64,000 bases of DNA from Pseudolabrys taiwanensis (GTDB lineage: Bacteria; Pseudomonadota; Alphaproteobacteria; Rhizobiales; Xanthobacteraceae), in contig NZ_CP031417.1 in assembly GCF_003367395.1 (NCBI RefSeq), positions 3,596,001 to 3,660,000 of the forward strand. The letters run 5' to 3'. Position numbers and translations under genes: made by a program. Positions 1 to 64,000 of this stretch are shown here, piece by piece; the first letter of the stretch is position 1, and every line of letters starts with the position of its first letter. The notes beneath the pieces were generated by a model. It saw nothing but the letters and a program-made list of their open reading frames with translations, had not been told where the DNA came from and did not search any database.

Positions 1-207
1 CAGTACGCGCCGGCGGCCCGGCGCATCTTCGGCGCTGGTTGTCATGAATGCCCTGATGCGTTCGAGCGTGTCGGTCGTGATACGGCCGCCATTGCGGAGG
101 CGGCTGGCGAGTTTTCCGTCATTGACGGCACGGCGGCCGAAGGTGGATTCGGCGAGCCCGCGCAGGCGGCAGAAATCGGTGATTTCCTGAAGGATTTGCT
201 CGTTCAT
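1..207 (-). CDS. Small putative DNA-binding protein, C-terminus cut by window edge
   Basis: An open minus-strand frame of 69 codons starts at the ATG at 207 and is still open at base 1, so only the N-terminal part is visible. The peptide begins MNEQILQEITDFCRLRGLAE and continues with an Arg-rich helical stretch (FGRRAVNDGKLASRLRNGG) that looks like a helix-turn-helix, followed by TTDTLERIRAFM. The architecture suggests a short regulator of the kind often left as hypothetical in rhizobia. Function is not established. It lies downstream of the pcaGH terminator on the same strand and is probably a separate unit. Confidence 0.5.
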   Translation of the reverse strand, partial: MNEQILQEITDFCRLRGLAESTFGRRAVNDGKLASRLRNGGRITTDTLERIRAFMTTSAEDAPGRRRVL

Positions 208-512
208 AAGCACTGTCCTTGGCGCGTTTCCAAATCGGCTCTGACCGGCCGTTATGCGCTCAAGCGAAACAATTCAGCCCCCCGCCGTCAACCACAAAAC
301 GTCGTAAAGAAAGTTGGGCAGCAACAGTGGGCAACGCAGAATAGGCTTCAAACGTAATATTTTTGCTCGAAATCAGCCACTTCCCGCAATGCAAGACGCA
401 AACATTAAATTTTGCAGTGGGCCAAGACCCACTCGAGTGGGCAAAAGAAAAGGGGCGGAGCGCCGTACGCTCCACCCCTGAAAATCAGCAATCATGCGTC
501 CGGATCGACGCG
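208..512. other. Intergenic stretch with no convincing gene
   Basis: Between the partial gene and pcaG I see no credible coding region. A 71-codon minus-strand frame at 260-475 overlaps the pcaG terminator and has no family resemblance. The only clear signal is the intrinsic terminator at 441-480. Confidence 0.6.
441..480 (-). terminator. Rho-independent terminator of pcaHG
   Basis: Read on the minus strand, a GC-rich hairpin (arms GGGGTGGAGCG and CGCTCCGCCCC, one mismatch, 5-nt loop) is followed directly by TTTTCTTTTG. It sits about 33 bases after the pcaG stop, where the transcript from pcaH and pcaG should end. Confidence 0.85.
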
Positions 513-1124
513 CTAGACGTCGAAGAACACGGTCTCGTTATCGCCCTGGACGCGGATGTCAAAGCGATAGACGGTCGCGTCGCCCTGCGTCTGCTTCTTG
601 GCGATGAGCGTGTCGCGGCGATCGGCCGGCACCAGTGCCAGGATCGGGTCGCTGCCGTTCGCGGCTTCGCCGGCAAAATACATGCGGGTGTAGACCTGCC
701 GCAGCATGCCGCGCGAGTAGATGCAGAACACGATGTGCGGCGCCTGCGGCTTGCCGTTCGGCCCGGGCACCGAACCGGGCTTGATGGTCGAGAAGCCGAA
801 CACGCCTTCCTTGTTGGTGGCGGAGCGACCGAAGCCCTTGAACTGCGTGTTCGGCCGGCGGCTGTCATAGGGGCTCGCGTAACGGCCTTGTGCGTCCGCC
901 TGCCAGATCTCGATCATCGCGTCGTTGATCGGCTTGCCGTCGCCATCGACGATCTGGCCTTCGACGCGGATCTTCTCGCCGGTCGCGTCGGGCGTGATCA
1001 AATCGTCGCCGACGGTTTCCTTCCAGCTATAGGTGCCATCCGGATCCCAATGGGCGCGGCCCTTCGGCGTGAGGCCATAGGCAAAGAACGGACCGACGGT
1101 TTGCGAGGGAGTAATTTCCGACAT
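513..1124 (-). CDS. pcaG: Protocatechuate 3,4-dioxygenase, alpha subunit
   Basis: 203 residues, the usual size of PcaG. With PcaH it forms the non-haem Fe(III) intradiol dioxygenase that opens protocatechuate to 3-carboxy-cis,cis-muconate in the beta-ketoadipate pathway. The start MSEITPSQTVGPFFAYGL is typical, as are the IEIWQADAQGRY and GFSTIKPGSVPGPNG segments of the intradiol fold. As expected for the alpha subunit, the iron-ligand set of PcaH is not present. The ATG overlaps the pcaH stop by one base (TAATG), so the two subunits are translationally coupled. Followed by a clear terminator. Confidence 0.95.
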   Translation of the reverse strand: MSEITPSQTVGPFFAYGLTPKGRAHWDPDGTYSWKETVGDDLITPDATGEKIRVEGQIVDGDGKPINDAMIEIWQADAQGRYASPYDSRRPNTQFKGFGRSATNKEGVFGFSTIKPGSVPGPNGKPQAPHIVFCIYSRGMLRQVYTRMYFAGEAANGSDPILALVPADRRDTLIAKKQTQGDATVYRFDIRVQGDNETVFFDV

Positions 1125-1831
1125 TAGTGCTTGTCCGTATCGAGAGGGGTGGCTTCACGGCCGCGCAGGACGATGTCGAAGTGGAAGGCAAGCGCCCAGT
1201 CGGGAACGGTGTTTTCGAGGTCGAAGGTCGACACCATGCGCATGCGCGCCTTCTCGTCGGGGACCGAATTGAAGATCGGGTCGAACGGGAACAGGTAGTC
1301 GCCCGGGAAGTACATCTGCGTGACGAGACGCGACAAGAACGAGTGGCCGAACACCGAGAAGTGGATGTGGTTCGGCCGCCAGGCATTGTGATGGTTGCCC
1401 CACGGATAGGCGCCCGGCTTGATCGTGATGAACTTGTAGTAGCCGTTCTTGTCGGTGATTGTGCGGCCGGCACCGGTGAAATTCGGATCGAGCGGCGCCG
1501 GATGCTGGTCGACGATGTGCACGTAGCGGCCGCAGGCATTGGCCTGCCAGATCTCCACCAGCGTGTCCGGGATCGGGCGCTTGTCCTCGTCGAGCACGCG
1601 GCCGTGTACGATGATGCGCTCGCCGAGCGGCTCGCCCTTGGCCTGCTTGGTCAGATCGTTGTCGCCTTCCTGGATCGCATCGTGGCCGTAAACCGGTCCG
1701 GTGAGCTCGGACAACGTGTGCGGCACAATGATCAGCGGCTTCGAGGGAGAGCGCTTGACCGTGCTCTTGTATTCCGGGGTTAGATGTTTGGGATAAGCGT
1801 TCAGGCTTTCCCGCGGGTAGATGAGCGACAT
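1124..1831 (-). CDS. pcaH: Protocatechuate 3,4-dioxygenase, beta subunit
   Basis: 235 residues. This is the iron-binding subunit of protocatechuate 3,4-dioxygenase. The N-terminus (YPRESLNAYPKHLTPEYKST) matches the arm that packs against the alpha subunit. The intradiol core contains VEIWQANACGRYVH, the GAYPWGNHHNAWRPNHIHFS block with the ligand tyrosine and the two histidines of the HIH motif, and SVFGHSFLSRLVTQMYFPGD. It lies directly upstream of pcaG with a one-base overlap and downstream of the pcaF-type thiolase on the same strand, consistent with one pca transcript. Confidence 0.95.
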   Translation of the reverse strand: MSLIYPRESLNAYPKHLTPEYKSTVKRSPSKPLIIVPHTLSELTGPVYGHDAIQEGDNDLTKQAKGEPLGERIIVHGRVLDEDKRPIPDTLVEIWQANACGRYVHIVDQHPAPLDPNFTGAGRTITDKNGYYKFITIKPGAYPWGNHHNAWRPNHIHFSVFGHSFLSRLVTQMYFPGDYLFPFDPIFNSVPDEKARMRMVSTFDLENTVPDWALAFHFDIVLRGREATPLDTDKH

Positions 1832-1863
1832 TGTTGTTGTTCCTTAGTCCTTGGGCCCGTTCT

Positions 1864-3069
1864 TTAACTGACGCGTTCGATTGCGAGCGACACGCCCTGG
1901 CCTACGCCGACGCACATGGTGGCAAGTCCGAGCTTGCCGCCACGTTCTTCCAAACCATGCGTCGCCGTCAACGCCAGCCGTGCACCCGACATGCCGAGCG
2001 GATGGCCGAGCGCGATAGCCCCGCCATGCGGATTGACGTGCTCGGCATCGTCGGACAGCCCGAGCTGGCGCAGCACCGCGAGCGACTGCGAGGCGAAAGC
2101 TTCGTTGAGCTCGATGATATCGAACTGGCTGATCTTGAGCCCCAGCCGCGCCATCAGCTTCTGCGTCGACGGAACGGGACCGATGCCCATGATGCGCGGC
2201 GGCACGGCGGCCGAAGCCATGCCCAGAATGCGCGCGCGGGGCGTCAGCCCATGCGCCTTCACCGCCGCTTCCGAGGCGATGATCAGCGCGGCCGCGCCGT
2301 CGTTGACGCCGGACGCGTTGCCGGCGGTGACCGTGCCGGGATTGCGGAACGGCGTCTTCAGCTTGGCCAGCTGCTCCATCGTGGTTTCACGCGGATGCTC
2401 GTCCTTGTCGACCTTGACCACCTCACCCTTACGGCCGGCGATCTCGACCGGGACGATCTCCTTGGCGAAGTAGCCGGCGGCAATCGCCTTGGCGGCACGC
2501 TGTTGCGAACGGAATGCGAAGGCATCCTGATCGGCCCGCGTGACTTGGAAATCCTCGGCGACGTTTTCGCCGGTCTCCGGCATGGAATCGACGCCGTATT
2601 GCGCCTTCATCAACGGGTTGATGAAACGCCAGCCGATCGTCGTGTCGAAGATCTCGGCCGAACGCGAGAAGGCTTCCGTGGCCTTGCCCTGTACGAAGGG
2701 CGCGCGCGTCATCGACTCGACGCCACCGGCGATCGCGAAGTCCATATCGCCCGCACGAATGGCGCGGGCGGCGGTTCCCACCGCATCGAGGCCGGAGGCG
2801 CAAAGGCGGTTGAGCGTCACGCCCGGCGCCTCGACCGGCAGCCCTGCGAGCAGCGCGGCCATGCGGGCGACGTTGCGGTTGTCCTCGCCCGCCTGGTTAG
2901 CGCAGCCGAGGAACACCTCGTCGAGCTTACTCCAATCGACCTTCGGATTGCGCGCCATGAGCGCCTTGATCGGAATGGCGGCCAGATCGTCGGTCCGCAC
3001 CTTGGCGAGCGCGCCTGCATAACGGCCGATGGGGGTACGAACTGCATCGCAGATGAAAACGTCACGCAT
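1864..3069 (-). CDS. pcaF: Beta-ketoadipyl-CoA thiolase (acetyl-CoA acyltransferase)
   Basis: 401 residues, a full-length thiolase. It carries the acyl-accepting cysteine in LCASGLDAVG (about residue 90), the GGVESMTRAPF segment, the NEAFA motif, the catalytic histidine in GGAIALGHPLGMSGAR and the C-terminal cysteine in MCVGVGQG. In this position, upstream of pcaHG on the same strand with a 32-base gap, the expected role is cleavage of beta-ketoadipyl-CoA to succinyl-CoA and acetyl-CoA, the last step of protocatechuate breakdown. Specificity cannot be proved from sequence; it could also serve phenylacetate or fatty-acid catabolism. Confidence 0.85.
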   Translation of the reverse strand: MRDVFICDAVRTPIGRYAGALAKVRTDDLAAIPIKALMARNPKVDWSKLDEVFLGCANQAGEDNRNVARMAALLAGLPVEAPGVTLNRLCASGLDAVGTAARAIRAGDMDFAIAGGVESMTRAPFVQGKATEAFSRSAEIFDTTIGWRFINPLMKAQYGVDSMPETGENVAEDFQVTRADQDAFAFRSQQRAAKAIAAGYFAKEIVPVEIAGRKGEVVKVDKDEHPRETTMEQLAKLKTPFRNPGTVTAGNASGVNDGAAALIIASEAAVKAHGLTPRARILGMASAAVPPRIMGIGPVPSTQKLMARLGLKISQFDIIELNEAFASQSLAVLRQLGLSDDAEHVNPHGGAIALGHPLGMSGARLALTATHGLEERGGKLGLATMCVGVGQGVSLAIERVS

Positions 3070-3219
3070 AATCGCTTCCTAACTCCATCGCTATTACGCC
3101 GTCCTGAGGCGAAAACGAGCGAACTCGCACGCTTCTCGGTCGCGGCCCCGTATTTACGGCCCGGCCCGGACAGGGTCAAATGCACCTCCTTTTAATTGGG
3201 GCTCCGACAATCGCCTGCC

Positions 3220-3672
3220 ATGCTTACCGCGCAACCCATCTTCACGATCCGCTGCGAACTCGAAGGCATCATGAGCCTCGGCCAAACGCCATTGGGCGAG
3301 CGCCGCATCATCAATATTCTCGGCGGGCCGGTGACCGGACCTAAACTCAACGGCCGGGTGCTGCCCGGCGGCGCCGATTGGCAAATCATCCGTGCCGACG
3401 GCGCTGCCGACATCCAGGCGCGCTACACCATCGAGACAGATGCCGGCGCGCGCATTCTCGTTTCGAGCGAGGGCCTGCGTCACGGCCCACCGGAAGTCAT
3501 GGCCCGGCTCGCGCGCGGCGAGAATGTCGACCCGACGCTGTACTATTTCCGCACCGTCATGCGCTTCGAAACCGCCGAACCGGCGGTCGACTGGATGAAT
3601 CGCATCCTGGCCATCGCCCACGGGCAGCGCGAGGCGCGTGCGGTCAAACTCGACGTCTACGAAGTCCTGTAA
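3220..3672 (+). CDS. DUF3237-family protein
   Basis: 150 residues from the ATG at 3220; a TTG eight codons upstream is less likely. The opening (MLTAQPIFTIRCELEGIMSL), the NILGGPVTGPKLNGRVLPGG block and the C-terminal half with YYFRTVMRFETAEPAVDWMN fit the DUF3237 beta-barrel family, which often accompanies aromatic and CoA-thioester catabolic genes in rhizobia. No enzymatic function is established for most members. It is transcribed divergently from pcaF across a 150-base gap and stands just before the regulatory dyads and the solute-binding protein gene. Confidence 0.75.
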   Translation: MLTAQPIFTIRCELEGIMSLGQTPLGERRIINILGGPVTGPKLNGRVLPGGADWQIIRADGAADIQARYTIETDAGARILVSSEGLRHGPPEVMARLARGENVDPTLYYFRTVMRFETAEPAVDWMNRILAIAHGQREARAVKLDVYEVL

Positions 3673-3719
3673 CTCAGCCGCGACCGGACGAAGCGCGGCC
3701 TCCCGGCACCTGCGCGTGA

Positions 3720-3770
3720 ATTGTTGTCGGCGACAACAATCTTGACGAATTTTGTTGTCCCTGACAACAT
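3720..3770. promoter_or_regulatory. Twin palindromic operator upstream of the phenylpropanoid cluster
   Basis: Two near-identical dyads, TTGTTGTC N3 GACAACAA at 3721-3739 (extended by an outer A:T pair) and TTGTTGTC N3 GACAACA at 3752-3769, have centres 31 bp apart, almost exactly three helical turns. This is the arrangement expected for two dimers of a repressor or activator binding one face of the helix. They lie 57-106 bases before the solute-binding protein ATG. A partial copy (GACAACAA) recurs at 6038-6045 just upstream of the first CoA ligase. The regulator is not identified. Confidence 0.7.
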
Positions 3771-3826
3771 TCGCCCACGGCAGACAAAAAATACCACCAC
3801 GCCGCTCACGTCCCCGGGAGGACCCC

Positions 3827-5038
3827 ATGCTGAGCTCTCTTCGCTATGCCGCGCTGGCGGCCGCATTGATCGCCGCGCCCGCGCTGGCCGAACAGAACGG
3901 CACGCTGCGCATCGGCGTCATGAACGACATGTCGAGCGTCTACGCCGACTTCCAGGGCCCGGGCTCGGTGCTCGCCGCCCAGCTCGCGGTCGAGGACTTC
4001 GCCAAGCAATCCAAGCGTAAGGTCGAGGTGATTTCGGCCGACCACCAGAACAAGCCGGACGTCGGCGCCGGCATCGCGCGGCGCTGGTTCGACGTCGAAG
4101 GCGTCGACATGGTCATCGACCTGCCGAACTCGGCGGTGGCGCTCGCCGTCTCCGACATCGGCCGTGAGAAGAACAAGGTCGTGATCGGCTCGGGCGCCGG
4201 CACCGCCGCGCTGACCGGGCCGCGTTGCTCGCCCAATTTCGTGCATTGGACCTACGACACCTGGGCTTTCGGTCACGGCACCGCGCGCGGCGTGCTCGCA
4301 CAGGGCGGCAAGACCTGGTTCTTCATCACCGCCGACTACGCCTTCGGCCACGACCTCGAGAAACAGGCGACCGATGAGGTGAACGCCAGCGGCGGCAAGG
4401 TGCTTGGCGTCGTGCGCCATCCGCTCGGCACCAACGACTTCTCGTCGTTCCTGCTGCAAGCACAAGCGTCGAAGGCCGACGTCGTGGCGCTCGCCAATGC
4501 CGGCGGCGACACCGTCAACGCCATCAAACAGGCCGCCGACTTCAAGATCGGCGAGAAGCAGAAGATCGTCGCGCTGATCTTCGACCTGCAGAGTGTGCCG
4601 GCGATCGGTCTGAAGACCGCGCAGGGCCTGACCGCGATCAATGCTTGGTACTGGGATCTCAACGACGACACGCGCGCCTTCGCCAAGCGTTTCGCCGAGC
4701 GTCACCCGAAGAAGATGTATCCGAACCACATGCACGCCGGCGTGTATTCCGCCGTGCTGCATTACCTCAAGGCCGTCGACAAGGTCGGCTCGCCGACCGA
4801 CGGCAAGGCCGTGGTCGACGCGATGAAGGCGATGCCGACCGACGATCCGCTCTACGGCAAGGGCACCATTCGCGCCGACGGCCGCAAGATCCACCCGCTC
4901 TATCTCTTGCAGGTGAAATCCCCGGAGGAATCGAAGAGCGAATGGGACGCCTTCAAGATCACCGGCACCATTCCGGCCGACAAAGCATTCCGTCCGCTGG
5001 CGGACGGCGGCTGCCCGCTGGTTGCCGGCGCCAAGTAA
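3827..5038 (+). CDS. ABC transporter periplasmic substrate-binding protein (branched-chain amino acid/aromatic acid type)
   Basis: 403 residues from the ATG at 3827, preceded by GGGAGG; the same frame stays open 25 codons upstream but the signal peptide begins here. MLSSLRYAALAAALIAAPALA is a standard Sec signal, cleaved before EQNGTLRIGV. The mature part is a LivK/HAAT-type type-I periplasmic binding protein (IGVMNDMSSVYADFQGPGSV; ADYAFGHDLEKQ). No permease or ATPase gene is adjacent, so partners must lie elsewhere. From context it probably captures hydroxycinnamates, as the CouP-type proteins of Rhodopseudomonas do (inference). Confidence 0.85.
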   Translation: MLSSLRYAALAAALIAAPALAEQNGTLRIGVMNDMSSVYADFQGPGSVLAAQLAVEDFAKQSKRKVEVISADHQNKPDVGAGIARRWFDVEGVDMVIDLPNSAVALAVSDIGREKNKVVIGSGAGTAALTGPRCSPNFVHWTYDTWAFGHGTARGVLAQGGKTWFFITADYAFGHDLEKQATDEVNASGGKVLGVVRHPLGTNDFSSFLLQAQASKADVVALANAGGDTVNAIKQAADFKIGEKQKIVALIFDLQSVPAIGLKTAQGLTAINAWYWDLNDDTRAFAKRFAERHPKKMYPNHMHAGVYSAVLHYLKAVDKVGSPTDGKAVVDAMKAMPTDDPLYGKGTIRADGRKIHPLYLLQVKSPEESKSEWDAFKITGTIPADKAFRPLADGGCPLVAGAK

Positions 5039-5136
5039 CCGCACAGGTTCGTGAAGCCGTTGCTTGGCAAACGACATCGTCACATGATCGCGCCGCTGCC
5101 CATCACGATCGGCAGCGGCGTCAGCAGGAGTGTTAA

Positions 5137-5946
5137 GTGAATTCGACGCGGTCTACCGATCACTGGCAGGCATCCCTGCCGTCTTCCGTCCAAGCCGAGC
5201 GGCAAGGGCCGGTCGCGATCCTGCGCCTCAACCGCGCGCACAAGCGCAACGCGCTCGACGACGAAACCGTGCTCGGTATCGAAGCCTTCTTCGACAACCT
5301 GCCCGACGACGTCCTGTCGGTACTGCTGTGCGGCGATGGTGAACACTTCTCGGCAGGTCTCGATCTGAGCGAGCTTGAAGAGCGCGACATCCAACAGGGC
5401 ATCGCGCATTCGCGCGTCTGGCACCGCGCCTTCGAGAAGATCCAGTACGGCCGCGTTCCGGTCGTCGCTGCGCTGCACGGCGCCGTGGTCGGTGGCGGCC
5501 TCGAGCTCGCCGCGTCGGTCCATGTGCGCGTCGCGGAGCGCTCGGCCTATTACGCGCTGCCGGAAGGCAGCCGCGGCATCTATGTCGGCGGCGGCGGCTC
5601 GGTGCGACTGCCGCGCCTTATCGGCGTCGCGCGGATGATGGACATGATGCTGACCGGCCGCACTTACTCGGCCGAAGAAGGCTTGGCGATCGGCCTCACC
5701 ACCTACCTCGTTGAGACCGGCAAAGGCTTTGCCAAGGGCCTGGAACTCGCCACCCGCATCGCCTCAAACGCGCCGCTGACCAACTTCGCGGTGACGCAGG
5801 CGCTGCCACGCATCGCCGAAATGGCACCTGGTTCGGGCTTTGCCATGGAAGCGCTGATGGCCTCCATCGCGCAGGCCGATCCGATGGCGAAAGACAGGCT
5901 CAAGGCATTTCTTGAAAAGCGCGCACCGAAGGTCACGCGCTCGTGA
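5137..5946 (+). CDS. Enoyl-CoA hydratase/isomerase (crotonase family)
   Basis: 269 residues from a GTG start preceded by CAGGAG. Crotonase fold with the two oxyanion-hole segments (HFSAGLDLSEL and HGAVVGGGLELAA) and an acidic residue in ALPEGSRGIYVGGGGS. In this cluster it should hydrate the side-chain double bond of coumaroyl- or feruloyl-CoA. Because an SDR dehydrogenase and a thiolase follow, simple hydration in a beta-oxidative route is more likely than the hydratase-lyase reaction that gives an aldehyde directly, and no vanillin-type aldehyde dehydrogenase is nearby. Exact substrate not provable here. Confidence 0.85.
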   Translation: MNSTRSTDHWQASLPSSVQAERQGPVAILRLNRAHKRNALDDETVLGIEAFFDNLPDDVLSVLLCGDGEHFSAGLDLSELEERDIQQGIAHSRVWHRAFEKIQYGRVPVVAALHGAVVGGGLELAASVHVRVAERSAYYALPEGSRGIYVGGGGSVRLPRLIGVARMMDMMLTGRTYSAEEGLAIGLTTYLVETGKGFAKGLELATRIASNAPLTNFAVTQALPRIAEMAPGSGFAMEALMASIAQADPMAKDRLKAFLEKRAPKVTRS

Positions 5947-6058
5947 CGACCGATGCCAGGCCGCGCCTCAAGCCGGCCCGGAAATAAGCTTCTCTTGAGG
6001 CCCGCGGACGGCGCCTCGTAACGTTGCGCAAGACAACGACAACAAGATCAGGGATGAA

Positions 6059-7933
6059 ATGCCATTGCCGAACCGCCAGGTAGAATTCACGGCCGCACCG
6101 CTCCGCGCGGTGCGCCTCGGCGCGCCTGACGCCGTCGTGGAGCGTCGGCCGGACGGAACGCTCTACGTGCGCGCCGGCAAGCCGCTCGCCGCGTATCACG
6201 ACAAGATCAGTGAGCCACTGGAGCATTGGGCGAAAGCGACGCCCGATCGCGTGTTCCTCGCGCAGCGCGACAGCGAGGGACGGTGGCGCGAATTGACTTA
6301 CGCGCAGGTATTCGATGCGGTGAAGCGCATCGGCGCATCGATCCTGCGGCGCGGCCTGTCGGCGGAGCGGCCGATTGCCGTGCTGTCGTCCAACTGCATC
6401 GAGCAGGCGCTGCTCGGCCTCGCCGCCATGTATGTCGGCGTGCCTTACGCGCCGATCTCGCCGGCCTATTCGCTGATGTCGAGCGACTTCGGCAAATTGC
6501 GCGCGATCCTCGATTTGCTGACGCCGGGCCTGGTCTTCGCCAACGACGGCACGGCCTTCGCCCGCGCCATCGATGCGATCGTTCCTGCCGATGTCGAAGT
6601 GGTGGTGACGCGCAATGCGCCTGCCGACCGCAAGGTCACGTTATTCGCCGAACTGATCGGCTCAGAGGACCGTGCGGGCGTTACGGCCGCGCATGATGCC
6701 GTGACGCCGGACACCATCGCCAAGTTCCTGTTCACCTCGGGCTCCACCGGCACGCCGAAAGGCGTGATCAACACGCATCGCATGATGTGTTCGAATCAGG
6801 CGATGCTCGCCGCCGGCTTCCCCTTCGTCACCGACGAGCCGCCGGTCGTGCTCGACTGGCTGCCCTGGAGTCACACGTTCGGCAGCAACCACAACTTCAA
6901 CATGGTGCTCGTGAACGGCGGCTCGCTTTACATCGACGACGGCAATCCGACGCCGCCGGGCGTGCCGAAGACGGCGCGGAACCTGCGCGAGATCGCGCCG
7001 ACCATCTATTTCAACGTGCCGAAGGGCTATGAAGCGCTGATCCCACACCTGCGCGCCGACGAGACGCTGCGCAATAACTTCTTCCGCCGGCTGAAGGTGC
7101 TGTTCTATGCCGGCGCCGCGCTCAACCAGATGACGCGCGACGAATTCAACAAGATTGCGATCGAGACCACCGGCGAGCGTGTCGTCTTTCTTTCTTCGCT
7201 CGGCTCGACGGAAACCGCGCCGCTTGCGTTGGCGTGCACCTGGGATTTCGAGAGCTCAGGCAATATCGGCCTGCCGGCGCCGGGCGTCGAGCTCAAGCTG
7301 GTGCCGAACGAGGGCAAGCTAGAAGCGCGGCTGCGCGGCCCGCTCATCACCCCCGGCTATTGGCGGCAGGCGCACCTGACCCGCGATGCGTTCGACGACG
7401 AAGGCTTCTACAAGATCGGCGATGCGCTCAAATTCGCCGACCCCGACGATCCGCTCAAAGGCCTGCTGTTCGACGGCCGCATCGCCGAAGATTTCAAACT
7501 GACGACCGGCACGTGGGTCAGCGTCGGCCCGCTGCGCGCGCGCTTCATCGACTTCTTCGCGCCATATGTGCGCGATGTCGTCTTCGCCGGGCAGAACCAG
7601 GACGACATCGCCGCGCTGATATTCCCGGACGTCGAAGCCTGCCGCAAGCTGGCCGGTCTCGGTCCCGACGCGACACCGGCGCAGATCGTCGCCGATGCGA
7701 CCGTGCGTAAGACATTCACCGAGCGCCTCACGCAACTCGCCGCCGACAGCCCCGGCTCGTCGACCCGCGTCATGCGCGCCCTGCTGATGCCCGACCTGCC
7801 GTCGATGGACAAAGGCGAGATGACCGACAAGGGCTCGATCAACCAGCGCGCGGTGTTGAAGAACCGCGCGGCGCTGGTGGATGAGCTTTATGCGGCGCCG
7901 CTCTCGAACAAGGTCATCGGAGTCGTGCGTTGA
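6059..7933 (+). CDS. Feruloyl-CoA synthetase-like AMP-dependent acid:CoA ligase, copy 1
   Basis: 624 residues. The N-terminal region (DAVVERRPDGTLYVR, then LEHWAKATPDRVFLAQRD) is characteristic of the feruloyl-CoA synthase group of the ANL superfamily. The nucleotide loop FTSGSTGTPKGVINTH lies near residue 225 and the GSTETAPLALAC block follows. Near the C-terminus MDKGEMTDKGSINQRAVLKN carries the region of the catalytic lysine. It activates a hydroxycinnamate (coumarate, ferulate, caffeate) to its CoA ester. It is followed within 170 bases by a paralogue that shares the same landmarks throughout. Confidence 0.85.
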   Translation: MPLPNRQVEFTAAPLRAVRLGAPDAVVERRPDGTLYVRAGKPLAAYHDKISEPLEHWAKATPDRVFLAQRDSEGRWRELTYAQVFDAVKRIGASILRRGLSAERPIAVLSSNCIEQALLGLAAMYVGVPYAPISPAYSLMSSDFGKLRAILDLLTPGLVFANDGTAFARAIDAIVPADVEVVVTRNAPADRKVTLFAELIGSEDRAGVTAAHDAVTPDTIAKFLFTSGSTGTPKGVINTHRMMCSNQAMLAAGFPFVTDEPPVVLDWLPWSHTFGSNHNFNMVLVNGGSLYIDDGNPTPPGVPKTARNLREIAPTIYFNVPKGYEALIPHLRADETLRNNFFRRLKVLFYAGAALNQMTRDEFNKIAIETTGERVVFLSSLGSTETAPLALACTWDFESSGNIGLPAPGVELKLVPNEGKLEARLRGPLITPGYWRQAHLTRDAFDDEGFYKIGDALKFADPDDPLKGLLFDGRIAEDFKLTTGTWVSVGPLRARFIDFFAPYVRDVVFAGQNQDDIAALIFPDVEACRKLAGLGPDATPAQIVADATVRKTFTERLTQLAADSPGSSTRVMRALLMPDLPSMDKGEMTDKGSINQRAVLKNRAALVDELYAAPLSNKVIGVVR

Positions 7934-7940
7934 GAACTCG

Positions 7941-8072
7941 CGTCCTCAGCATCCGTCCCGCCCCCCTGAGGCGGCCGCCGCAGGCGGCCCTCGAAGGGCG
8001 ACGGCCGAAACATCTGGGGCCGCTCATCCTTCGAGGCTCGCGCTGCGCGCTCGCACCTCAGCATGACGGGGA
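7941..8072. repeat. Intergenic hairpin repeat (CTCATCCTTCGAGG type)
   Basis: The gap between the two ligase genes is filled by an element with GGCGGCCGCCGCAGGCGGCC and CTCATCCTTCGAGGCTCG, ending CTCAGCATGACGGGGA. Such sequences are dispersed palindromic repeats in Bradyrhizobium-group genomes (recalled knowledge). No coding content. Confidence 0.6.
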
Positions 8073-8102
8073 GAAGTTGGCGAACGGGCAGAGGTCGGCA
8101 GC

Positions 8103-9965
8103 ATGAGCCTGGAAGCCACCCGCGCTCCGTCCACCAAAACGGCACACCGCCCGGTCAAACTCGGCCCGCAGGACGTCACGGTCGAGCGGCGCGCCGACGG
8201 CACGCTCATCCTGCGTTCGCCACAGCCGCTCGGGCCGTATCCAAAGAAGCTGACCGAACGGCTCGAATACTGGGCCGAGCGCACGCCCGATCGCACCTTC
8301 ATGGCACAGCGCAATGCCAGCGGCGGCTGGCGTACGGTGACCTATGCGCAGGCGCTCGAAAGTGCGCGCGCCATCGGTCAGGCGCTGCTTCAGCACAACC
8401 TCTCGACCGATCGTCCCATCGTCGTCCTTTCCGGCAATGACATCGAACATGCGTTGATCGGTCTTGCCGCGATCTACATCGGTGTGCCTTATGCGCCGAT
8501 CTCACCGGCCTATTCGCTGGTGTCGCAGGATTTCGCCCGCCTGCGGGCGATCTTCGATTTGATCACGCCGGGCCTCGTCTACGCCGCCGACGGCCAGACA
8601 TTCGCCCGCGCCATCGAGACCATTGTGCCGAGCAACGTCGCGGTCGTGGTCGGCCGCAATCCGATCGCCGGCCGCACCTCGCTGTTCCAAGATCTGCGCG
8701 CAGCGCCGGGCACCGCCGTCGATGCCGCGCATGATGCGGTCGGGCCCGACACGATCGTCAAGTTCCTGTTCACCTCCGGCTCCACCGGCATCCCGAAATG
8801 CGTGATCAACACGCAGCGCATGTGGTGCGCCAATCAGGTGATGCTGCGGCAGGGGCTCGCCTATTTCCAGGACGAGCCGCCGGTGATCGTCGATTGGGCG
8901 CCCTGGCATCACACCGCCGGCGGCAACCACGACGTCGGCCTGGTGCTGTTCAATGGTGGCACTTTTTACATCGACGAAGGCAAGCCGCTGCCCGGCGCCA
9001 TCGAAGAGACCGTGCGCAATCTGCGCGAGGTGCCGTCGACCTGGTACTTCACCGTGCCGAAAGGCTACGAGGCGCTGCTGCCGCATCTGCGCGCCGACGC
9101 CGAGCTGCGCCACACCTTCTTCAGCAAGGTGAAGGTGCTGTGGTTCGCCGGCGCCGGCATTGCGCAGCACGTGTTCGACGAGATGAATGCGCTCGCCGTG
9201 CAGTCCTGCGGCGAGCAGATCATGTTCTTGACCGGGTTCGGCGCCACCGAGACAGCGCCCTGCGCGCTGGCGCGCACCTGGGCGACGGACAACGCCGCCA
9301 ATATGGGCCTGCCCGCCGCCGGCATGGAGCTCAAGCTGGTGCCGTTCGAAGGCAAAATGGAAGCGCGGGTGCGCGGCCCCAACATCACGCCCGGCTATTG
9401 GCGCCAGCCGGACTTCACCAAGGCCGCCTTCGACGAGGAAGGCTTCTACCGCCTCGGCGACACCTTCAAGTTCGCCGATCCGAGCGATCCCAAACAGGGT
9501 CTTCTCTTCGACGGCCGCATCGCCGAGGACTTCAAGCTCGCGACCGGCACCTGGGTCAATGTCGGCCCTTTGCGTGCGCAGTTCGTCGACGCCTTCAAGC
9601 CTTACGTGCGCGACGTGGTCTTCGCCGGGCTCGACCGCGATCACATTGCGGCCCTGGTGTTCCCGGACGTGGAGGCCTGCCGCAAGCTGACCCATCGCGC
9701 GCCAGAAGCGCCGGCGGAGCAGATCATCCAGCACTATCTGGTGCAGCAGCACTTCACGACATTGCTGGCGCACATGGCGAAGGCGAGCACGGGCTCGTCC
9801 AACCGCGTCGCCCGCATGATCCTGCTGACCGATCCGCCGTCGATGGACAGCGGCGAGATGACCGACAAAGGCTCGATCAACCAGCGCGCCGTTCTCAAGA
9901 ACCGCGCCGCCCTGGTCGAGGAACTTTACGCCGACGAGATCTCGACGCGCGTGATCCGCATTTGA
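8103..9965 (+). CDS. Feruloyl-CoA synthetase-like AMP-dependent acid:CoA ligase, copy 2
   Basis: 620 residues, co-linear with the preceding ligase and sharing the same landmarks (PVKLGPQDVTVERRADGTL start, LEYWAERTPDRTFMAQRN, TDKGSINQRAVLKNRAALVE end), so a tandem paralogue. Differences worth noting are a cysteine in the nucleotide loop (FTSGSTGIPKCVINTQ where copy 1 has PKGV) and a changed acyl-pocket region (WAPWHHTAGGNHD versus WLPWSHTFGSNHN). These suggest a different acid substrate. The gap to the thiolase gene is only 13 bases, so it is probably co-transcribed with it. Confidence 0.85.
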   Translation: MSLEATRAPSTKTAHRPVKLGPQDVTVERRADGTLILRSPQPLGPYPKKLTERLEYWAERTPDRTFMAQRNASGGWRTVTYAQALESARAIGQALLQHNLSTDRPIVVLSGNDIEHALIGLAAIYIGVPYAPISPAYSLVSQDFARLRAIFDLITPGLVYAADGQTFARAIETIVPSNVAVVVGRNPIAGRTSLFQDLRAAPGTAVDAAHDAVGPDTIVKFLFTSGSTGIPKCVINTQRMWCANQVMLRQGLAYFQDEPPVIVDWAPWHHTAGGNHDVGLVLFNGGTFYIDEGKPLPGAIEETVRNLREVPSTWYFTVPKGYEALLPHLRADAELRHTFFSKVKVLWFAGAGIAQHVFDEMNALAVQSCGEQIMFLTGFGATETAPCALARTWATDNAANMGLPAAGMELKLVPFEGKMEARVRGPNITPGYWRQPDFTKAAFDEEGFYRLGDTFKFADPSDPKQGLLFDGRIAEDFKLATGTWVNVGPLRAQFVDAFKPYVRDVVFAGLDRDHIAALVFPDVEACRKLTHRAPEAPAEQIIQHYLVQQHFTTLLAHMAKASTGSSNRVARMILLTDPPSMDSGEMTDKGSINQRAVLKNRAALVEELYADEISTRVIRI

Positions 9966-9978
9966 GGAGTGAAAGAGA

Positions 9979-11220
9979 GTGACAGCGAAATCCGCCGGTA
10001 TCGGCGCCACCTTCGAAGACGCCTGGCTGATCGACGGCGTGCGCACGCCCTTCGTCGATTACAACGGCCCGCTGGCTCTGGTCTCGCCGATCGATCTCGG
10101 CATCAAGGCCGCGCGCGAGGCGTTCAAGAAGTCCGGCGTGTCGCCCAAGGATGTCGGCACGGTCATCACCGGCAACATGGCGCAGGCGAGCTTCGACGCC
10201 TACATGCTGCCGCGCCACATCGGCCTCTATTCAGGCGTGCCGGTCGAGACGCCCGCGCATCTGGTACAGCGCGTCTGCGGCACCGGCATCGAGGTGATCT
10301 CGCAAGCCTCCGACGCGATCTCGCTCGGCCGCGCCGAGCTCGCGCTCTGCGTCGGCGCGGAGAGCATGAGCCGCAATCCGGTCGCCGCCTATACGCATCG
10401 CGGCGGTTTCCGTATGGGCCAGATCGAGTTCAAGGACTTCCTGTGGGAAGCGCTGCTCGATCCGGGCGTCAACTGCACCATGGGCGACACGGCGGAGAAT
10501 CTGGCCAAGCAGTACCAGATCACACGGCCTGAAGTGGACGCCTATGCGTCGCGCTCGTTCGACCGGGCGCTGAAGGCGCAGGCGAGCGGCTTTTTCGACG
10601 GCGAGATCGCATCGGTCGCTACGGAGAAGTTCGAGGTCGACGGCTTCACGACACGCGGCATCCGCATCAAGGACGAAGTGAAGTCTGATACGCATGTGCG
10701 GCCGTCGCCGGTGGAGGCGCTCGCGAAGATCAAGCCGGCCTTTGGCGGCGTGCAGACCGGCGGCAACTCCTCGGCCATCGTCGACGGCGCGGCCGCCGTG
10801 CTGGTCGGCAGCAAGGACTACGCCCGCCGGCAGGGAAAGACACCGCTCGCGCGCATCGTCGCCAGCGCGGCGGTGGGCGTGCCGCCTGAGATCATGGGCA
10901 TCGGTCCGGTGCCCGCGATCAAGGCCGTGGTCGAACGCGCCGGCCTCACGCTCGATGACATCGGCCGCTTCGAGATCAACGAAGCCTTCGGCGCGCAGGT
11001 GATGGCCTGCGCCCGCGCGCTGCCGATCGACGAGAACAAGCTCAACGTCAACGGCGGCGCCATCGCGCTCGGCCATCCGCTCGGGGCCACCGGCGTGCGC
11101 CTGACCTTGACCTTGGCGCGAGAGCTCAAGCGCAGCGGCCTGCGCTATGGTATCTCCTCCGCCTGCATCGGTGGCGGCCAGGGCATTGCGCTGCTGATCG
11201 AGAATCCGGACGCGGCTTGA
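9979..11220 (+). CDS. Thiolase (acetyl-CoA acyltransferase) of the phenylpropanoid cluster
   Basis: 413 residues from a GTG start preceded by GAGTGAAAGAGAG. Thiolase landmarks are present: VQRVCGTGIEVISQA with the nucleophilic cysteine (about residue 99), the NEAFGAQV motif, NGGAIALGHPLGATGVR with the active-site histidine, and ACIGGGQGIALL at the C-terminus. In this operon it would cleave 4-hydroxybenzoyl-acetyl-CoA-type beta-ketoacyl thioesters to an aroyl-CoA plus acetyl-CoA. Distinct from the pcaF-type thiolase at 1864-3069. Confidence 0.85.
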   Translation: MTAKSAGIGATFEDAWLIDGVRTPFVDYNGPLALVSPIDLGIKAAREAFKKSGVSPKDVGTVITGNMAQASFDAYMLPRHIGLYSGVPVETPAHLVQRVCGTGIEVISQASDAISLGRAELALCVGAESMSRNPVAAYTHRGGFRMGQIEFKDFLWEALLDPGVNCTMGDTAENLAKQYQITRPEVDAYASRSFDRALKAQASGFFDGEIASVATEKFEVDGFTTRGIRIKDEVKSDTHVRPSPVEALAKIKPAFGGVQTGGNSSAIVDGAAAVLVGSKDYARRQGKTPLARIVASAAVGVPPEIMGIGPVPAIKAVVERAGLTLDDIGRFEINEAFGAQVMACARALPIDENKLNVNGGAIALGHPLGATGVRLTLTLARELKRSGLRYGISSACIGGGQGIALLIENPDAA

Positions 11221-11229
11221 TAACCGTGC

Positions 11230-11300
11230 CGTTCGTCCCCGCGAAAGCGGGGACCCAGTTGGGCCGTCCAATTGGATCCCCGCTTTCGCGGGAATGAACG
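11230..11300. repeat. Intergenic inverted repeat (CCCCGCGAAAGCGGGG type)
   Basis: CGTCCCCGCGAAAGCGGGGA and its inverted mate CCCCGCTTTCGCGGGAATGA flank a short GGCCGTCCAATTGG centre. The same arms recur at 13169-13276, 26062-26152, 44459-44556, 45400-45453 and 47540-47606. Confidence 0.8.
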
Positions 11301-11331
11301 GAGCGTGAGGCGACTCAAAGGAACACGACTA

Positions 11332-12093
11332 ATGGACATCAAAGGACACAGCGCGATCGTCACCGGCGGCGGCTCGGGCCTGGGCGCCGCCACGGCGCGC
11401 GCGCTCGCGGCAGCCGGCGCCAAGGTCGCGCTGCTCGACATCAACGAGCAGGCGGCCGCGCAGGTCGCCAAGGATATCGACGGCATCGCCATTGCCTGCG
11501 ACGTCGCCGACAGCGCCAGCGGCGAAGCCGCAGTGAAGAAAGCCAATGACGCCATCGGCACGGCGCGCATCCTGGTCAATTGCGCCGGCGTCGGACCGGC
11601 CAAACGTATCGTCGGCAAGGATGGGCCGATGCCGCTCGCCGATTACGAGCGCGTCATCCGCATCAACCTGATCGGCACGTTCAACATGATGCGGCTCGCG
11701 GGCCACGCCATGCAGTCGCTCCCGCCGCTTGCCGACGGCGAGCGCGGCATCATTGTCTCGACCGCGTCGGTCGCCGCCTTCGAAGGCCAGGTCGGCCAAG
11801 CAGCCTATGCCTCGTCGAAGGGCGGCGTCGCCGGGCTGACGATGCCGGCCGCGCGTGAGTTCGCACAGTTCGGCATCCGCGTGATGGCGATCGCCCCCGG
11901 CATCTTCAAGACGCCGATGCTCGCCGCGCTGCCGCAGGAAACGCAGGACTCGCTGGGCGCCGCCGTGCCGTTCCCCAAGCGCCTGGGCGAACCCCGCGAG
12001 TTCGCGGCTTTGGTGCTGCACTGCGTGCACAACACCTATCTCAACGGCGAAGTGATCCGTCTCGACGGCGCGCTGCGCATGGCGCCGCGCTAA
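11332..12093 (+). CDS. Short-chain dehydrogenase, 3-hydroxyacyl-CoA dehydrogenase type
   Basis: 253 residues from the ATG at 11332, which fits the family start ([20 protein letters not shown]); a frame extending 20 codons upstream runs into the repeat. Classical SDR: the [14 protein letters not shown] cofactor loop, an aspartate after the second strand (LLDINEQ) indicating [13 protein letters not shown], the catalytic YASSKGG and the [10 protein letters not shown] tail. It resembles the HSD17B10/FadB2x group that oxidises 3-hydroxyacyl-CoA, which fits the step between the crotonase and the thiolase. Confidence 0.88.
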
Positions 12094-12100
12094 GCCCGAA

Positions 12101-12717
12101 ATGTCGGACGACGCCGAGCGATCGTCGGGCTCTACGAGCGCAAGGCCCGCGCCTGGGTCGCGGATCGCACGGCTCAGCGCTCGTTGATGGAAAAAGGCTG
12201 GCTCGATCGCTTCCTCGCGCTCGTCCCGGCCGGCGGCACGGTGCTGGACATCGGCTGCGGCGCCGGCCAACCGATCGCCGGTTACGTCATCGGCCAAGGC
12301 TACGATGTAACCGGCATCGATTCGTCGCCGACCATGATCGCGCTTGCCCGCGGCAATTTCCCCGACCACGACTGGCTGGTTGGCGACATGCGGCATCTCG
12401 CGCTCCGCAGGCGCTTTCAGGGCGTCATCGCCTGGGACAGCTTCTTTCACCTCACCTATGACGACCAGCGGCGGATGTTCCCGATCTTCGCCGCGCACGC
12501 GCTGCCGGGCGCACCGTTGTGGTTTTCCAGCGGCCCGCGCCATGGCGAAGCCATCGGCAACCTGCATGGCGAGCCGTTGTACCACGCCAGCCTCGATCCG
12601 GACGAATACCGCTCGCTGCTCGCCGCCAACGGCTTCTCGGTCGTCGACCACGTCGCCGAAGACCCGGCCTGCGGCGGTCACACCGTCTGGCTGGCCCGCC
12701 GCGACAAAGACGGCTAA
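12101..12717 (+). CDS. SAM-dependent methyltransferase; apparent 1-nt frameshift near the 5' end
   Basis: From the ATG at 12187 the frame gives 176 residues of a class I methyltransferase: VLDIGCGAGQPIAGYV (motif I), VTGIDSSPTMIALARGNFP, GVIAWDSFFHLTYDDQ. The family normally begins about 28 residues earlier, and those residues are present in frame just upstream (IVGLYERKARAWVADRTAQRS) without a start codon. A perfect candidate start, ATG TCG GAC GAC GCC GAG, lies at 12101 but one base out of frame, so a single base seems missing near 12120. Either the gene starts internally at TTG 12184 or ATG 12187, or it is frameshifted. Role in the cluster unknown. Confidence 0.65.
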
Positions 12718-12750
12718 GAGGACAGCGGCCGCGACAGGAAGCTTACCCGC

Positions 12751-13167
12751 ATGTCCTTCACCTTCAGCCGCACCGTGCGCATCGAATGGGGCGATTGCGA
12801 CCCCGCCGGGATCATCTTCTACCCGCGCTATTTCGAGATCTTCGACGCCTCGACCGCCCTGGTGTTCGAAGCGGCGCTCGGCATCACCAAGTTCGAGATG
12901 TTCAAGCAGCTCGAGTTCTCCGGCTGGCCGATGGTGCGCACGCATGCGCGCTTCCACAAGCCGACCCGCTTCGGCGACGACGTTGTGGTGACAAGCACGA
13001 TCACCTTCGGCCGCTCGAGCTTCGACGTCGAGCACAAGCTGACGCTGAACGGCGAATTGTGCGTGGAATGCACCGACAAGCGGGTCTGGACGCTCCGCGA
13101 TGCGGAAGGCCGGCTCAAATCGTTTCCGATTCCGGCCGCCGTGCTGGAGAAGTTTCAAGAAGCCTAG
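12751..13167 (+). CDS. Acyl-CoA thioesterase, 4-hydroxybenzoyl-CoA thioesterase family
   Basis: 138 residues, a single hot-dog domain. The N-terminal block RIEWGDCDPAGIIFYPRYFE matches the active-site loop of 4-hydroxybenzoyl-CoA thioesterase, with the catalytic aspartate in DCDPAG. Its place at the end of the phenylpropanoid gene run makes release of 4-hydroxybenzoate (or vanillate) from the aroyl-CoA formed by the thiolase the natural reading. A general YbgC-like housekeeping thioesterase is the alternative. Confidence 0.8.
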   Translation: MSFTFSRTVRIEWGDCDPAGIIFYPRYFEIFDASTALVFEAALGITKFEMFKQLEFSGWPMVRTHARFHKPTRFGDDVVVTSTITFGRSSFDVEHKLTLNGELCVECTDKRVWTLRDAEGRLKSFPIPAAVLEKFQEA

Positions 13168-13168
13168 C

Positions 13169-13276
13169 GGTCATCCCGGCCAAGCGATGCACAGCATCGC
13201 GCGAGCCGGGATCCAGTACTCCGTGTCCTCTTGAGAGGCTGCGGCGTACTGGGTCCCCGCTTTCGCGGGGACGAAC
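13169..13276. repeat. Intergenic inverted repeat between convergent genes
   Basis: Composite of GTCATCCCGG..., GGGATCCAGTACTCCGTGTC, GCGGCGTACTGGGTCCCCGC and CTTTCGCGGGGACGAACG. The same modules recur at 44459-44556 and 26062-26152. It separates the thioesterase and MarR genes, which converge on it, and may serve as a bidirectional transcription stop. Confidence 0.8.
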
Positions 13277-13284
13277 GCAGTGCT

Positions 13285-13791
13285 TCACTCGATCTCCCCT
13301 GCGATCCGCTTCAAAATCTCCAGGAACCATTTCTTGTCGCGCAGGCCGATGATGCGGTCGAGATTGCGCTCGTGTCGGCGCGCCGCGCGCGTCATCAACG
13401 CCAAGGTCTTCTTGCCGGCGGCGGTCAACGTCAGCCGATAGGTGCGGCGGTCGTTGTCCATACGCTTGCGCTCGACCATACCGCGCCGCACCAAATCTTC
13501 GATGACCGGCGTGAGGCTCGACTTGTCGCGGCCGTTGGCCGTGCTCAGTTCGGTCTGGCTGATACCGGGATTGCGCGCGATGATCGTCAGCGTGCTGAAA
13601 CGGCCGGGGCTTTCGCCTATTTCCGCCGAGCGGTGCGAAAACGCCTGAAATGTCGCTTCTTGCGCCACGCGCAGATTGAACCCGACCCAGGTTGCGAGCG
13701 GACCGAAATCGACCGGCCTTGCCGCCGCATCGCCGTTGCGCGGCGGACGTCCCGCCCCCTTGCCATTGCCTTTACGCACCGTGACCGTCAC
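13285..13791 (-). CDS. MarR-family transcriptional regulator
   Basis: 168 residues. After a basic N-terminal tail (about 35 residues), a MarR winged helix follows: RFSTLTIIARNPGISQTELS, KSSLTPVIEDLVRRGMVERK and the DNDRRTYRLTLTAAGKK wing. MarR proteins of this type in Rhodopseudomonas (CouR, BadR) respond to aroyl-CoA esters. It is divergent from the TRAP transporter genes across 139 bases that contain a perfect dyad (13834-13851), so it probably represses itself and the transporter. Confidence 0.88.
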   Translation of the reverse strand: MTVTVRKGNGKGAGRPPRNGDAAARPVDFGPLATWVGFNLRVAQEATFQAFSHRSAEIGESPGRFSTLTIIARNPGISQTELSTANGRDKSSLTPVIEDLVRRGMVERKRMDNDRRTYRLTLTAAGKKTLALMTRAARRHERNLDRIIGLRDKKWFLEILKRIAGEIE

Positions 13792-13833
13792 TCCCGGAAC
13801 CGACGTCTTTTCTTTAAAGTTCGAGACCGCTAT

Positions 13834-13851
13834 TAGTTTGAGATCAAACTA
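13834..13851. promoter_or_regulatory. Perfect MarR-type operator dyad
   Basis: TAGTTTGA-N2-TCAAACTA, an 18-bp perfect dyad in the divergent promoter region, 43 bases before the marR start and 79 bases before the dctP start. Size and symmetry fit MarR dimers; autoregulation plus control of the TRAP operon is the natural inference. Confidence 0.75.
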
Positions 13852-13930
13852 TCCCTTTACAACCTCCCCGACATTCGGCTCAAATATCGGAAAAGTTGGC
13901 GTGAAGCCGACCGAACCGAGGGAGGAAGTC

Positions 13931-14956
13931 ATGAAAGCCCGTTTCGCGGGATATGTCTACGCTGCCGCTTTGGCAACGGTCGTCACTTCCGGTGCGTTCG
14001 CGCAAGACAAAACATTCGAATTAAAACTATCGCACTGGGTACCGCCTTCTCATCCGCTGCAGAAGGCGCTGGAAGATTGGGGTACCTCGGTCGAGAAAGA
14101 CTCGGGCGGCACGATCAAGTTCAAGGTCTATCCCGCCCAGCAGCTCGGCAAAGCCTTCGACCATTATGACATGGCGCGGGATGGCATCGCCGATCTCACG
14201 TATATCAATCCCGGTTATCAACCCGGCCGCTTTCCGATCATCGGCGCCGGCGAATTGCCGTTCCTGATCGCCAACGGCAAAGGCGGCTCGCAAGCCCTCG
14301 ACGCCTGGTATCGCAAATACGCCGACCGCGAGATGAAAGACGTCAAGTTCTGCCTCGCCTTCGTCCACGATCCGGGCACGTTCCATTCGAAATCCAAGAA
14401 GATCATGGTGCCGGCCGACATCAAGGGCATGAAGATCCGCCCGGCCCACGCCACCATGGCGACCTTCGTCACGCAGCTGGGCGGCACCAATGTGCAATCG
14501 AGCGCGCCGGAAGTCCGCGACATCCTGGAGAAGGGCGTTGCCGACGCGGTCACCTTCCCCTGGGGCTCGATCCCGCTCTTCGGCATCGACAAGGTAACCA
14601 AATATCATATGGAGGTGCCACTCTACGTGACGACCTTCGCCTTCGTCTTCAACAAGGACAAATACAATCAGATGTCCGCGAGTCAGAAGAAGGTGATCGA
14701 CAACCACTGCACCAACGAGTGGGCGCTGCGGGTCGCGAGCCCGTGGGCGGACTTCGAGCACAGCGGCATCGCCAAGCTCAAAGCCGAAGGCCATGACGTC
14801 TACACGATCTCGCCGGAGCAGCTCGCCGAATGGAAGAAGGCGGCCGAACCGCTGCATAAGAGCTGGGCCGATAGCGTCAAGAAGGCCGGCGGCAATCCCG
14901 ACACGATCATGAACGAGCTCAAGGCCGAGCTCGTCAAGTTCAAATCGGCCTACTGA
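13931..14956 (+). CDS. TRAP transporter substrate-binding protein (DctP family)
   Basis: 341 residues from the ATG at 13931, preceded by GGGAGGAAG. A signal peptide (KARFAGYVYAAALATVVTSG, cleaved after AFA) leads into FELKLSHWVPPSHPLQKALE, the start of a DctP domain. The conserved arginine of this family is plausibly in GMKIRPAH. TRAP systems import organic acids using the sodium gradient. The cluster context (ThDP enzymes and an amidohydrolase) suggests an aromatic or keto acid, but the ligand is not readable from sequence. Confidence 0.9.
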   Translation: MKARFAGYVYAAALATVVTSGAFAQDKTFELKLSHWVPPSHPLQKALEDWGTSVEKDSGGTIKFKVYPAQQLGKAFDHYDMARDGIADLTYINPGYQPGRFPIIGAGELPFLIANGKGGSQALDAWYRKYADREMKDVKFCLAFVHDPGTFHSKSKKIMVPADIKGMKIRPAHATMATFVTQLGGTNVQSSAPEVRDILEKGVADAVTFPWGSIPLFGIDKVTKYHMEVPLYVTTFAFVFNKDKYNQMSASQKKVIDNHCTNEWALRVASPWADFEHSGIAKLKAEGHDVYTISPEQLAEWKKAAEPLHKSWADSVKKAGGNPDTIMNELKAELVKFKSAY

Positions 14957-15480
14957 TGCGCGGGCAAGCGGGTCGCGGTCCGGTCGACCGCTTCATCGAT
15001 GCCATCGAAGTGGCGGCGGCGAGTTTTCTCGCCGTCGTCACACTGCTTACCTTCGTGTCGGTGCTGCTGCGCTATTTCTTCGCCTGGTCCATTCCGGATG
15101 CTTACGATTTCACCCGTCTGCTGCTCGGCATTCTGATCTTCTGGGGCATCGCCGTTGCCGGCTATCGCGGCGACCACATCACAGTCGACCTGCTCTGGAG
15201 CGCATCCCCGGCCTGGGCGCAGCGCGCGATGGACGTGTTCGCGGCCGTCGTCACGCTGATCGCGATGATCGCCCTGACATGGATGTTCGCGGTCAAAGTC
15301 ATCGGCACACGCGCCGACAATGTCGGCACTTTCGATCTGCGGCAGCCGGTCTGGATCTACTACCTGATCGCCTGGATCGGGCTCGCCTCGTCGGTCGTTC
15401 TGCTTATCGCGCGCACGATAAGGCTGATTTTCTGGCCGGAGATACTGGCCCGCCCCGACGAAATCCATTCAGTCGAGTAG
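14956..15480 (+). CDS. TRAP transporter small permease (DctQ family)
   Basis: 174 residues with four predicted membrane helices (ASFLAVVTLLTFVSVLLRYF, LLLGILIFWGIAVAGY, VFAAVVTLIAMIALTWMFAV, YYLIAWIGLASSVVLLIA), the DctQ layout. Its ATG shares a base with the dctP stop (TGATG), so the two are coupled. It forms the membrane complex with the DctM protein encoded eight bases downstream. Confidence 0.9.
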   Translation: MRGQAGRGPVDRFIDAIEVAAASFLAVVTLLTFVSVLLRYFFAWSIPDAYDFTRLLLGILIFWGIAVAGYRGDHITVDLLWSASPAWAQRAMDVFAAVVTLIAMIALTWMFAVKVIGTRADNVGTFDLRQPVWIYYLIAWIGLASSVVLLIARTIRLIFWPEILARPDEIHSVE

Positions 15481-15487
15481 GCCGGTT

Positions 15488-16789
15488 ATGAGCACCGACG
15501 CGGTCGCCGCCATTGGCTTTGTCTCCCTCTTCGCGCTCATGATGTTGCGGGTGCCGGTCGGCATCGCCATGGGCACCGTCGGCGTTCTCGGCTTCGGCTA
15601 CATGGTCGGCGATATGGGGCCGGCCCTGCGCCTCCTGGCGCAGTCGCCGATCCGCACCGCCACGGACGCCGAATTCGCCGTCATCCCGCTGTTCCTGCTG
15701 ATGGGCGCTTTCGCCTCGTCCTCCGGCATGAGCCGCGAGCTGTTCCGCGCCTCGAACACCTTCCTCGGCCATCTACGCGGCGGCCTTGGCATCGCCACCA
15801 TCGCGGCCTGCGGCGGCTTCGCCGCCATCTGCGGTTCATCCGTTGCCACCGCGGCCACCTTCTCGAAGGTCGCCTATCCCGAGATGCGGCAATATGGCTA
15901 TCCGCAGAGCTTCGCCACGGGCGTGATCGCGGCGGGCGGCTCGCTCGGCATCATGATCCCGCCGTCGACGGTGTTCGCGGTCTACGGCCTCATCACCGAG
16001 CAGGATATCGGCAAGCTGTTCATCGCCGGCGTCGTGCCGGGCATCCTGGCGGTGGGAATGTACATTCTCACCATCAACATCATCGCCGTCGTCCGCCCAG
16101 GCTATTTGCCGAAGACGCCGCGGCATAGCTGGGCCGAGCGTTTCGCCGCCTTGCGCGACATCTGGGCGGTGGTGCTGCTGTTCGCCTTCATCATCGGCGG
16201 CCTTTATGCCGGTATGTTCACCGCCACCGAGGCGGCCGGCATGGGCGCCGCCGGCGCTTTCATCATCGCCGTGCTGCGCCGCAAGCTGTCGCGCCAAGAG
16301 TTCATGCGCAGCCTGATCGAGTCGCTGCGCACAAGCGCCTCGGTGTTCACGATCCTCATCGGCGCACTGATCTTCGGCTACTTCCTTACCATCACGCAGA
16401 CGCCGCAGAAGATCACCGAGATCCTGACCGGCCTCGGCCTCGGGCCGTACGGCGTCCTGGTCCTGATCATGCTGATGTATCTGGTGCTCGGCTGCATCAT
16501 GGATGCCATGGCGATGATCATCCTGACGATCCCGATCGTCTTTCCGGTGATCAAGGCGCTCGGCTTCGACCCGATCTGGTTCGGCGTCATCATTGTGATG
16601 ACGGTGGAACTCGGCCTCATTCATCCGCCGGTCGGCATGAACGTCTTCGTGATCAAGAGCGTGGTCAAGGACGTGAAACTATCGACCATCTTCTACGGTG
16701 TGATGCCGTTCGTGCTGACAGACATTCTACGGCTGGCGATCCTGATCGCGTTTCCGATCCTCGCGACGTGGCTGCCGTCGCACATGTAG
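15488..16789 (+). CDS. TRAP transporter large permease (DctM family)
   Basis: 433 residues, about twelve hydrophobic segments. DctM landmarks include IPLFLLMGAFASSSGMSREL, ACGGFAAICGSSVATAATFS, ITGVIAAGG-like GVIAAGGSLGIMIPPSTVF and the second repeat with ELGLIHPPVGMNVFVIKSV. It translocates the substrate delivered by the DctP protein using the sodium gradient. Completes the dctPQM operon. Confidence 0.92.
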   Translation: MSTDAVAAIGFVSLFALMMLRVPVGIAMGTVGVLGFGYMVGDMGPALRLLAQSPIRTATDAEFAVIPLFLLMGAFASSSGMSRELFRASNTFLGHLRGGLGIATIAACGGFAAICGSSVATAATFSKVAYPEMRQYGYPQSFATGVIAAGGSLGIMIPPSTVFAVYGLITEQDIGKLFIAGVVPGILAVGMYILTINIIAVVRPGYLPKTPRHSWAERFAALRDIWAVVLLFAFIIGGLYAGMFTATEAAGMGAAGAFIIAVLRRKLSRQEFMRSLIESLRTSASVFTILIGALIFGYFLTITQTPQKITEILTGLGLGPYGVLVLIMLMYLVLGCIMDAMAMIILTIPIVFPVIKALGFDPIWFGVIIVMTVELGLIHPPVGMNVFVIKSVVKDVKLSTIFYGVMPFVLTDILRLAILIAFPILATWLPSHM

Positions 16790-16911
16790 GGCCCTGCCCA
16801 CGAGACACCCGCGTCAACCGCAAACGCCGGAACATTGTGCCGCCTTTCTCTGCTGGGACATCTGAGATAGTTGAAGCCCCAACCATTCCGCGCAATCAAG
16901 GAAGTCACCAC

Positions 16912-18621
16912 GTGTACACAGCCGGAACCGCATTCCTCGAGGCATTGAAGGAGGCCGGCGTCTCCTATGTCTTCGCCAATCTCGGGAGCGATCATCCGGC
17001 CATCGTCGAATCGATCGCGGAAGGCCAAGCCAGCGGCCGCGGCTTTCCGTCGCTGCTCACCTGTCCCAACGAGATGGTCGCCTTGAGCGCGGCCCACGGC
17101 TTTGCCCAAGTGAGCGGCCAGGCGCAGGCGGTCATCGTCCATGTCGAATGCGGCACGCAGGCGCTCGGCGGCGCCGTGCACAATGCGCTGCGCGGCCGCG
17201 TGCCGGTGCTGATCTTCGCCGGCGCCACGCCCTATACGCAGGAAGGTGAACTGAAAGGGTCGCGCAACGAATGGATCCAATGGATCCAGGATATCGCGGA
17301 TCAGCGCGGCATCATGCGCAACTACGTCAAGTTCGACTACGAATTCCGTACCGGCCGCAACGTCAAGCAGGTCGTGCACCGCGCCATGCAGCTCGCCAAG
17401 AGCGATCCGATGGGTCCGGTCTATCTCGTCGGCGCGCGCGAGGTGATGGAAGAAGATGCGACGCCCGTCGCCATCGACGTGACGCAATGGCCGCCGATCG
17501 CGCCCTTGCCGATCCGCGAGGAGGATGCACGAGCCATCGCCGATGCGCTCGCCCGCGCAAGACGGCCCCTGGTGGTCACGAGCTATCTCGGCCGCAATCC
17601 GGCGGCGGTCGCCGGACTCACGCAATTATGCCGCCGGCTCGGCATCGCCGTATTGGAGCAGTCGCCGACCAACGTGAACTTCCCACCCGACGACCCGCTC
17701 TATATGGGCAACCGCTGGAGCGAGCCGTACCAGGAGCCGGTGCTGGCGGAGGCCGACGTCGTGCTGGTCATCGACAGCGATGCCCCCTGGATTCCGTCGA
17801 CCAGCAAGCCGAATGACAACGCCGCGATATTCCACATCGACGTCGATCCGCTGAAAGACGACATTCCGCTCTGGTACATCAAGGCACAACGCGTGCTGCG
17901 GGCCGACGCTGCCACCGCGCTCATGCAAATCAATACCGCGCTCGACCATATGAAACCGGACACCGCGGCGGTGCAGGAACGGACGGCGCATTACGGCAAA
18001 CTGCATCGGCAGCGGGCGCAAGAACTGGAGCGCCGCGAACAGCCAGGCTCGGTGCTCACCGGTGAATATTTCACCGCCTGTCTGCGCAAATATGTCGACG
18101 ACGACACCATCGTATTGAGCGAGACCATCACCAACTACCCGACCATCGCCAATCACCTGCGGCCGTCGCGGCCGGGGACGTTCTTTCTGAGCGGCGGCTC
18201 GTCCCTCGGCTGGAACGGCGGCGCCGCGATCGGCGCCAAACTCGCCGCGCCCGATAAGACTGTCATCAACCTGACAGGCGACGGCTCCTATATGTTTTCG
18301 GTGCCATCGTCCGTGCATTGGATGGCGCGCAAATACGGCACGCCATTTTTGCAGGTCGTGTACAACAACGGCGGCTGGCGCTCACCGAAGATGTCGGCGC
18401 TGGCCGTGCATCCCAAAGGCTATGCGAGCCGCGCCAATGCGATCGGCGTCGAGTTCGATCCGGAGCCCGATCACGGCGGCATCGCCGCCGCGGCCGGCGG
18501 CGCCTACGCCCGCAAGGTCGAGAAACCGGAGGACGTCGACGCCGCCATTGCCGAAGCACTCCGCGTCGTACGCGAGGAAAAGCGTTGCGCGGTGCTCGAC
18601 GTAAAAATTCCGCATTTGTGA
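16912..18621 (+). CDS. Thiamine-diphosphate-dependent enzyme (acetolactate synthase-like), copy 1
   Basis: 569 residues from a GTG at 16912 with AAGGAAG in front; the frame is open further upstream but that part has no family match. Domain order is N-terminal pyrimidine-binding (FLEALKEAGVSYVFANLGSD, with the activating glutamate in CPNEMVALSAAHG), a central domain, then the diphosphate-binding motif starting GDGSYMFS and ending about 27 residues later in YNNGG. Members of this group are annotated as acetolactate-synthase-like and often act on 2-keto acids or in aromatic pathways. The specific reaction is unknown. Downstream of the TRAP genes and possibly in their operon. Confidence 0.8.
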   Translation: MYTAGTAFLEALKEAGVSYVFANLGSDHPAIVESIAEGQASGRGFPSLLTCPNEMVALSAAHGFAQVSGQAQAVIVHVECGTQALGGAVHNALRGRVPVLIFAGATPYTQEGELKGSRNEWIQWIQDIADQRGIMRNYVKFDYEFRTGRNVKQVVHRAMQLAKSDPMGPVYLVGAREVMEEDATPVAIDVTQWPPIAPLPIREEDARAIADALARARRPLVVTSYLGRNPAAVAGLTQLCRRLGIAVLEQSPTNVNFPPDDPLYMGNRWSEPYQEPVLAEADVVLVIDSDAPWIPSTSKPNDNAAIFHIDVDPLKDDIPLWYIKAQRVLRADAATALMQINTALDHMKPDTAAVQERTAHYGKLHRQRAQELERREQPGSVLTGEYFTACLRKYVDDDTIVLSETITNYPTIANHLRPSRPGTFFLSGGSSLGWNGGAAIGAKLAAPDKTVINLTGDGSYMFSVPSSVHWMARKYGTPFLQVVYNNGGWRSPKMSALAVHPKGYASRANAIGVEFDPEPDHGGIAAAAGGAYARKVEKPEDVDAAIAEALRVVREEKRCAVLDVKIPHL

Positions 18622-18773
18622 AGCGACCCGGCCTAACGATGTATCTCGCGCATATGTTCTCTGCGCGTAGCGACATGCGTTCTGCGCCGTTGTAAGCCCT
18701 TCCGCCGTCGGTTAAAACGCGCGCAAATAAAAACGCGCCTGCGTCGCAGGCCGTCACCGAAGGGAAGAAACAC

Positions 18774-20474
18774 ATGACTGCTGCGCCCACTCCACGGCCC
18801 ACGATTGCGGGCGAGGCTTTCCTCCGGGCGTTGGCCGATCACGGCATTGACTATTTTTTCGCCAATCCCGGGACGGACTTCCCGCCCATCGTCGAGGCGT
18901 TCGACCGCGCCAAAAAGACGAACGCCAAGGTTCCTAAACCGGTGCTGGTGCCGCACGAGAATCTCGCGGTGGCGATGGCCCACGGGGCCTATTTGATGAA
19001 CGGCCGGCCGCAGGCCGTCATGGTGCACGTCAACGTCGGTACCGCCAACACGATCAACAACGTGACCAATCTCTACCGCGACCGCATCCCGCTGGTGCTC
19101 GCGGCCGGCCGCACGCCGATCACCGAGAAGGGTCAATTCGGCTCGCGCTCGCGCCCGATCCATTGGGCGCAGGAAATGTTCGATCAGGCCGGCATGCTGC
19201 GCGAAGTGGTGAAGTGGGATTACGAGCTGCGCATGCCCGGCCAGGTCGGCGACGTGGTGGCGCGCGCCGTCGAGGTTTCGATGGCGCATCCACGCGGCCC
19301 GACTTATCTCGTGCTGCCGCGCGAGCCGCTGTCGGCGCCGATGCCGGAGCCGCTCGGCCCGATGAAGCCGCGCGCGCAGGCCGCGGCGACGTATCCCGAT
19401 CCGCAAGCGATCGCCACGCTCGCCGAATGGATCGCGAGTGCCGAACGGCCGCTGATCATCACCTCCAATTTGCCGGCCGATGCCGTCGCACCGTTGTCAC
19501 AACTGGCCGAGCGCTGCGCCATACCGGTCATCACGCAGAACCCGCGCAGCGTCTGCCTACCCTCGAGCCATCCGATGCACTTCGGCTACGAAACAGGCAC
19601 GCTGCTCACCGAAGCCGATCTCGTCATCGCGCTCGACTCCGACGTGCCGTGGATGCCGCACCTGCAACAGCCGCAGGCTGGCGCGCGCATCGCCCATATC
19701 GGCGAGGATCCGTTCTTCGTGCGCTATCCGATGCGCTCGTTCCCGAGCGACGTCACTATCCAGGCCGGCGTGGTGAACGCCCTCGCGGCACTGAACGAAG
19801 CGGTAGGACAAAAGCTGCCAACGGCCGATGCACGCATCGGCGCGCGCCGTACGCGCCTCGCCGAGCGCATGCGCAATCGGCAAGCGCAACTGAAGAAGGA
19901 CTCGGCGCCGGGCGAACGGATCTCGCCCGCTTATCTGTCGCGCGCCATCGGCGAGGCGGTCGGCGACGACGCCGTCATCTTCAACGAATATCCGCTGCGC
20001 GCCGATCACTGCCCGCGCGAAAAGCCGGACACCTTGTTCGCGCTTGGTCCGGCAGGCGGCCTCGGCTGGGGCCTGGGCGCCGCGCTCGGCGCCAAACTCG
20101 CCGCGCCGGATAAGCTCATCGTCGCGACCTTGGGCGACGGCGCCTACATGTTCTCCAATCCGATGGTTGGGCATTGGGTGTCGGCCGCGCACAATCTGCC
20201 GATCCTCACCATCGTCTTCAACAACAGCCGCTACGGCGCGGTCCGCAACTCGACCATGTCGATGTTCAAGGACAGCGTCGCCGGCGAATACGACTGCAAC
20301 ACCTTGGCGGACCTCAACCCCTCGCCGCCCTTCGACGAGATGGCGAAGGCGCAAGGCGCCTATACGCAACGCGTTGAGAAGCCGGCCGATTTGCCGGAGG
20401 CTCTGGCACGCGCCCGCCATGCCGTCGAGGTCGAGAAGCGGCAGGCCCTTCTCAACGTCATCACGCCTTACTAG
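18774..20474 (+). CDS. Thiamine-diphosphate-dependent enzyme, copy 2
   Basis: 566 residues. Same architecture as the preceding gene: FLRALADHGIDYFFANPGTD, the glutamate in VPHENLAVAMAHG, and GDGAYMFSNPMVGHW running to IVFNNSRYG for Mg-ThDP. The two proteins are clearly paralogous yet diverged over most of their length, so they may act on different substrates or form a mixed oligomer. Family members include benzoylformate decarboxylase and acetolactate synthase. The FAD loop of true acetolactate synthases is not obvious in either copy. Confidence 0.8.
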   Translation: MTAAPTPRPTIAGEAFLRALADHGIDYFFANPGTDFPPIVEAFDRAKKTNAKVPKPVLVPHENLAVAMAHGAYLMNGRPQAVMVHVNVGTANTINNVTNLYRDRIPLVLAAGRTPITEKGQFGSRSRPIHWAQEMFDQAGMLREVVKWDYELRMPGQVGDVVARAVEVSMAHPRGPTYLVLPREPLSAPMPEPLGPMKPRAQAAATYPDPQAIATLAEWIASAERPLIITSNLPADAVAPLSQLAERCAIPVITQNPRSVCLPSSHPMHFGYETGTLLTEADLVIALDSDVPWMPHLQQPQAGARIAHIGEDPFFVRYPMRSFPSDVTIQAGVVNALAALNEAVGQKLPTADARIGARRTRLAERMRNRQAQLKKDSAPGERISPAYLSRAIGEAVGDDAVIFNEYPLRADHCPREKPDTLFALGPAGGLGWGLGAALGAKLAAPDKLIVATLGDGAYMFSNPMVGHWVSAAHNLPILTIVFNNSRYGAVRNSTMSMFKDSVAGEYDCNTLADLNPSPPFDEMAKAQGAYTQRVEKPADLPEALARARHAVEVEKRQALLNVITPY

Positions 20475-20510
20475 AACATCGCGACACCAAGAACCCGCCA
20501 GGAGTAACGC

Positions 20511-21527
20511 ATGCGCGTCGACGCTTATACTCACTTCATGCCGAGCCGGATGTTCAAGAAGCTGGTCGATTCCGGCTATCCCGACATCGGCAAGCGCATG
20601 CGCGAAGTGCCGTGCATCCATGACCTCGACGAACGCCGCCGCGTCGTCGATTCGTTCAAGGATTACGCGCAGATCCTGTCCTATCCGATGCCGCCGCTGG
20701 AAATGCTGGCCAAGGGCGACGGCGCGCAGGTTCAGGCCGATGCCAAGCTGATCAACGACGAGTTCGCGGAAATCTGCGCCAAGCACAGCGACCACTTCCC
20801 CGGCTGGGTCGCGCAAGGCGCCCTCGGCTCGGCCGACGCCGGCGTCGCGGAAGCCGAACGCGCCATCAAGAACGGCGCCCTCGGCGTGCAGATCTACACC
20901 AACGTCGCCGGCAAGCCGCTCGACGACCCGGCCTTCGAGCCCTTCTTCGCGGCCATGGAAAAGATGGACAAGCCGATCTGGCTGCATCCGGCGCGCGGCG
21001 CGGCGTTCGCCGACTATGCCAGCGAGAAGAAGTCGAAGTTCGAGATCTGGTGGGCCTTCGGCTGGTCCTACGAGACCGGCGCCGCCATGGCGCGCCTCGT
21101 GTTCTCGCGCATCATGGACAAGTATCCGAAACTCAAGATCATCACCCACCATTTCGGCGGCATCGTGCCGATGCTGGAAGGCCGCATCGGCCCCGGCTGG
21201 GATCAGCTCGGTGCGCGTACGTCGGATGAAGATCTCACGGTGCTCTTGAAGGAACTCAAGAAGCGCCCGCTCGACTACTTCAAGCACACCTTCTACGCCG
21301 ACACGGCCACGTTCTCGGCCAAGCCGGCGCTCGACGCGGGCTTCGCCTTCTACGATCTCGACAAGATCGTGTTCGCGTCGGATTGCCCGTTCGATCCGGA
21401 GAAGGGCACGATGTATACGCGCGATGCGCTGCGCTTCATCGAGGAACGCGACATGCCGAAGGCCGAGAAGGACATGGTCTGGCACGGCAACCTCGAGCGC
21501 ATCACCGGCGTGACGTTCAAGAAGTAG
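20511..21527 (+). CDS. Amidohydrolase-2 family protein (ACMSD/decarboxylase-like)
   Basis: 338 residues, a TIM-barrel of the aminocarboxymuconate-semialdehyde decarboxylase/gamma-resorcylate decarboxylase group. Landmarks are IWLHPARG (metal-ligand His region), KIITHHFGGIVPML and FASDCPFDPEKG with the catalytic aspartate. The N-terminal HxH metal motif reads DAYTHFMP, with tyrosine where the first histidine is usual. The gene follows two ThDP enzymes and a TRAP importer, suggesting a shared catabolic route, probably decarboxylation or hydrolysis of an aromatic or ring-cleavage acid. Confidence 0.78.
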   Translation: MRVDAYTHFMPSRMFKKLVDSGYPDIGKRMREVPCIHDLDERRRVVDSFKDYAQILSYPMPPLEMLAKGDGAQVQADAKLINDEFAEICAKHSDHFPGWVAQGALGSADAGVAEAERAIKNGALGVQIYTNVAGKPLDDPAFEPFFAAMEKMDKPIWLHPARGAAFADYASEKKSKFEIWWAFGWSYETGAAMARLVFSRIMDKYPKLKIITHHFGGIVPMLEGRIGPGWDQLGARTSDEDLTVLLKELKKRPLDYFKHTFYADTATFSAKPALDAGFAFYDLDKIVFASDCPFDPEKGTMYTRDALRFIEERDMPKAEKDMVWHGNLERITGVTFKK

Positions 21528-21543
21528 AAGCCCCGCCGCGATT

Positions 21544-21646
21544 CTGGCGTCATGGCCGGGCTTGTCCCGGCCATCCACGTCTTGAAGCCCCCCGGCGAGT
21601 AAGAAAGACGTGGATGCCCGGCATAAAGCCGGGCATGACGGGCGCA
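21544..21646. repeat. Intergenic palindromic repeat (GGCCGGGCTTGTCCCGGCC type)
   Basis: CATGGCCGGGCTTGTCCCGG with ATCCACGTCTT, answered by AAGACGTGGATGCCCGG and AAAGCCGGGCATGACGG; a long inverted repeat. A close copy lies at 41169-41251. Sits between the amidohydrolase gene and mutS. Confidence 0.75.
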
Positions 21647-21698
21647 AAAATCCGGCACGGCATGAAATCCTGCCGGGTATCTGCTAACGTCCGCGCCC

Positions 21699-24452
21699 AT
21701 GGCGCTGACCAACCCCATCGGCCTTGAAGAGCCTGACGAGACCCCGCCCGCCGCACAGCCTGCGCCGGAGACGACGGGCCACGTCACGCCGGTGATGGCG
21801 CAGTTCATCGAGATCAAGGCCGCCAATCCGGATTGCCTGCTGTTCTACCGGATGGGCGACTTCTACGAGTTGTTCTTCGAGGACGCCGAGATCGCGGCGC
21901 GCGCGCTCGGCATCGTGCTGACCAAGCGCGGCAAGCATCACGGCCAGGACATCCCCATGTGCGGGGTGCCGATCCACCGCTCCGACGAATATCTGCACCG
22001 GTTGATCGCGCTCGGCCATCGCGTCGCGGTGTGCGAGCAGCTCGAGGATCCGGCCGAAGCCAAGAAGCGCGGTTCCAAAAGCGTGGTGAAGCGCGACGTC
22101 GTGCGGCTCGTCACACCCGGCACGCTTACGGAAGACTCGCTGCTCGACGCCCGCCGCAACAACTACCTGCTCGCGGTCGCGCGCGCGCGGCTGTCGTCGG
22201 TCGGCGAAGAGGCGCGCTTCGCGCTGGCCTGGATCGACATCTCCACCGGCGAGTTCCGCATCACCGAGACGACGCGCGCCGCGCTCGCTGCCGAGATCGC
22301 GCGGCTGGAGCCGGGCGAGATCCTCGTCTCCGACGCCCTCTACGGCGATGCCGATCTGGTGCCTTATTGGCGTTCGCTGCCGGCGGTGACGCCGCTGACG
22401 CGCGACGTTTTCGACTCGGCGACCGCCGAACGGCGCCTGACCACCTTCTTCGCCGTCGCCGCCAGCGATGCTTTCGGCGCGCTGACCCGTCTCGAACTCA
22501 CCGCCGCCGCCGCCTGCGTCACCTATGTCGAGCGCACGCAGCTCGGTCAGCGTCCGCCGCTGTCGCCGCCGATGCGCGAAAGCGCCGGCGCCAGCATGGC
22601 GATCGACCAGGCGACGCGCGGCAATCTCGAATTGACGCGCACGCTCGGCGGCGAGCGGCGCGGCTCGCTGCTCGACGCCATCGACCGCACCGTCACCTCG
22701 GCCGGCTCGCGCCTCCTCGCGCAGCGTCTGTCCGCGCCGCTGACCGCATCGGCCGAGATCGATCGCCGGCTCGACGCGGTCGCGGCCTTGGTCGGCGACC
22801 TCGCCGTGCGCGCCGACCTGCGGTCACGTTTGCAGACGGCGCCGGACCTGGCCCGGGCACTGTCGCGTCTCGCGCTCGGCCGCGGCGGTCCGCGCGACCT
22901 CTCCGCCATCCGCGACGGCATTCAGGCCGCCGCCGACCTCACGCGCGCGCTCGACGCACTCAAGGAGACGCCGGCCGAGATCGCCGACGCGATCAAGTCG
23001 TGCCATCGCCCGAGCCGCGCGCTCGCCAACGAACTCGCCCGCGCGCTCGGCGACGAGCTGCCGCTGATCAAGCGCGACGGCGGCTTCGTGCGCGAAGGCT
23101 ACGACGCCGCGCTCGACGAACTCCGCGCGCTGCGCGACGAGTCGCGGCGCGTGATCGCGGCCTTGCAGGCGCGCTATGCCGACGAGACCGGCATCAAGGC
23201 GCTCAAGATCCGGCACAACAATGTGCTCGGCTATTTCGTCGAGGTGACCGCGCAAAACGGCGACAAGCTGATGGCGCCGCCGCTCAACGCGACGTTCATC
23301 CATCGTCAAACGCTGGCCGGCCAAGTGCGCTTCACCACCACCGAGCTCGGCGAGCTGGAGGCCAAGATCGCCAGCGCCGCCGACCGCGCGCTCGGTCTCG
23401 AACTCGACATCTTCGAACGGCTCTGCGCCGCGGTGATTGCCGAAGGCGACGCCATCAAGGACTGCGCCGAAGCATTGGCGCGGCTCGATGTCGCCGGCGC
23501 GCTGGCGCAGCTCGCCGCCGAACGCGATTACGCGCGGCCCGATATCGACGACAGCCACGCCTTCACCATCGAAGGCGGCCGCCATCCTGTGGTCGAGCAG
23601 GCGCTCGCGCGCGATGGCACGCCGTTCGTCGCCAACGATTGCGATCTGTCGCCACCCGAGGAAGGCGAGGCCGGCCGCATCTGGCTTATCACCGGCCCCA
23701 ACATGGCCGGCAAGTCGACCTTCCTGCGTCAGAACGCGCTGATCGCGATCCTCGCGCAGATGGGCTCGTTCGTGCCGGCAAGGCATGCGCATATCGGCGT
23801 CGTCGATCGGCTGTTTTCGCGCGTTGGCGCTGCCGACGATCTCGCACGCGGCCGCTCGACCTTCATGGTCGAGATGGTGGAGACGGCCGCCATTCTCAAT
23901 CAGGCCGGCCCGCGCGCGCTGGTGATCCTCGACGAGATCGGCCGCGGCACCGCAACCTTCGACGGCCTGTCCATCGCCTGGGCCACGGTCGAACACCTGC
24001 ACGACATCAACAAATGCCGCGGGCTGTTCGCGACCCACTACCACGAGCTGACGGCGCTTTCGGCCCGGCTGCCGCGTCTGCATAACGCGACGGTGAAGGT
24101 GAAGGAATGGAAGGGCGACGTCGTCTTCCTGCATGAGGTCACGGCCGGCGCCGCCGATCGCTCCTACGGCATCCAGGTGGCCAAGCTCGCCGGCCTGCCC
24201 GCGCCGGTGATCGAGCGCGCCAAGCTGGTGCTGGCCAAGCTCGAACAGGAAGACCGCGCCGCGCCGAAGGGTTTCGAAGACCTGCCGTTGTTCGCGACGC
24301 CCTACAAGGCCGCGCAGCCGGCGGCCGATGGCGCCCACGATGGGCTGCTCAAGACGCTCGCTGCGCTCAATCCCGACGACATGTCGCCGCGCGAGGCGAT
24401 GGAAGCGCTCTATGCGCTCAAGGCCAAGCTGGCCGGAGCGGACGTGAATTAA
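21699..24452 (+). CDS. mutS: DNA mismatch repair protein MutS
   Basis: 917 residues. The mismatch-recognition domain holds the Phe-x-Glu wedge in [14 protein letters not shown] (about residue 50). The lever and clamp domains follow, then the ATPase domain with Walker [14 protein letters not shown], the [19 protein letters not shown] signature and [12 protein letters not shown]. It detects mispairs and recruits MutL. Start chosen at the ATG at 21699; the first 25 residues are a Pro-rich non-conserved tail before the conserved [17 protein letters not shown]. Confidence 0.97.
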
Positions 24453-24456
24453 TCGT

Positions 24457-25239
24457 CTAGCGGCGGCGCTGACGAACCAGCCACAACATCACGTTCCAGC
24501 CGAGACCGACGCAAAGGCCAAGGCCGTACGCCCACCAGACACCGGCCGGTTCCGCCAACAGATACACCGTCAGAAGCCCGAGCCCGAGACCGATCAGCGG
24601 CACCTGCACATGCGCGGCGACGCTTGCGGCGATCGGGCCGCCGACCCGCGTATGCAGGATGATAAAGAACGACCCCATCGCGACGGGGAAGAAAACAAAG
24701 ATGCCCGAGACGAAGCTGCCGATTGACGCAGCGGCGGCGGTAACGGTGATGACGCAGACGGTGACGACGATGGCGCGGCCCGCGAGATCCTTGGCCGTCA
24801 GGCTGATCCGCTTGGCGGTGCCGACGACACGGAAGTGCCTGCCGGCGATGATCGTCAACGGAAACACGATGGCACTCAGCAGAACCGCACGCGCCATGGT
24901 CCAGTCGACGAAGCGCGCCGCATAGACGGCAAGAAACCACACGCCATAGGCAGAGCCCAGGCTCACCGCCAGGCTGTTGCGCTGCGCAAGCGCCGCGTAG
25001 ACCAGCGCGAACACCGCACAGACCGCATTCGCCACCACGCTTCCGATCATACTCTGCGCAACGAAGGAAGGTGGATGCTCCAGTGCCAGAATGATCAGGG
25101 CCGCGCCGCCGGCCGTCGGCAATGACGCAATGAGCGAGCCGATGAAAGGACCGCTGCGTTCGACGACGACGGAGGCTGCCACCACGATGGCGGCGGTCAG
25201 CAGGACCTTGAGCAGCAGGGGAACGAGTAAAGCCGTCAC
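24457..25239 (-). CDS. Integral membrane protein of unknown function, second of a coupled pair
   Basis: 260 residues from a GTG (25239) that overlaps the stop of the upstream gene (GTGA). Eight or so hydrophobic helices. Conserved features shared with its neighbour are VERSGPFIGSLIASLPTAGG near the N-terminus and FFIILHTRVGGPIAAS in the second half. The pairing, common length and shared landmarks indicate tandem duplication; the two halves could form a heterodimeric membrane protein. I do not recognise a named family with confidence. Confidence 0.7.
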   Translation of the reverse strand: MTALLVPLLLKVLLTAAIVVAASVVVERSGPFIGSLIASLPTAGGAALIILALEHPPSFVAQSMIGSVVANAVCAVFALVYAALAQRNSLAVSLGSAYGVWFLAVYAARFVDWTMARAVLLSAIVFPLTIIAGRHFRVVGTAKRISLTAKDLAGRAIVVTVCVITVTAAAASIGSFVSGIFVFFPVAMGSFFIILHTRVGGPIAASVAAHVQVPLIGLGLGLLTVYLLAEPAGVWWAYGLGLCVGLGWNVMLWLVRQRRR

Positions 25240-26030
25240 ACCGGAATTCCATGCCGGCGCGCGAGCAGCACCAGAAGACTCCAAGCCACCGACGCGCAGA
25301 GCGCGAGCGAAAGCCCGATCGCCGAGCCGAGCGGCACCGCGGTGAGGTGCAGCGTGATGCAAGCGAAAGCAAACCCGACCAGACCGAGCACCGCATTCGC
25401 CATCACCGCCGCCGTCGGCTTGCCGCCGACGCGCGGATGCAGGATCAAGATGACGCTGATTAGGATGATCGGAAAAATCGCAATGATGCCGCTGCCGGAG
25501 GGGCCGATGTGGAAGCTCAGCGTGACGGTGATGCCGACCAGCGCGGCCACCAGACTCGCCCGCAACACCAAGTCGTACCAGCGGCGGTACAGTAACGGGA
25601 TTTTCACGTTGCGCAGCGGCCTTGCCAAAGTGATGCAGACCGCGAGCACGACGACGTTGAGAATGATCGCCGTCGTCAGGGTCCACGGCACGGTGTAGAT
25701 CGCCAGCGCGAAGGCGAACCAGGCCACGAGCGCCAGCGACAGACTGATGGCGAGCGAACGCGTCTGCGCCAGTAATGCGTAGATCAGCGCAAATGACACG
25801 TTGACGGCGTTGACCGCCAGACTGGTTATGGCGCTGGCGGCGATGAAATCGGCGTCATGGTCCATCGCCAGGAACACATAGACCGGCCCACCGCCGAGCG
25901 GCAAAGTCGCCACCAACCCGCCGACCAGCGGCCCCGCGCGCTCGGCCGTCACCGTGGCCGCGAGCACGAACACCGCGGTGACCGCCATCCGCAGGATGAG
26001 AATGAAGCCAAAGGGAAGGTCGAGGGGCAT
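25236..26030 (-). CDS. Integral membrane protein of unknown function, first of a coupled pair
   Basis: 264 residues with about eight transmembrane helices. AERAGPLVGGLVATLPLGGG and LILHPRVGGKPTAAV match the corresponding places of the next gene, with which it overlaps by four bases. The repeated TLPxGGG and RVGG signatures resemble transporter re-entrant loops, but no substrate can be inferred. Confidence 0.7.
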   Translation of the reverse strand: MPLDLPFGFILILRMAVTAVFVLAATVTAERAGPLVGGLVATLPLGGGPVYVFLAMDHDADFIAASAITSLAVNAVNVSFALIYALLAQTRSLAISLSLALVAWFAFALAIYTVPWTLTTAIILNVVVLAVCITLARPLRNVKIPLLYRRWYDLVLRASLVAALVGITVTLSFHIGPSGSGIIAIFPIILISVILILHPRVGGKPTAAVMANAVLGLVGFAFACITLHLTAVPLGSAIGLSLALCASVAWSLLVLLARRHGIPV

Positions 26031-26061
26031 TCCTGCTCGCGTATAAAGAAGAGTTGCTTCG

Positions 26062-26152
26062 TCCCGGCCGAGCGCTTGCGAGGGCCGGGACCCATACGCC
26101 GCAGTCTATCGAGAGGACACGGCGTGTGGGTCCCCGCCTTCGCGGGGACGAC
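26062..26152. repeat. Intergenic inverted repeat
   Basis: CCGGGACCCATACGCCGCAG, CTATCGAGAGGACACGGCGT and GGGTCCCCGCCTTCGCGGGG; a copy of the composite element found at 13169-13276 and 44459-44556. Confidence 0.75.
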
Positions 26153-26164
26153 AAACGCCGGAGC

Positions 26165-27217
26165 TTACGCCGGCGTCAGCACGACACGGCCGACAATTTT
26201 GCCCGCACGCAGGTCGGACATCACCGTGTTGACATCGTCGAGCGGTCGCGTCGCCACCGGCACGTCCGGCAGGCCGGTGCGGCGGACGAGCTCCATCAGC
26301 TCGCGCATCTCGTGCAGGCTGCCGACATAAGAGCCTTGGATGGTCAAAGCCCGCATCGGAATCGGCGGCAGCGACACGGTGAGGTCGCCGCCGTACAAGC
26401 CGACGATGACATACTTGCCGCCCTTGATCAGACTGTCGTAGCCGACGCGCGCGCTCTGCGACGAGCCGACGAGATCGACCACCCCCCACGCGCCGCCTTT
26501 GGTGAGATCGATGATCTGCTGCGACGCATCCGGCGCGCCGCCATCGATCACATGCGCGGCGCCGGCTTTCTTGGCGGCGGCGCGTTTGACCGGATCGATA
26601 TCGACGACGATCGCGCTATGCCCGCCCATCTTCTGATGCAGGGCCAGGCACATCAATCCGAGGCCACCGGCGCCGATGATCACCGTCGGCTCTTCTTTCA
26701 GCGTCGGCACCTTCTTCAAGGCGCCGAAGGTGGTGACGCCCGAGCAGGCGAGCGGCGCCACCCGCGCGGGATCGAGGTCGCCAATATCGAACAGATAGCG
26801 CGGATGCGGCACCATCACGTAGTCGGCGTAGCCGCCGTCCGAAAACACGCCGAGGCTCTTCATGGCGCGGCAGAGATTGTCCTCGCCGCGCAGGCACACG
26901 GCGCAGGTGCCGCAGCCGATCCATGGATCGGCCAGCACGCGGTCGCCCACCTTCACGCCCTTGGCCTCGGGGCCGACCGCAACCACCTCGCCCACATTCT
27001 CGTGACCGAGGGTCACGGGCAGCTTCATGCCGCGGTCCTGCAGGCTCAGCCTTTTGCCGCCACCGAGATCGAACCAGCCGTCCGCCAGGTGCAAATCGCT
27101 GTGGCAGACACCCGCCGCCAGCACCTTGAGCAGAACCTCAGACCCCTTTGGCGCCGGCGTCGGCTGCTCGTTGAGTTTCAGCGGCTCGCCGCACACGCAG
27201 ACTTGGAACATGCGCAT
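26165..27217 (-). CDS. Zinc-dependent alcohol dehydrogenase (MDR family)
   Basis: 350 residues. Catalytic zinc ligands lie in AAGVCHSDLHLADG and the GHENVGEVVAVG block. The structural-zinc loop has four cysteines (GCGTCAVCLRGEDNLC). The Rossmann motif is GAGGLGLMCLAL, followed by an acidic residue (VDIDP) indicating NAD. Resembles AdhP and related rhizobial alcohol dehydrogenases. Monocistronic, divergent from glnD; physiological substrate not deducible. Confidence 0.88.
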   Translation of the reverse strand: MRMFQVCVCGEPLKLNEQPTPAPKGSEVLLKVLAAGVCHSDLHLADGWFDLGGGKRLSLQDRGMKLPVTLGHENVGEVVAVGPEAKGVKVGDRVLADPWIGCGTCAVCLRGEDNLCRAMKSLGVFSDGGYADYVMVPHPRYLFDIGDLDPARVAPLACSGVTTFGALKKVPTLKEEPTVIIGAGGLGLMCLALHQKMGGHSAIVVDIDPVKRAAAKKAGAAHVIDGGAPDASQQIIDLTKGGAWGVVDLVGSSQSARVGYDSLIKGGKYVIVGLYGGDLTVSLPPIPMRALTIQGSYVGSLHEMRELMELVRRTGLPDVPVATRPLDDVNTVMSDLRAGKIVGRVVLTPA

Positions 27218-27458
27218 TGTCGTTTCGCTCCCAGCTCTCTCGTTACGGGCAGGATAGCCCGATACCCGCCGCTGTCACCACGGCCCCGAGCAAGACAGCA
27301 ATGCCCGGATTTCGTCGTATATGCGCCCAAAATCCCCTTCGCATGTGCACAAACCGCCCAAAATTTGTGCCCGGAATCCTGCAATCTGGCGGTCTCGCAA
27401 CTATCTTTCTTAGCAATCGATGACGTAAGACATCGCTTCCGCTGCTCTGGTTGATGAC

Positions 27459-30275
27459 ATGGCCTCCCTAGCCCTCGAACGTGATGCCCGCCCCACCCTT
27501 GAGCCCACCGCCAAGGATCTCGGCGACCTGATCGATTCGACCGCGCTGATGGCCGACCTCGAGGCGCTGGCGGCTGCGCATACGGGCGGCGAGCGCGAGT
27601 TGCGAACGGTGCTGGCGCAGCGCCTGAAGGCTGCCCTTGTCGCCGGCAAGGCCAAGGCCGAGCAGCTCCTGCTCAAGGACCGCCGCGGCCGCCATTGCGC
27701 GGCGCGCATCTGCCACATGCAGGATGAGATCATCCGCATCCTGTTCGAATTCACGCGCAAGCATCTCTACCCGTCGCAGAACCCGTCCGAAGCCGAGCGC
27801 ATGGCGATTATCGCCACCGGCGGCTATGGCCGCGGCCTGCTCGCGCCGGGATCCGACATCGATCTGTTGTTCGTGTTGCCCTACAAGCAGACCGCCTGGG
27901 GCGAGTCGGTCGCCGAGGCGATCCTCTATTGCCTGTGGGACACCGGCCTGAAGGTCGGCCACGCCACACGCTCGATTGACGAGTGCATCCGCCAGTCGAA
28001 GGCGGACATGACCATCCGCACCGCCATTCTCGAAGCACGCTTCCTGCTCGGCGACCGGCCTTTGTTCGACGAGATGGTGACCCGCTTCGACAACGAGGTG
28101 GTGCGCAACACCGCGGCCGAATTCGTTGCCGCCAAGCTCGCCGAGCGCGAGGAACGTCATCGCCGTGCCGGCCAGTCACGTTATCTCGTCGAGCCGAACG
28201 TGAAGGACGGCAAAGGCGGCCTGCGCGACCTGCATACCTTGTTCTGGATCGCGAAGTACGTTTATCGCGTGCACGAGCCCGAAGAGCTGATCGAGCGCGG
28301 CGTCTTCGACAAGCAGGAATATCAGCTCTTCCAGCGCTGCGAAGATTTCCTATGGTCGGTGCGTTGCCATCTGCATTTCGTCACCGGCCGCCCGGAAGAG
28401 CGCTTGTCCTTCGATATCCAGCGCGAGATCGCGCAACGCCTCGGCTACACCGAGCATCCGGGTCAGCAGGATGTCGAGCGCTTCATGAAGCACTACTTCC
28501 TGATCGCCAAGGACGTCGGCGATCTGACCGCGATCGTGTGCGCCGAGCTCGAGGACAGCCACGCCAAGAGCACGCCGGTCCTGAGCCGCATGATGGCGCG
28601 CCTGCGGCCGGTCCGCCGCCACGAGATCTCCGGCACCAAGGACTTCATCGCCGAGCACAACCGTATTCTCTGCGCCAAGGCCAATGTCTTCGAGCGCGAT
28701 CCGGTCAATCTGATCCGGATCTTCCATCTGGCGCAGAAGCATAATCTCGCCTTCCATCCGGACGCGATGCGCGCGATCACGCGCTCGCTCAAGCTCATCG
28801 GCGCGGATCTGCGCGACAACGAGGAGGCCAACCAGCTCTTCCTCGAAATCCTGACATCGAAGAACGATCCCGAGACCGTGCTGCGGCGCATGAACGAAGC
28901 GGGCGTGCTCGGCCGCTTCGTGCCGGCCTTCGGCAAGGTCGTCGCCATGATGCAGTTCAACATGTATCACCACTACACGGTGGACGAGCACCTGTTGCGT
29001 TGCATCGGCGTGCTGGCGGAGATGGATCGCGGCGCGGGCACCGACACGCCGCTGTCGAACGAGCTCATCCATAAGATCCGGCCGGAGAACCGTGCCGTCC
29101 TCTACGTCGCGCTGTTCCTCCACGACATCGCCAAGGGGCGGCCCGAGGATCACTCGATCGCCGGCGCGCGCATCGCGCGGCGCTTCTGTCCGCGGCTCGG
29201 CCTGTCGGCTGCCGACACCGAGACGGTCGCTTGGCTGGTCGAGAACCACCTCGTGATGTCGAGCGTCGCGCAGTCGCGCGATCTGTCGGACCGCAAGACC
29301 ATCGAGAATTTCGCTGCCGTGGTGCAGACCGCGGAGCGCCTGAAGCTACTCACCATCCTGACCACCGCCGACATCAAGGCCGTTGGCCCCGGCGTCTGGA
29401 ACGGCTGGAAGGCGCAGCTCATCCGCACGCTCTATTACGAAACCGAGCCGGTGCTCACCGGCGGCTTCTCGGAAGTCAATCGCGCCCAGCGCGTCGAGAT
29501 GGCGCAGACGGAATTCCGCGAGGCGATGAAGGATTGGCGCCCCGAGCGGCTCGAGGCCTATATCGCCAAGCACTATCCGGCCTATTGGCTCAAGGTCGAC
29601 CTGCCGCACAAGATCGAGCATGCGCGCTTCGTGCAGTCGACCGAGGAGGCTGCCAAGACGCTCGCGACGATGGTCGGTTTCGACAATACGCGCGCGGTGA
29701 CCGAGCTGACCGTTTTCGCGCCCGACCACCCGTGGCTGCTGTCGATCATCGCCGGCGCCTGCGCCATGGCCGGCGCCAACATCGTCGACGCCCAGATCTA
29801 CACCACCACCGACGGCCGCGCGCTCGACACCATCGCGCTGTCGCGCGAGTTCGAGCGCGAGGACGACGAGGAACGGCGCGCGACGCGCATCGCCGATTCG
29901 ATCGAGAAGGCGCTGCGCGGCGAATTGCGGCTGCCCGATCTCGTCAGCAAGCGCGCCGCCTCGAAGGGCCGCATCAAGGCCTTTGCCGTCGAGCCGAACG
30001 TCACCATCAACAACCAGTGGTCGCACCGCTACACGATGGTGGAAGTCACCGGGCTCGACCGGCCCGGTCTGCTCTATGAGCTGACCGCGACCTTATCGAA
30101 GCTCAACCTCAACATTGGTTCCGCCCACGTCGCCACTTTCGGCGAACGCGCGGTCGACGTGTTCTACGTCACCGATCTGATGGGCGCGCAGATCACCTCG
30201 CCGACGCGCCAGGCCGCCATCAAGCGCGCGCTGATCGCGCTGTTCGCCGGCGAAGGCAAGGCCGGCGCCGCTTAA
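27459..30275 (+). CDS. glnD: Bifunctional [protein-PII] uridylyltransferase / UMP-removing enzyme
   Basis: 938 residues, usual size for alphaproteobacterial GlnD. The nucleotidyltransferase domain has GGYGRGLLAPGSDIDLLF (about residue 115). The GlnE-like middle region follows (NVKDGKGGLRDLHTLFWI), then the HD hydrolase domain (ALFLHDIAKGRPEDHS) and two C-terminal ACT domains (DHPWLLSIIAGACAMAGANI; GLDRPGLLYELTATLSKLNL). It senses glutamine and modifies PII to control nitrogen assimilation. ATG chosen at 27459, 241 bases after the divergent dehydrogenase. Confidence 0.97.
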   Translation: MASLALERDARPTLEPTAKDLGDLIDSTALMADLEALAAAHTGGERELRTVLAQRLKAALVAGKAKAEQLLLKDRRGRHCAARICHMQDEIIRILFEFTRKHLYPSQNPSEAERMAIIATGGYGRGLLAPGSDIDLLFVLPYKQTAWGESVAEAILYCLWDTGLKVGHATRSIDECIRQSKADMTIRTAILEARFLLGDRPLFDEMVTRFDNEVVRNTAAEFVAAKLAEREERHRRAGQSRYLVEPNVKDGKGGLRDLHTLFWIAKYVYRVHEPEELIERGVFDKQEYQLFQRCEDFLWSVRCHLHFVTGRPEERLSFDIQREIAQRLGYTEHPGQQDVERFMKHYFLIAKDVGDLTAIVCAELEDSHAKSTPVLSRMMARLRPVRRHEISGTKDFIAEHNRILCAKANVFERDPVNLIRIFHLAQKHNLAFHPDAMRAITRSLKLIGADLRDNEEANQLFLEILTSKNDPETVLRRMNEAGVLGRFVPAFGKVVAMMQFNMYHHYTVDEHLLRCIGVLAEMDRGAGTDTPLSNELIHKIRPENRAVLYVALFLHDIAKGRPEDHSIAGARIARRFCPRLGLSAADTETVAWLVENHLVMSSVAQSRDLSDRKTIENFAAVVQTAERLKLLTILTTADIKAVGPGVWNGWKAQLIRTLYYETEPVLTGGFSEVNRAQRVEMAQTEFREAMKDWRPERLEAYIAKHYPAYWLKVDLPHKIEHARFVQSTEEAAKTLATMVGFDNTRAVTELTVFAPDHPWLLSIIAGACAMAGANIVDAQIYTTTDGRALDTIALSREFEREDDEERRATRIADSIEKALRGELRLPDLVSKRAASKGRIKAFAVEPNVTINNQWSHRYTMVEVTGLDRPGLLYELTATLSKLNLNIGSAHVATFGERAVDVFYVTDLMGAQITSPTRQAAIKRALIALFAGEGKAGAA

Positions 30276-30435
30276 TGCGGTCCCTAACGGACTGAATTCA
30301 AAAGATAAATTTACGGCTGACGACGGCGTGATGGAACTCGGCCAAATGGGTCGCGTTTCCTTCCCGCACTCACAGTCGCCCGCAGTTCGTGCGCGGCGAC
30401 TTCACTGTCAGCACAGGACTTTGCGGGACGTCACC

Positions 30436-31929
30436 ATGGACGCCACGTTCGTACAATTGCCGCGCGCGAGTACCGGTATCTCGGGATTGGACGACATCCT
30501 GGGTGGCGGCTGGGCGCGTAGCCGGTTGCACCTCCTCGAAGGTGCCCCCGGCACCGGCAAGACGACCATCGCCCTGCAATTCCTGCTGGCGGGAGCGCAG
30601 GCTGGCGAAACCGGAATCTATATCAGTTTGGCGGAAACCGAACGCGAGTTGCGCGACGGCGCGCAATCGCATGGCTGGACGCTCAATGACAAGATCGAAG
30701 TGTTCGAACTCGTGCCGCCGGAAAGCGTGCTCGACCCCGCGCAGCATCAGAGTTTGCTGTACTCGTCCGATCTGGAGTTGGGCGAGGCGGTCACGCGCAT
30801 TTTTGACGCCATCGAACGACTGAAGCCGCAGCGCATCGTCATCGACAGTCTGTCGGAGATCAGGCTGCTCGCGCAGAGCTCGCTGCGTTATCGGCGGCAA
30901 ATCCTCGCGCTCAAGCATTACTTCGCGAAACACAACTCGACCGTGATCATGCTCGACGACCTGACGGGCGAGACTGTCGACCGGGCCGTGCACAGCATCG
31001 CGCATAGCGTGGTGCAGCTCGATCAATTGGCGCCGGTCTACGGCGCCGAACGTCGACGCATGCGCGTCGCCAAATGTCGCGGCCAGTCTTTCCGCGGCGG
31101 CTACCATGACTTCACCATTGCCGAAGAGGGCGTGCTCATTTTCCCGCGGCTGGTGGCCGCCGAACAACGCAAAGGCCACTCCGGCAAAACGCTCCTCAGT
31201 GGCGTCCCCGAACTCGACAGCCTGCTCGGCGGCGGCGTCCCCGTGGGCTCGAGCACGCTCATCATGGGGCCGTCGGGCACCGGCAAGACCCTTCTCACGC
31301 TGCAATTCCTTAAGGCCGCGGTCCAGCGCGGCGAACGCGCGGCATTGTTCGTCTTCGACGAAGAACTCGGGCTTCTGTTCTCGCGCGCCAAAAGCATGGA
31401 CATCGACCTGGGCGCGATGCGCGATGCCGGCGCGCTCCACGTTGCGCAGATGGACGCCGCCGAACTTTCGCCAGGCGAGTTCTCCCATCGCGTGCGGGCC
31501 GCGATGGACAGAGATAAAATCGGCACGGTCGCCATCGACAGCCTCAACGGCTATCAGGCCGCCATGCCGGAAGAGCAGTTCCTCACATTGCATGTTCACG
31601 AACTGCTGCAGTACCTGAACCGGCGCGGCGCCACGACCTTCCTCACGCTGGCGCAGTCCGGCATGGTCGGTGAAATGAAGGCGCCGGTCGACCTGACGTA
31701 TCTCGCCGACAGCGTGATCATGCTCCGCTATTTCGAGGCGCTCGGACGGGTCCGCCGCGCGATATCCGTGGTGAAAAAACGCGGCGGCGCCCATGAGGAC
31801 ACGATCCGCGAGTTCGCCATCAACGGCAACGGGCTGGTCATGGGCGAGCCGTTGCACCAGTTCCAGGGCGTTCTGCGTGGTGTGCCAACCTTCGTCGGAC
31901 AGGCCGAAAAGCTCATAACCACAACGTGA
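30436..31929 (+). CDS. KaiC-like double P-loop ATPase
   Basis: 497 residues from the ATG at 30436; an upstream in-frame start adds 36 residues without family resemblance. Two RecA/KaiC domains: STGISGLDDILGGG with GAPGTGKTTIALQF (about residue 40) and SGVPELDSLLGGG with GPSGTGKTLLTLQF (about residue 275). The cyanobacterial phosphorylation sites cannot be confirmed. It overlaps the following hybrid histidine kinase gene by four bases (GTGA), so the two proteins are coupled and probably form one signalling module. Such KaiC homologues in rhizobia are tied to stress or light/time signalling; function here is inference. Confidence 0.85.
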   Translation: MDATFVQLPRASTGISGLDDILGGGWARSRLHLLEGAPGTGKTTIALQFLLAGAQAGETGIYISLAETERELRDGAQSHGWTLNDKIEVFELVPPESVLDPAQHQSLLYSSDLELGEAVTRIFDAIERLKPQRIVIDSLSEIRLLAQSSLRYRRQILALKHYFAKHNSTVIMLDDLTGETVDRAVHSIAHSVVQLDQLAPVYGAERRRMRVAKCRGQSFRGGYHDFTIAEEGVLIFPRLVAAEQRKGHSGKTLLSGVPELDSLLGGGVPVGSSTLIMGPSGTGKTLLTLQFLKAAVQRGERAALFVFDEELGLLFSRAKSMDIDLGAMRDAGALHVAQMDAAELSPGEFSHRVRAAMDRDKIGTVAIDSLNGYQAAMPEEQFLTLHVHELLQYLNRRGATTFLTLAQSGMVGEMKAPVDLTYLADSVIMLRYFEALGRVRRAISVVKKRGGAHEDTIREFAINGNGLVMGEPLHQFQGVLRGVPTFVGQAEKLITTT

Positions 31930-33632
31930 GCGAGTGGTCCGCCATGCAGGTGAACGTCAAAACGGCAACATCCCTCGCCACCGCCACCGAGCGGGTCTTG
32001 GTGCTCGCGCCCAGTGGCCGCGACGCCGGCGTCGCGCGCGACATTCTCGAGGATGCGGGCATCGCCGTCGAAATCTGCCGCGATCTCGAGGCCCTTCTGG
32101 CCCGACTCGATGAGGGCGCCGAGGCCGCCGTCGTCACCGAGGAAGTGCTTCGCGGCGATGCGCGCGGCCTCATACGCTGGGTTTCCGAGCAGCCGGCCTG
32201 GTCGGACTTCCCATTCATTGTGCTGACGCGTCACGGCGGCGGCATCGAACGCAACCCGCATGCGGCGCAAGTCACCGCGGCATTGGGCAATGTGAGCTTT
32301 CTCGAGCGGCCGTTTCACCCGACCACCCTGGTGAGCGTGGTGCAAAACAACCTGCGCGGCCGCCGCCGTCAGTATGAGTGCCGCCGTCTCAACGAAGAAC
32401 TGGAACTGCGCGTACAGGAACGGACGGCCGAACTGGCGCAAGCAAACGGTCAATTGCGCTCGCAAATGGAGGAGCGGGAGCGTGTGGAGATGACGCTGCG
32501 TCAGATGCAGCGGCTCGAAGCGGTCGGTCAGCTGACCTCCGGCGTCGCCCACGACTTCAATAATCTGCTCACCGTCGTCCTGGGCAACATCAATTTCCTC
32601 GACAAGAAGTTCACCGAACACGGCATCGACGGCAAGATGGCCCAGCGGCTCGGCTACATGCGCACGGCGGCCGAGCGCGGCGCCAAGCTCACGGACCATC
32701 TGCTGTCCTTCTCCCGGCGACAGCGGTTGCAGCCGAAGGCGCTGGACCTCTCCGGCACCGTCGGCAACATGCGGGACCTGCTGCAGAGCACGATCGGCGG
32801 CTCGGTCCGTATCGAAATGCGGCTTGCGGCGGCGCTATGGCCGGCCTTCGTCGATCCAACCCAGTTGGAATTGGCTGTGCTCAACCTCGCCATCAATGCC
32901 CGAGACGCACTCGGCGCGGACGGCACAATCGAACTATCGACCGCCAATGTGACCTTGCGAGCGCCGCGGGCCCCGGAGGAGCCGGCCGCCGGCGACTATG
33001 TCGAGGTCTGTGTCAGCGACGATGGCCACGGCATGACCGCGGAGGTGCGGGCGAAAGTTTTCGAACCCTTCTTCACCACCAAAGAGATTGGCAAAGGCTC
33101 GGGCCTCGGCTTGAGCCAGGTGCTCGGCTTTGCCAAGCAGTCCGGCGGCGGCATCCGTCTCAATTCGACTCCGGGTCGCGGCACATCGGTTCACATCTAC
33201 CTTCCGCGCGCGCACATAAGTGCGGACGAGTCCGACGTGGCACCGGCTGTCGCGCCCGTGCCGGAACGAGCTGGCGGCCGTATTCTGCTGGTCGACGATG
33301 ACAACGCCGTACGCGAAGTCACCGCCGCAATGCTGGATGAGCTCGGCTATCAAGTGATCGAAGCCGGCAGCGGACCGTCGGCTCTTCAGCTGCTGGATGA
33401 CCGCACACACTGCGACCTCATCATCATCGACTTCGCGATGCCGGGCATGAGCGGTGCCGAGCTGGCACGTCGCGTAAAAGCGCGACGACCCGAATTACCC
33501 GTCTTGTTTGTGACCGGGTTCGCCGAGCGGAGCGCCCTGGCCGGTGTGCAAGACGGCCATATCATCGGGAAGCCGTTTGTCACCGGCGAACTGGCGGAAA
33601 AGGTCCAGCGGGCGCTGGCCGGCACCCTCTGA
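31926..33632 (+). CDS. Hybrid sensor histidine kinase with C-terminal receiver domain
   Basis: 568 residues from a GTG overlapping the KaiC-like gene. Order: an N-terminal receiver-like domain (about 20-140) in which the usual phospho-accepting aspartate position reads VVTEEVL and seems lost; a coiled coil (RRLNEELELRVQERTAELAQ); HisKA with the phospho-histidine in GVAHDFNNLL; HATPase (NLAINARDAL, GHGMTAEV, GKGSGLGLSQ); and a receiver domain with DDDN and the aspartate in IIDFAMPGMSG. No membrane segments, so cytosolic. Probably reads the state of the KaiC-like partner. Confidence 0.88.
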   Translation: MSEWSAMQVNVKTATSLATATERVLVLAPSGRDAGVARDILEDAGIAVEICRDLEALLARLDEGAEAAVVTEEVLRGDARGLIRWVSEQPAWSDFPFIVLTRHGGGIERNPHAAQVTAALGNVSFLERPFHPTTLVSVVQNNLRGRRRQYECRRLNEELELRVQERTAELAQANGQLRSQMEERERVEMTLRQMQRLEAVGQLTSGVAHDFNNLLTVVLGNINFLDKKFTEHGIDGKMAQRLGYMRTAAERGAKLTDHLLSFSRRQRLQPKALDLSGTVGNMRDLLQSTIGGSVRIEMRLAAALWPAFVDPTQLELAVLNLAINARDALGADGTIELSTANVTLRAPRAPEEPAAGDYVEVCVSDDGHGMTAEVRAKVFEPFFTTKEIGKGSGLGLSQVLGFAKQSGGGIRLNSTPGRGTSVHIYLPRAHISADESDVAPAVAPVPERAGGRILLVDDDNAVREVTAAMLDELGYQVIEAGSGPSALQLLDDRTHCDLIIIDFAMPGMSGAELARRVKARRPELPVLFVTGFAERSALAGVQDGHIIGKPFVTGELAEKVQRALAGTL

Positions 33633-33633
33633 C

Positions 33634-35232
33634 TTAGCTTTGGGTCTCCAACGCGCGCTTCAGCCGGCGGATGATGACGCCACGCGCACGGTCGTCCGCC
33701 GCCTGCTCGACCGCGGCGTTGATGTCGAGGATGAGCCGCGACATGTCGTTGTGCCAGTCGAGCGCGACCACAGCCTCGGGCATCAGGCGCCGGCGATGCG
33801 TGCCGTCGATCGGCGTCGGCGCCTTGGTCGTCAATTCGTAGATGTCGTCGAGGATCGGGATGAACACGTTGGCGGCGGGGACCGTGCGCTCGCCGATGCG
33901 GGCGGACAGGCCGTCGAGCTCCGGTTGTTCGCCGTGCGTCAGGAATACGCCGCGCGTGATCGGCCGCCGCGAGGCGATCCAGCGCGCGAGCTCCGGTCCG
34001 TCTGCGTGCCCGGAGTATTCGTCGATGCGGCGGATGCGCGCGGCGACTTTGATCTCCTCACCCTGGATGCGCACGGCCTTGGCGCCGTCATTGAGAAAAC
34101 GCCCGAGCGTGCCCTGCGCCTGGAAACCCGTGAGCAACACGGTTGCCGAACGCTGCCACAACCATTGCTTCAAGTGATGGCGGATGCGGCCGGCGTCGCA
34201 CATGCCGCTCGCCGCAATGATGATGTGGAAGCCGGTGAACTTGGCGATCGCCTTGCTCTCCTCCACCGTCTCGGTGGCGTGCAGATGCGGCGACGACAGC
34301 AGCCGGTCGATATTGACGTCGGCCTGCAAGGACTCGGTGTGCTGCCGGAAAACTTCAGTCGCGCGGATGGCGAGCGGCGAATCGAGGAAGATCGGCCCGT
34401 CTGGAATCTCACCGCGCTCCATCAAGTCGACGAGATCGACGATCAGCTCCTGCGTACGCTCGACCGCAAAGGCCGGGATGAGCAGCGCACCGCCCGCCTT
34501 GTGCGCATCGCGCACCTCCTCCGCCAGACGTGCGCGGCGGCTGGCCGCCGTCACCGGCGGCCGATCACGATCGCCGTAGGTCGATTCGCAGACGACGTAA
34601 TCGAGATTGGCCGGCGCCTCAGGGTCGGGCTCGAGCAATTTGGCATCCGGGCCGATGTCGCCCGACAGAAGCAGGCGCAGCGGCGCTCCATCTTTGCCCC
34701 CATCTTCGAACTCGAGCTCGATCGAGGCCGAGCCGAGCAAATGCCCCGCGTTCCAATAGCGCGCCCGCACACCACTCATCACCTGAAACCAATGCTCGTA
34801 TTCGACGGCGCGGAAGGAATCGAGCGATGCGATAGCATCGACCTTGGTGTAAATCGGCGAGACCGTCGCGCGGCCCCGCGCGGCACTGCGGCGATTGAGC
34901 GAGACGACTTCCGATTCCTGGATGCTGCCGGCGTCCGGCAGCATGTACGAACATAGGTCGATGGTACCGCGCGTCGCGTAGATCGGACCGGTGAAGCCTT
35001 CGCGCGTCAGCTTCGGCAACAGGCCGCTATGGTCGATATGCGCATGCGTGAGCAGCACGGCATGGATTTCGGCGGGCCGGAAGGGAAAGGCGCCATAATT
35101 GAGCGTCTTGAGCGTCTTCGAGCCCTGGAACATGCCGCAATCGACCAGCATGCGCCCAGCCGCGGTTTCGAACAGATAGCACGATCCGGTCACGGTGCGG
35201 GACGCACCGCAAAAGCGCAAAGTCACACTCAT
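33634..35232 (-). CDS. Beta-CASP metallo-beta-lactamase-fold RNase/hydrolase
   Basis: 532 residues. Metal-binding motif LTHAHIDHSGLLPKL (about residue 60), then the beta-CASP insert and the RMMBL-type end (IRRIDEYSGHADGPELARWI; VFLTHGEQPELDGL). This class includes exo/endo-ribonucleases such as YbaC/Ysh1-like proteins. It is the last gene of a three-gene minus-strand operon; its start overlaps the preceding stop by four bases. The context of a nucleoside phosphorylase and a PRPP-synthase-like protein suggests RNA breakdown feeding nucleotide salvage. Confidence 0.85.
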   Translation of the reverse strand: MSVTLRFCGASRTVTGSCYLFETAAGRMLVDCGMFQGSKTLKTLNYGAFPFRPAEIHAVLLTHAHIDHSGLLPKLTREGFTGPIYATRGTIDLCSYMLPDAGSIQESEVVSLNRRSAARGRATVSPIYTKVDAIASLDSFRAVEYEHWFQVMSGVRARYWNAGHLLGSASIELEFEDGGKDGAPLRLLLSGDIGPDAKLLEPDPEAPANLDYVVCESTYGDRDRPPVTAASRRARLAEEVRDAHKAGGALLIPAFAVERTQELIVDLVDLMERGEIPDGPIFLDSPLAIRATEVFRQHTESLQADVNIDRLLSSPHLHATETVEESKAIAKFTGFHIIIAASGMCDAGRIRHHLKQWLWQRSATVLLTGFQAQGTLGRFLNDGAKAVRIQGEEIKVAARIRRIDEYSGHADGPELARWIASRRPITRGVFLTHGEQPELDGLSARIGERTVPAANVFIPILDDIYELTTKAPTPIDGTHRRRLMPEAVVALDWHNDMSRLILDINAAVEQAADDRARGVIIRRLKRALETQS

Positions 35233-36119
35233 AGGCTGATTTCCTTGGTCAGCGCGGCGGCGAGAACGTCGTCGAGCGGGATGGCATTGGTCGGGTGCGG
35301 CACGCTCGAGGTCGAGTGCACGCTGCGAATGCCGATGCGGTGGAAGTCCTTGATCATTTCCGGGGGAAATAGCGCGTGCACAATGACGGCATCGATCGTC
35401 GCGGCATGCGCGTCGCGCAAAGCTTTCGCCGCCACCGTCAGCGTGCCGCCGGACGACACGATGTCGTCGACGAGCAGCGCCGGCCGTCCCTTGAACAACT
35501 CCGGATCGGGGAAGGTGATCTGGACCGAACGGTCGCCGCCGCGCGTCTTGCGGCCGACCGCAAAGGCAAGCCCCAGTTTATCGCCCAGCGCACCGACCCA
35601 TGGCGCGGATTCTTCGTCCGGCCCGACGACGACCGTGCTCCAGTCGACGCCACGCAAAGCGGTAGCGATCGCCGGCATTGCCGACAGGTCCTCAGCCTCG
35701 ATGCCCGGAAACACCGTTCGGATGTCGTGCGTGCGATGCAGATGCGCATCGACTGTAACGACACGATCGACTGTCGCGGCAATCAGATTGCCGATAGCCT
35801 TCTGGCTGACCGCCTCGCCGTCATGGAAGGCCTTGTCCTGCCGCATGTAGCAGAGATATGGCGCGACCAGCACCAGCCGTTTGGCGCCGCCGCGGCGCAA
35901 CGCCTCGGCCGCGAGCAGCAGCGCAATCAGCTTGTCATTGGGATGATCGAGCGGCGCATAAAGGATGACGCACGGCGCCGCCGGCCCGACGGTCACGCGC
36001 AGTTCGCCGTCGGGAAAGCGATGCACGCCGACGACGTGAAGCGGTACGCCAAGCTTGTTCGCCAGCCGCGCGGCATCGGCCGCGCCCTCGGGCAGACACT
36101 GAATTACGGTACCGCTCAC
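35229..36119 (-). CDS. Ribose-phosphate pyrophosphokinase-like protein
   Basis: 296 residues, slightly short for bacterial PrsA. PRPP-synthetase features are [20 protein letters not shown] (ATP loop), the PRPP-binding loop [20 protein letters not shown] and [11 protein letters not shown]. The length and divergent N-terminus ([18 protein letters not shown]) resemble the archaeal-type or secondary PRPP synthetases found in salvage operons, unlike the housekeeping enzyme. Overlaps both flanking genes by four bases, so strictly co-translated. Confidence 0.85.
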
Positions 36120-37648
36120 CGCGCGCTCCCGCCGTCGCGCGGGCCGATCGCGTAGCCGGAATCGGCGTTCGCCGCGGCAACCGCCAGATCGAACTCGGCC
36201 TGCTCGACCGCATGGATGCGATAGAGCGGCTCGCCCTGCTCGACCCGGTCGCCGATCTTCTTGAACAGTCTGATGCCGGCGCCCTTGTCGATCGGCGCGC
36301 CGGCGCTGCGCGCCAGGCGGTTGAAGCGCAGGCAGTCGATCGCCTGCACGATGCCGTCGCGCTCGGCCTTGATGTCAGCCGCGAGCGTGCCGACCGTCGT
36401 AGAGCAGCCGGACGGGCCCTGCGCGTCGATGATCTTGTGCATCTGCTTGAGCGCGGCACCGCTGTCGAGCAGCTCGCGCGCCCGCGCATAACCTTTGCCG
36501 CCGCGCATCTCCGGATCGTAGTCGATGAGATGCGCGGCAAGCCGCAGCGACTTCTCGCGCAAGTCCTTGGGCGCCAAGGGATCGTTCGACAGCACCGCCA
36601 TGACGTCCTGCGCCTCCAGCACCGGCCCGATGCCGTTGCCGATCGGCTGGCGCCCATCGGTGGTGATCACCTCGACGGCGATGCCGAAATGATCGCCGAC
36701 GAACTCGAACAGCTTGCGCAGACGCATCGCATCCATCGCGGTCGCGAGCTTGGCCGACGGGCCGACCGGCAGATCGATCAGCAGATGCGTCGAACCGGCG
36801 GCGAGCTTCTTCGACATGATCGACGCCACCATCTGCTCGCGCGTATCGAGCGAGAGCGGGCGCTCGACCGAAATGAGGATATCGTCGGCCGGCGACAGGT
36901 TCACGTGGCCGCCCCAGACGAGACAGCCGTGGCAGGTGTTCACCACCTCGCGCATTTCATCGACGCCGAGATCGACGCGCGCCAGCACTTCCATCGTGTC
37001 GGCCGTGCCGGCCGGCGAGGTGATGGCGCGCGACGACGTCTTCGGGATGGTGAGCCCGTGCGCCGCGACGATCGGCACCACCACCATCGACGTGCGGTTG
37101 CCCGGGATGCCACCGATGCAGTGCTTGTCGACGACCATCGGCCGGTCCCATTTGAGCTCGGTGCCGGCATCGGCCATCGCGCGCGACAGCGACAGCAACT
37201 CGCCGCTGGTCATGAAGCTCGCCGACGAGATCAGGAAAGCCGCGATCTCCATGTCCGAGTAGCGATAGTGCGAGATGTCGTCGATGATGGCGCCGATTTC
37301 CGCCGGCTGCAGCGAGTGGCCTTGGATCTTCGCACGCACATAGTCGAGGCTTTCGGGCGGCGTCGCCGGCTTGACCGACACCAGCCCGCCGACCGGCTGG
37401 CCGAAGCGGCGGAACGCCGGCTCCGACAGCCCGAGTTCGTCGGGGCCGACCATGCCGTCGTCGGTGAGCAGCAGCGTCGCCAGCAGTTCGCGGTCGCCGG
37501 CCTTGAGTTCGACGCGGGAGAAGCCGCGGAATACGTCCGGCCGCAGCGCGACCGACCGGCGCGAGAGCACCACCACGTTCTCGCGGCCGGTATCGAGATT
37601 GACCCGCCTGATCTTCAGGCGCGGCGGCTTGTCGGTGCTGGCGTCCAT
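36116..37648 (-). CDS. Thymidine phosphorylase family protein, AMP-phosphorylase-like long form
   Basis: 510 residues, longer than classical DeoA (about 440) because of an N-terminal domain of about 85 residues. The signature [20 protein letters not shown] followed by [20 protein letters not shown] matches the archaeal AMP phosphorylase/ARCH_P_rylase subgroup. It would release a base from a nucleoside or nucleoside monophosphate, giving ribose-1-phosphate or ribose-1,5-bisphosphate. First gene of the operon with the PRPP-synthase-like and beta-CASP genes. Substrate (nucleoside versus NMP) not provable by reading. Confidence 0.85.
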
Positions 37649-37838
37649 GCGGTTCCCGTTCTCAAGAGTTGCGGAACAGGATACGGCCGGGCGGTCCTCG
37701 CGGGCTTGATCCAGGTCATATGGAACAGGCTGATTTTGAAGCCGAATTCCCGCTTAACACCGCCTTAAACCGCGGCCTCTAGCGTGCCTTTTGGGGACCG
37801 GCGGCGTTCATGACCGACCGGCATGTTTTGGGTTGCGT

Positions 37839-39962
37839 ATGGCCTCCGGACGGGGACAGTCAGGCGGCCGGCGAGAGCCGGCCTTCGATGCCGCACCGCC
37901 GGTGCGCGTGTCCGCCGGCGAGCGGCCCTCTGGCGGCAGCAACAAGCCTGCTCCGCGCCGCAAGAAATCGAAGAAGTCGAAGCGCAACCGGCGCCCTCTT
38001 TTGGTGCGCATGGCCTACTGGTGCCTCGTGCTCGGCCTCTGGCTGGGCATCGGCGCGCTCGGCGCCGTGCTCTATGTCGGCGCGCATCTGCCGCCGATCC
38101 AATCGCTGGAGATTCCGAAGCGGCCGCCGTCGATTCAGATCGTCGACGATGACGGCCATGCCCTGGCGCGGCGCGGCGATCTCGCCGGCGCGCCGTTGTC
38201 GCTGAAGGAAATGCCGCCTTATGTGCCGCGCGCCTTCGTCGCCATCGAGGACCGGCGTTTCTACGATCACTACGGCGTCGATCCGCTGGGCATTGCGCGT
38301 GCGCTTGTCGCCAACGTCCTGCATCGCGGCGTCGCGCAAGGCGGCTCGACCATCACGCAACAGCTCGCCAAGAACCTGTTCCTCACGCAAGAGCGCACGC
38401 TGACGCGCAAGGTGCAGGAGGCGCTGCTGTCGCTGTGGCTGGAGCGCAAGTTCTCCAAGACGCAGATCATGGAGCTGTACCTCAACCGCGTCTATTTCGG
38501 CGCGGGCGCCTACGGCATCGAACAGGCCTCGCAGCGCTACTTCGGCAAATCCGCGAAGCAACTCACCGTCGCGGAAGCGGCACTGCTTGCCGGACTCGTG
38601 AAGTCGCCGTCGCGACTCGCGCCCACACGCAACTTCGACGCCGCCGAAAACCGCGCCAAGATCGTGCTCGCCGCCATGGCCGAGCTCGGCTTCATCAACG
38701 CCGCGACCGAGAAGGTGGCCTTGGCGAAACCGCCGCGCATCGTCGCGCAGGCCGCCAACGGCTCGATCAATTACGTCGCCGACTGGGTTATGGACGTGCT
38801 CAACGACGTACTCGGCCATGTCGAGCAGGACGTCATCGTCTACACGACCATCGACGGCGCCTTGCAGACGACAGCGGAAAAGGCGCTCACCGAGGAGCTC
38901 GCCGCCAAAGGCGACAAAGCCGGTGTCGGGCAAGGCGCGCTCGTCGCCATGACCCCGGACGGGGCCGTGCGCGTCATGGTCGGCGGCCGTAACTACGCCG
39001 AAAGCCAGTTCAATCGCGCCGTCGCCGCCAAGCGCCAGCCCGGATCCGCGTTCAAGCCCTTCGTCTATCTCACCGCGCTCGAGCACGGGCTCACGCCCGA
39101 CACGATCCGCGAAGACCGGCCGATCAACATCAAAGGCTGGCAGCCCGAGAACTATGGCCGCGAGTATTACGGCCCGGTCACACTGACCAAGGCGTTGGCG
39201 ATGTCGCTCAATACGGTGTCGGTGCGGCTGACCATGGAAATGACGCCGATGGCGGTGATCCGCACCGCGCATCGGCTTGGCATCGCCTCCCGACTTGAGG
39301 CCAATGCCTCGATCGCGCTCGGCACGTCGGAAGTATCGATGCTCGAATTGGTCGGCGCCTATGCGCCCTTCGCCAACGGCGGCTACGCCATCGTGCCGCA
39401 CGTCATCGACCGAGTCACCTTGAGCAACGGCAAGGTTCTCTACGCGCGCAGCAATCAGCAATTCGGCCGCATCATCGACGCGCGCTATGTGGCGATGATG
39501 AACGCGATGATGACCGAGACGCTGACCATCGGCACCGCGCACAAGGCGACGTTGCCGGGCTGGCCCGCCGCCGGCAAAACCGGCACGTCACAAGATTTCC
39601 GCGACGCCTGGTTCATCGGCTACACGTCAAACCTCGTGACGGGCGTGTGGCTTGGCAATGACGACGGCTCGCCGACCAAGAAGGTGACCGGCGGCGGCAT
39701 GCCGGTCGAGATCTGGAGCCGCTTCATGCGCGCCGCCCACCAAGGCGTGCCGGTCGCAAACCTGCCGGGCAGCGAGATGCGCAGCAGCGGCGGCTTCCTG
39801 TCGAATCTGTTCGGCGGCGGCAACGATGCACCCGCACCGCGCTCCGCTACCGCGGCACCGACACCGCCCGCGCCGGTTCAATCGGCCAACAACGCGCCGC
39901 CCGCGCGCGACGGCGCCAGCCTCGACGGTTATCTGCTGCAGAACCTGTTCGGCCGCCGCTAG
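37839..39962 (+). CDS. Class A penicillin-binding protein (PBP1A type)
   Basis: 707 residues from the ATG at 37839. A basic cytoplasmic tail (RRKKSKKSKRNRR) precedes one membrane anchor (LVLGLWLGIGALGAVLYVGA). The glycosyltransferase 51 domain has EDRRFYDHYGVDPLGIARAL and QGGSTITQQLAKNLF. The transpeptidase domain has the active-site serine in PGSAFKPFVYL, SLNTVS and KTGTSQDFRDAWF. The tail is Ala/Pro-rich and poorly conserved. Builds and crosslinks peptidoglycan at the outer face of the inner membrane. Confidence 0.93.
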   Translation: MASGRGQSGGRREPAFDAAPPVRVSAGERPSGGSNKPAPRRKKSKKSKRNRRPLLVRMAYWCLVLGLWLGIGALGAVLYVGAHLPPIQSLEIPKRPPSIQIVDDDGHALARRGDLAGAPLSLKEMPPYVPRAFVAIEDRRFYDHYGVDPLGIARALVANVLHRGVAQGGSTITQQLAKNLFLTQERTLTRKVQEALLSLWLERKFSKTQIMELYLNRVYFGAGAYGIEQASQRYFGKSAKQLTVAEAALLAGLVKSPSRLAPTRNFDAAENRAKIVLAAMAELGFINAATEKVALAKPPRIVAQAANGSINYVADWVMDVLNDVLGHVEQDVIVYTTIDGALQTTAEKALTEELAAKGDKAGVGQGALVAMTPDGAVRVMVGGRNYAESQFNRAVAAKRQPGSAFKPFVYLTALEHGLTPDTIREDRPINIKGWQPENYGREYYGPVTLTKALAMSLNTVSVRLTMEMTPMAVIRTAHRLGIASRLEANASIALGTSEVSMLELVGAYAPFANGGYAIVPHVIDRVTLSNGKVLYARSNQQFGRIIDARYVAMMNAMMTETLTIGTAHKATLPGWPAAGKTGTSQDFRDAWFIGYTSNLVTGVWLGNDDGSPTKKVTGGGMPVEIWSRFMRAAHQGVPVANLPGSEMRSSGGFLSNLFGGGNDAPAPRSATAAPTPPAPVQSANNAPPARDGASLDGYLLQNLFGRR

Positions 39963-41158
39963 AACTTCACGGCTTTCAGCCGCGCCGTGCGCGAGGCAAA
40001 CCACAGGACGAAAGTCAGCACGCCGAACATGCCGATCATGATGGCGACCGGCCAGGCGCTGTGTCCCATCAGCGCGCCGATGCCGGCGCCGCCCGTTGCC
40101 GCGATGCTCTGCTGAAAGACGCCGAACAGCGACGACGCCGCGCCGGCCCGCTCCGGAAACGGCGACAAGGCGCCGGCGATCGATTGCGACAGCACCATGC
40201 CGAGACCGGCGATGTAGATGGCCATCGCCACCGTCAGCGCGATCGCCGATGTCGGCGTCAACGCCAGAGCCACGAGCATCGCGACGCTGCCGATGACCAG
40301 CAGCGCGCTGCCGATGCCCACCACTTTATCGAGGCCGAGATGCGTCACCCGTCGCGCCGCGAAGGTCGAGCCAGACATGTAGCCGAGTGCGCCGAGCGCA
40401 AACAGAATACCGAAGCTGACCGGCGTCAGGCCATACAGATCCTGTAGCACGAAAGCCGCGCTGCTGATCCAGACGATCAGACCGGCATAGCTGAACGTAC
40501 CGAGGCCGAGATAAGCAAGATAAGCAGGGTGGCGCAGCAGCACGCCGAACGAACCGAACATCGACGCCAGCGAGAAATTGTCGGACGAGCGCTGGCGCAG
40601 AGTCTCCGGCAGCAGGAAGACAACGGCGCCGATGCCGGCAAGGCCGATGACCAAGAGCGCGAGAAAGACCGAGCGCCAGCCGAACGCGGTTTGCAGCAAG
40701 CCACCAACCACGGGCGCCAGCACGGGGCCGAGCGCCATCACTGCGGCGATGACCGACAGCTCGCGGCCGGCGCGCGCGCCAGTGTAGAGATCGCGCACGA
40801 CGGCGCGCGTGACGACGAGAAGACCGGCGGCGCCAAATGCCTGAAACACGCGCGCGGCAATCAACAGGTCGATCGAAGCCGCCAGCGAGCAGGCAAGACC
40901 GGCGAGACTATAGATGCCGAGCGCGCCGAGCAGCACCGGCTTGCGGCCGTAGCGGTCGGAGATCGGGCCGTAGAAGATCTGGCCGAACGCCAGGCCGAAC
41001 AAATAGGCGGAGATGGTGAACTGCACCGCCGCGGGCGTCGTGGACAACTGCCGCGTGATGTCCGGCATCGAGGCCAGATACATGTCGGTGGTCAGCGGCC
41101 CGTAGGCGCTCAGGGCAGCCAGCAAGGCCGTGAGCGCGAATGTTCCGGGACGCAGCAT
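39959..41158 (-). CDS. MFS drug-resistance transporter, Bcr/CflA family
   Basis: 399 residues with twelve predicted helices. Bcr/CflA landmarks: STDMYL-like GPLTTDMYLASMPDI at the N-terminus, GPISDRYGRKPVLLGALGIY (motif A) and RVFQAFGAAGLLVVTRAVVRDLY. Probably a proton-coupled exporter of small molecules. Converges with, and overlaps by four bases, the PBP gene on the other strand; transcribed alone. Confidence 0.9.
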   Translation of the reverse strand: MLRPGTFALTALLAALSAYGPLTTDMYLASMPDITRQLSTTPAAVQFTISAYLFGLAFGQIFYGPISDRYGRKPVLLGALGIYSLAGLACSLAASIDLLIAARVFQAFGAAGLLVVTRAVVRDLYTGARAGRELSVIAAVMALGPVLAPVVGGLLQTAFGWRSVFLALLVIGLAGIGAVVFLLPETLRQRSSDNFSLASMFGSFGVLLRHPAYLAYLGLGTFSYAGLIVWISSAAFVLQDLYGLTPVSFGILFALGALGYMSGSTFAARRVTHLGLDKVVGIGSALLVIGSVAMLVALALTPTSAIALTVAMAIYIAGLGMVLSQSIAGALSPFPERAGAASSLFGVFQQSIAATGGAGIGALMGHSAWPVAIMIGMFGVLTFVLWFASRTARLKAVKF

Positions 41159-41168
41159 AATCGTTCCT

Positions 41169-41251
41169 CGTCATGGCCGGTCGCAGACGGGCGCCGGCAT
41201 CCACGTCGGTGCCTCAAAGACGTGGATGGCCGGGACGAAGCCCGGCCATGA
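41169..41251. repeat. Intergenic palindromic repeat, mate of the 21544 element
   Basis: TCATGGCCGG..., GGCATCCACGTC and AAGACGTGGATGGCCGGGAC, GAAGCCCGGCCATGACG; the same inverted-repeat design as 21544-21646. Confidence 0.7.
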
Positions 41252-41289
41252 CGATGAACTACCTCAGTCCCGAAGCGGGCGCCAGCGCC

Positions 41290-42066
41290 TCACTCCTGCA
41301 GCCCATAGCGGTGCAGTTCGGCGCCGTGCGCGTCGAGCCAGGCCTTGGCGCGCTTGAGGTCGGGACAGATGCGCTCGACCAGACGCCAGAAGCGCCGCGA
41401 GTGGTTCATCTCGATCAGGTGCGCAACCTCGTGCGCGGCAAGGTATTCGAGCACGAATGGCGGCGCCATGATCAGGCGCCAGGAATAAGACAAGACGCCG
41501 GTCGACGAGCACGAACCCCAGCGGCTGGTCTGATCGCGCACCGAAACGCGGCCGACCGTGACGCCGAGCGCCTGCGCGGCGGCCCTGCTCGCCGCCTCGA
41601 GGTCGCGCTTGGCTTCGCGCTTGAGGAAGTCGCGCACCCGCCGTGCCACATGCGCCTCGCCGCCGGCGACGCAGAGCATGGCGGCGCCATCGTCGCCGCA
41701 TTCGGTCCATGCCGTGCCGCGCGCGCCGCGGCGGTGCTCGATGCGGTGATCGACGCCGCGCAGCGGCACGATCGTGCCATGCGCAAAGGGAGCGGCCTGC
41801 GGCAGCCGCGCGAGACGCGCCGCGATCCAGGCGCCGTGCTTGTGCGCGAATTCGGACGCCTGCTTAACGCTGCCGCGGGGCGGCATGGTCAGCACGACCT
41901 CGCGCGTCGCGGCATGAATACGCAATGTGTAGCGACGCGCCTGGCGGTGCCGGCGCACGCGCACGGCGAACACGTCGTCTTGAAAGACGACGTCGATGGC
42001 CGCGGGCTCCGCGGTTCCACGATTCTGAAAGAGAGCGCGCAACATTGGCAGCACTTCAGCGATCAC
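41290..42066 (-). CDS. YgjP-like zinc metallopeptidase (DUF45/M48-like)
   Basis: 258 residues. The zinc site is in EYLAAHEVAHLIEMNHSRRF (HExxH about residue 210), with RVSVRDQTSRWGSCSSTGVL just before, the classic YgjP/SprT-like arrangement. N-terminal half has the VRVRRHRQARRYTLRIHAAT strand region. Soluble, cytoplasmic; physiological substrates unknown. Lies between the MFS gene and phaZ, all on the minus strand but separated by repeats or gaps. Confidence 0.85.
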   Translation of the reverse strand: MIAEVLPMLRALFQNRGTAEPAAIDVVFQDDVFAVRVRRHRQARRYTLRIHAATREVVLTMPPRGSVKQASEFAHKHGAWIAARLARLPQAAPFAHGTIVPLRGVDHRIEHRRGARGTAWTECGDDGAAMLCVAGGEAHVARRVRDFLKREAKRDLEAASRAAAQALGVTVGRVSVRDQTSRWGSCSSTGVLSYSWRLIMAPPFVLEYLAAHEVAHLIEMNHSRRFWRLVERICPDLKRAKAWLDAHGAELHRYGLQE

Positions 42067-42124
42067 AGCCCCGCATCAGGCGGGGCCGCCAGTGTGCCAC
42101 GATTCGCCACCCAATGGTGCGCGA

Positions 42125-43513
42125 TCAGTGCTTGGCAGCCCCGTTGCCGGCACGGCGCTTCTGGCCGTTGTGCGACAGCATGAAGTCGGCGATGCGCGGA
42201 GCGATCTCAGAGCGGAACCGCGAGCCGTTGAACACGCCGTAATGGCCGACGCCCGGCTGCATGTAGTGGGCGCGCAGTTCGTCCGGCAGGTTGGCGCACA
42301 AATCCTGCGCCGCCTTGGTCTGGCCGACGGCGGAGATGTCGTCGTTCTCGCCCTCAACCGTCATCAACGCGACGCGCTCGATCGCCTTTGGCTCGATCGG
42401 ACGACCGCGGTGCGTCATCTCGCCCTTCGGCAGCGCGTGCTCGATGAACACGGTCTCGACGGTCTGCAGATAGAACTCAGCCGACAGATCCATGACCGCG
42501 AGATACTCGTCGTAGAATTCGCGGTGCTTCTGCGCCGAGTCGCCGTCGCCCTTGACCAGATGCAGGAACAGATTGTGATGCGCCTCGATATGGCGATCGA
42601 GGTTCATGCTCATGAAGCCGTGAAGCTGCAGGAAGCCCGGATAGACATCGCGCATCACGCCCGGATGCGGGAACGGCACCTTGGTGATGACGTGGCTGCG
42701 GAACCATTCGATGTCGCGCGTGGTCGCGAGCTTGTTGACCGCGGTCGGATTGATGCGCGTATCGATCGGCCCGCCCATCAGGATCATCGAGTTCGGCGCG
42801 TAAGGGTCCTTATCGGCCTCCATCAGCGCCGCGGCCGCCATCACCGGCACCGACGGCTGGCACACGGCGAGCACATGCGTGTCGCCGCCCAGCGCGTGCA
42901 GCATCGAGATGATGTAATCGACATAGTCGTCGAGATCGAAACGGCCCTCGGCGAGCGGCACGAGCTGCGCGTTGCGCCAATCGGTGATGTAGACATCGTG
43001 GTTGGGCAGGAAGGCCTGCACCGTGCCGCGCAACAGCGTCGCGTAATGTCCCGACATCGGCGCGACGATCAAAAGCTTCGGCTGCGGCCGGCGCGGCGGA
43101 CGCGTGAACGCGCGCTCGAAATGCAGCACACGGCAGAACGGACGCTCCCACACCGGCACGATGTGCACGGGCACTTTCTCGCCGCCGACCGTCGTATCGT
43201 CGATCATCCATTCCGGACGGCCGTAACGGCGCGTCGAGCGCTCGAACAGCTCGGCCGCGGCGGCCATCGACTTGCCATAGGTCGTGTGCGTCAGCGGATT
43301 GACCGGGTTCTTGTAGAACAGGCGCGTCGCGTCGGCCAAGGCGCGCGCCGGATTAAGCGCCGCGTGGCCCATTTCGTAGAGCCAGTACATCGGCGTCGCG
43401 AGCAAAAGCCCGCTGTCGCCGGGCAGCGTCGCCGCCCCGTCAAATTCACCAATTGCCATCGATTTAGGCCCCGGCCTATTTTGCACCGCGGCACCCTGTC
43501 GCTTTTCCGTCAT
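42125..43513 (-). CDS. phaZ: Intracellular polyhydroxyalkanoate depolymerase
   Basis: 462 residues. Family start LYEMGHAALNPARALADATR. The lipase-box-like active site uses a cysteine (HVLAVCQPSVPVMAAAALME). HIVPVWERPFCRVLHFERAF and QPGVGHYGVFNGSRFR near the C-terminus, with a likely catalytic histidine, fit PhaZ1-type granule-associated enzymes. It mobilises stored polyhydroxybutyrate. Single gene on the minus strand. Confidence 0.92.
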   Translation of the reverse strand: MTEKRQGAAVQNRPGPKSMAIGEFDGAATLPGDSGLLLATPMYWLYEMGHAALNPARALADATRLFYKNPVNPLTHTTYGKSMAAAAELFERSTRRYGRPEWMIDDTTVGGEKVPVHIVPVWERPFCRVLHFERAFTRPPRRPQPKLLIVAPMSGHYATLLRGTVQAFLPNHDVYITDWRNAQLVPLAEGRFDLDDYVDYIISMLHALGGDTHVLAVCQPSVPVMAAAALMEADKDPYAPNSMILMGGPIDTRINPTAVNKLATTRDIEWFRSHVITKVPFPHPGVMRDVYPGFLQLHGFMSMNLDRHIEAHHNLFLHLVKGDGDSAQKHREFYDEYLAVMDLSAEFYLQTVETVFIEHALPKGEMTHRGRPIEPKAIERVALMTVEGENDDISAVGQTKAAQDLCANLPDELRAHYMQPGVGHYGVFNGSRFRSEIAPRIADFMLSHNGQKRRAGNGAAKH

Positions 43514-43600
43514 AGCGTCAACATAGAGATAAGTTCTTGGCGCCCGGTTTACAACGCCAACCGCTACAATTAAGCGACTGTAATATAACGCATATTTGAA

Positions 43601-44425
43601 CTATTCGCCGGTTTGGAGCAGGCTGCCCTGCTCGCGCGCGCTCTGCAAAAGCTTCATGAATGCGAATGATGCAGCTGCGAACAAGACGACATTGAAGACG
43701 AAGGCCTCCGCCATCAGGTCGGCGCGGAACACGTGGTTAATGAGCAGGGCGCGCATGCCCTCGAACACGTAAGTCGGCGGCAAGGCCCACGCGACGTATT
43801 GCAGCCAGTGCGGCAGCACCGCGACCGGATAATAAACGCACGTCAGCGGCAGGAACAAAAACATAATGGTCCAGGCCAAGCTCTCGGCGCCCATACCGTT
43901 ACGCAGCAGCAGACCGGACACGAAGATGCCGATCGACCAACTCGTCAGAATGAGATTGATGAAGAACGCCGCGAGCGCGAAGCCCATCGACCACAAATTG
44001 AAGTCGAAGAAGAAGATGGCGAGGATCGTCACCGGCACCATGCCGATCGCGAGGCGGATGATGCTCATGATCATCAGCGATGCGATGAACTCGACCGGGC
44101 GCAGCGGCGACATCATGATGTTGCCGAGGTTGCGCGCGTACATCTCCTCGAGAAACGAAATCGAGAAGCCGAGCTGACCGCGGAACAGAATGTCCCACAG
44201 CAGCACGGCGCCGATGAAGGCGCCGCCGGTGCGCGCGAAGAAGCTGTCGTTCTGCGAGACGTAGAGCTGCAGGAAGCCCCACATCAGCATCTGCACCGTC
44301 GGCCAATAGATCAGGTCGAGCACGCGCGGCCACGACGAGCGCAGCAGATACCAATAGCGCCGCACCATCGCGGCAACGCGCGTCAACGAGAACGAGGCTG
44401 GTGAGGCGGCAGGCAAGGCGCTCAT
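43601..44425 (-). CDS. ABC-2 type transporter permease
   Basis: 274 residues from the inner ATG (44425), which gives MSALPAASPASFSLTRVAAM; a start 13 codons upstream is possible. Six hydrophobic helices typical of ABC-2 permeases (LIYWPTVQMLMWGFLQLY; SMGFALAAFFINLILTSWSI; MFLFLPLTCVYYPVAVLPHW). Works with the ATPase encoded 141 bases upstream on the same strand; a repeat fills the gap. Probably an exporter; cargo unknown. Confidence 0.88.
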   Translation of the reverse strand: MSALPAASPASFSLTRVAAMVRRYWYLLRSSWPRVLDLIYWPTVQMLMWGFLQLYVSQNDSFFARTGGAFIGAVLLWDILFRGQLGFSISFLEEMYARNLGNIMMSPLRPVEFIASLMIMSIIRLAIGMVPVTILAIFFFDFNLWSMGFALAAFFINLILTSWSIGIFVSGLLLRNGMGAESLAWTIMFLFLPLTCVYYPVAVLPHWLQYVAWALPPTYVFEGMRALLINHVFRADLMAEAFVFNVVLFAAASFAFMKLLQSAREQGSLLQTGE

Positions 44426-44458
44426 TATAAGTTCACTCTGCTCGATACTTGCTGAAGC

Positions 44459-44556
44459 CGTCATCCCGGGCGAGCGCAGCGAGACCCGGGATCCAGTACG
44501 CCATGCCCTCTCGATAGACTGCGGCGTACTGGGTCCCCGCTTTCGCGGGGACGACG
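44459..44556. repeat. Composite inverted repeat inside the ABC transporter operon
   Basis: GTCATCCCGGGCGAGCGCAG, GGGATCCAGTACGCCATGCC, CTGCGGCGTACTGGGTCCCC and GCTTTCGCGGGGACGACG. It sits between the ATPase and the permease genes, so it would lie within their shared mRNA and fold into a strong hairpin there. Confidence 0.8.
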
Positions 44557-44566
44557 AGAACTAAAT

Positions 44567-45322
44567 TCATTGCGCCGCCTCCCGGTTACGCCCGCGCGCG
44601 ACATCGAGGAACACATCCTCCAATGTCTCGCGGCCGTAGCGCGTCAGCAGCTGCGCCGGCGTATCGTCGTCCTCGACCTTGCCGCGCTTCATGATGATGA
44701 CGCGCTCGCACAGCCGCTCCACCTCGAGCATGTTGTGCGAGGCGAGCAGGATGGTCGCGCCATAGGTATGGCGGAAATGCTCGAGCCGACCGCGCACCCA
44801 ATCGGCGGTATCTGGATCGAGCGAGGCCGTCGGCTCGTCGAGCAACAGCACCTCGGGCCGGTTGAGCAGCGACTTGGCCAGCGACACGCGCGTCTTCTGC
44901 CCCGCCGACAGCTTGCCGCTCGGGCGGTCGAGCAGATCGACGAGATCGAGATCGGCCGCAAGCTCGCGAATACGCCCCTCGATGTCGGGCACGGCGTAGA
45001 GCTGCGCGAACACCGACAGGTTCTGCCGCACCGTCAGCCGCATCGGCAGATCGACATAGGGGCTTTCGAAATTCATCCGGTGCAGAACGCGATAACGCTC
45101 GTTCGGCATCTCCGCCCCTAGCACCCGCACGGTGCCGGAGGTGGGGGTGACGAGGCCCATGATCATCGCAATGGTGGTGGTCTTGCCAGCGCCGTTGCCG
45201 CCGAGCAGCCCGGTGACCGAGCCCGCCGGCAGCCGGAACGAGATGCCGTCGACGGCGGTCCCGGTCTTGTAGCGCTTGACGAGGCTGTCGACGACGATGG
45301 CGGAGGTGTTCTGCGCGTCCAT
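44567..45322 (-). CDS. ABC transporter ATP-binding protein
   Basis: 251 residues, one nucleotide-binding domain: Walker A LLGGNGAGKTTTIAMI, signature SGKLSAGQKTRVSLAKSLL (LSAGQ), Walker B VLLLDEPTASLDPDTADW, H-loop LLASHNMLE. Upstream of the ABC-2 permease on the same strand. The DrrA/NodI-like subgroup exports drugs, polysaccharides or lipids. Confidence 0.9.
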   Translation of the reverse strand: MDAQNTSAIVVDSLVKRYKTGTAVDGISFRLPAGSVTGLLGGNGAGKTTTIAMIMGLVTPTSGTVRVLGAEMPNERYRVLHRMNFESPYVDLPMRLTVRQNLSVFAQLYAVPDIEGRIRELAADLDLVDLLDRPSGKLSAGQKTRVSLAKSLLNRPEVLLLDEPTASLDPDTADWVRGRLEHFRHTYGATILLASHNMLEVERLCERVIIMKRGKVEDDDTPAQLLTRYGRETLEDVFLDVARGRNREAAQ

Positions 45323-45399
45323 GACACGCCAGATGTGACGCCGCGCCGCAGGAATGGCAAGACTTCAATGCGTCGTCTTGGTGACGCCACAGCCTCCGC

Positions 45400-45453
45400 T
45401 CATTCCCGCGCCAGCGGGAATCCAGCGCTGGGTCCCCGCTTTCGCGGGGACGA
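45400..45453. repeat. Short intergenic inverted repeat
   Basis: CATTCCCGCGCCAGCGGGAA and GGGTCCCCGCTTTCGCGGGG; half-length member of the same repeat family, between the divergent ABC ATPase and regB genes. Confidence 0.7.
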
Positions 45454-45518
45454 GCGGCAGACAGCGAGGTCAAAGAGTCGCGTTTGGAGCCGACCGCTCC
45501 GGCCATTACAGTGACCCC

Positions 45519-46838
45519 ATGACCACGCCCGAGCTCGCCCATCACCACCCCCGGCGCAATGTGCGTCTCGACACCTTGGTGCGCCTGCGCTGGCTCGCCA
45601 TCGGCGGACAGACCATCGCCGTGCTCGTGGTCTATCTCGGCCTCGACTTCGATCTGCCGATCTGGGCCTGCATGGCCGTCATCGTGCTGTCGGCCTGGCT
45701 CAACGTGGCGCTGCGCCTGCGCTTCCACACCGCGCAGCGGCTCGACCCCGACCGCGCCGCCTGGCTGCTCGCCTTCGACATCGCCGAGCTCGCGGTGCTG
45801 CTTTTCCTCACCGGCGGTTTGCAGAATCCGTTCGCGTTCCTGTTCCTCGGGCCGGTGCTGCTATCGGCGACGGCGCTGCCCGCGCGCTTCACGGTGATGC
45901 TCGGCGGCTTTGCCATCGCCTGCGCGACGGTCTTGGTCTTCGTGCATTATCCGCTGCCGTGGGACAGCGACGACCCGCTGGAATTGCCGTCGCTCTACAT
46001 GATGGGCGTCTGGTTCTCGATCCTGCTGGCGATCGGCTTCATCGGCGTCTATGCGTGGCAGATCACCGAAGAGTCGCGCCAACTCGCCGACGCCATCACC
46101 GCAACCGAACTCATCCTCGCCCGCGAACAGCATCTGACGCAGCTCGACGGTCTTGCCGCCGCCGCCGCGCACGAACTCGGCACGCCGTTGTCGACCATCG
46201 CGGTGATCGCGAAGGAGTTGCAGAACGCGATACCCGCCTCGTCGCCACATGCCGACGACATCCGCCTGCTGCGTGAGCAAGCGCTGCGCTGCCGCGACAT
46301 TCTAGCCAAGCTGACCAAGCTGTCGTCGGGCCTCGAGCCGTTCGATCGTCTGCCGCTGATGACGGTGATCGAGGAGGTGGTCGCGCCGCATCGCAATTTC
46401 GGCGTCGCCATCGGCGTGACCGCGCCGGAGGATCGCAGCAACGAACCCGTGGTCCAGCGCAACCCGGCTATCTTGTACGGTCTCGGCAACATCCTGGAGA
46501 ACGCGGTCGACTTCGCGGAGAACCGGGTCGTGGTCGGCGCGCAGTGGAACGACGACGAGATCGAGGTCACCATCATCGATGACGGTCCGGGCTTCGCACC
46601 GGAAGTCATGGACAAGATCGGCGAGCCTTACGTTACCAGCCGCCGCCGCAAGCCGAACGATCCCGAAGAGGAACCCGGCGGACTGGGCCTTGGCTTTTTC
46701 ATCGCCAAGACGCTGCTCGAACGCGCGGGCGCAACGCTGGCGCTCGCCAACCTGCCGTCGCCCGATCGCGGCGCCGTCGTTACCGTCCGCTGGCCGCGGG
46801 CGGAACTCGAGCGGCTTCGCGCCGCTGCCGCGGCGTGA
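45519..46838 (+). CDS. regB: Redox-sensing histidine kinase RegB/PrrB/ActS
   Basis: 439 residues from the ATG at 45519. An N-terminal membrane domain with about six helices includes the GGLQNPFAFLFLGPVLLSAT segment, the conserved ubiquinone-site region of this family. The dimerisation helix has the phospho-histidine in AAAAHELGTPLSTIAVIAKE, and the ATPase domain has ILENAVDFAENRV, DDGPGF and GGLGLGFFIAKTLLERAGAT. The redox-box cysteine is plausibly in LREQALRCRDIL. With the downstream regulator it forms the global redox switch of photosynthesis, nitrogen and carbon fixation genes in this lineage. Confidence 0.93.
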   Translation: MTTPELAHHHPRRNVRLDTLVRLRWLAIGGQTIAVLVVYLGLDFDLPIWACMAVIVLSAWLNVALRLRFHTAQRLDPDRAAWLLAFDIAELAVLLFLTGGLQNPFAFLFLGPVLLSATALPARFTVMLGGFAIACATVLVFVHYPLPWDSDDPLELPSLYMMGVWFSILLAIGFIGVYAWQITEESRQLADAITATELILAREQHLTQLDGLAAAAAHELGTPLSTIAVIAKELQNAIPASSPHADDIRLLREQALRCRDILAKLTKLSSGLEPFDRLPLMTVIEEVVAPHRNFGVAIGVTAPEDRSNEPVVQRNPAILYGLGNILENAVDFAENRVVVGAQWNDDEIEVTIIDDGPGFAPEVMDKIGEPYVTSRRRKPNDPEEEPGGLGLGFFIAKTLLERAGATLALANLPSPDRGAVVTVRWPRAELERLRAAAAA

Positions 46839-46933
46839 TGACGCGGCTTGTCCGCCCTGGAACCATCACTATTTCTTTATACTGAAGCGTCTCCCGAGCC
46901 GCTAAAATGGCGGCCAAGGCTTAACAAGGATGG

Positions 46934-47521
46934 GTGGAAAGCGTGGATATAGCTGTCGACGACGTCTCTGCGGTGGCCCTGAAAGATGCCATTCCCGGCG
47001 AGCGCACAGTGCTGATCGTCGAGGATGACCGTTCGTTCCTGCAGCGGCTGGCAAAGGCCCTCGAGAGCCGCGGCTTCGTGGTCAATACCGCGGAATCCGT
47101 TGCGGAAGGCTTGTTGCAGGTCGAGCAGGCGGCACCCGCTTTCGCCGTTGTCGATATGCGTCTCGGCGACGGTAACGGCCTCGACGTGATATCGGCGCTC
47201 AAGACCCGCCGGCCCGAAGCCCGCGCCATCATCCTCACCGGCTACGGCAACATCGCCACGGCTGTGAACGCGGTGAAGCTCGGCGCGGTCGATTATCTCG
47301 CCAAGCCCGCCGATGCGGACGACGTCGTCGCGGCGCTGCTGGCGCAGGACAACAGCAAGATCGATCCGCCGGAAAATCCGATGTCGGCCGACCGCGTGCG
47401 CTGGGAACACATCCAGCGCATTTACGAGATGTGCGGCCGCAACGTGTCGGAAACCGCGCGCCGGCTCAACATGCACCGCCGCACGTTGCAGCGCATTCTC
47501 GCGAAACGCGCGCCGAAGTAA
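46934..47521 (+). CDS. regA: Redox response regulator RegA/PrrA/ActR
   Basis: 195 residues from a GTG at 46934; another GTG three codons later is possible. Receiver domain with acidic pair VEDDRSFLQRLAKAL and the aspartate in VVDMRLGDGNGLDV. The C-terminus carries the invariant Fis-type helix-turn-helix of this family (NVSETARRLNMHRRTLQRIL). Located 95 bases after regB on the same strand, the normal regBA order. Confidence 0.95.
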   Translation: MESVDIAVDDVSAVALKDAIPGERTVLIVEDDRSFLQRLAKALESRGFVVNTAESVAEGLLQVEQAAPAFAVVDMRLGDGNGLDVISALKTRRPEARAIILTGYGNIATAVNAVKLGAVDYLAKPADADDVVAALLAQDNSKIDPPENPMSADRVRWEHIQRIYEMCGRNVSETARRLNMHRRTLQRILAKRAPK

Positions 47522-47539
47522 GCGCAGCTCCTCGCACTG

Positions 47540-47606
47540 TCATCGTCCGCGAAAGCGGGGACCCAGTTGTAACTCAGAACTGGATTCCCGCTTTCGCGGG
47601 AATGAA
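47540..47606. repeat. Intergenic inverted repeat after regA
   Basis: CGTCCGCGAAAGCGGGGACC, then AACTGGATTCCCGCTTTCGC and GGGAATGA. It lies between the convergent regA and mmcB genes, a likely bidirectional terminator position. Confidence 0.75.
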
Positions 47607-47623
47607 CGGAGTATGCGGCACCG

Positions 47624-48109
47624 TTAATCCCAATCGCCATAAGGCCCGGTGGGATCGACGAGCGATTGCAGCCGCATCGCCGCAGCGCGGGCAAACAATA
47701 ACATCATCGCCTTGCGCGTCGCCGCCGGCAGCTTGTGCTCCGGCGCTTCGCATTTGAAGTCCGCTCCAAAGGCATCCGCCACGATCAGCCCGGTGTCGGC
47801 CGGGAAGATCTCGCACGGCACCTCGAGCGAGGTGGCGAAGAACAGCCGATCGCAGTGCAGCCGGTAATCCGGCCACTTCTGATCGGCGCGAAAATCGGCG
47901 ATCGACGATTTGATTTCGACGATCCAAATCTGGCCGCCGCCATCGAGCGCCACCAGATCGGCGCGCCGGCCGGACGGCAGTGGCAGTTCGCTCACCACGC
48001 AGAAACCGTGTGCATGCAGCAGCCGCGCCGTGCCGCGCGCGACGGCAAGCGCGGTCTCCGACTGGCGGCCGTCGACGGGTAGTTCCAGTTTCTGCGCGGG
48101 CAGGCTCAT
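47624..48109 (-). CDS. mmcB: MmcB-family DNA repair protein
   Basis: 161 residues. A PD-(D/E)XK-like core is visible: LPSGRRADLVALDGGGQIWI then VEIKSSIADFRADQKWPDYR, matching MmcB, a mismatch-cleavage-type protein of the alphaproteobacterial SOS response (with ImuABC in Caulobacter). The remaining part, DRLFFATSLEVPCEIFPADT, is also typical. No LexA box was identified in front. Same strand as mtnA, 18 bases downstream of it. Confidence 0.85.
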   Translation of the reverse strand: MSLPAQKLELPVDGRQSETALAVARGTARLLHAHGFCVVSELPLPSGRRADLVALDGGGQIWIVEIKSSIADFRADQKWPDYRLHCDRLFFATSLEVPCEIFPADTGLIVADAFGADFKCEAPEHKLPAATRKAMMLLFARAAAMRLQSLVDPTGPYGDWD

Positions 48110-48127
48110 GCCGGAAGTCTAGCCAAC

Positions 48128-49222
48128 TTACGCCCGCTCGGGAAAGGCCGCCTTCAGCGCCGCGCGCTCGGCCTTGAGCACGCCGCGCTCGGTGATCAAG
48201 CCGGTGACGAGCCGCGCCGGCGTGACGTCGAAGGCATAGTTCGCCACATCCGACCCGTCCGGCACGATCTGCACCGTCTCGATGCGCCCGTCCTTTGTCT
48301 TGCCGGTCATCATCGCGACCTCTTCCGGGCCACGCTGCTCAATCGGGATTTCGGCGACGCCGTCGCTGACGGTGAAGTCGATGGTCGGCGACGGCAGCGC
48401 CACATAGAACGGCACGTTGTTGTCGCGGGCGGCGAGCGCCTTGAGATAAGTGCCGATCTTATTGCAGACATCGCCTTGCGCGGTGACGCGGTCGGTCCCG
48501 ACGATGACGAGATCGACCATGCCGTGCTGCATCAGATGGCCGCCGGTGTTGTCGGGTATGACCGTGTGCGGCACGCCGTGCTTGTTGAGCTCCCACGCCG
48601 TCAGCGAGGCGCCCTGATTGCGCGGCCGGGTTTCGTCGGCGAAGACGTGGATCGGCAGGCCCTTGTCATGCGCCATGTAGATCGGCGCCGTCGCCGTGCC
48701 CCAATCGACCGTTGCCAGCCAACCGGCATTGCAGTGCGTCAGCACATTGACGCGCTCGCCGTTCTTTTTGCGCGCCGCGATGCCCTCGATCAGCTTGAGG
48801 CCGTTGCGGCCGATGCCCTGATTGATGGCCACGTCTTCCTCGGCGATCTCGTTGGCGCGCTTGAGCGCCGCCGCGGCGCGCTCGGCGCGCGGGCGATTGC
48901 GCACCACCGCCATCACCTCGTCGAGCGCCCATTTCAGATTGATCGCCGTCGGCCGCGTCGCATGCAGCACGGCATAAGCGCGCTCCAGCGCCTCGTCGGA
49001 GGCGTCGGCCTTGAGCGCCAGCCACATCCCGTAGGCCGCGGCCGCACCGATGAGCGGCGCGCCGCGCACCTGCATCGACTTGATCGCGTGGGCGGCCTCC
49101 TCGAGCGTCGCGACGCGCGTCGTAACGAAGCGATGCGGCAATTGCGTCTGATCGATGATGCCGACGGCGTCACCATCGCCTTCCACCCAGATCGTGCGTG
49201 TCGGTTTTCCGTCGATTTTCAT
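48128..49222 (-). CDS. mtnA: S-methyl-5-thioribose-1-phosphate isomerase
   Basis: 364 residues. MtnA/eIF2B-like fold: [40 protein letters not shown] (catalytic cysteine), [20 protein letters not shown] and [20 protein letters not shown] with the catalytic aspartate. It converts methylthioribose-1-phosphate to methylthioribulose-1-phosphate in methionine salvage. The related ribose-1,5-bisphosphate isomerase activity is a formal alternative given the AMP-phosphorylase-like gene elsewhere in the window. Confidence 0.92.
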
Positions 49223-49312
49223 AAAACCGATTTAGCCCGTTTTCGTTAGCTTGTCGTCCCCTTGCCTGCGGGCGCGCTTTACCGCATTGTCACCCGTCGC
49301 CGGAGGTCACGC

Positions 49313-50158
49313 ATGGCCATCGACTACGAAGTCGAATACGACAACCGCGCGCGGGTGCCCGAGCATCCGGAGATCTTCGCGCGCTGGTTCCGCGAGGGTG
49401 AAGCCTACCGCAACGCTTCGCCCAAGCTCGAGCGGCTTTCCTACGGCCCGTCCACGCGACAAACGCTCGATCTGTTTCCCGCCGCGAACGACGGGCCGAC
49501 CACGCCGCTGATGCTGTTCATTCACGGCGGCTGGTGGCGCTCGCTCGAGCCCGACCAGTTCAGCCAGATGGCCAAGGGCGCGAACGCGCATGGCGTGACG
49601 GTCGCGGTCATCGGTTACGAGCTGTGCCCCAGCTGCTCCCTCGCCGACATCATCGGTCAGGTTCGTGCCGCATGTCTTTATCTCTGGCGCAAGCGGCGGC
49701 AACGCTTCCTCGCCGTCGGTCATTCCGCGGGCGCGCATCTCGCCGCGTGCATGCTGGCGACCGAATGGAAGACGCTCGACCCAACGGCGCCCAACGATCT
49801 CGTGCCCGCCGCTTACGCGATCTCCGGCGTGTTCGATCTTGCACCGCTGACGCAGATCTCGGTCAATGCCGATCTCAAGCTGACCGAAACGACCGCGCAC
49901 GAACTGTCGCCGATCTATTGGCGAGTCCCGGCCGGGCGCGTGCTGGACGCCGTTGTCGGCGGCCTTGAATCGAGCGAGTTCCTGCGCCAAAGCAAAACGA
50001 TCGCCGAGGCCTGGCGGCAAGATATGGTTCAGACACGTTACGAAGAGATCGCGGGCAAGAACCATTTCGACGTCATCGATCCACTTGCCGACCCGACCAG
50101 CGCGATGACCCAGCGCGTGGTCGAGTTGGCGCGCCAGGTGCAAGGCATTGCGCTTTAG
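49313..50158 (+). CDS. Alpha/beta hydrolase, kynurenine-formamidase-like
   Basis: 281 residues from the ATG at 49313, which begins MAIDYEVEYDNRARVPEHPE as in the family; a longer frame from 49262 lacks support. Oxyanion motif FIHGGWWRSLEPDQF, nucleophile elbow VGHSAGAHLAACML and a C-terminal KNHFDVIDPLAD with the catalytic histidine. Related to arylformamidases and esterases; substrate unknown. Confidence 0.85.
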   Translation: MAIDYEVEYDNRARVPEHPEIFARWFREGEAYRNASPKLERLSYGPSTRQTLDLFPAANDGPTTPLMLFIHGGWWRSLEPDQFSQMAKGANAHGVTVAVIGYELCPSCSLADIIGQVRAACLYLWRKRRQRFLAVGHSAGAHLAACMLATEWKTLDPTAPNDLVPAAYAISGVFDLAPLTQISVNADLKLTETTAHELSPIYWRVPAGRVLDAVVGGLESSEFLRQSKTIAEAWRQDMVQTRYEEIAGKNHFDVIDPLADPTSAMTQRVVELARQVQGIAL

Positions 50159-50159
50159 T

Positions 50160-50192
50160 TCGTCCGCTCGTTCCCGCTTGCGCGGGAATGAG
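50160..50192. repeat. Short hairpin repeat
   Basis: GTTCCCGCTTGCGCGGGAAT forms a short hairpin between convergent genes; minimal copy of the dispersed family. Confidence 0.6.
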
Positions 50193-50209
50193 CGGAGACC
50201 GATGCCCGC

Positions 50210-50980
50210 TTAGAACCAGTATTTCAAGGCGAAGTAGCCGGTGAGGCTGGCGCCGGTGACGACGACGGCGACGCGCATCACCGCGCGCGGCATGATGCGC
50301 GCGAGCCACGCCCCGGCGAAGCCGCCGGCGACCGTGCCGGCCGCGAGCGCCAAGGTCTGCGGCCACATGATCTGTCCTTGAAACGCGAAGATCGCGGCGG
50401 CCGTGGCATTGTTGACCGTGCCGACCAGATTCTTGGCGACGTTGGCGGCGCGATAATTGCCGCGCGTCGCGATCGACATCACGCCGAGGATGAGCACCCC
50501 GACCCCGGCGCCGAAATAACCGCCATAGAGCGACACCGGCAAAAGCATCTTGAGATTGGTGACGCTGAAGTCGATGGTCTTGCCGCGCTTTTGCGCGCGC
50601 GCATGCAGCCAGTTGCCGATGGGCTCGGCGACGGCGCACATCAGCGTGGCGAAGCCGAGCAGGATCGGCACGAGCACCGCGAACGTGTGCTGCGGCGTGA
50701 TCAGCAGCAGGCCGGCCCCCACGGCCGCGCCCAGCATCGACGCGATCAGCATGCCGACGAAGGCGCGGTTGACCGGCGGCAGTTGCTTGCGATCCGCCAA
50801 GGTCGCGATGAGGATGCCGGGAAACGACGCAGCGAGATTGCAGGTTGTCGCCGTGACCGGCGGCAGGCCCGCGGCGAGCAAAGCCGGATAGGTCACCACC
50901 GCCGCGCCGCCGACCATCGACGACAACATGCCGCCGCCAATGCCGGCGAGGGCGAGCATGAGGAAGGAGTGGAGGGTCAT
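50210..50980 (-). CDS. TauE/SafE family anion permease
   Basis: 256 residues from the ATG at 50980 (MTLHSFLMLALAGIGGGMLS); the longer frame enters an intergenic repeat. About eight helices in two repeats, with FSG-like GGAAVVTYPALLAAGLPPVTA and YGGYFGAGVGVLILGVMS, the internal repeats of TauE/SafE. These export or import sulfite, sulfoacetate and related anions. Confidence 0.85.
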   Translation of the reverse strand: MTLHSFLMLALAGIGGGMLSSMVGGAAVVTYPALLAAGLPPVTATTCNLAASFPGILIATLADRKQLPPVNRAFVGMLIASMLGAAVGAGLLLITPQHTFAVLVPILLGFATLMCAVAEPIGNWLHARAQKRGKTIDFSVTNLKMLLPVSLYGGYFGAGVGVLILGVMSIATRGNYRAANVAKNLVGTVNNATAAAIFAFQGQIMWPQTLALAAGTVAGGFAGAWLARIMPRAVMRVAVVVTGASLTGYFALKYWF

Positions 50981-50987
50981 GTGCTTG

Positions 50988-51149
50988 TCATTGCCGGGCC
51001 GCCGCGCAGCGGCGTGACCCGGCAATCCATGATGAAGCGCCACACCGACTGCTGATGTAAGGCCCTTCGGCGCTGAGCCCCATCATGGATGCGCGGGTCA
51101 AGTTTACAGCCGGGCCGGCCAAAGGCCGGACCCGGTTGCCCGCGCATGA
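50988..51149. repeat. Intergenic palindromic repeat
   Basis: CATTGCCGGGCCGCCGCGCA, GTGACCCGGCAATCCATGAT, then CATCATGGATGCGCGGGTCA and CCCGGTTGCCCGCGCATGAC. Same plan as 53160-53274. Confidence 0.75.
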
Positions 51150-51177
51150 CGCTGAGTGTGTGGCGATGACGGCTTCC

Positions 51178-52395
51178 TCAGAAAAACGCCTGGATGCCGG
51201 TCTGCGCGCGGCCGAGGATCAGCGCGTGGATGTCGTGCGTGCCCTCGTAGGTGTTCACCGTCTCGAGGTTGGCGACGACGCGCATCACATGGAATTCCTC
51301 CGAGATGCCGTTGCCGCCGTGCATGTCGCGGGCCATGCGCGCGATGTCGAGCGCCTTGCCGCAGTTGTTGCGCTTCATCAGCGAGATCGACGGCGGCGCG
51401 GCCTGGCCGTTCTCCAGCATGCGGCCGAGACGCAGCGCGCCCTGCAGGCCGAGCGCGATCTCGGTCTGCATGTCGGCGAGCTTCTTCTGGATCAGCTGGT
51501 TGGCGGCGAGCGGCCGGTTGAACTGCTTGCGGTCGAGCGTGTACTGGCGCGCGCGGTGCCAGCAGAACTCGGCCGCGCCCATGGCGCCCCAGGCGATGCC
51601 GTAGCGGGCGTTGTTGAGGCAGCCGAACGGACCCGCGAGGCCCTTGGCGTTCGGCAGCAGGTTCTCTTCCGGCACGACGCAATCGGCCAGCACGATCTCG
51701 CCGGTGATCGAGGCGCGGAGCGAAAGCTTGCCTTCGATCTTCGGCGTCGAGAAGCCCTTCATGCCGCGCTCGACGATGAAGCCGCGGATGACGCCATCGA
51801 GCTTGGCCCACACCACCGCGACGTCGGCGACCGGCGAATTCGAGATCCAGGTCTTGGCGCCGTTGAGCTTGTAGCCGCCGTCGACCTTCTCGGCGCGGGT
51901 GATCATCGAGCCCGGGTCGGAGCCGTGGTCGGGCTCGGTCAGGCCGAAGCAGCCGATGAACTCGCCGGAGGCGAGCTTCGGCAGGTACTTCATGCGCTGC
52001 GCTTCCGAGCCGTAGGCGTAGATCGGATACATCACCAGCGACGACTGCACCGACATCGCCGAGCGATAGCCGCTATCGACCTTCTCGACCTCGCGCGCGA
52101 TCAGGCCGTAAGCGACATAGCCGAGACCGGCGCCGCCGTAGGTCTCCGGAATGGTCGGGCCGAGCAGACCGAGCTTGCCCATCTCGCGCATCATGTCGGG
52201 GTCGTACTTCTCGTCGGAGTACGCCTTGATGACGCGCGGCATCAGGTAGTCTTCGGCGAACCCCTTGGCGGTGTCGCGCACCATGCGCTCTTCCTCGGTG
52301 AGCTCGAATTCGAGCCCGAGCGGGTCCTCCCAATTGAAGTCCTTATCCTTCAGGATCGGGGGCTTGCCTTCGCGCTTCTCGGCGGCTTGCGACAT
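51178..52395 (-). CDS. gcdH: Glutaryl-CoA dehydrogenase (acyl-CoA dehydrogenase family)
   Basis: 405 residues from the second of two adjacent ATGs, with AGGAGA at good spacing; the longer frame adds 18 non-conserved residues. Features specific for Gcd[39 protein letters not shown], the tail [20 protein letters not shown] (catalytic glutamate) and RAQTGIQAF. It oxidises and decarboxylates glutaryl-CoA to crotonyl-CoA using an electron-transfer flavoprotein, serving lysine, tryptophan or benzoate degradation. Confidence 0.93.
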
Positions 52396-52564
52396 CATTC
52401 TCTCCTCGCTGAACGCTAGGTGATTATAGACCCGCGCGGGGCCGGGCAAGAGTGGGAAGACGCATGGTTCCCGGCGCCGGGCGGCACCCCTGCATGGCCC
52501 GGTTGCAGTGAACTTTGGTTACGCCTCGTGGGGCGCGACACGCGGCTAGCTCGGACACTCTGCT

Positions 52565-52666
52565 GTCATGCCCGCGAAAGCGGGCATCCAGTACGCCGCA
52601 GCCTATCGATAGGGCACGGCGTACTGGATCCCGGGTCTCGCGCTGACGCGCTCGCCGGGGATGACA
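52565..52666. repeat. Composite intergenic inverted repeat
   Basis: CATGCCCGCGAAAGCGGGCA, CCAGTACGCCGCAGCCTATC, GGCGTACTGGATCCCGGGTC and CTCGCCGGGGATGACAG; a further copy of the 13169/44459 element. Confidence 0.8.
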
Positions 52667-53159
52667 GAGAGCCAAAGCTCCGCCGCCCGTGTTCTTTGGC
52701 GGGCGCCGGGTACGCCCTCATTCCCCCTACCCTCTCAAATGAGAGGGAGACGGCGCGCCGAGCGGCGCGACGTTGGTCGTAAGACCGCGCTTCGTTGCCG
52801 AAGCACGGGCGCCTCTCGGCGCGCCATCGCGGCGTCTTCCAACGGCGGGCCGCGCTTTCAACGGAGGCCCATCGCAAGTGGTGTGGGTCCTCGGTGTCAG
52901 CGAGCTCCTCGCAGGGGGTCTTAGTGCCCCCGGGCGGTGGCCGCCGCCGCTCGAGCGTCAGGAGATGCGTTCGTCTCCCGACCCGCGAGCGCCGCATCCG
53001 GCTCCGCCAACATGACGCCTCATGACAGCGCCCTCAAGCGAACCGGATGCAAGGACTATATTCTATAAGGGAATATAGAGCAAGAGGAAATAGGAATATT
53101 TTGATGCAGCCGCCTAGCGACGCCGGGATGCACTGAACGCACGCCCGAAGCCTAGTTCC

Positions 53160-53274
53160 GTCATTGCCGGGCTTGACCCGGCAATCCATGAGGCGGCCCT
53201 CACAGGCAGAGCAAACGTAAGGCACTCATTCGTGGAACGTCATCATGGATGCCCGGGTCAAGCCCGGGCATGAC
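53160..53274. repeat. Intergenic palindromic repeat
   Basis: CATTGCCGGGCTTGACCCGG with AATCCATGAGG, and CATCATGGATGCCCGGGTCA with AGCCCGGGCATGACG; long inverted repeat similar to 50988-51149. Confidence 0.75.
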
Positions 53275-53444
53275 GCCTTGCTTGTGGCATCGCCGCGCAC
53301 GATGAAGCGCCCCTCATCCGCCCGCGCTAATGCGCTGGCGCCCTCTCCCCGTGAAGAACGCGGAGAGGGAAAGAGAAGCGAACGGCTCACCCCACCCGTC
53401 GCGCTACCGCGCGCCACCCTCCCCTTTCAGGGGACGGATAAGAA

Positions 53445-53481
53445 AGCAAAACAAAACCCCGCCGGCGTGATGCCGACGGGG
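53445..53481 (-). terminator. Rho-independent terminator of the HU gene
   Basis: On the minus strand: hairpin arms CCCCGTCGGC and GCCGGCGGGG followed by TTTTGTTTTG, 33 bases after the HU stop. Confidence 0.88.
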
Positions 53482-53513
53482 CTTGGGTACGCAAAAACTG
53501 AATGAAGGAGCGA

Positions 53514-53828
53514 TTAGATCGCTTCCTTGAGATCCTTGGCGGCGCGGAACGCGACCTTCTTCGACGCCTTGATCTTGATCGCTTCGCCGGTGGCCGGGTT
53601 GCGGCCCATGCGGGCGGCGCGCTTGCGCACCTGCAGGATGCCGAGACCGGCGATCTTCACCCGCTCGCCCTTCTTGAGGTGCTTGGTGATCATCGTGATC
53701 AGGTTGTCCATGATCTCGAGGCCCTGCTTCTTGGTGAGCTGGTGGGTCTCCGAGAGCGCGGCGGCCAGATGACGGGTCGTGACCGGCTTGGCGGCTTTCG
53801 GCTTGGTTGAGGCGGCAGCTTTTGCCAT
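53514..53828 (-). CDS. HU-family DNA-binding protein
   Basis: 104 residues from the ATG at 53828, with AAGGAG in front. An Ala/Lys-rich N-terminal tail (MAKAAASTKPKAAKPVTTRH) of about 20 residues precedes an HU/IHF domain: ITKHLKKGERVKIAGLGILQ and the beta-arm RKRAARMGRNPATGEAIKIK with the proline-containing tip. The tail resembles the histone-like extensions of some alphaproteobacterial HU proteins. Nucleoid architecture; monocistronic with its own terminator. Confidence 0.92.
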   Translation of the reverse strand: MAKAAASTKPKAAKPVTTRHLAAALSETHQLTKKQGLEIMDNLITMITKHLKKGERVKIAGLGILQVRKRAARMGRNPATGEAIKIKASKKVAFRAAKDLKEAI

Positions 53829-54135
53829 TGCAGTAAACTCCTTGAGCGCACCATGCGCGTAGAGAGCCCGAAGCACTACGAGATTCGCGTGGTCTTGCAA
53901 GCGTTTCCGCGCCCTAAATTCGGGACTTAACCACAGAAAGCAGACAAAAAGTGCGATTCGGCGGGCATTTTTGGCCCCTCGCCTGAGCTTGATACCGCTT
54001 TCGGCCTTGTAAACCGGGCCGAATCGGCACCTCGCCGACGGGCGCGACACGCTGCGCCGGCTCCCGCCGCGCCCGCGTGCCAAGCCCAAGAGCCGACATT
54101 GCCGCTGGCCGGAGATTCGTTTATCTAGGCGGCAC

Positions 54136-54212
54136 GCGCCCGTAGCTCAGCTGGATAGAGCGTTGCCCTCCGAAGGCAAAGGTCGGACGTTCGAATCGTC
54201 TCGGGCGCGCCA
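54136..54212 (+). tRNA. tRNA-Arg(CCG)
   Basis: Complete cloverleaf: acceptor GCGCCCG/CGGGCGC, D-arm GCTC...GAGC with AGCTGGATA loop, anticodon stem TTGCC/GGCAA with loop CTCCGAA (anticodon CCG, reads CGG), 5-nt variable loop, T-arm with TTCGAAT loop, discriminator G and encoded CCA. Confidence 0.97.
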
Positions 54213-54581
54213 TTTCCAACAAAATCACACCGGTGGATCGTGAAGCGACAAAGCATGTCGCTTGCCGCGATGCATCGGCGCGGCATTGGCACCGTTGGCC
54301 GACGCCAGATTGACGCGGATCGGCCGGCCGGTGCCCGTCCTCTATCACCCAAGGGTTGCATCGCGCGCGGCAGCGAAAGCCGCGTCGGAACGGCGACAGC
54401 CATTCGGGCGTGACTTGACAGACATATCTGCACGACCCTAGCCTGTAGTTGCGCAATCAGGGGTAGTATCATCCAGCTGGAGGCGCGCTGACGTTACTGC
54501 AGCCGCTGACGGCAAACGATCCTTGATCCCTCGCGCATCGGTCCATCAACGATGAGGTGCATCGATAAGGAGTGGCAGTAA
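54213..54581. other. Intergenic region with nothing recognisable
   Basis: Minus-strand frames here run antisense through the tRNA and have the familiar pattern of tRNA-derived false ORFs. No hairpin terminator or promoter could be assigned beyond an AAGGAG ribosome site for the next small ORF. Confidence 0.5.
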
Positions 54582-54815
54582 ATGGCAGATGATGACCAAA
54601 AACTCCAAATGGAGTTGGTCAAGCAGATCGGCGAGAGGATGAGTATTCTCGCCAGGATGCAAGCCGACTTCATGAAGCAACTGGCGGAGAGGCAAAGCCT
54701 CATGGGCAGGATGTTTGCCGAAGCGTCCAGTCAATTCAAACGCGGAACCGAGCTTACTGAAAGGATGGCCGCCAGGTTAGCGGCCAGGATGGAACGCAAG
54801 CTCGGCAAAGCGTAA
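54582..54815 (+). CDS. Small helical hypothetical protein, 77 residues
   Basis: ATG preceded by ATAAGGAGTGGCAG, a good ribosome-binding site. The sequence is strongly amphipathic and Met/Arg-rich with heptad-like spacing (ERMSILARMQADFMKQLAER, then ERMAARLAARMERKLGKA), so a coiled coil is likely; no signal peptide or cysteine. No family recognised. The hairpin array starts right at its stop codon, so the array could be its 3' untranslated region. Confidence 0.55.
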   Translation: MADDDQKLQMELVKQIGERMSILARMQADFMKQLAERQSLMGRMFAEASSQFKRGTELTERMAARLAARMERKLGKA

Positions 54816-55080
54816 GCCGTCACTGCCTTTGTCCCAGCCGAAGGTGGTAGCGCGAGATATGATGGCGTTCTGTGTCTCTCGACGTCCCAGCCAGCGAGAG
54901 CCGCAAGCCATCGTCACGGAACAGGCCTCGCCGTTCCCAGCACGACGAAGCTGAGAGTCCGCTCCCAATCAGTCGTCCGTCCCAGCCGGACGACGCAGCA
55001 TTCCGCCTCACTGTCCCAGCAACGCGGGACGGGGTGCTCGGAACGAATGCGCTCCCGGTTCCCAGCACCGGGAACGACGC
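54815..55080. repeat. Array of six hairpins with constant loop TCCCAGC and variable stems
   Basis: The heptamer TCCCAGC occurs at 54832, 54885, 54935, 54980, 55014 and 55060 (spacing 53, 50, 45, 34, 46). In five cases it is the apical loop between complementary but unrelated arms: CCTTTG/CGAAGG (extends to about 14 pairs); CTCTCG/CGAGAG with an internal mismatch; GCCTCGCCGT/ACGACGAAGC (8 of 10); GTCGTCCG/CGGACGAC (8 of 8); CTCCCGGT/ACCGGGAA (7 plus). The copy at 55014 folds differently (GTCCC/GGGAC). Loop conserved with stems covarying is the mark of a structured RNA, not of REP elements, whose stems are conserved. Either strand could be transcribed. Confidence 0.75.
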
Positions 55081-55160
55081 AATTGGAATGGCAGGCTCCC
55101 GTCGTCCGGCCGGCGTTCGTGCAATAGGCCGAGGGGATGGGACATCGCCTGCATGAGTAT

Positions 55161-55439
55161 GCGCCCGTAGCTCAAGGGTAGAGAAGGTGGCCCGCGGTGA
55201 CGACCACGGCTCGAGATCTTTGCAGGTCGCGGACAAATTCGTCCGACACGTCAACCGGCTCGCTGGGAGCAGGCTCGTGGTCGGCAGGCAGCCTTTCGAC
55301 AACCGAAACTCAGCGCACGGTGCACCGGAGCCGGTTTTCGCGAAAGGTTCGAGCAAAGGGGTCGGCACCCGACGTCAACTTCCAGAGCAACGGCCTCCTA
55401 AGCCGTGGGTTGCGGGTTCGAGTCCCGTCGGGCGTACCA
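55161..55439 (+). tRNA. tRNA-Arg(CCU) split in the D-arm by a 204-nt insertion
   Basis: The 5' part (55161-55183) gives acceptor GCGCCCG, TA, and GCTCAAGGGTAGAG. The 3' part (55388-55439) gives anticodon stem ACGGC/GCCGT with loop CTCCTAA (anticodon CCU), variable loop GGGTT, T-arm GCGGG/CCCGT with TTCGAGT, acceptor CGGGCGT, A73 and encoded CCA. Joining them restores a full D-arm and a paired acceptor (only G1-U72 is a wobble). AGAG occurs at both junctions, so the exact break is ambiguous. The alternative, a contiguous tRNA from 55365, needs an A-C acceptor mismatch, a broken D-stem and loss of the D-loop GG. Function after splicing is unproven; it may be a pseudogene. Confidence 0.65.
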
Positions 55440-55451
55440 ATCGAAGCGTTG

Positions 55452-55474
55452 GGCCAGGACCAGCGTCCATGGCC
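55452..55474 (+). terminator. Hairpin after the split tRNA, weak terminator or leader structure
   Basis: GGCCAGGAC / GTCC-A-TGGCC with loop CAGC, nine pairs and one bulge, 12 bases after the encoded CCA and 50 bases before the peptide ATG. It lacks a proper U-run (CTTTCG follows), so it may act as tRNA 3' processing signal or as part of the peptide leader. Confidence 0.45.
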
Positions 55475-55524
55475 GAACGCCTTTCGTCTCACTGGAAAGT
55501 CGTGATCAGCAAACGAGGGACGTC

Positions 55525-55680
55525 ATGTCTGAAACAAAGACCGAAGTGAAGACCTCGGAATGCACTGAGAACAGCACCCCGGCCTACGAAAAGCCGGAAG
55601 TGAAGACGCTGAGCCAACGCGACATCGTGCAAGCCGTGAACAAAGGCTCGAAGTTCCCGGCACGCGGCTTCGCGGGATAA
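55525..55680 (+). CDS. Candidate RiPP precursor peptide, 51 residues
   Basis: ATG at 55525 with AACGAGGGA upstream. The N-terminal part is acidic and Thr/Glu-rich (MSETKTEVKTSECTENSTPA). The middle segment YEKPEVKTLSQRDIVQ recalls the YxxPxL leader motif that binds PqqD-like RRE proteins in lasso-peptide and related systems. The C-terminal AVNKGSKFPARGFAG would be the core. The only cysteine is in the leader, so thioether chemistry on the core is unlikely; Lys, Phe and Arg side chains are the obvious radical-SAM targets. It is the first gene of the cassette and is followed by a hairpin and then pqqD. Confidence 0.75.
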   Translation: MSETKTEVKTSECTENSTPAYEKPEVKTLSQRDIVQAVNKGSKFPARGFAG

Positions 55681-55693
55681 GCCACTCTTCGTG

Positions 55694-55736
55694 CGGCCAG
55701 GCCTGCTCGTGCCTCGTCACCGGACGGGCCTGGCCG
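55694..55736 (+). promoter_or_regulatory. Strong hairpin between the precursor and the modifying enzymes
   Basis: Perfect 10-bp inverted repeat CGGCCAGGCC (55694-55703) and GGCCTGGCCG (55727-55736), 14 bases after the peptide stop, without a U-run. In RiPP operons such hairpins usually protect or attenuate the transcript so that the precursor is made in excess over the enzymes. Confidence 0.7.
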
Positions 55737-55791
55737 ATTAAGGTTCGTGTTGCGTCAGCGGCTTCTCGACAGCCGCCACGGAGCGTATCCC

Positions 55792-56091
55792 ATGTTGGCA
55801 CCCGCAGAGATGTCGGCGGACGCATGTCCGCAGCGGTCCGAGCATGTGCAGGCCCGCAAGGTCGGACGCGACACGCTCGTCGTCCACCTCCTCTTGAAGC
55901 AATATCACGTCCTCAATCACATCGCCGGCCGCATCTGGGACTTGGCGGACGGGACGCACTCCGGCGACGACATCGCCGCCACCATCGCCGCGGAGTTCAA
56001 CGCCGATCGCGGCGCCGTCGGCGACGACGTCGCGAACACGCTCCAGCTCTTGACCGATCTGCGCCTGATCGAACTCAAGGTCGCGCCGTGA
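55792..56091 (+). CDS. PqqD-family RiPP recognition element (RRE) protein
   Basis: 99 residues from the ATG at 55792, preceded by CGGAG; a GTG at 55747 would add 15 residues. The PqqD winged-helix fold is evident: ARKVGRDTLVVHLLLKQYHV (strands), LNHIAGRIWDLADGTHSGDD (recognition helix region) and TLQLLTDLRLIELK. Such proteins bind the leader peptide and deliver it to a radical SAM enzyme. Its TGA overlaps the GTG of the next gene. Confidence 0.85.
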   Translation: MLAPAEMSADACPQRSEHVQARKVGRDTLVVHLLLKQYHVLNHIAGRIWDLADGTHSGDDIAATIAAEFNADRGAVGDDVANTLQLLTDLRLIELKVAP

Positions 56092-57446
56092 GCGATCGCC
56101 GCTATTCCGCGGTACCGCTTGGTTGGGTCCAGCATGCCGACCGCTCGCTGGCCATCAGCCGCGTGCAATCGCGCTGGGCCGCTCTCAACGAAACGGCCGC
56201 CAGCCTGCTGCGCGCCTGCGAGAGCGACGGCGGTCGCACGCTCGCCGATCTGCACGCCGGCTTTCAGGCGCGTTTCGGTACGGTCGAGCCGTCCGAACTC
56301 GCCGGCTGGCTGGACAGTCTCGCGCAAGCCGGCCTGCTGACCGGCGACACCGCGCGCGCCCAACCTCGGCCGCGCGCCGACTATCGCGTCGAGCACGTCT
56401 ATATCGAGCTGCTCGCGCGCTGCAATTTGCGCTGCGTGCACTGCTTCATGGGCGGCGCGCCGGAACGGGAAGAAGAACTGACGCCGGCGCAGGTCTTCAC
56501 CCTGCTCGACGACTTCGCCGCGCATGGCGGGCAATACGTGACGTTGTCCGGCGGCGAGCCGATCCTCTACCGCGACTTCCCCGCCATCGCCCGGCACGTC
56601 GCCGAGCTCGGCCTCTATGGCACCGTGATCAGCAACGGCATCTCGTTGCGCCAGGAACAATTGCAGCTGTTGGACCGCCTCGGCTTCAACGTCGCGATCA
56701 GCGTCGACGGCATCACGCCGGAGGTGAACAAAGCGATCCGCGGCCGCAGCCCCGCCAAGGCCATCGACGCGATCGACCGCACGTTACGGCTCGTCGGCCC
56801 CGACCGCTTCATCCTGTCGTTCACACCGGTGAAGGCGAACATCGGCGAACTTCCGAAGCTGTTCGACTTCATCGAGCAGCGCGGCATCCGCCGGCTGAAC
56901 CTGTCGCTGTACGAAGCGGTCGGTCGCGCCGTCGACTATACGGACATGCTGACGATGGACGCGGCGGACCGGCTGCGGTTGATCCGCACCGTCTACGAGA
57001 AGGCGATCGATTGGATCGGCAAGGTCGAAATCGACTTCAACGACACGCGCAACATCCTCAGTCAATTCACCGAAAGCCGCGCCTCCAGCGAATTGCATCC
57101 GCTGTGGCGCGGCGTGCGCGTGACCTCCAGCGGCGAGGTGTTTCCGAGCTCGTTCGGCGCGGTCGAGCGTTTCCGGCTCGGCAACATCCGGGACACCGCG
57201 TTTGGCGCCCTGCTCGACTCCGAGGTGTTGAGCACGCTCTATAACGATCTGCTCGATCGCGACGCCAAGACGCCGAAATGCCGCGACTGCGTCTGGCGGC
57301 AAATCTGTCGCGGCGGCAGCGTCGCCTCGGCCTTCTGCGCCAATGGCGAGATCCACTCGCCCGACGCTTATTGCGACGCCTATCTCGCGGTGTTCCCGCA
57401 GGTCGCGGTAACGCTTGCCGAACTCGCGCCGACGGGGCCGTCATGA
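56088..57446 (+). CDS. Radical SAM/SPASM peptide-modifying enzyme
   Basis: 452 residues from a GTG at 56088 that overlaps the pqqD stop; a longer open frame exists but starts inside pqqD. The N-terminus (about 1-95) looks like a second RRE/PqqD-like wing (AALNETAASLLRACESDGGR; LDSLAQAGLLTGD). The radical SAM domain has the cluster motif ARCNLRCVHCFMGG (CxxxCxxC, about residue 112), YVTLSGGEPILYRDFP and NVAISVDGI. The C-terminal SPASM cysteines are in KCRDCVWRQICRGG and the following SAFC...YC, for auxiliary clusters. Expected to install a radical-based crosslink or epimerisation in the peptide. Confidence 0.9.
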   Translation: MSDRRYSAVPLGWVQHADRSLAISRVQSRWAALNETAASLLRACESDGGRTLADLHAGFQARFGTVEPSELAGWLDSLAQAGLLTGDTARAQPRPRADYRVEHVYIELLARCNLRCVHCFMGGAPEREEELTPAQVFTLLDDFAAHGGQYVTLSGGEPILYRDFPAIARHVAELGLYGTVISNGISLRQEQLQLLDRLGFNVAISVDGITPEVNKAIRGRSPAKAIDAIDRTLRLVGPDRFILSFTPVKANIGELPKLFDFIEQRGIRRLNLSLYEAVGRAVDYTDMLTMDAADRLRLIRTVYEKAIDWIGKVEIDFNDTRNILSQFTESRASSELHPLWRGVRVTSSGEVFPSSFGAVERFRLGNIRDTAFGALLDSEVLSTLYNDLLDRDAKTPKCRDCVWRQICRGGSVASAFCANGEIHSPDAYCDAYLAVFPQVAVTLAELAPTGPS

Positions 57447-58456
57447 AGGCCGCATTCGCGCTGCCCTCGGACCTGGAAAGCGGCGCGGATATCGTCGGCC
57501 GCCTGCCGAGCCATTTCGCGCTCGACTTCTGTGGCGCGCCGGTTGACATCGCCTCGACCTCCGACCGCGCCATCGCCACGCTGCGCCGGGTCTATCGGCA
57601 CTTCCTCGACACGACGCACGAGGCCGCCGGCGGGAGCGAGCGCGACACATTGCTCCTCATCGAGGAAGGCACGGCGGAGGCCACGACGCTCGCCGCGGCG
57701 CTCGGCCGCGATGCGAAGGATTTCGACGGCCATATTCTGATCGCCAGTTGGCTTGGACAGGGCCTGCGCATCGCGAACCATGCTTTGCTGCACTATTACG
57801 CGTCCAAACTTCTACGGCTGCGCATCGTCGAACGCTGGCATCCCGAGGTCGTCACGCTGCATGCGGCTTCGCTGAGCGCGCCGTGGGGCGGCGGCCTGTT
57901 GCTGCTCGGCGAGGCGGCCGCCGGCAAGACGACGTTGACGCTGCGCTTGATCGACGATGGCTTCCGTTACTGCGCGGACGACACGACCTGCATCCGCCGC
58001 CGCGACCTCGCCTGCCTGCCCTTCCCGATGGCCTTCATCGTACGCGGCGACCTGACGACCGGCCTGCCGGGGCCGTCCGCGCTGCGCGGGCGCGCGCCCG
58101 ATCTGTCGCTGCTCGACGAGCCGCGCTGGCTGATGGAGCGTTGGGACGCGGTCGGCATGCCGTTCCAGCCGACGACGCTCTATTTCGTCGCCCGCGATCC
58201 GGCCCGCGCAGCCGGCGACATCCGCCCGATGCCGCAGGCCGACGCCGCGCTCGCGCTGCTGCGCAATCTGATGATGCCCCTCGGCGCGGATGCCGACGCC
58301 TTCACCATCGATCCTCTGAACTTCGACACGTGCTGCCGCCTGGCGGAAGCGTGCCGATGCCTCGCGGTCAACACCGTCGACCTCGACCGCGCCCATGACG
58401 TCATCGTCGCCGATTATCACAACAACGCCCGACCGCTAACGCAGGTGGCCTCATGA
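57443..58456 (+). CDS. HPr-kinase-related ATPase/kinase of the RiPP cassette
   Basis: 337 residues; ATG overlaps the preceding stop (ATGA). The C-terminal half is HPrK-like: LLLLGEAAAGKTTLTLRLID (P-loop, about residue 155) and DDGFRYCADDTTCIRR, which keeps the paired acidic residues of the HPr kinase active site. The N-terminal 140 residues do not resemble the HPrK sensor domain. HPrK-related proteins occur with PqqD proteins in several peptide clusters, and in paeninodin-type lasso pathways a relative phosphorylates the peptide. Here it could phosphorylate the peptide or regulate the pathway. No PTS genes are nearby. Confidence 0.8.
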   Translation: MKAAFALPSDLESGADIVGRLPSHFALDFCGAPVDIASTSDRAIATLRRVYRHFLDTTHEAAGGSERDTLLLIEEGTAEATTLAAALGRDAKDFDGHILIASWLGQGLRIANHALLHYYASKLLRLRIVERWHPEVVTLHAASLSAPWGGGLLLLGEAAAGKTTLTLRLIDDGFRYCADDTTCIRRRDLACLPFPMAFIVRGDLTTGLPGPSALRGRAPDLSLLDEPRWLMERWDAVGMPFQPTTLYFVARDPARAAGDIRPMPQADAALALLRNLMMPLGADADAFTIDPLNFDTCCRLAEACRCLAVNTVDLDRAHDVIVADYHNNARPLTQVAS

Positions 58457-59853
58457 GCGACATCACGCTCGTCAACACGGTGTTCCCGAGCGACGTCAAG
58501 GTGCCGCCGCAGGGCATCCTGTATCTCACCGCGGCGATCGAGGACGCCGGTTTCGCGGTCGACATCCGCGACTATCAACTCTGCGGCTATGACGACCCGT
58601 GGGAGCCCGCGGCGCTGGCGCGTTTCGTCGAGCGCAGCGCGCCGATCATCGGATTCAGTTGCATGAGCTATGCGCTGCCGCTGGTGATCTCAGCCGCGCG
58701 CCTGATCAAGCGCCGCCATCCGGAGAAGACGATCGTGCTCGGCGGCATCGGCCCTTCCGGCGCGGGCGGTGCGCTGCTCGAATTCTGTCCGGAGATCGAC
58801 GTGATCGTCGACGGCGAGGGCGAACGGACCATCGTCGATCTCATCCGCTGCCTCCAGACCAACGGCAACCTGCGCTCGGTGGCCGGCATCGTCTGCCGCG
58901 ATGGCAGCAGGGCCGTCGCCACCGCCGCGCGACCACGCATCGGGTCGATGACCGAGCTCAAGGCGCCGGCCTATCATCGCGTCGACCTGTCGAATTATCG
59001 CCTGGTGGACAGCCAGTTCGGGCGCGGCTGCCCCTTCAAATGCAGCTTCTGCGACATCGCGCCGTATTGGGGCCGGCTCAATACGCATCGGCCGATCGAA
59101 CACTATGTCGACGAGCTCGAGCAACTGGTGCGCCGCCATGGCGCGCACGACGTCTTCATCGTCGACGACACTTTCGTGCTGTCGCGCAAATCGATCGTCC
59201 GTTTCTGCGACGAGATCATCAGCCGCGACCTTCGCTTCGAATGGGGGTGCTACGCCCGCGTCGACCTGATGGACGAGGAACTGATGGCCCGGATGGCGGC
59301 CGCCGGATGCCGAAAGGTGTTCTACGGCGTCGAATCCGGCTCGGACCAGGTGCTCGGCGACATCGTCAAGGAAACCGACGTCGACACCATCACCGATATG
59401 GTCGCGTGCTCCCTGCGCCATTTCCCGTTCATCACCGCGTCGTTCGTCTGGGGCTTCCCCACCGAGTCGATGGACGATCTGCAACAGACAGTTTCACTGT
59501 TGCTCTATCTGACGTCGGTCGGCGCTTCGCCGCAATTGAACCTGGTGCTTCCATACTCGTACTCGACGCTCTACCGGCAGCACCGCGATCAAATCTACTT
59601 CGACCCGCGTTATTCGTCACAGCTTCAGTTCTACGAAGGCAAGGACAAAGCCTGGCTGCATGAGATGATCGCAAGCCGGCCGGACCTGTTCTCCGCCTTC
59701 TATTTGCTGCCGACGCCGGACTTCGCCGAGAAATGGGCCTATCTCGAACAGATCGGCCTATCGCCGCACGAACTGCAACGCGCCTACGACCACCCGGTGT
59801 TGCCGCCGCGGAGCAGCGCGCCGGCACCCCTGGCGGCAAACTTCGCGACATGA
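58453..59853 (+). CDS. B12-binding-type radical SAM enzyme
   Basis: 466 residues; ATG overlaps the upstream stop by four bases. N-terminal Rossmann domain of the cobalamin-binding type (PPQGILYLTAAIEDAGFAVD; GFSCMSYALPLVISAARLIK; EIDVIVDGEGERTIVDLI). The radical SAM domain has SQFGRGCPFKCSFCDIAPYW (CxxxCxxC, about residue 193-200) and KVFYGVESGSDQVLGDIVKE. The canonical DxHxxG lower ligand is not seen, as in many base-off family members. Such enzymes methylate unactivated carbons or form rings. It probably performs a second tailoring step on the peptide. Confidence 0.87.
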   Translation: MSDITLVNTVFPSDVKVPPQGILYLTAAIEDAGFAVDIRDYQLCGYDDPWEPAALARFVERSAPIIGFSCMSYALPLVISAARLIKRRHPEKTIVLGGIGPSGAGGALLEFCPEIDVIVDGEGERTIVDLIRCLQTNGNLRSVAGIVCRDGSRAVATAARPRIGSMTELKAPAYHRVDLSNYRLVDSQFGRGCPFKCSFCDIAPYWGRLNTHRPIEHYVDELEQLVRRHGAHDVFIVDDTFVLSRKSIVRFCDEIISRDLRFEWGCYARVDLMDEELMARMAAAGCRKVFYGVESGSDQVLGDIVKETDVDTITDMVACSLRHFPFITASFVWGFPTESMDDLQQTVSLLLYLTSVGASPQLNLVLPYSYSTLYRQHRDQIYFDPRYSSQLQFYEGKDKAWLHEMIASRPDLFSAFYLLPTPDFAEKWAYLEQIGLSPHELQRAYDHPVLPPRSSAPAPLAANFAT

Positions 59854-62069
59854 GTGGACCCGACGCACGCGCGGCGGCGGCGACCGCCAGCTACGACGCG
59901 GCGGCGGTGGAAGCGAAATGGCAGGCGCGCTGGGCGGACGCCGGATGCTTCAAGGCAACGGCGGACGAGCGGCAACGCAAGTTCTTCAACTTCGACGGCG
60001 GGCCCTTTCCGAACGGTGCCCTGCATATGGGCCACGTGCGCACCTTTACCCTGGGCGACGTGATGGCCCGCTATCGCCGCATGTGCGGCGATGCCGTCCT
60101 TTACTGCTTCGAGTTCGATGCCTTCGGTCTGCCGAACGAACTTGCCGCCAACGCACTCGGCATCGCGCCCGAAGAACTCACGCGCCGCAATATCGCGCAG
60201 ATGACCCGGCAGATGATCCGGCTGGGTCTCAGCTACGACTGGGATCACGTCGTCACGACATGCGACCCGGCCTACTACCGTTGGACCCAATGGCTGTTCC
60301 TGAAGCTGCGCGAGCGCGGACTCGTTTATCGCATGCCGGCCGAACTCAACTGGTGTCCGAGTTGCCACACCACGCTCGCCCACATGCAGGTCGATGACGG
60401 CTGCTGCTGGCGCTGCGACACGCCGGTGGAATCGCGCAAGTTGACGCAATGGTTCGTGGCGCTCGGCCGATATTCGGCGATCCTGTCCGACAGCCTCGAA
60501 CGCATGGAGGGATTCAGCCCGCGCGTGCGCAACGTGTTGCAAGGCTTCATCGGCAAGACCCCCGGCCTGGAATTCGACTTTGTCATTCGGGGCCACCCGG
60601 AGGTGACGCTGACGGCCTTCGCGCGCGCGGAATACGTGGACGCCGTCCCGTCTTATCTCGCCGTCGCCCCGGGCCATCCCGCGCTTGCAGACCTGCTTAC
60701 GCGCACGCAGGCCGATGCCTTGCGCCCGATGAACCAGCGGCGCCGGGCGCAGGCCGCCGCGCAACCGCCGCTCGATGGTTTCGATACCGGACTTGAAGCG
60801 GTCGAGGCTCACACCGGGGTGCGATTGCCCGTGTTCGTGGCGCGTCATGTGGACCCAGCGTTCGCCACCGGAGTCGAGATCGGATATCCGGCCGCGGACC
60901 CGCGCGCGCGGCAATTCGCCGAACGCCATAAGATCGCGTGCGCGCCGCCCAATGCCGGATCCCCGCTCAAGGGCCGGCCGGCGACACATTATCGTGTGCG
61001 CGATTGGCTGGTGTCACGCCAGCGTGCCTGGGGCACACCTATTCCCATCGTCCATTGCGAAGCGTGTGGCGAGGTGCCGGTGCCAGAGCAAGCCCTCCCC
61101 GTTCGCGTGCCGATCCTGACGCCAAACCTGCCGCCGGGTGGTCTCGCCGCGGTGCCTGGCTTTGCCGCCGCGCAATGTCCATGCTGCGGCAAGCCGGCGC
61201 GCCGCGAAACCGATACACTCGACTGCTATTTCGACGTTGTCTGGTGCTTCTTGGCCTGCGCCAACGGCCTGAAGCCGGACTTCAAATTCCAGGCCTCCGA
61301 CTTCGCGGATTGGACTCCGGTGGACTGGTTCCACAACGGGCTCGATTCATTGTTCTACATGCACCTCTACCGATTCCTCGGGCAGGTCTTGCATGAGATG
61401 GCGGTCCTGCCCGAGCCAGAGCCGATCCGTTGCTATATCGGCCATGATGCCGTGCTCCTCGACGGCCGCAAGATGAGCAAGCACCACGGCAACGTCGTTT
61501 CGCCGGATGCGGTCATCGAAAAAGAAGGCGCGGATGTGCTGCGCGTTCACGTTCTGTGGTCCGCCAATCCATTGAAGAGCGTTGAATGGTCGCAGGCGGG
61601 ACTGCAACGCGCCAAGCGCCTGCTCCTCGACGTCTGGAAGCTCGTCACGAGGCACGCGCTTGAAGTGCGGACGACGGCGGACGCTCCGCCGATGGACGCC
61701 AGCGCACAGCCATCACCGCTCGATAAGGCCGCAGCCCGCGCCGCACGCCGCGTCACCGAATTCCTGGAACGCTATCAGTACGCCGGCTGCCTCCAGGAAA
61801 TTCAGACCTTGATCGTCCGCCTGGAAGCCGAGGCCGAGCGCTTGTCGAATCGACCGTCAGCCCCACGCGATTCATTCGCCAACGGCATTCGTTGCCTCGT
61901 CACCATGCTTGCCCCGTTCGCGCCCCATATGGCGGAAGAGCTCTGGGAAGAAATCGGCGGCAAAGACCTGGTCGCACGTGCGCCGTGGCCGATCCTCGCG
62001 ACGGATGCGCCACACGCAGCCATGCCGAAGAACCCTGCACGCGGGCAAAGAGAGGCCGCTGCACCGTGA
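59850..62069 (+). CDS. Leucyl-tRNA synthetase paralogue lacking the C-terminal tRNA-binding domain
   Basis: 739 residues from the ATG overlapping the B12-rSAM stop; LeuRS usually has 820-870. Present: HIGH-type HMGH (59-62), FDAFGLPNELAANALGI, zinc-type NWCPSC...CCWRCDTPV, VSRQRAWGTPIPIVHCEACG and KMSKH (541-545). Changed: the editing signature TTRPDT is replaced by FARAEY, and GTGAVMAVPxHDxRD reads FATGVEIGYPAADPRARQF. The leucine-pocket histidines of GGIEHAxLH are replaced in NGLDSLFYMH. The last 60 or so residues (VNGKVR domain) are missing; the protein ends soon after the anticodon-domain helix FAPHMAEELWEEI. It is thus not the housekeeping enzyme. It may make an aminoacyl-adenylate for peptide modification, or be a resistance copy. 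Confidence 0.85.
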   Translation: MSGPDARAAAATASYDAAAVEAKWQARWADAGCFKATADERQRKFFNFDGGPFPNGALHMGHVRTFTLGDVMARYRRMCGDAVLYCFEFDAFGLPNELAANALGIAPEELTRRNIAQMTRQMIRLGLSYDWDHVVTTCDPAYYRWTQWLFLKLRERGLVYRMPAELNWCPSCHTTLAHMQVDDGCCWRCDTPVESRKLTQWFVALGRYSAILSDSLERMEGFSPRVRNVLQGFIGKTPGLEFDFVIRGHPEVTLTAFARAEYVDAVPSYLAVAPGHPALADLLTRTQADALRPMNQRRRAQAAAQPPLDGFDTGLEAVEAHTGVRLPVFVARHVDPAFATGVEIGYPAADPRARQFAERHKIACAPPNAGSPLKGRPATHYRVRDWLVSRQRAWGTPIPIVHCEACGEVPVPEQALPVRVPILTPNLPPGGLAAVPGFAAAQCPCCGKPARRETDTLDCYFDVVWCFLACANGLKPDFKFQASDFADWTPVDWFHNGLDSLFYMHLYRFLGQVLHEMAVLPEPEPIRCYIGHDAVLLDGRKMSKHHGNVVSPDAVIEKEGADVLRVHVLWSANPLKSVEWSQAGLQRAKRLLLDVWKLVTRHALEVRTTADAPPMDASAQPSPLDKAAARAARRVTEFLERYQYAGCLQEIQTLIVRLEAEAERLSNRPSAPRDSFANGIRCLVTMLAPFAPHMAEELWEEIGGKDLVARAPWPILATDAPHAAMPKNPARGQREAAAP

Positions 62070-62300
62070 ACGCCCCGACCGGACGACTTGGGACAGCCGC
62101 GCTTTAAACCCGCACGTCTTTTTATCACCCACCGCCGGCGTTCGCATTCGCGGCGTCAGCGGAGCTCCCAGCTCTGCCGACGTCTGCGCGTCGACGTTCA
62201 GTCGAACGATTGGCGTTGAACGTCGTGGCCTGAATCGAAGCGCGGCCAGCTCGGAGATGGATCTCGGATGGCGGCACGACGAGGCCGCCGGCGGAGCGCC
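62070..62300. other. Intergenic region after the cassette
   Basis: No gene or clear terminator. It holds a single further TCCCAGC (62166-62172) in a short hairpin GAGC/GCTC within CGGAG...CTGCCG, a possible stray member of the upstream hairpin family, although one 7-mer match may be chance. Confidence 0.4.
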
Positions 62301-62792
62301 TCAGGCCGTTTTCATCAGCTCGAGGTTGGTCGGCTGGCGGCGCGGGCGCGGCACATAGAACTCGCCGAGCTTCACCATCGGGCGCGGATTGAAGACGATC
62401 GAGGTCAGGCGATCGCGCAGGGCCTGCGGCGAGGTCGGCTTGAGCAGAAACTCGTGCGCACCGGCCCGCAGGGCCTGCGTCACCGCCGAACGCTCGGCGC
62501 GGGAGGTGAGCATGATGATCGGGAGGTTCGGACGCGGGAAGAGACCGGGCGAGCGCACGATGCGCATCACTTCCATGCCGTCGAGCACGGGCATGTCCCA
62601 CTCGAGCAGCATGACGTCCGGATCGCAGGTGCGGATCGCTTCCAGCGCGGCGAGACCGTCGGAGGCTTCGAGCACGGACTTCGCCCCGAGGTTCACCAGC
62701 ATCGCGCGGGTGAGCCGCCGCATATAATGATTGTTGTCGACAACCAGGATGGTCAGACCCTGGATTTCTTTGTCGAACGGCCTGGACGGCAT
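62301..62792 (-). CDS. Single-domain response regulator
   Basis: 163 residues from the ATG at 62792 (MPSRPFDKEIQGLTILVVDN); an upstream ATG would add nine residues. One receiver domain: acidic pocket VVDNNHYMRR (the second acid is replaced by asparagine), phospho-aspartate position LLEWDMPVLDGMEV with aspartate after tryptophan, the switch threonine in IIMLTSRAE and the lysine in FLLKPTSP. No output domain; the C-terminal tail is basic (FYVPRPRRQPTNLELMKTA). CheY-like or phosphorelay protein; partner unknown. Confidence 0.85.
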   Translation of the reverse strand: MPSRPFDKEIQGLTILVVDNNHYMRRLTRAMLVNLGAKSVLEASDGLAALEAIRTCDPDVMLLEWDMPVLDGMEVMRIVRSPGLFPRPNLPIIMLTSRAERSAVTQALRAGAHEFLLKPTSPQALRDRLTSIVFNPRPMVKLGEFYVPRPRRQPTNLELMKTA

Positions 62793-62971
62793 CTCGAACC
62801 CCCACACGAACGGGTCCACCTTAGTTCCGAGACTCTTGGATTTTATGAAGATGATTGCTTCAATTTTTCATATTCAACGACACGAGGTTTCGTCATACCG
62901 CCCGAGTCGTTCGAAATCGACACAACAGCGGGCGTTACGACGCGCGCGGCAACGCCCCGTTAAGGATGATC

Positions 62972-64000
62972 TCAACGATCGCCCGGCATGAAGGATAATG
63001 ACGGGGACGGCGCGAACGAGGCCGTCACGTCGCCGACCAGGTCGCCGCCATTGACGAGGTCGAGCTTGCGCACCGGCCGGGTATCGGCGAAATCGATCGC
63101 GTCGAGGTCGACCCAGATGATGTTCGGCCGCAAAGAGGACTCGAAGAAATAGACGCGGTGGGTGGCGTCGGCGAGCGTACGCCAGATCGTATGCGAGGCT
63201 TCCGGCTTCTCCGGCGTCGCCGTTACGAAAGGCTGCGACACGTTGCGCATCACCGACAGCAGGCTGGCATAGGCTTCGCGCAGGTCGCGCGGCTTGTTCA
63301 GGCTACCGACGTAATAGGCCGCGCGCACAAAGCGGTCGGCGGCATCGCTCGTACCCGGCAACGGCGTCTTGCCGCCGAGACCCTCGAACGTCTTCATGTT
63401 GGCGAGTTGCTGCTCGAACCGCGGCGAATTGGTCATCACCGTATAAGCGCGGTCGTGGTGCACGCTGGCTTTGCCGCCCTCCACGATCTCGATGATGGCG
63501 CTGTCGCCCGAGGCATCGGCCAGCGACAGATGCACGGTGGCGATACGTGTTTCGCCCGGCAGGCGCGCTGACACGAGTTGCAGGCCGCCGCGCTCGACCG
63601 CGGCGACCGCCTCCGCCACCGTGGCGAAGTTGTCGAGCGCGTATTGCACCCACAGCGAAATCGACAGGCCGGGCAGCTTCGGATCACGCGGGCCGTAATC
63701 GGCTTCCGCCAGCCACAGCAGGTTGGCGACGAGGCCCTTCTCGTTCATGCCGTCGGCGGTGCCGACGCCATAGACACTGGCGGCGACGCTGCCGTATTTC
63801 GAGGTCCATTGCACCGAGTTGTCGCCGGCAAGGCCCGAGCGGGCGATGCCGCGCGGAAAGGCCCACAGATCGCTGCGCATGTCCTCGTACCAATCCATGT
63901 TGCGGCCGACCAGAACCGCCTGGTCGTTGGCGCCCCACAGCACGCGCGAACATGCGGCGGCGATGTTGGAACCGGCGAACGGCACAAGGATCAGCGCCAG
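62972..64000 (-). CDS. Secreted linear amide C-N hydrolase (choloylglycine hydrolase/penicillin V acylase family), 5' end outside window
   Basis: At least 342 residues; an internal GTG at 63985 exists, but the frame continues to the window edge as LALILVPFAGSNIAAACSRV, a signal-peptide core whose cleavage would expose the catalytic N-terminal cysteine (AAAC). Ntn-hydrolase landmarks follow: GRNMDWYEDMRSDLWAFPRG, SKYGSVAASVYGVGTADGMN (asparagine/aspartate network) and GLVANLLWLAE. Such enzymes cleave bile-salt, penicillin V or acyl-homoserine-lactone amides in the periplasm. Its start lies beyond base 64000. Confidence 0.85.
   Translation of the reverse strand: MALILVPFAGSNIAAACSRVLWGANDQAVLVGRNMDWYEDMRSDLWAFPRGIARSGLAGDNSVQWTSKYGSVAASVYGVGTADGMNEKGLVANLLWLAEADYGPRDPKLPGLSISLWVQYALDNFATVAEAVAAVERGGLQLVSARLPGETRIATVHLSLADASGDSAIIEIVEGGKASVHHDRAYTVMTNSPRFEQQLANMKTFEGLGGKTPLPGTSDAADRFVRAAYYVGSLNKPRDLREAYASLLSVMRNVSQPFVTATPEKPEASHTIWRTLADATHRVYFFESSLRPNIIWVDLDAIDFADTRPVRKLDLVNGGDLVGDVTASFAPSPSLSFMPGDR

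Follow-up and report, generated by a model that had tools for sequence, protein, structure and literature searches.

Gene content and recurrence of the cassette

The window, i.e. the whole stretch of 64,000 nucleotides of Pseudolabrys taiwanensis DNA that was analysed, carries six adjacent genes, preceded on the same strand by an interrupted tRNA gene, a stretch of short repeats and a small ORF that is rich in AGG codons. The features are as follows:

54582..54815, + strand: small AGG-rich ORF of 77 aa, helical, the putative target message; AGG is 7 of its 9 arginine codons
54816..55160, + strand: repeat stretch 3' of the AGG-rich ORF, with six copies of TCCCAGC (at 54832, 54885, 54935, 54980, 55014 and 55060)
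55161..55180, + strand: split tRNA with anticodon CCU, 5' part (ARAGORN on the joined parts)
55181..55384, + strand: insert of 204 nt in the D-loop, separating tRNA positions 21 and 22 as numbered by eye
55385..55439, + strand: 3' portion of this tRNA, CCA included; the anticodon CCT lies at 55397-55399 (Rfam tRNA, 35.7 bits)
55525..55680, + strand: precursor or carrier peptide, 51 aa, conserved in all three genomes
55792..56091, + strand: PqqD-like peptide-binding protein (PF05402, 1.3e-11)
56088..57446, + strand: radical SAM/SPASM enzyme, PqqD-like at its N-terminus (Radical_SAM, 1.1e-23)
57443..58456, + strand: predicted HPrK-like P-loop kinase (Hpr_kinase_C, 24.4 bits; cut-off 33.3)
58453..59853, + strand: B12-binding radical SAM enzyme (Radical_SAM and B12-binding matches)
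59850..62069, + strand: LeuRS paralogue, 739 aa (tRNA-synt_1, 1.1e-50; leuS_bact, 514.8 bits; cut-off 548.4)

ORF calls and family profiles confirmed the six genes as named in the initial annotation, and a Pfam scan found no protease, exporter or other aminoacyl-tRNA-using enzyme among them, in agreement with the earlier remark that exporter and protease are missing. The same six genes occur in identical order in Roseibium marinum and in a Rhodobacter MAG, which brings the full cassette to three genomes; the SPASM, HPrK-like, B12 and LeuRS-like proteins are 40-65% identical to their counterparts in both relatives. Given this recurrence, the six-gene association is, as far as conserved gene order tells, more than chance. 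The strict translational coupling that had been proposed holds in part: in the window the five enzyme genes overlap their neighbours by 4 bases at all four junctions, but 111 nt separate the end of the precursor ORF from the start of pqqD, and the two related loci (L022 and L023) have short gaps instead of an overlap at some junctions. A promoter and terminator scan yielded 0 and 2 sites, respectively, close to the shuffled means.

A LeuRS-based scan recovered four loci (L022-L025). The two closest (53-56% LeuRS identity) carry all six genes, whereas the two more distant ones (L024 and L025, the latter running into a contig end) do not, and the expectation that the paralogue stays with the other genes was thus borne out at two of the four loci. 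Homologous loci without a conserved precursor-like ORF had been named as a finding that would speak against the pathway; the peptide is kept in both full relatives. A LeuRS-like gene was also found within a YcaO locus.

Comparison of the window with L022 and L023 places the start of the conserved unit at about 54.58 kb rather than at 55.525 kb. The AGG-rich small ORF is the sole further gene common to the flanks of all three, once shadow ORFs antisense to the cassette genes, and two ORFs in the Roseibium flank with matches at 44.5 kb of the window, are set aside; each relative's copy was listed against the window one, whereas the Roseibium and MAG copies were unlisted against each other at 1e-4. 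The six genes are therefore only part of the unit, which also includes the AGG-rich ORF, the repeats behind it and the interrupted tRNA. With these parts in view, the LeuRS paralogue is more likely to be the synthetase for a dedicated tRNA than a step in RiPP formation, so that of the earlier proposal of one route for all six products the conserved six-gene unit stands and the place of the paralogue in peptide modification becomes the less likely part.

In all three genomes a precursor with the conserved C-terminal end KGSKFPARGF[AS]G (codons 55642-55677) adjoins the genes for the PqqD-like protein and the SPASM radical SAM enzyme, although the SPASM match (21.3 bits) falls 0.2 bits short of its cut-off (21.5), and the PqqD match of the same enzyme is also just under its own. 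The cassette resembles PqqD/SPASM RiPP systems in these three components; it differs in that none of its six proteins reaches an NCBIfam cut-off among the matches listed. The best NCBIfam match of the B12 protein is ApyD (NF050148), at 194.3 bits against a cut-off of 750, and the HPrK-like protein scores 28.2 bits with HprK-related kinase A (TIGR04352), under the threshold of 200 bits. Walker A and DD residues of the latter protein are invariant in all three genomes; its predicted structure is poor (pLDDT 45.7).

The split tRNA, the LeuRS paralogue and the AGG-rich ORF

The extra CCU tRNA lies upstream of the six genes in all three genomes, with its D-loop interrupted by an insert of 198-213 nt and its anticodon arm intact; ARAGORN reads the joined parts as a 75-nt tRNA-Arg(CCU) in each case. 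All three hosts possess an ordinary tRNA-Arg(CCU) as well (two copies in P. taiwanensis). The cassette tRNAs are 89-92% alike, but their likeness to each of the five ordinary tRNAs in the comparison is 68-74%; by this measure they form a lineage distinct from the tRNAs of their hosts. Judged by sequence, each genome thus has an apparently dedicated tRNA gene with an anticodon that matches the enriched codon, as in code expansions of the selenocysteine and pyrrolysine type. Position 20 is C or U in all three and never A, the main arginine determinant according to the part of PMC9976931 consulted. The other arginine determinants C35, U36 and A73 are retained, which counts against recoding. The inserts, which include a palindrome (GGTGCACC, 55319-55326) in the window, are similar in length, and in sequence no more similar than shuffles. 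Fold z-scores of the split tRNA are -0.44 in the window, -0.88 in L023 and -2.82 in L022.

P. taiwanensis has its own LeuRS elsewhere, which is 36-37% identical to the paralogue, in three pieces. In all three cassette proteins the leucine pocket is rebuilt (MFPYPS to GGPFPN, and SSWYY to V[VI]WCF) and the editing motif TTRPDT is absent; the C-terminal domain is missing. The pocket changes fall at positions that we take to be M40, L41, Y499 and Y527 of E. coli LeuRS. In a tree with canonical and phage LeuRS, the three proteins stand on one separate branch (98/98). The L024 protein groups with them (100/100), but on a very long branch, which makes this grouping unsure. The predicted structure of the paralogue is poor (pLDDT 59.0).

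Both L022 (core 3211-3438) and L023 (core 3348-3578) have a counterpart of the small ORF in the matching location, and the proteins (75-77 aa) are 34-40% identical across genomes even when AGG is masked; no Pfam family matches the window copy. AGG makes up 7/9 of its arginine codons in the window and 8/10 and 6/9 in the relatives, against 2.7, 8.2 and 5.5% in host genes (P 3.6e-10, 7.9e-8 and 2.0e-6, window first); the background was sampled from 479 kb of P. taiwanensis and 233 kb of each other genome, samples that take in the cassette's own genes and whose stretches overlap by a few kb. In AGG share the ORF ranks third of the 163 ORFs with at least 5 AGG in the P. taiwanensis sample, sixth in the Roseibium sample (with a longer start) and first in the Rhodobacter sample. 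Short noise ORFs can reach equally high shares, which counts against recoding. Aligned AGG pairs keep their codon in 13 of 13 cases, against 19 of 55 other identical residues (Fisher 1.1e-5, with Met and Trp left out and pairs that are not independent). AGG and CGN are never aligned with each other (0 of 16 arginine pairs), and AGG therefore behaves like a separate letter in this gene. The residues opposite AGG in another genome are K and also E, L, I and G; the presence of K makes a basic residue at AGG possible.

Between this ORF and the tRNA, the TCCCAGC copies at 54832, 54980 and 55060 form the exact 7-nt loop of a predicted hairpin, and the insert contains the complement, GCTGGGA, at 55262-55268. 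The repeat cluster (at least 3 copies in 400 nt) is the only one in 479 kb of the P. taiwanensis genome. Such clusters are nearly limited to the cassette within the DNA sampled; one other (L144) lies over different open frames, which are not AGG-rich. The best 7-nt complement of the repeats lies at insert position 82, 78 and 85 in the three genomes (combined p 0.005); array and insert together are a tentative candidate for an element that would confine recoding. Taken by genome, the 7-nt test is weak in two (54 and 39 of 500 shuffles), and words of 6 nt weaken the signal (29, 264 and 65 of 500). In Roseibium the repeats have one extra C and the insert one extra G, i.e. the predicted complementarity differs between genomes on both sides together. 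The unpaired probability predicted for the insert motif is 0.16 in the window, where pairing is predicted, and 0.58 and 0.53 in the other two genomes.

Proposed recoding of AGG and the alternative explanations

We give about even chances to the view, based on three genomes, that the cassette is a self-contained side-channel of translation, in which a synthetase/tRNA pair recodes AGG in one protein. The cassette CCU tRNA would read AGG in the small helical ORF, charged by the LeuRS paralogue with a residue other than arginine. The most likely candidate is an unusual amino acid that the PqqD-like, SPASM radical SAM, HPrK-like and B12 radical SAM proteins would make on the carrier peptide. The D-loop insert may pair with the repeats behind the ORF and so bring the special tRNA to one message, which would spare AGG codons in others. 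That all of this applies at once, i.e. that a new genetically encoded amino acid arises on a ribosomal carrier peptide through radical SAM chemistry, is loaded onto the CCU tRNA by a LeuRS derivative and, through insert-repeat pairing, read at the AGG codons of a single message only, we consider rather unlikely. The ordinary tRNA-Arg(CCU) kept by the hosts would compete at AGG, which counts against recoding.

If AGG still meant arginine, the extra tRNA would add decoding capacity and the LeuRS paralogue would act separately in a peptide pathway. The retained C35, U36 and A73, the lysine opposite AGG and the ordinary tRNA-Arg(CCU) of all three hosts fit this explanation, which we nevertheless hold to be unlikely: A20, the main determinant according to the part of its source consulted, is lost in all three tRNAs, no ArgRS is among the six genes, and CGN is available to the host for arginine and used elsewhere in the same ORF. 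AGA, although also rare, is almost absent from the ORF, a weak point by itself (preference of AGG over AGA, P 0.05, 0.02 and 0.20). A similarly low, slightly smaller probability goes to a pearlin-like route, in which paralogue and tRNA add an amino acid to the carrier peptide and the small ORF encodes a chaperone or regulator. PEARLs do put amino acids from aminoacyl-tRNA onto carrier peptides, according to the portions of the literature consulted, and the LeuRS-like gene in the YcaO locus points the same way; yet none of the six cassette proteins has a lantibiotic-dehydratase-like (PEARL) Pfam match, the window flanks have no gene besides the small ORF in common with both relatives, and both the clustering of AGG and the CCU anticodon would be left unexplained.

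The order of codon cluster, predicted hairpins and operon on one strand would also suit a regulatory leader, in which translation of the AGG-rich ORF would register whether the cassette tRNA is charged and so control the downstream genes via the hairpin array. We regard this as quite improbable: known leader peptides are shorter than 75-77 aa, the ORF retains its likeness at the protein level with AGG masked, AGG codons occur along most of the ORF, and no terminator-like site was found on the + strand between 54200 and 55900. Spare resistant synthetases occur in other clusters, and the paralogue could in principle shield a producer from its own LeuRS-blocking product. A copy of that kind should retain the leucine pocket and the editing motif, whereas here pocket residues are replaced and editing motif and C-terminal domain are lost, and the three proteins have a branch of their own in the tree with canonical and phage LeuRS; we deem such a role extremely improbable.

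As to the insert, an alternative that we hold possible, if tentatively so, is an undescribed type of intron whose splicing would yield the tRNA, in place of a targeting domain. By ARAGORN, the joined parts do make a 75-nt tRNA in all three genomes, the insert lengths are similar, and bacterial tRNA introns exist, located in the anticodon loop according to the part of PMC5733544 consulted. Against this stand the lack of any Rfam intron family (group I or II) at E<=1 in the three inserts and the complement to the repeats at the same place in each. The two readings can, however, both be true.

To our knowledge, selenocysteine and pyrrolysine are the only natural additions to the genetic code, both at stop codons. 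If AGG is recoded, a sense codon reassigned in one gene, with its own amino-acid factory and a tRNA steered by base-pairing, would be a new way to extend proteins, and the cassette a ready-made orthogonal translation system. Even with AGG as arginine, it would be a transferable cassette (split tRNA, altered synthetase, AGG-lettered gene) for which we found no counterpart in the portions of the literature searched.

Comparison with known systems and occurrence elsewhere

The pyrrolysine and selenocysteine systems have a dedicated tRNA, a dedicated synthetase or charging route, amino-acid-making genes and few target proteins, and the selenocysteine system in addition has an RNA element in the message. 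The cassette, as predicted from its sequence, would be alike in its tRNA, synthetase, putative amino-acid genes and few targets; it would differ in the use of a sense codon, AGG, a LeuRS-derived synthetase, a modification route borne by a peptide and a tRNA with a large insert. Laboratory LeuRS-based pairs for unnatural amino acids have changed M40, L41, Y499 and Y527 (E. coli LeuRS) and disabled editing. The cassette paralogue appears changed at the same positions and devoid of editing, but it is natural and adjoins a non-leucine type of tRNA. In tmRNA, too, a tRNA body carries a large insert with an effect on how messages are translated; here, in contrast, the insert interrupts the D-loop and leaves the anticodon arm intact, and ARAGORN called no tmRNA in the window, L022 or L023. 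With PEARL/pearlin pathways, as described in the excerpts consulted, the cassette shares a carrier peptide and aminoacyl-tRNA in one putative route, whereas its own tRNA, its own synthetase and its AGG-rich ORF set it apart. The initial annotation knew of no family that unites all these parts, and the sources covered by our literature search likewise described no system that combines a RiPP, a leucyl-tRNA synthetase and a radical SAM enzyme.

The cassette is a rare one among bacteria. The small ORF was not found in 10 relatives (a search without positive control), and the HPrK-like protein had nine weak matches in 99 relatives (at most 27.7 bits). In viral contigs we found no relatives of the SPASM protein, no AGG-motif pattern and 12 matches of the precursor-core pattern, none of which continues as the core; the B12 protein had distant relatives only, at 17 loci (at most 28%). 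In plasmids neither the HPrK-like protein nor the precursor was found, and the SPASM and B12 proteins had distant matches of at most 30.5% (best 15 of 318 records) and 32.2% (best 12 of 186) identity. PADLOC matched the SPASM protein weakly to viperin-type entries and had a single weak match for the B12 protein, all of which we took as general radical SAM likeness. The 3' part of the tRNA matched 28 plasmid records, from unrelated genera and with 79-86% identity among the matches listed.

A conserved six-gene cassette

The six ORFs proposed in the initial annotation are real according to ORF and gene calls, and four 4-base overlaps were found among the five enzyme genes:

55525-62069, + strand: genes for a precursor (carrier) peptide, a PqqD-like protein, a radical SAM/SPASM protein, an HPrK-like protein, a B12 radical SAM protein and a LeuRS paralogue

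In the family scan, matches were obtained to PqqD, to radical SAM proteins (the SPASM part slightly under the cut-off), weakly to HPr kinase, to B12-binding radical SAM proteins and to LeuRS-like class I synthetases; among the matches listed (for two proteins the best 25), none of the six proteins reached an NCBIfam cut-off. Possible phosphorylation targets of the HPrK-like protein are the peptide, the amino acid and the charged tRNA.

Scanning of genome_contigs with paralogue-specific LeuRS pieces yielded 39 pattern stretches and four loci; since exact 8-residue words are required, cassette members may be more numerous than those found. Two of the four loci, in Roseibium marinum (L022) and a Rhodobacter MAG (L023), hold the six genes in the order seen in the window. 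The LeuRS paralogue is associated with the other genes in these two loci; in L024 and L025, the latter cut by its contig end, a relative was found with the LeuRS query alone. Alignment of the small ORFs supports the proposed precursor, whose end reads KGSKFPARGFAG or KGSKFPARGFSG in each of the three genomes. In pairwise comparisons of its last 13 codons, 8 are identical, 3-4 differ synonymously and 1-2 non-synonymously, and a DNA pattern for KGSKFPA, the first part of this end, matches once per genome.

Table. The cassette in three genomes
Property; window; L022; L023
SPASM protein, identity to window; -; 56%; 56%
HPrK-like protein, identity to window; -; 40%; 45%
B12 protein, identity to window; -; 65%; 63%
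LeuRS paralogue, identity to window; -; 56%; 53%
Distance between tRNA parts (nt); 204; 198; 213
In-frame AGG/arginine codons, small ORF; 7/9; 8/10; 6/9
AGG share of arginine codons, genes of at least 200 aa in the respective genome; 2.7% of 12247; 8.2% of 4223; 5.5% of 4954
Repeats between small ORF and tRNA; six TCCCAGC; three TCCCCAG; four TCCCAGC inside a cluster of six TCCCAG
Best 7-mer array complement in insert; GCTGGGA at 82; CTGGGGA at 78; CTGGGAA at 85
Shuffled inserts equalling it (of 500); 6; 54; 39
Same, 6-mer version; 29; 264; 65
Palindrome (GGTGCACC or GATGCATC), insert position; 139; 135; 147

The cassette is rare. The SPASM protein was detected at 1e-30 in one of 289 class genomes, the window's own, and the HPrK-like protein in 10 of 100 including the window's own, the remaining nine being weak. 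Counting the centre genome, the B12 protein was found at 1e-90 in 1/87 genomes of the Roseibium family, 1/295 of the Rhodobacter family, 2/397 of the window's order and 1/398 of the phylum; the order's second match is distant (37%), without the other five cassette genes nearby. Three loci outside the full cassettes have features of their own:

L024, 3994-5523: Rhodothermales LeuRS-like protein, 509 aa, without editing domain; the 15-kb locus lacks relatives of the five remaining cassette genes
L025, 2718-9223 (Bradyrhizobium sp. Leo170): second RiPP-type locus with synthetase paralogues, with YcaO (8e-68), a ThiF-like protein (below cut-off), a nitroreductase, a Cys-rich ORF that by eye may be a precursor, and two synthetase-like genes: one CysRS-like and spread over two frames, the other LeuRS-like and present only as its start, where the contig ends
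L042, 8660-10249: the 37% B12 radical SAM relative, adjoining apparent YcaO and TfuA genes (by eye)

The split tRNA and its putative synthetase

Immediately upstream of the precursor lies a tRNA (Rfam), the 5' part of which is found, on reading the sequence, another 204 nt upstream. The parts are near-identical in the three genomes (89-92% between genomes), and the inserts are only as alike as shuffles (42-46%). With the insert removed, which by eye sits between tRNA positions 21 and 22, ARAGORN reports a 75-nt tRNA-Arg(CCU) in all three. An ordinary tRNA-Arg(CCU), in one copy or more, is also present in every genome; to these and to the window's tRNA-Arg(CCG) the cassette tRNAs are 68-74% alike, and the corresponding figure for ordinary CCU tRNAs across genomes is 74-82%. 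The cassette tRNAs form a lineage distinct from that of the hosts' tRNAs, and a split-tRNA pattern built on their sequence occurs in one of 385 class genomes, the window's own. Position 20 is C or U in the cassette tRNAs; PMC9976931 names A20 as the chief arginine determinant and A73 as crucial for leucine, in E. coli. The tRNA introns described in PMC5733544 lie in the anticodon loop, and the titles and abstract openings returned by searches on split or D-loop-interrupted tRNA indicate no system of this kind.

The host retains an ordinary LeuRS, 36-37% identical to the paralogue in three pieces. Relative to canonical LeuRS, the pocket is changed in all three paralogues (MFPYPS to GGPFPN, GWD[AS]FG[LM]PAE to EFDAFGLPNE, SSWY[YF] to V[VI]WCF, QYIGG[IV]EH to WFHNG[LI]DS), at the positions altered in laboratory LeuRS variants. 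HMGH and KMSK are kept; the TTRPDT editing motif and the C-terminal domain are missing. Viral contigs encode LeuRS copies of ~425 aa without an editing domain, and because the aligned ones (L090, L092) retain the canonical pocket, domain loss by itself leaves tRNA charging possible. In the five viral contigs L089-L093 these copies measure 419-431 aa, and three of the loci carry 10-13 tRNA genes. The cassette proteins form a single tree branch (98/98), which L024 joins (100/100) on a very long branch that makes its placement unsure.

AGG codons, repeats and a possible recoding unit

Beyond the six genes, both relatives have only one more gene in common with the flanks of the window, a small ORF of 75-77 aa that lies upstream of the tRNA; a search without a positive control did not recover it from 10 relatives, of which eight are congeneric. 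Its arginine codons are mostly AGG, the codon read by anticodon CCU; the window's six cassette genes use AGG in 2/175, and the top share among 287 sampled host genes is 0.23, which short noise ORFs can exceed. By AGG share the window's small ORF is third of the 163 sampled ORFs that contain five or more AGG codons. Aligned arginine pairs comprise 13 AGG/AGG, 3 CGN/CGN and no mixed pairs, and three AGG columns are constant across the three genomes. The codon is kept in 13/13 AGG pairs versus 19/55 other identical residues, Met and Trp excluded (Fisher 1.1e-5, the pairs not being independent). With AGG masked, the small proteins retain a 34-40% match.

Of the window's repeats, three are predicted to form an exact 7-nt hairpin loop and one to lie in a larger loop; predicted hairpins are less regular in the relatives. 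Further clusters (at least three repeats in 400 nt) were absent from 479 kb of the window's genome and from a 233-kb Roseibium sample; the one in 233 kb of the MAG overlies open frames that are not AGG-rich. Complements to the array occur in the inserts (combined p 0.005 for 7-mers), the extra C of the Roseibium repeats being accompanied by an extra G in its partner, and GCTGGG is the only 6-mer common to the three inserts at a similar place (6/500 shuffles had as many). The insert palindrome, GGTGCACC at 55319-55326 of the window and GATGCATC at a similar place in Roseibium, is a possible RNA dimerisation loop.

The unit and its conservation, the codon behaviour, the tRNA lineage and the pocket change, all shown by the sequences, accord better with a dedicated recoding unit than with a plain RiPP cluster. 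In such a unit an amino acid would be made on the carrier peptide, the CCU tRNA would be charged with it by the LeuRS paralogue, AGG would be recoded in the small ORF and the insert might tether the tRNA. This reading is opposed by the CCU tRNAs of the hosts themselves and by AGG codons aligned with lysines, and also by the few genomes and the unevenness of the complement test. In the literature searched, which mostly excluded subscription journals, no joint account was found of RiPPs, leucyl-tRNA synthetase and radical SAM; searches for a dedicated tRNA with a biosynthetic gene cluster and an aminoacyl-tRNA synthetase, and for HPr kinase with radical SAM and PqqD, likewise returned none.

A possible insertion site

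Stretches from three same-genus relatives were compared as candidate empty sites. In one (G033), ~1.3 kb separates tRNA-Arg(CCG) from a response regulator; in the window the distance is ~8.1 kb. The other two match on the regulator side, and no tRNA was called within the stretch. This suggests that the unit arrived en bloc, within 54.2-62.3 kb. Two tRNA genes are possible integration sites: tRNA-Arg(CCG) at 54136-54212, preceding the window's cassette, and tRNA-Met at 10888-10964 of L022 (- strand), immediately after the Roseibium cassette.
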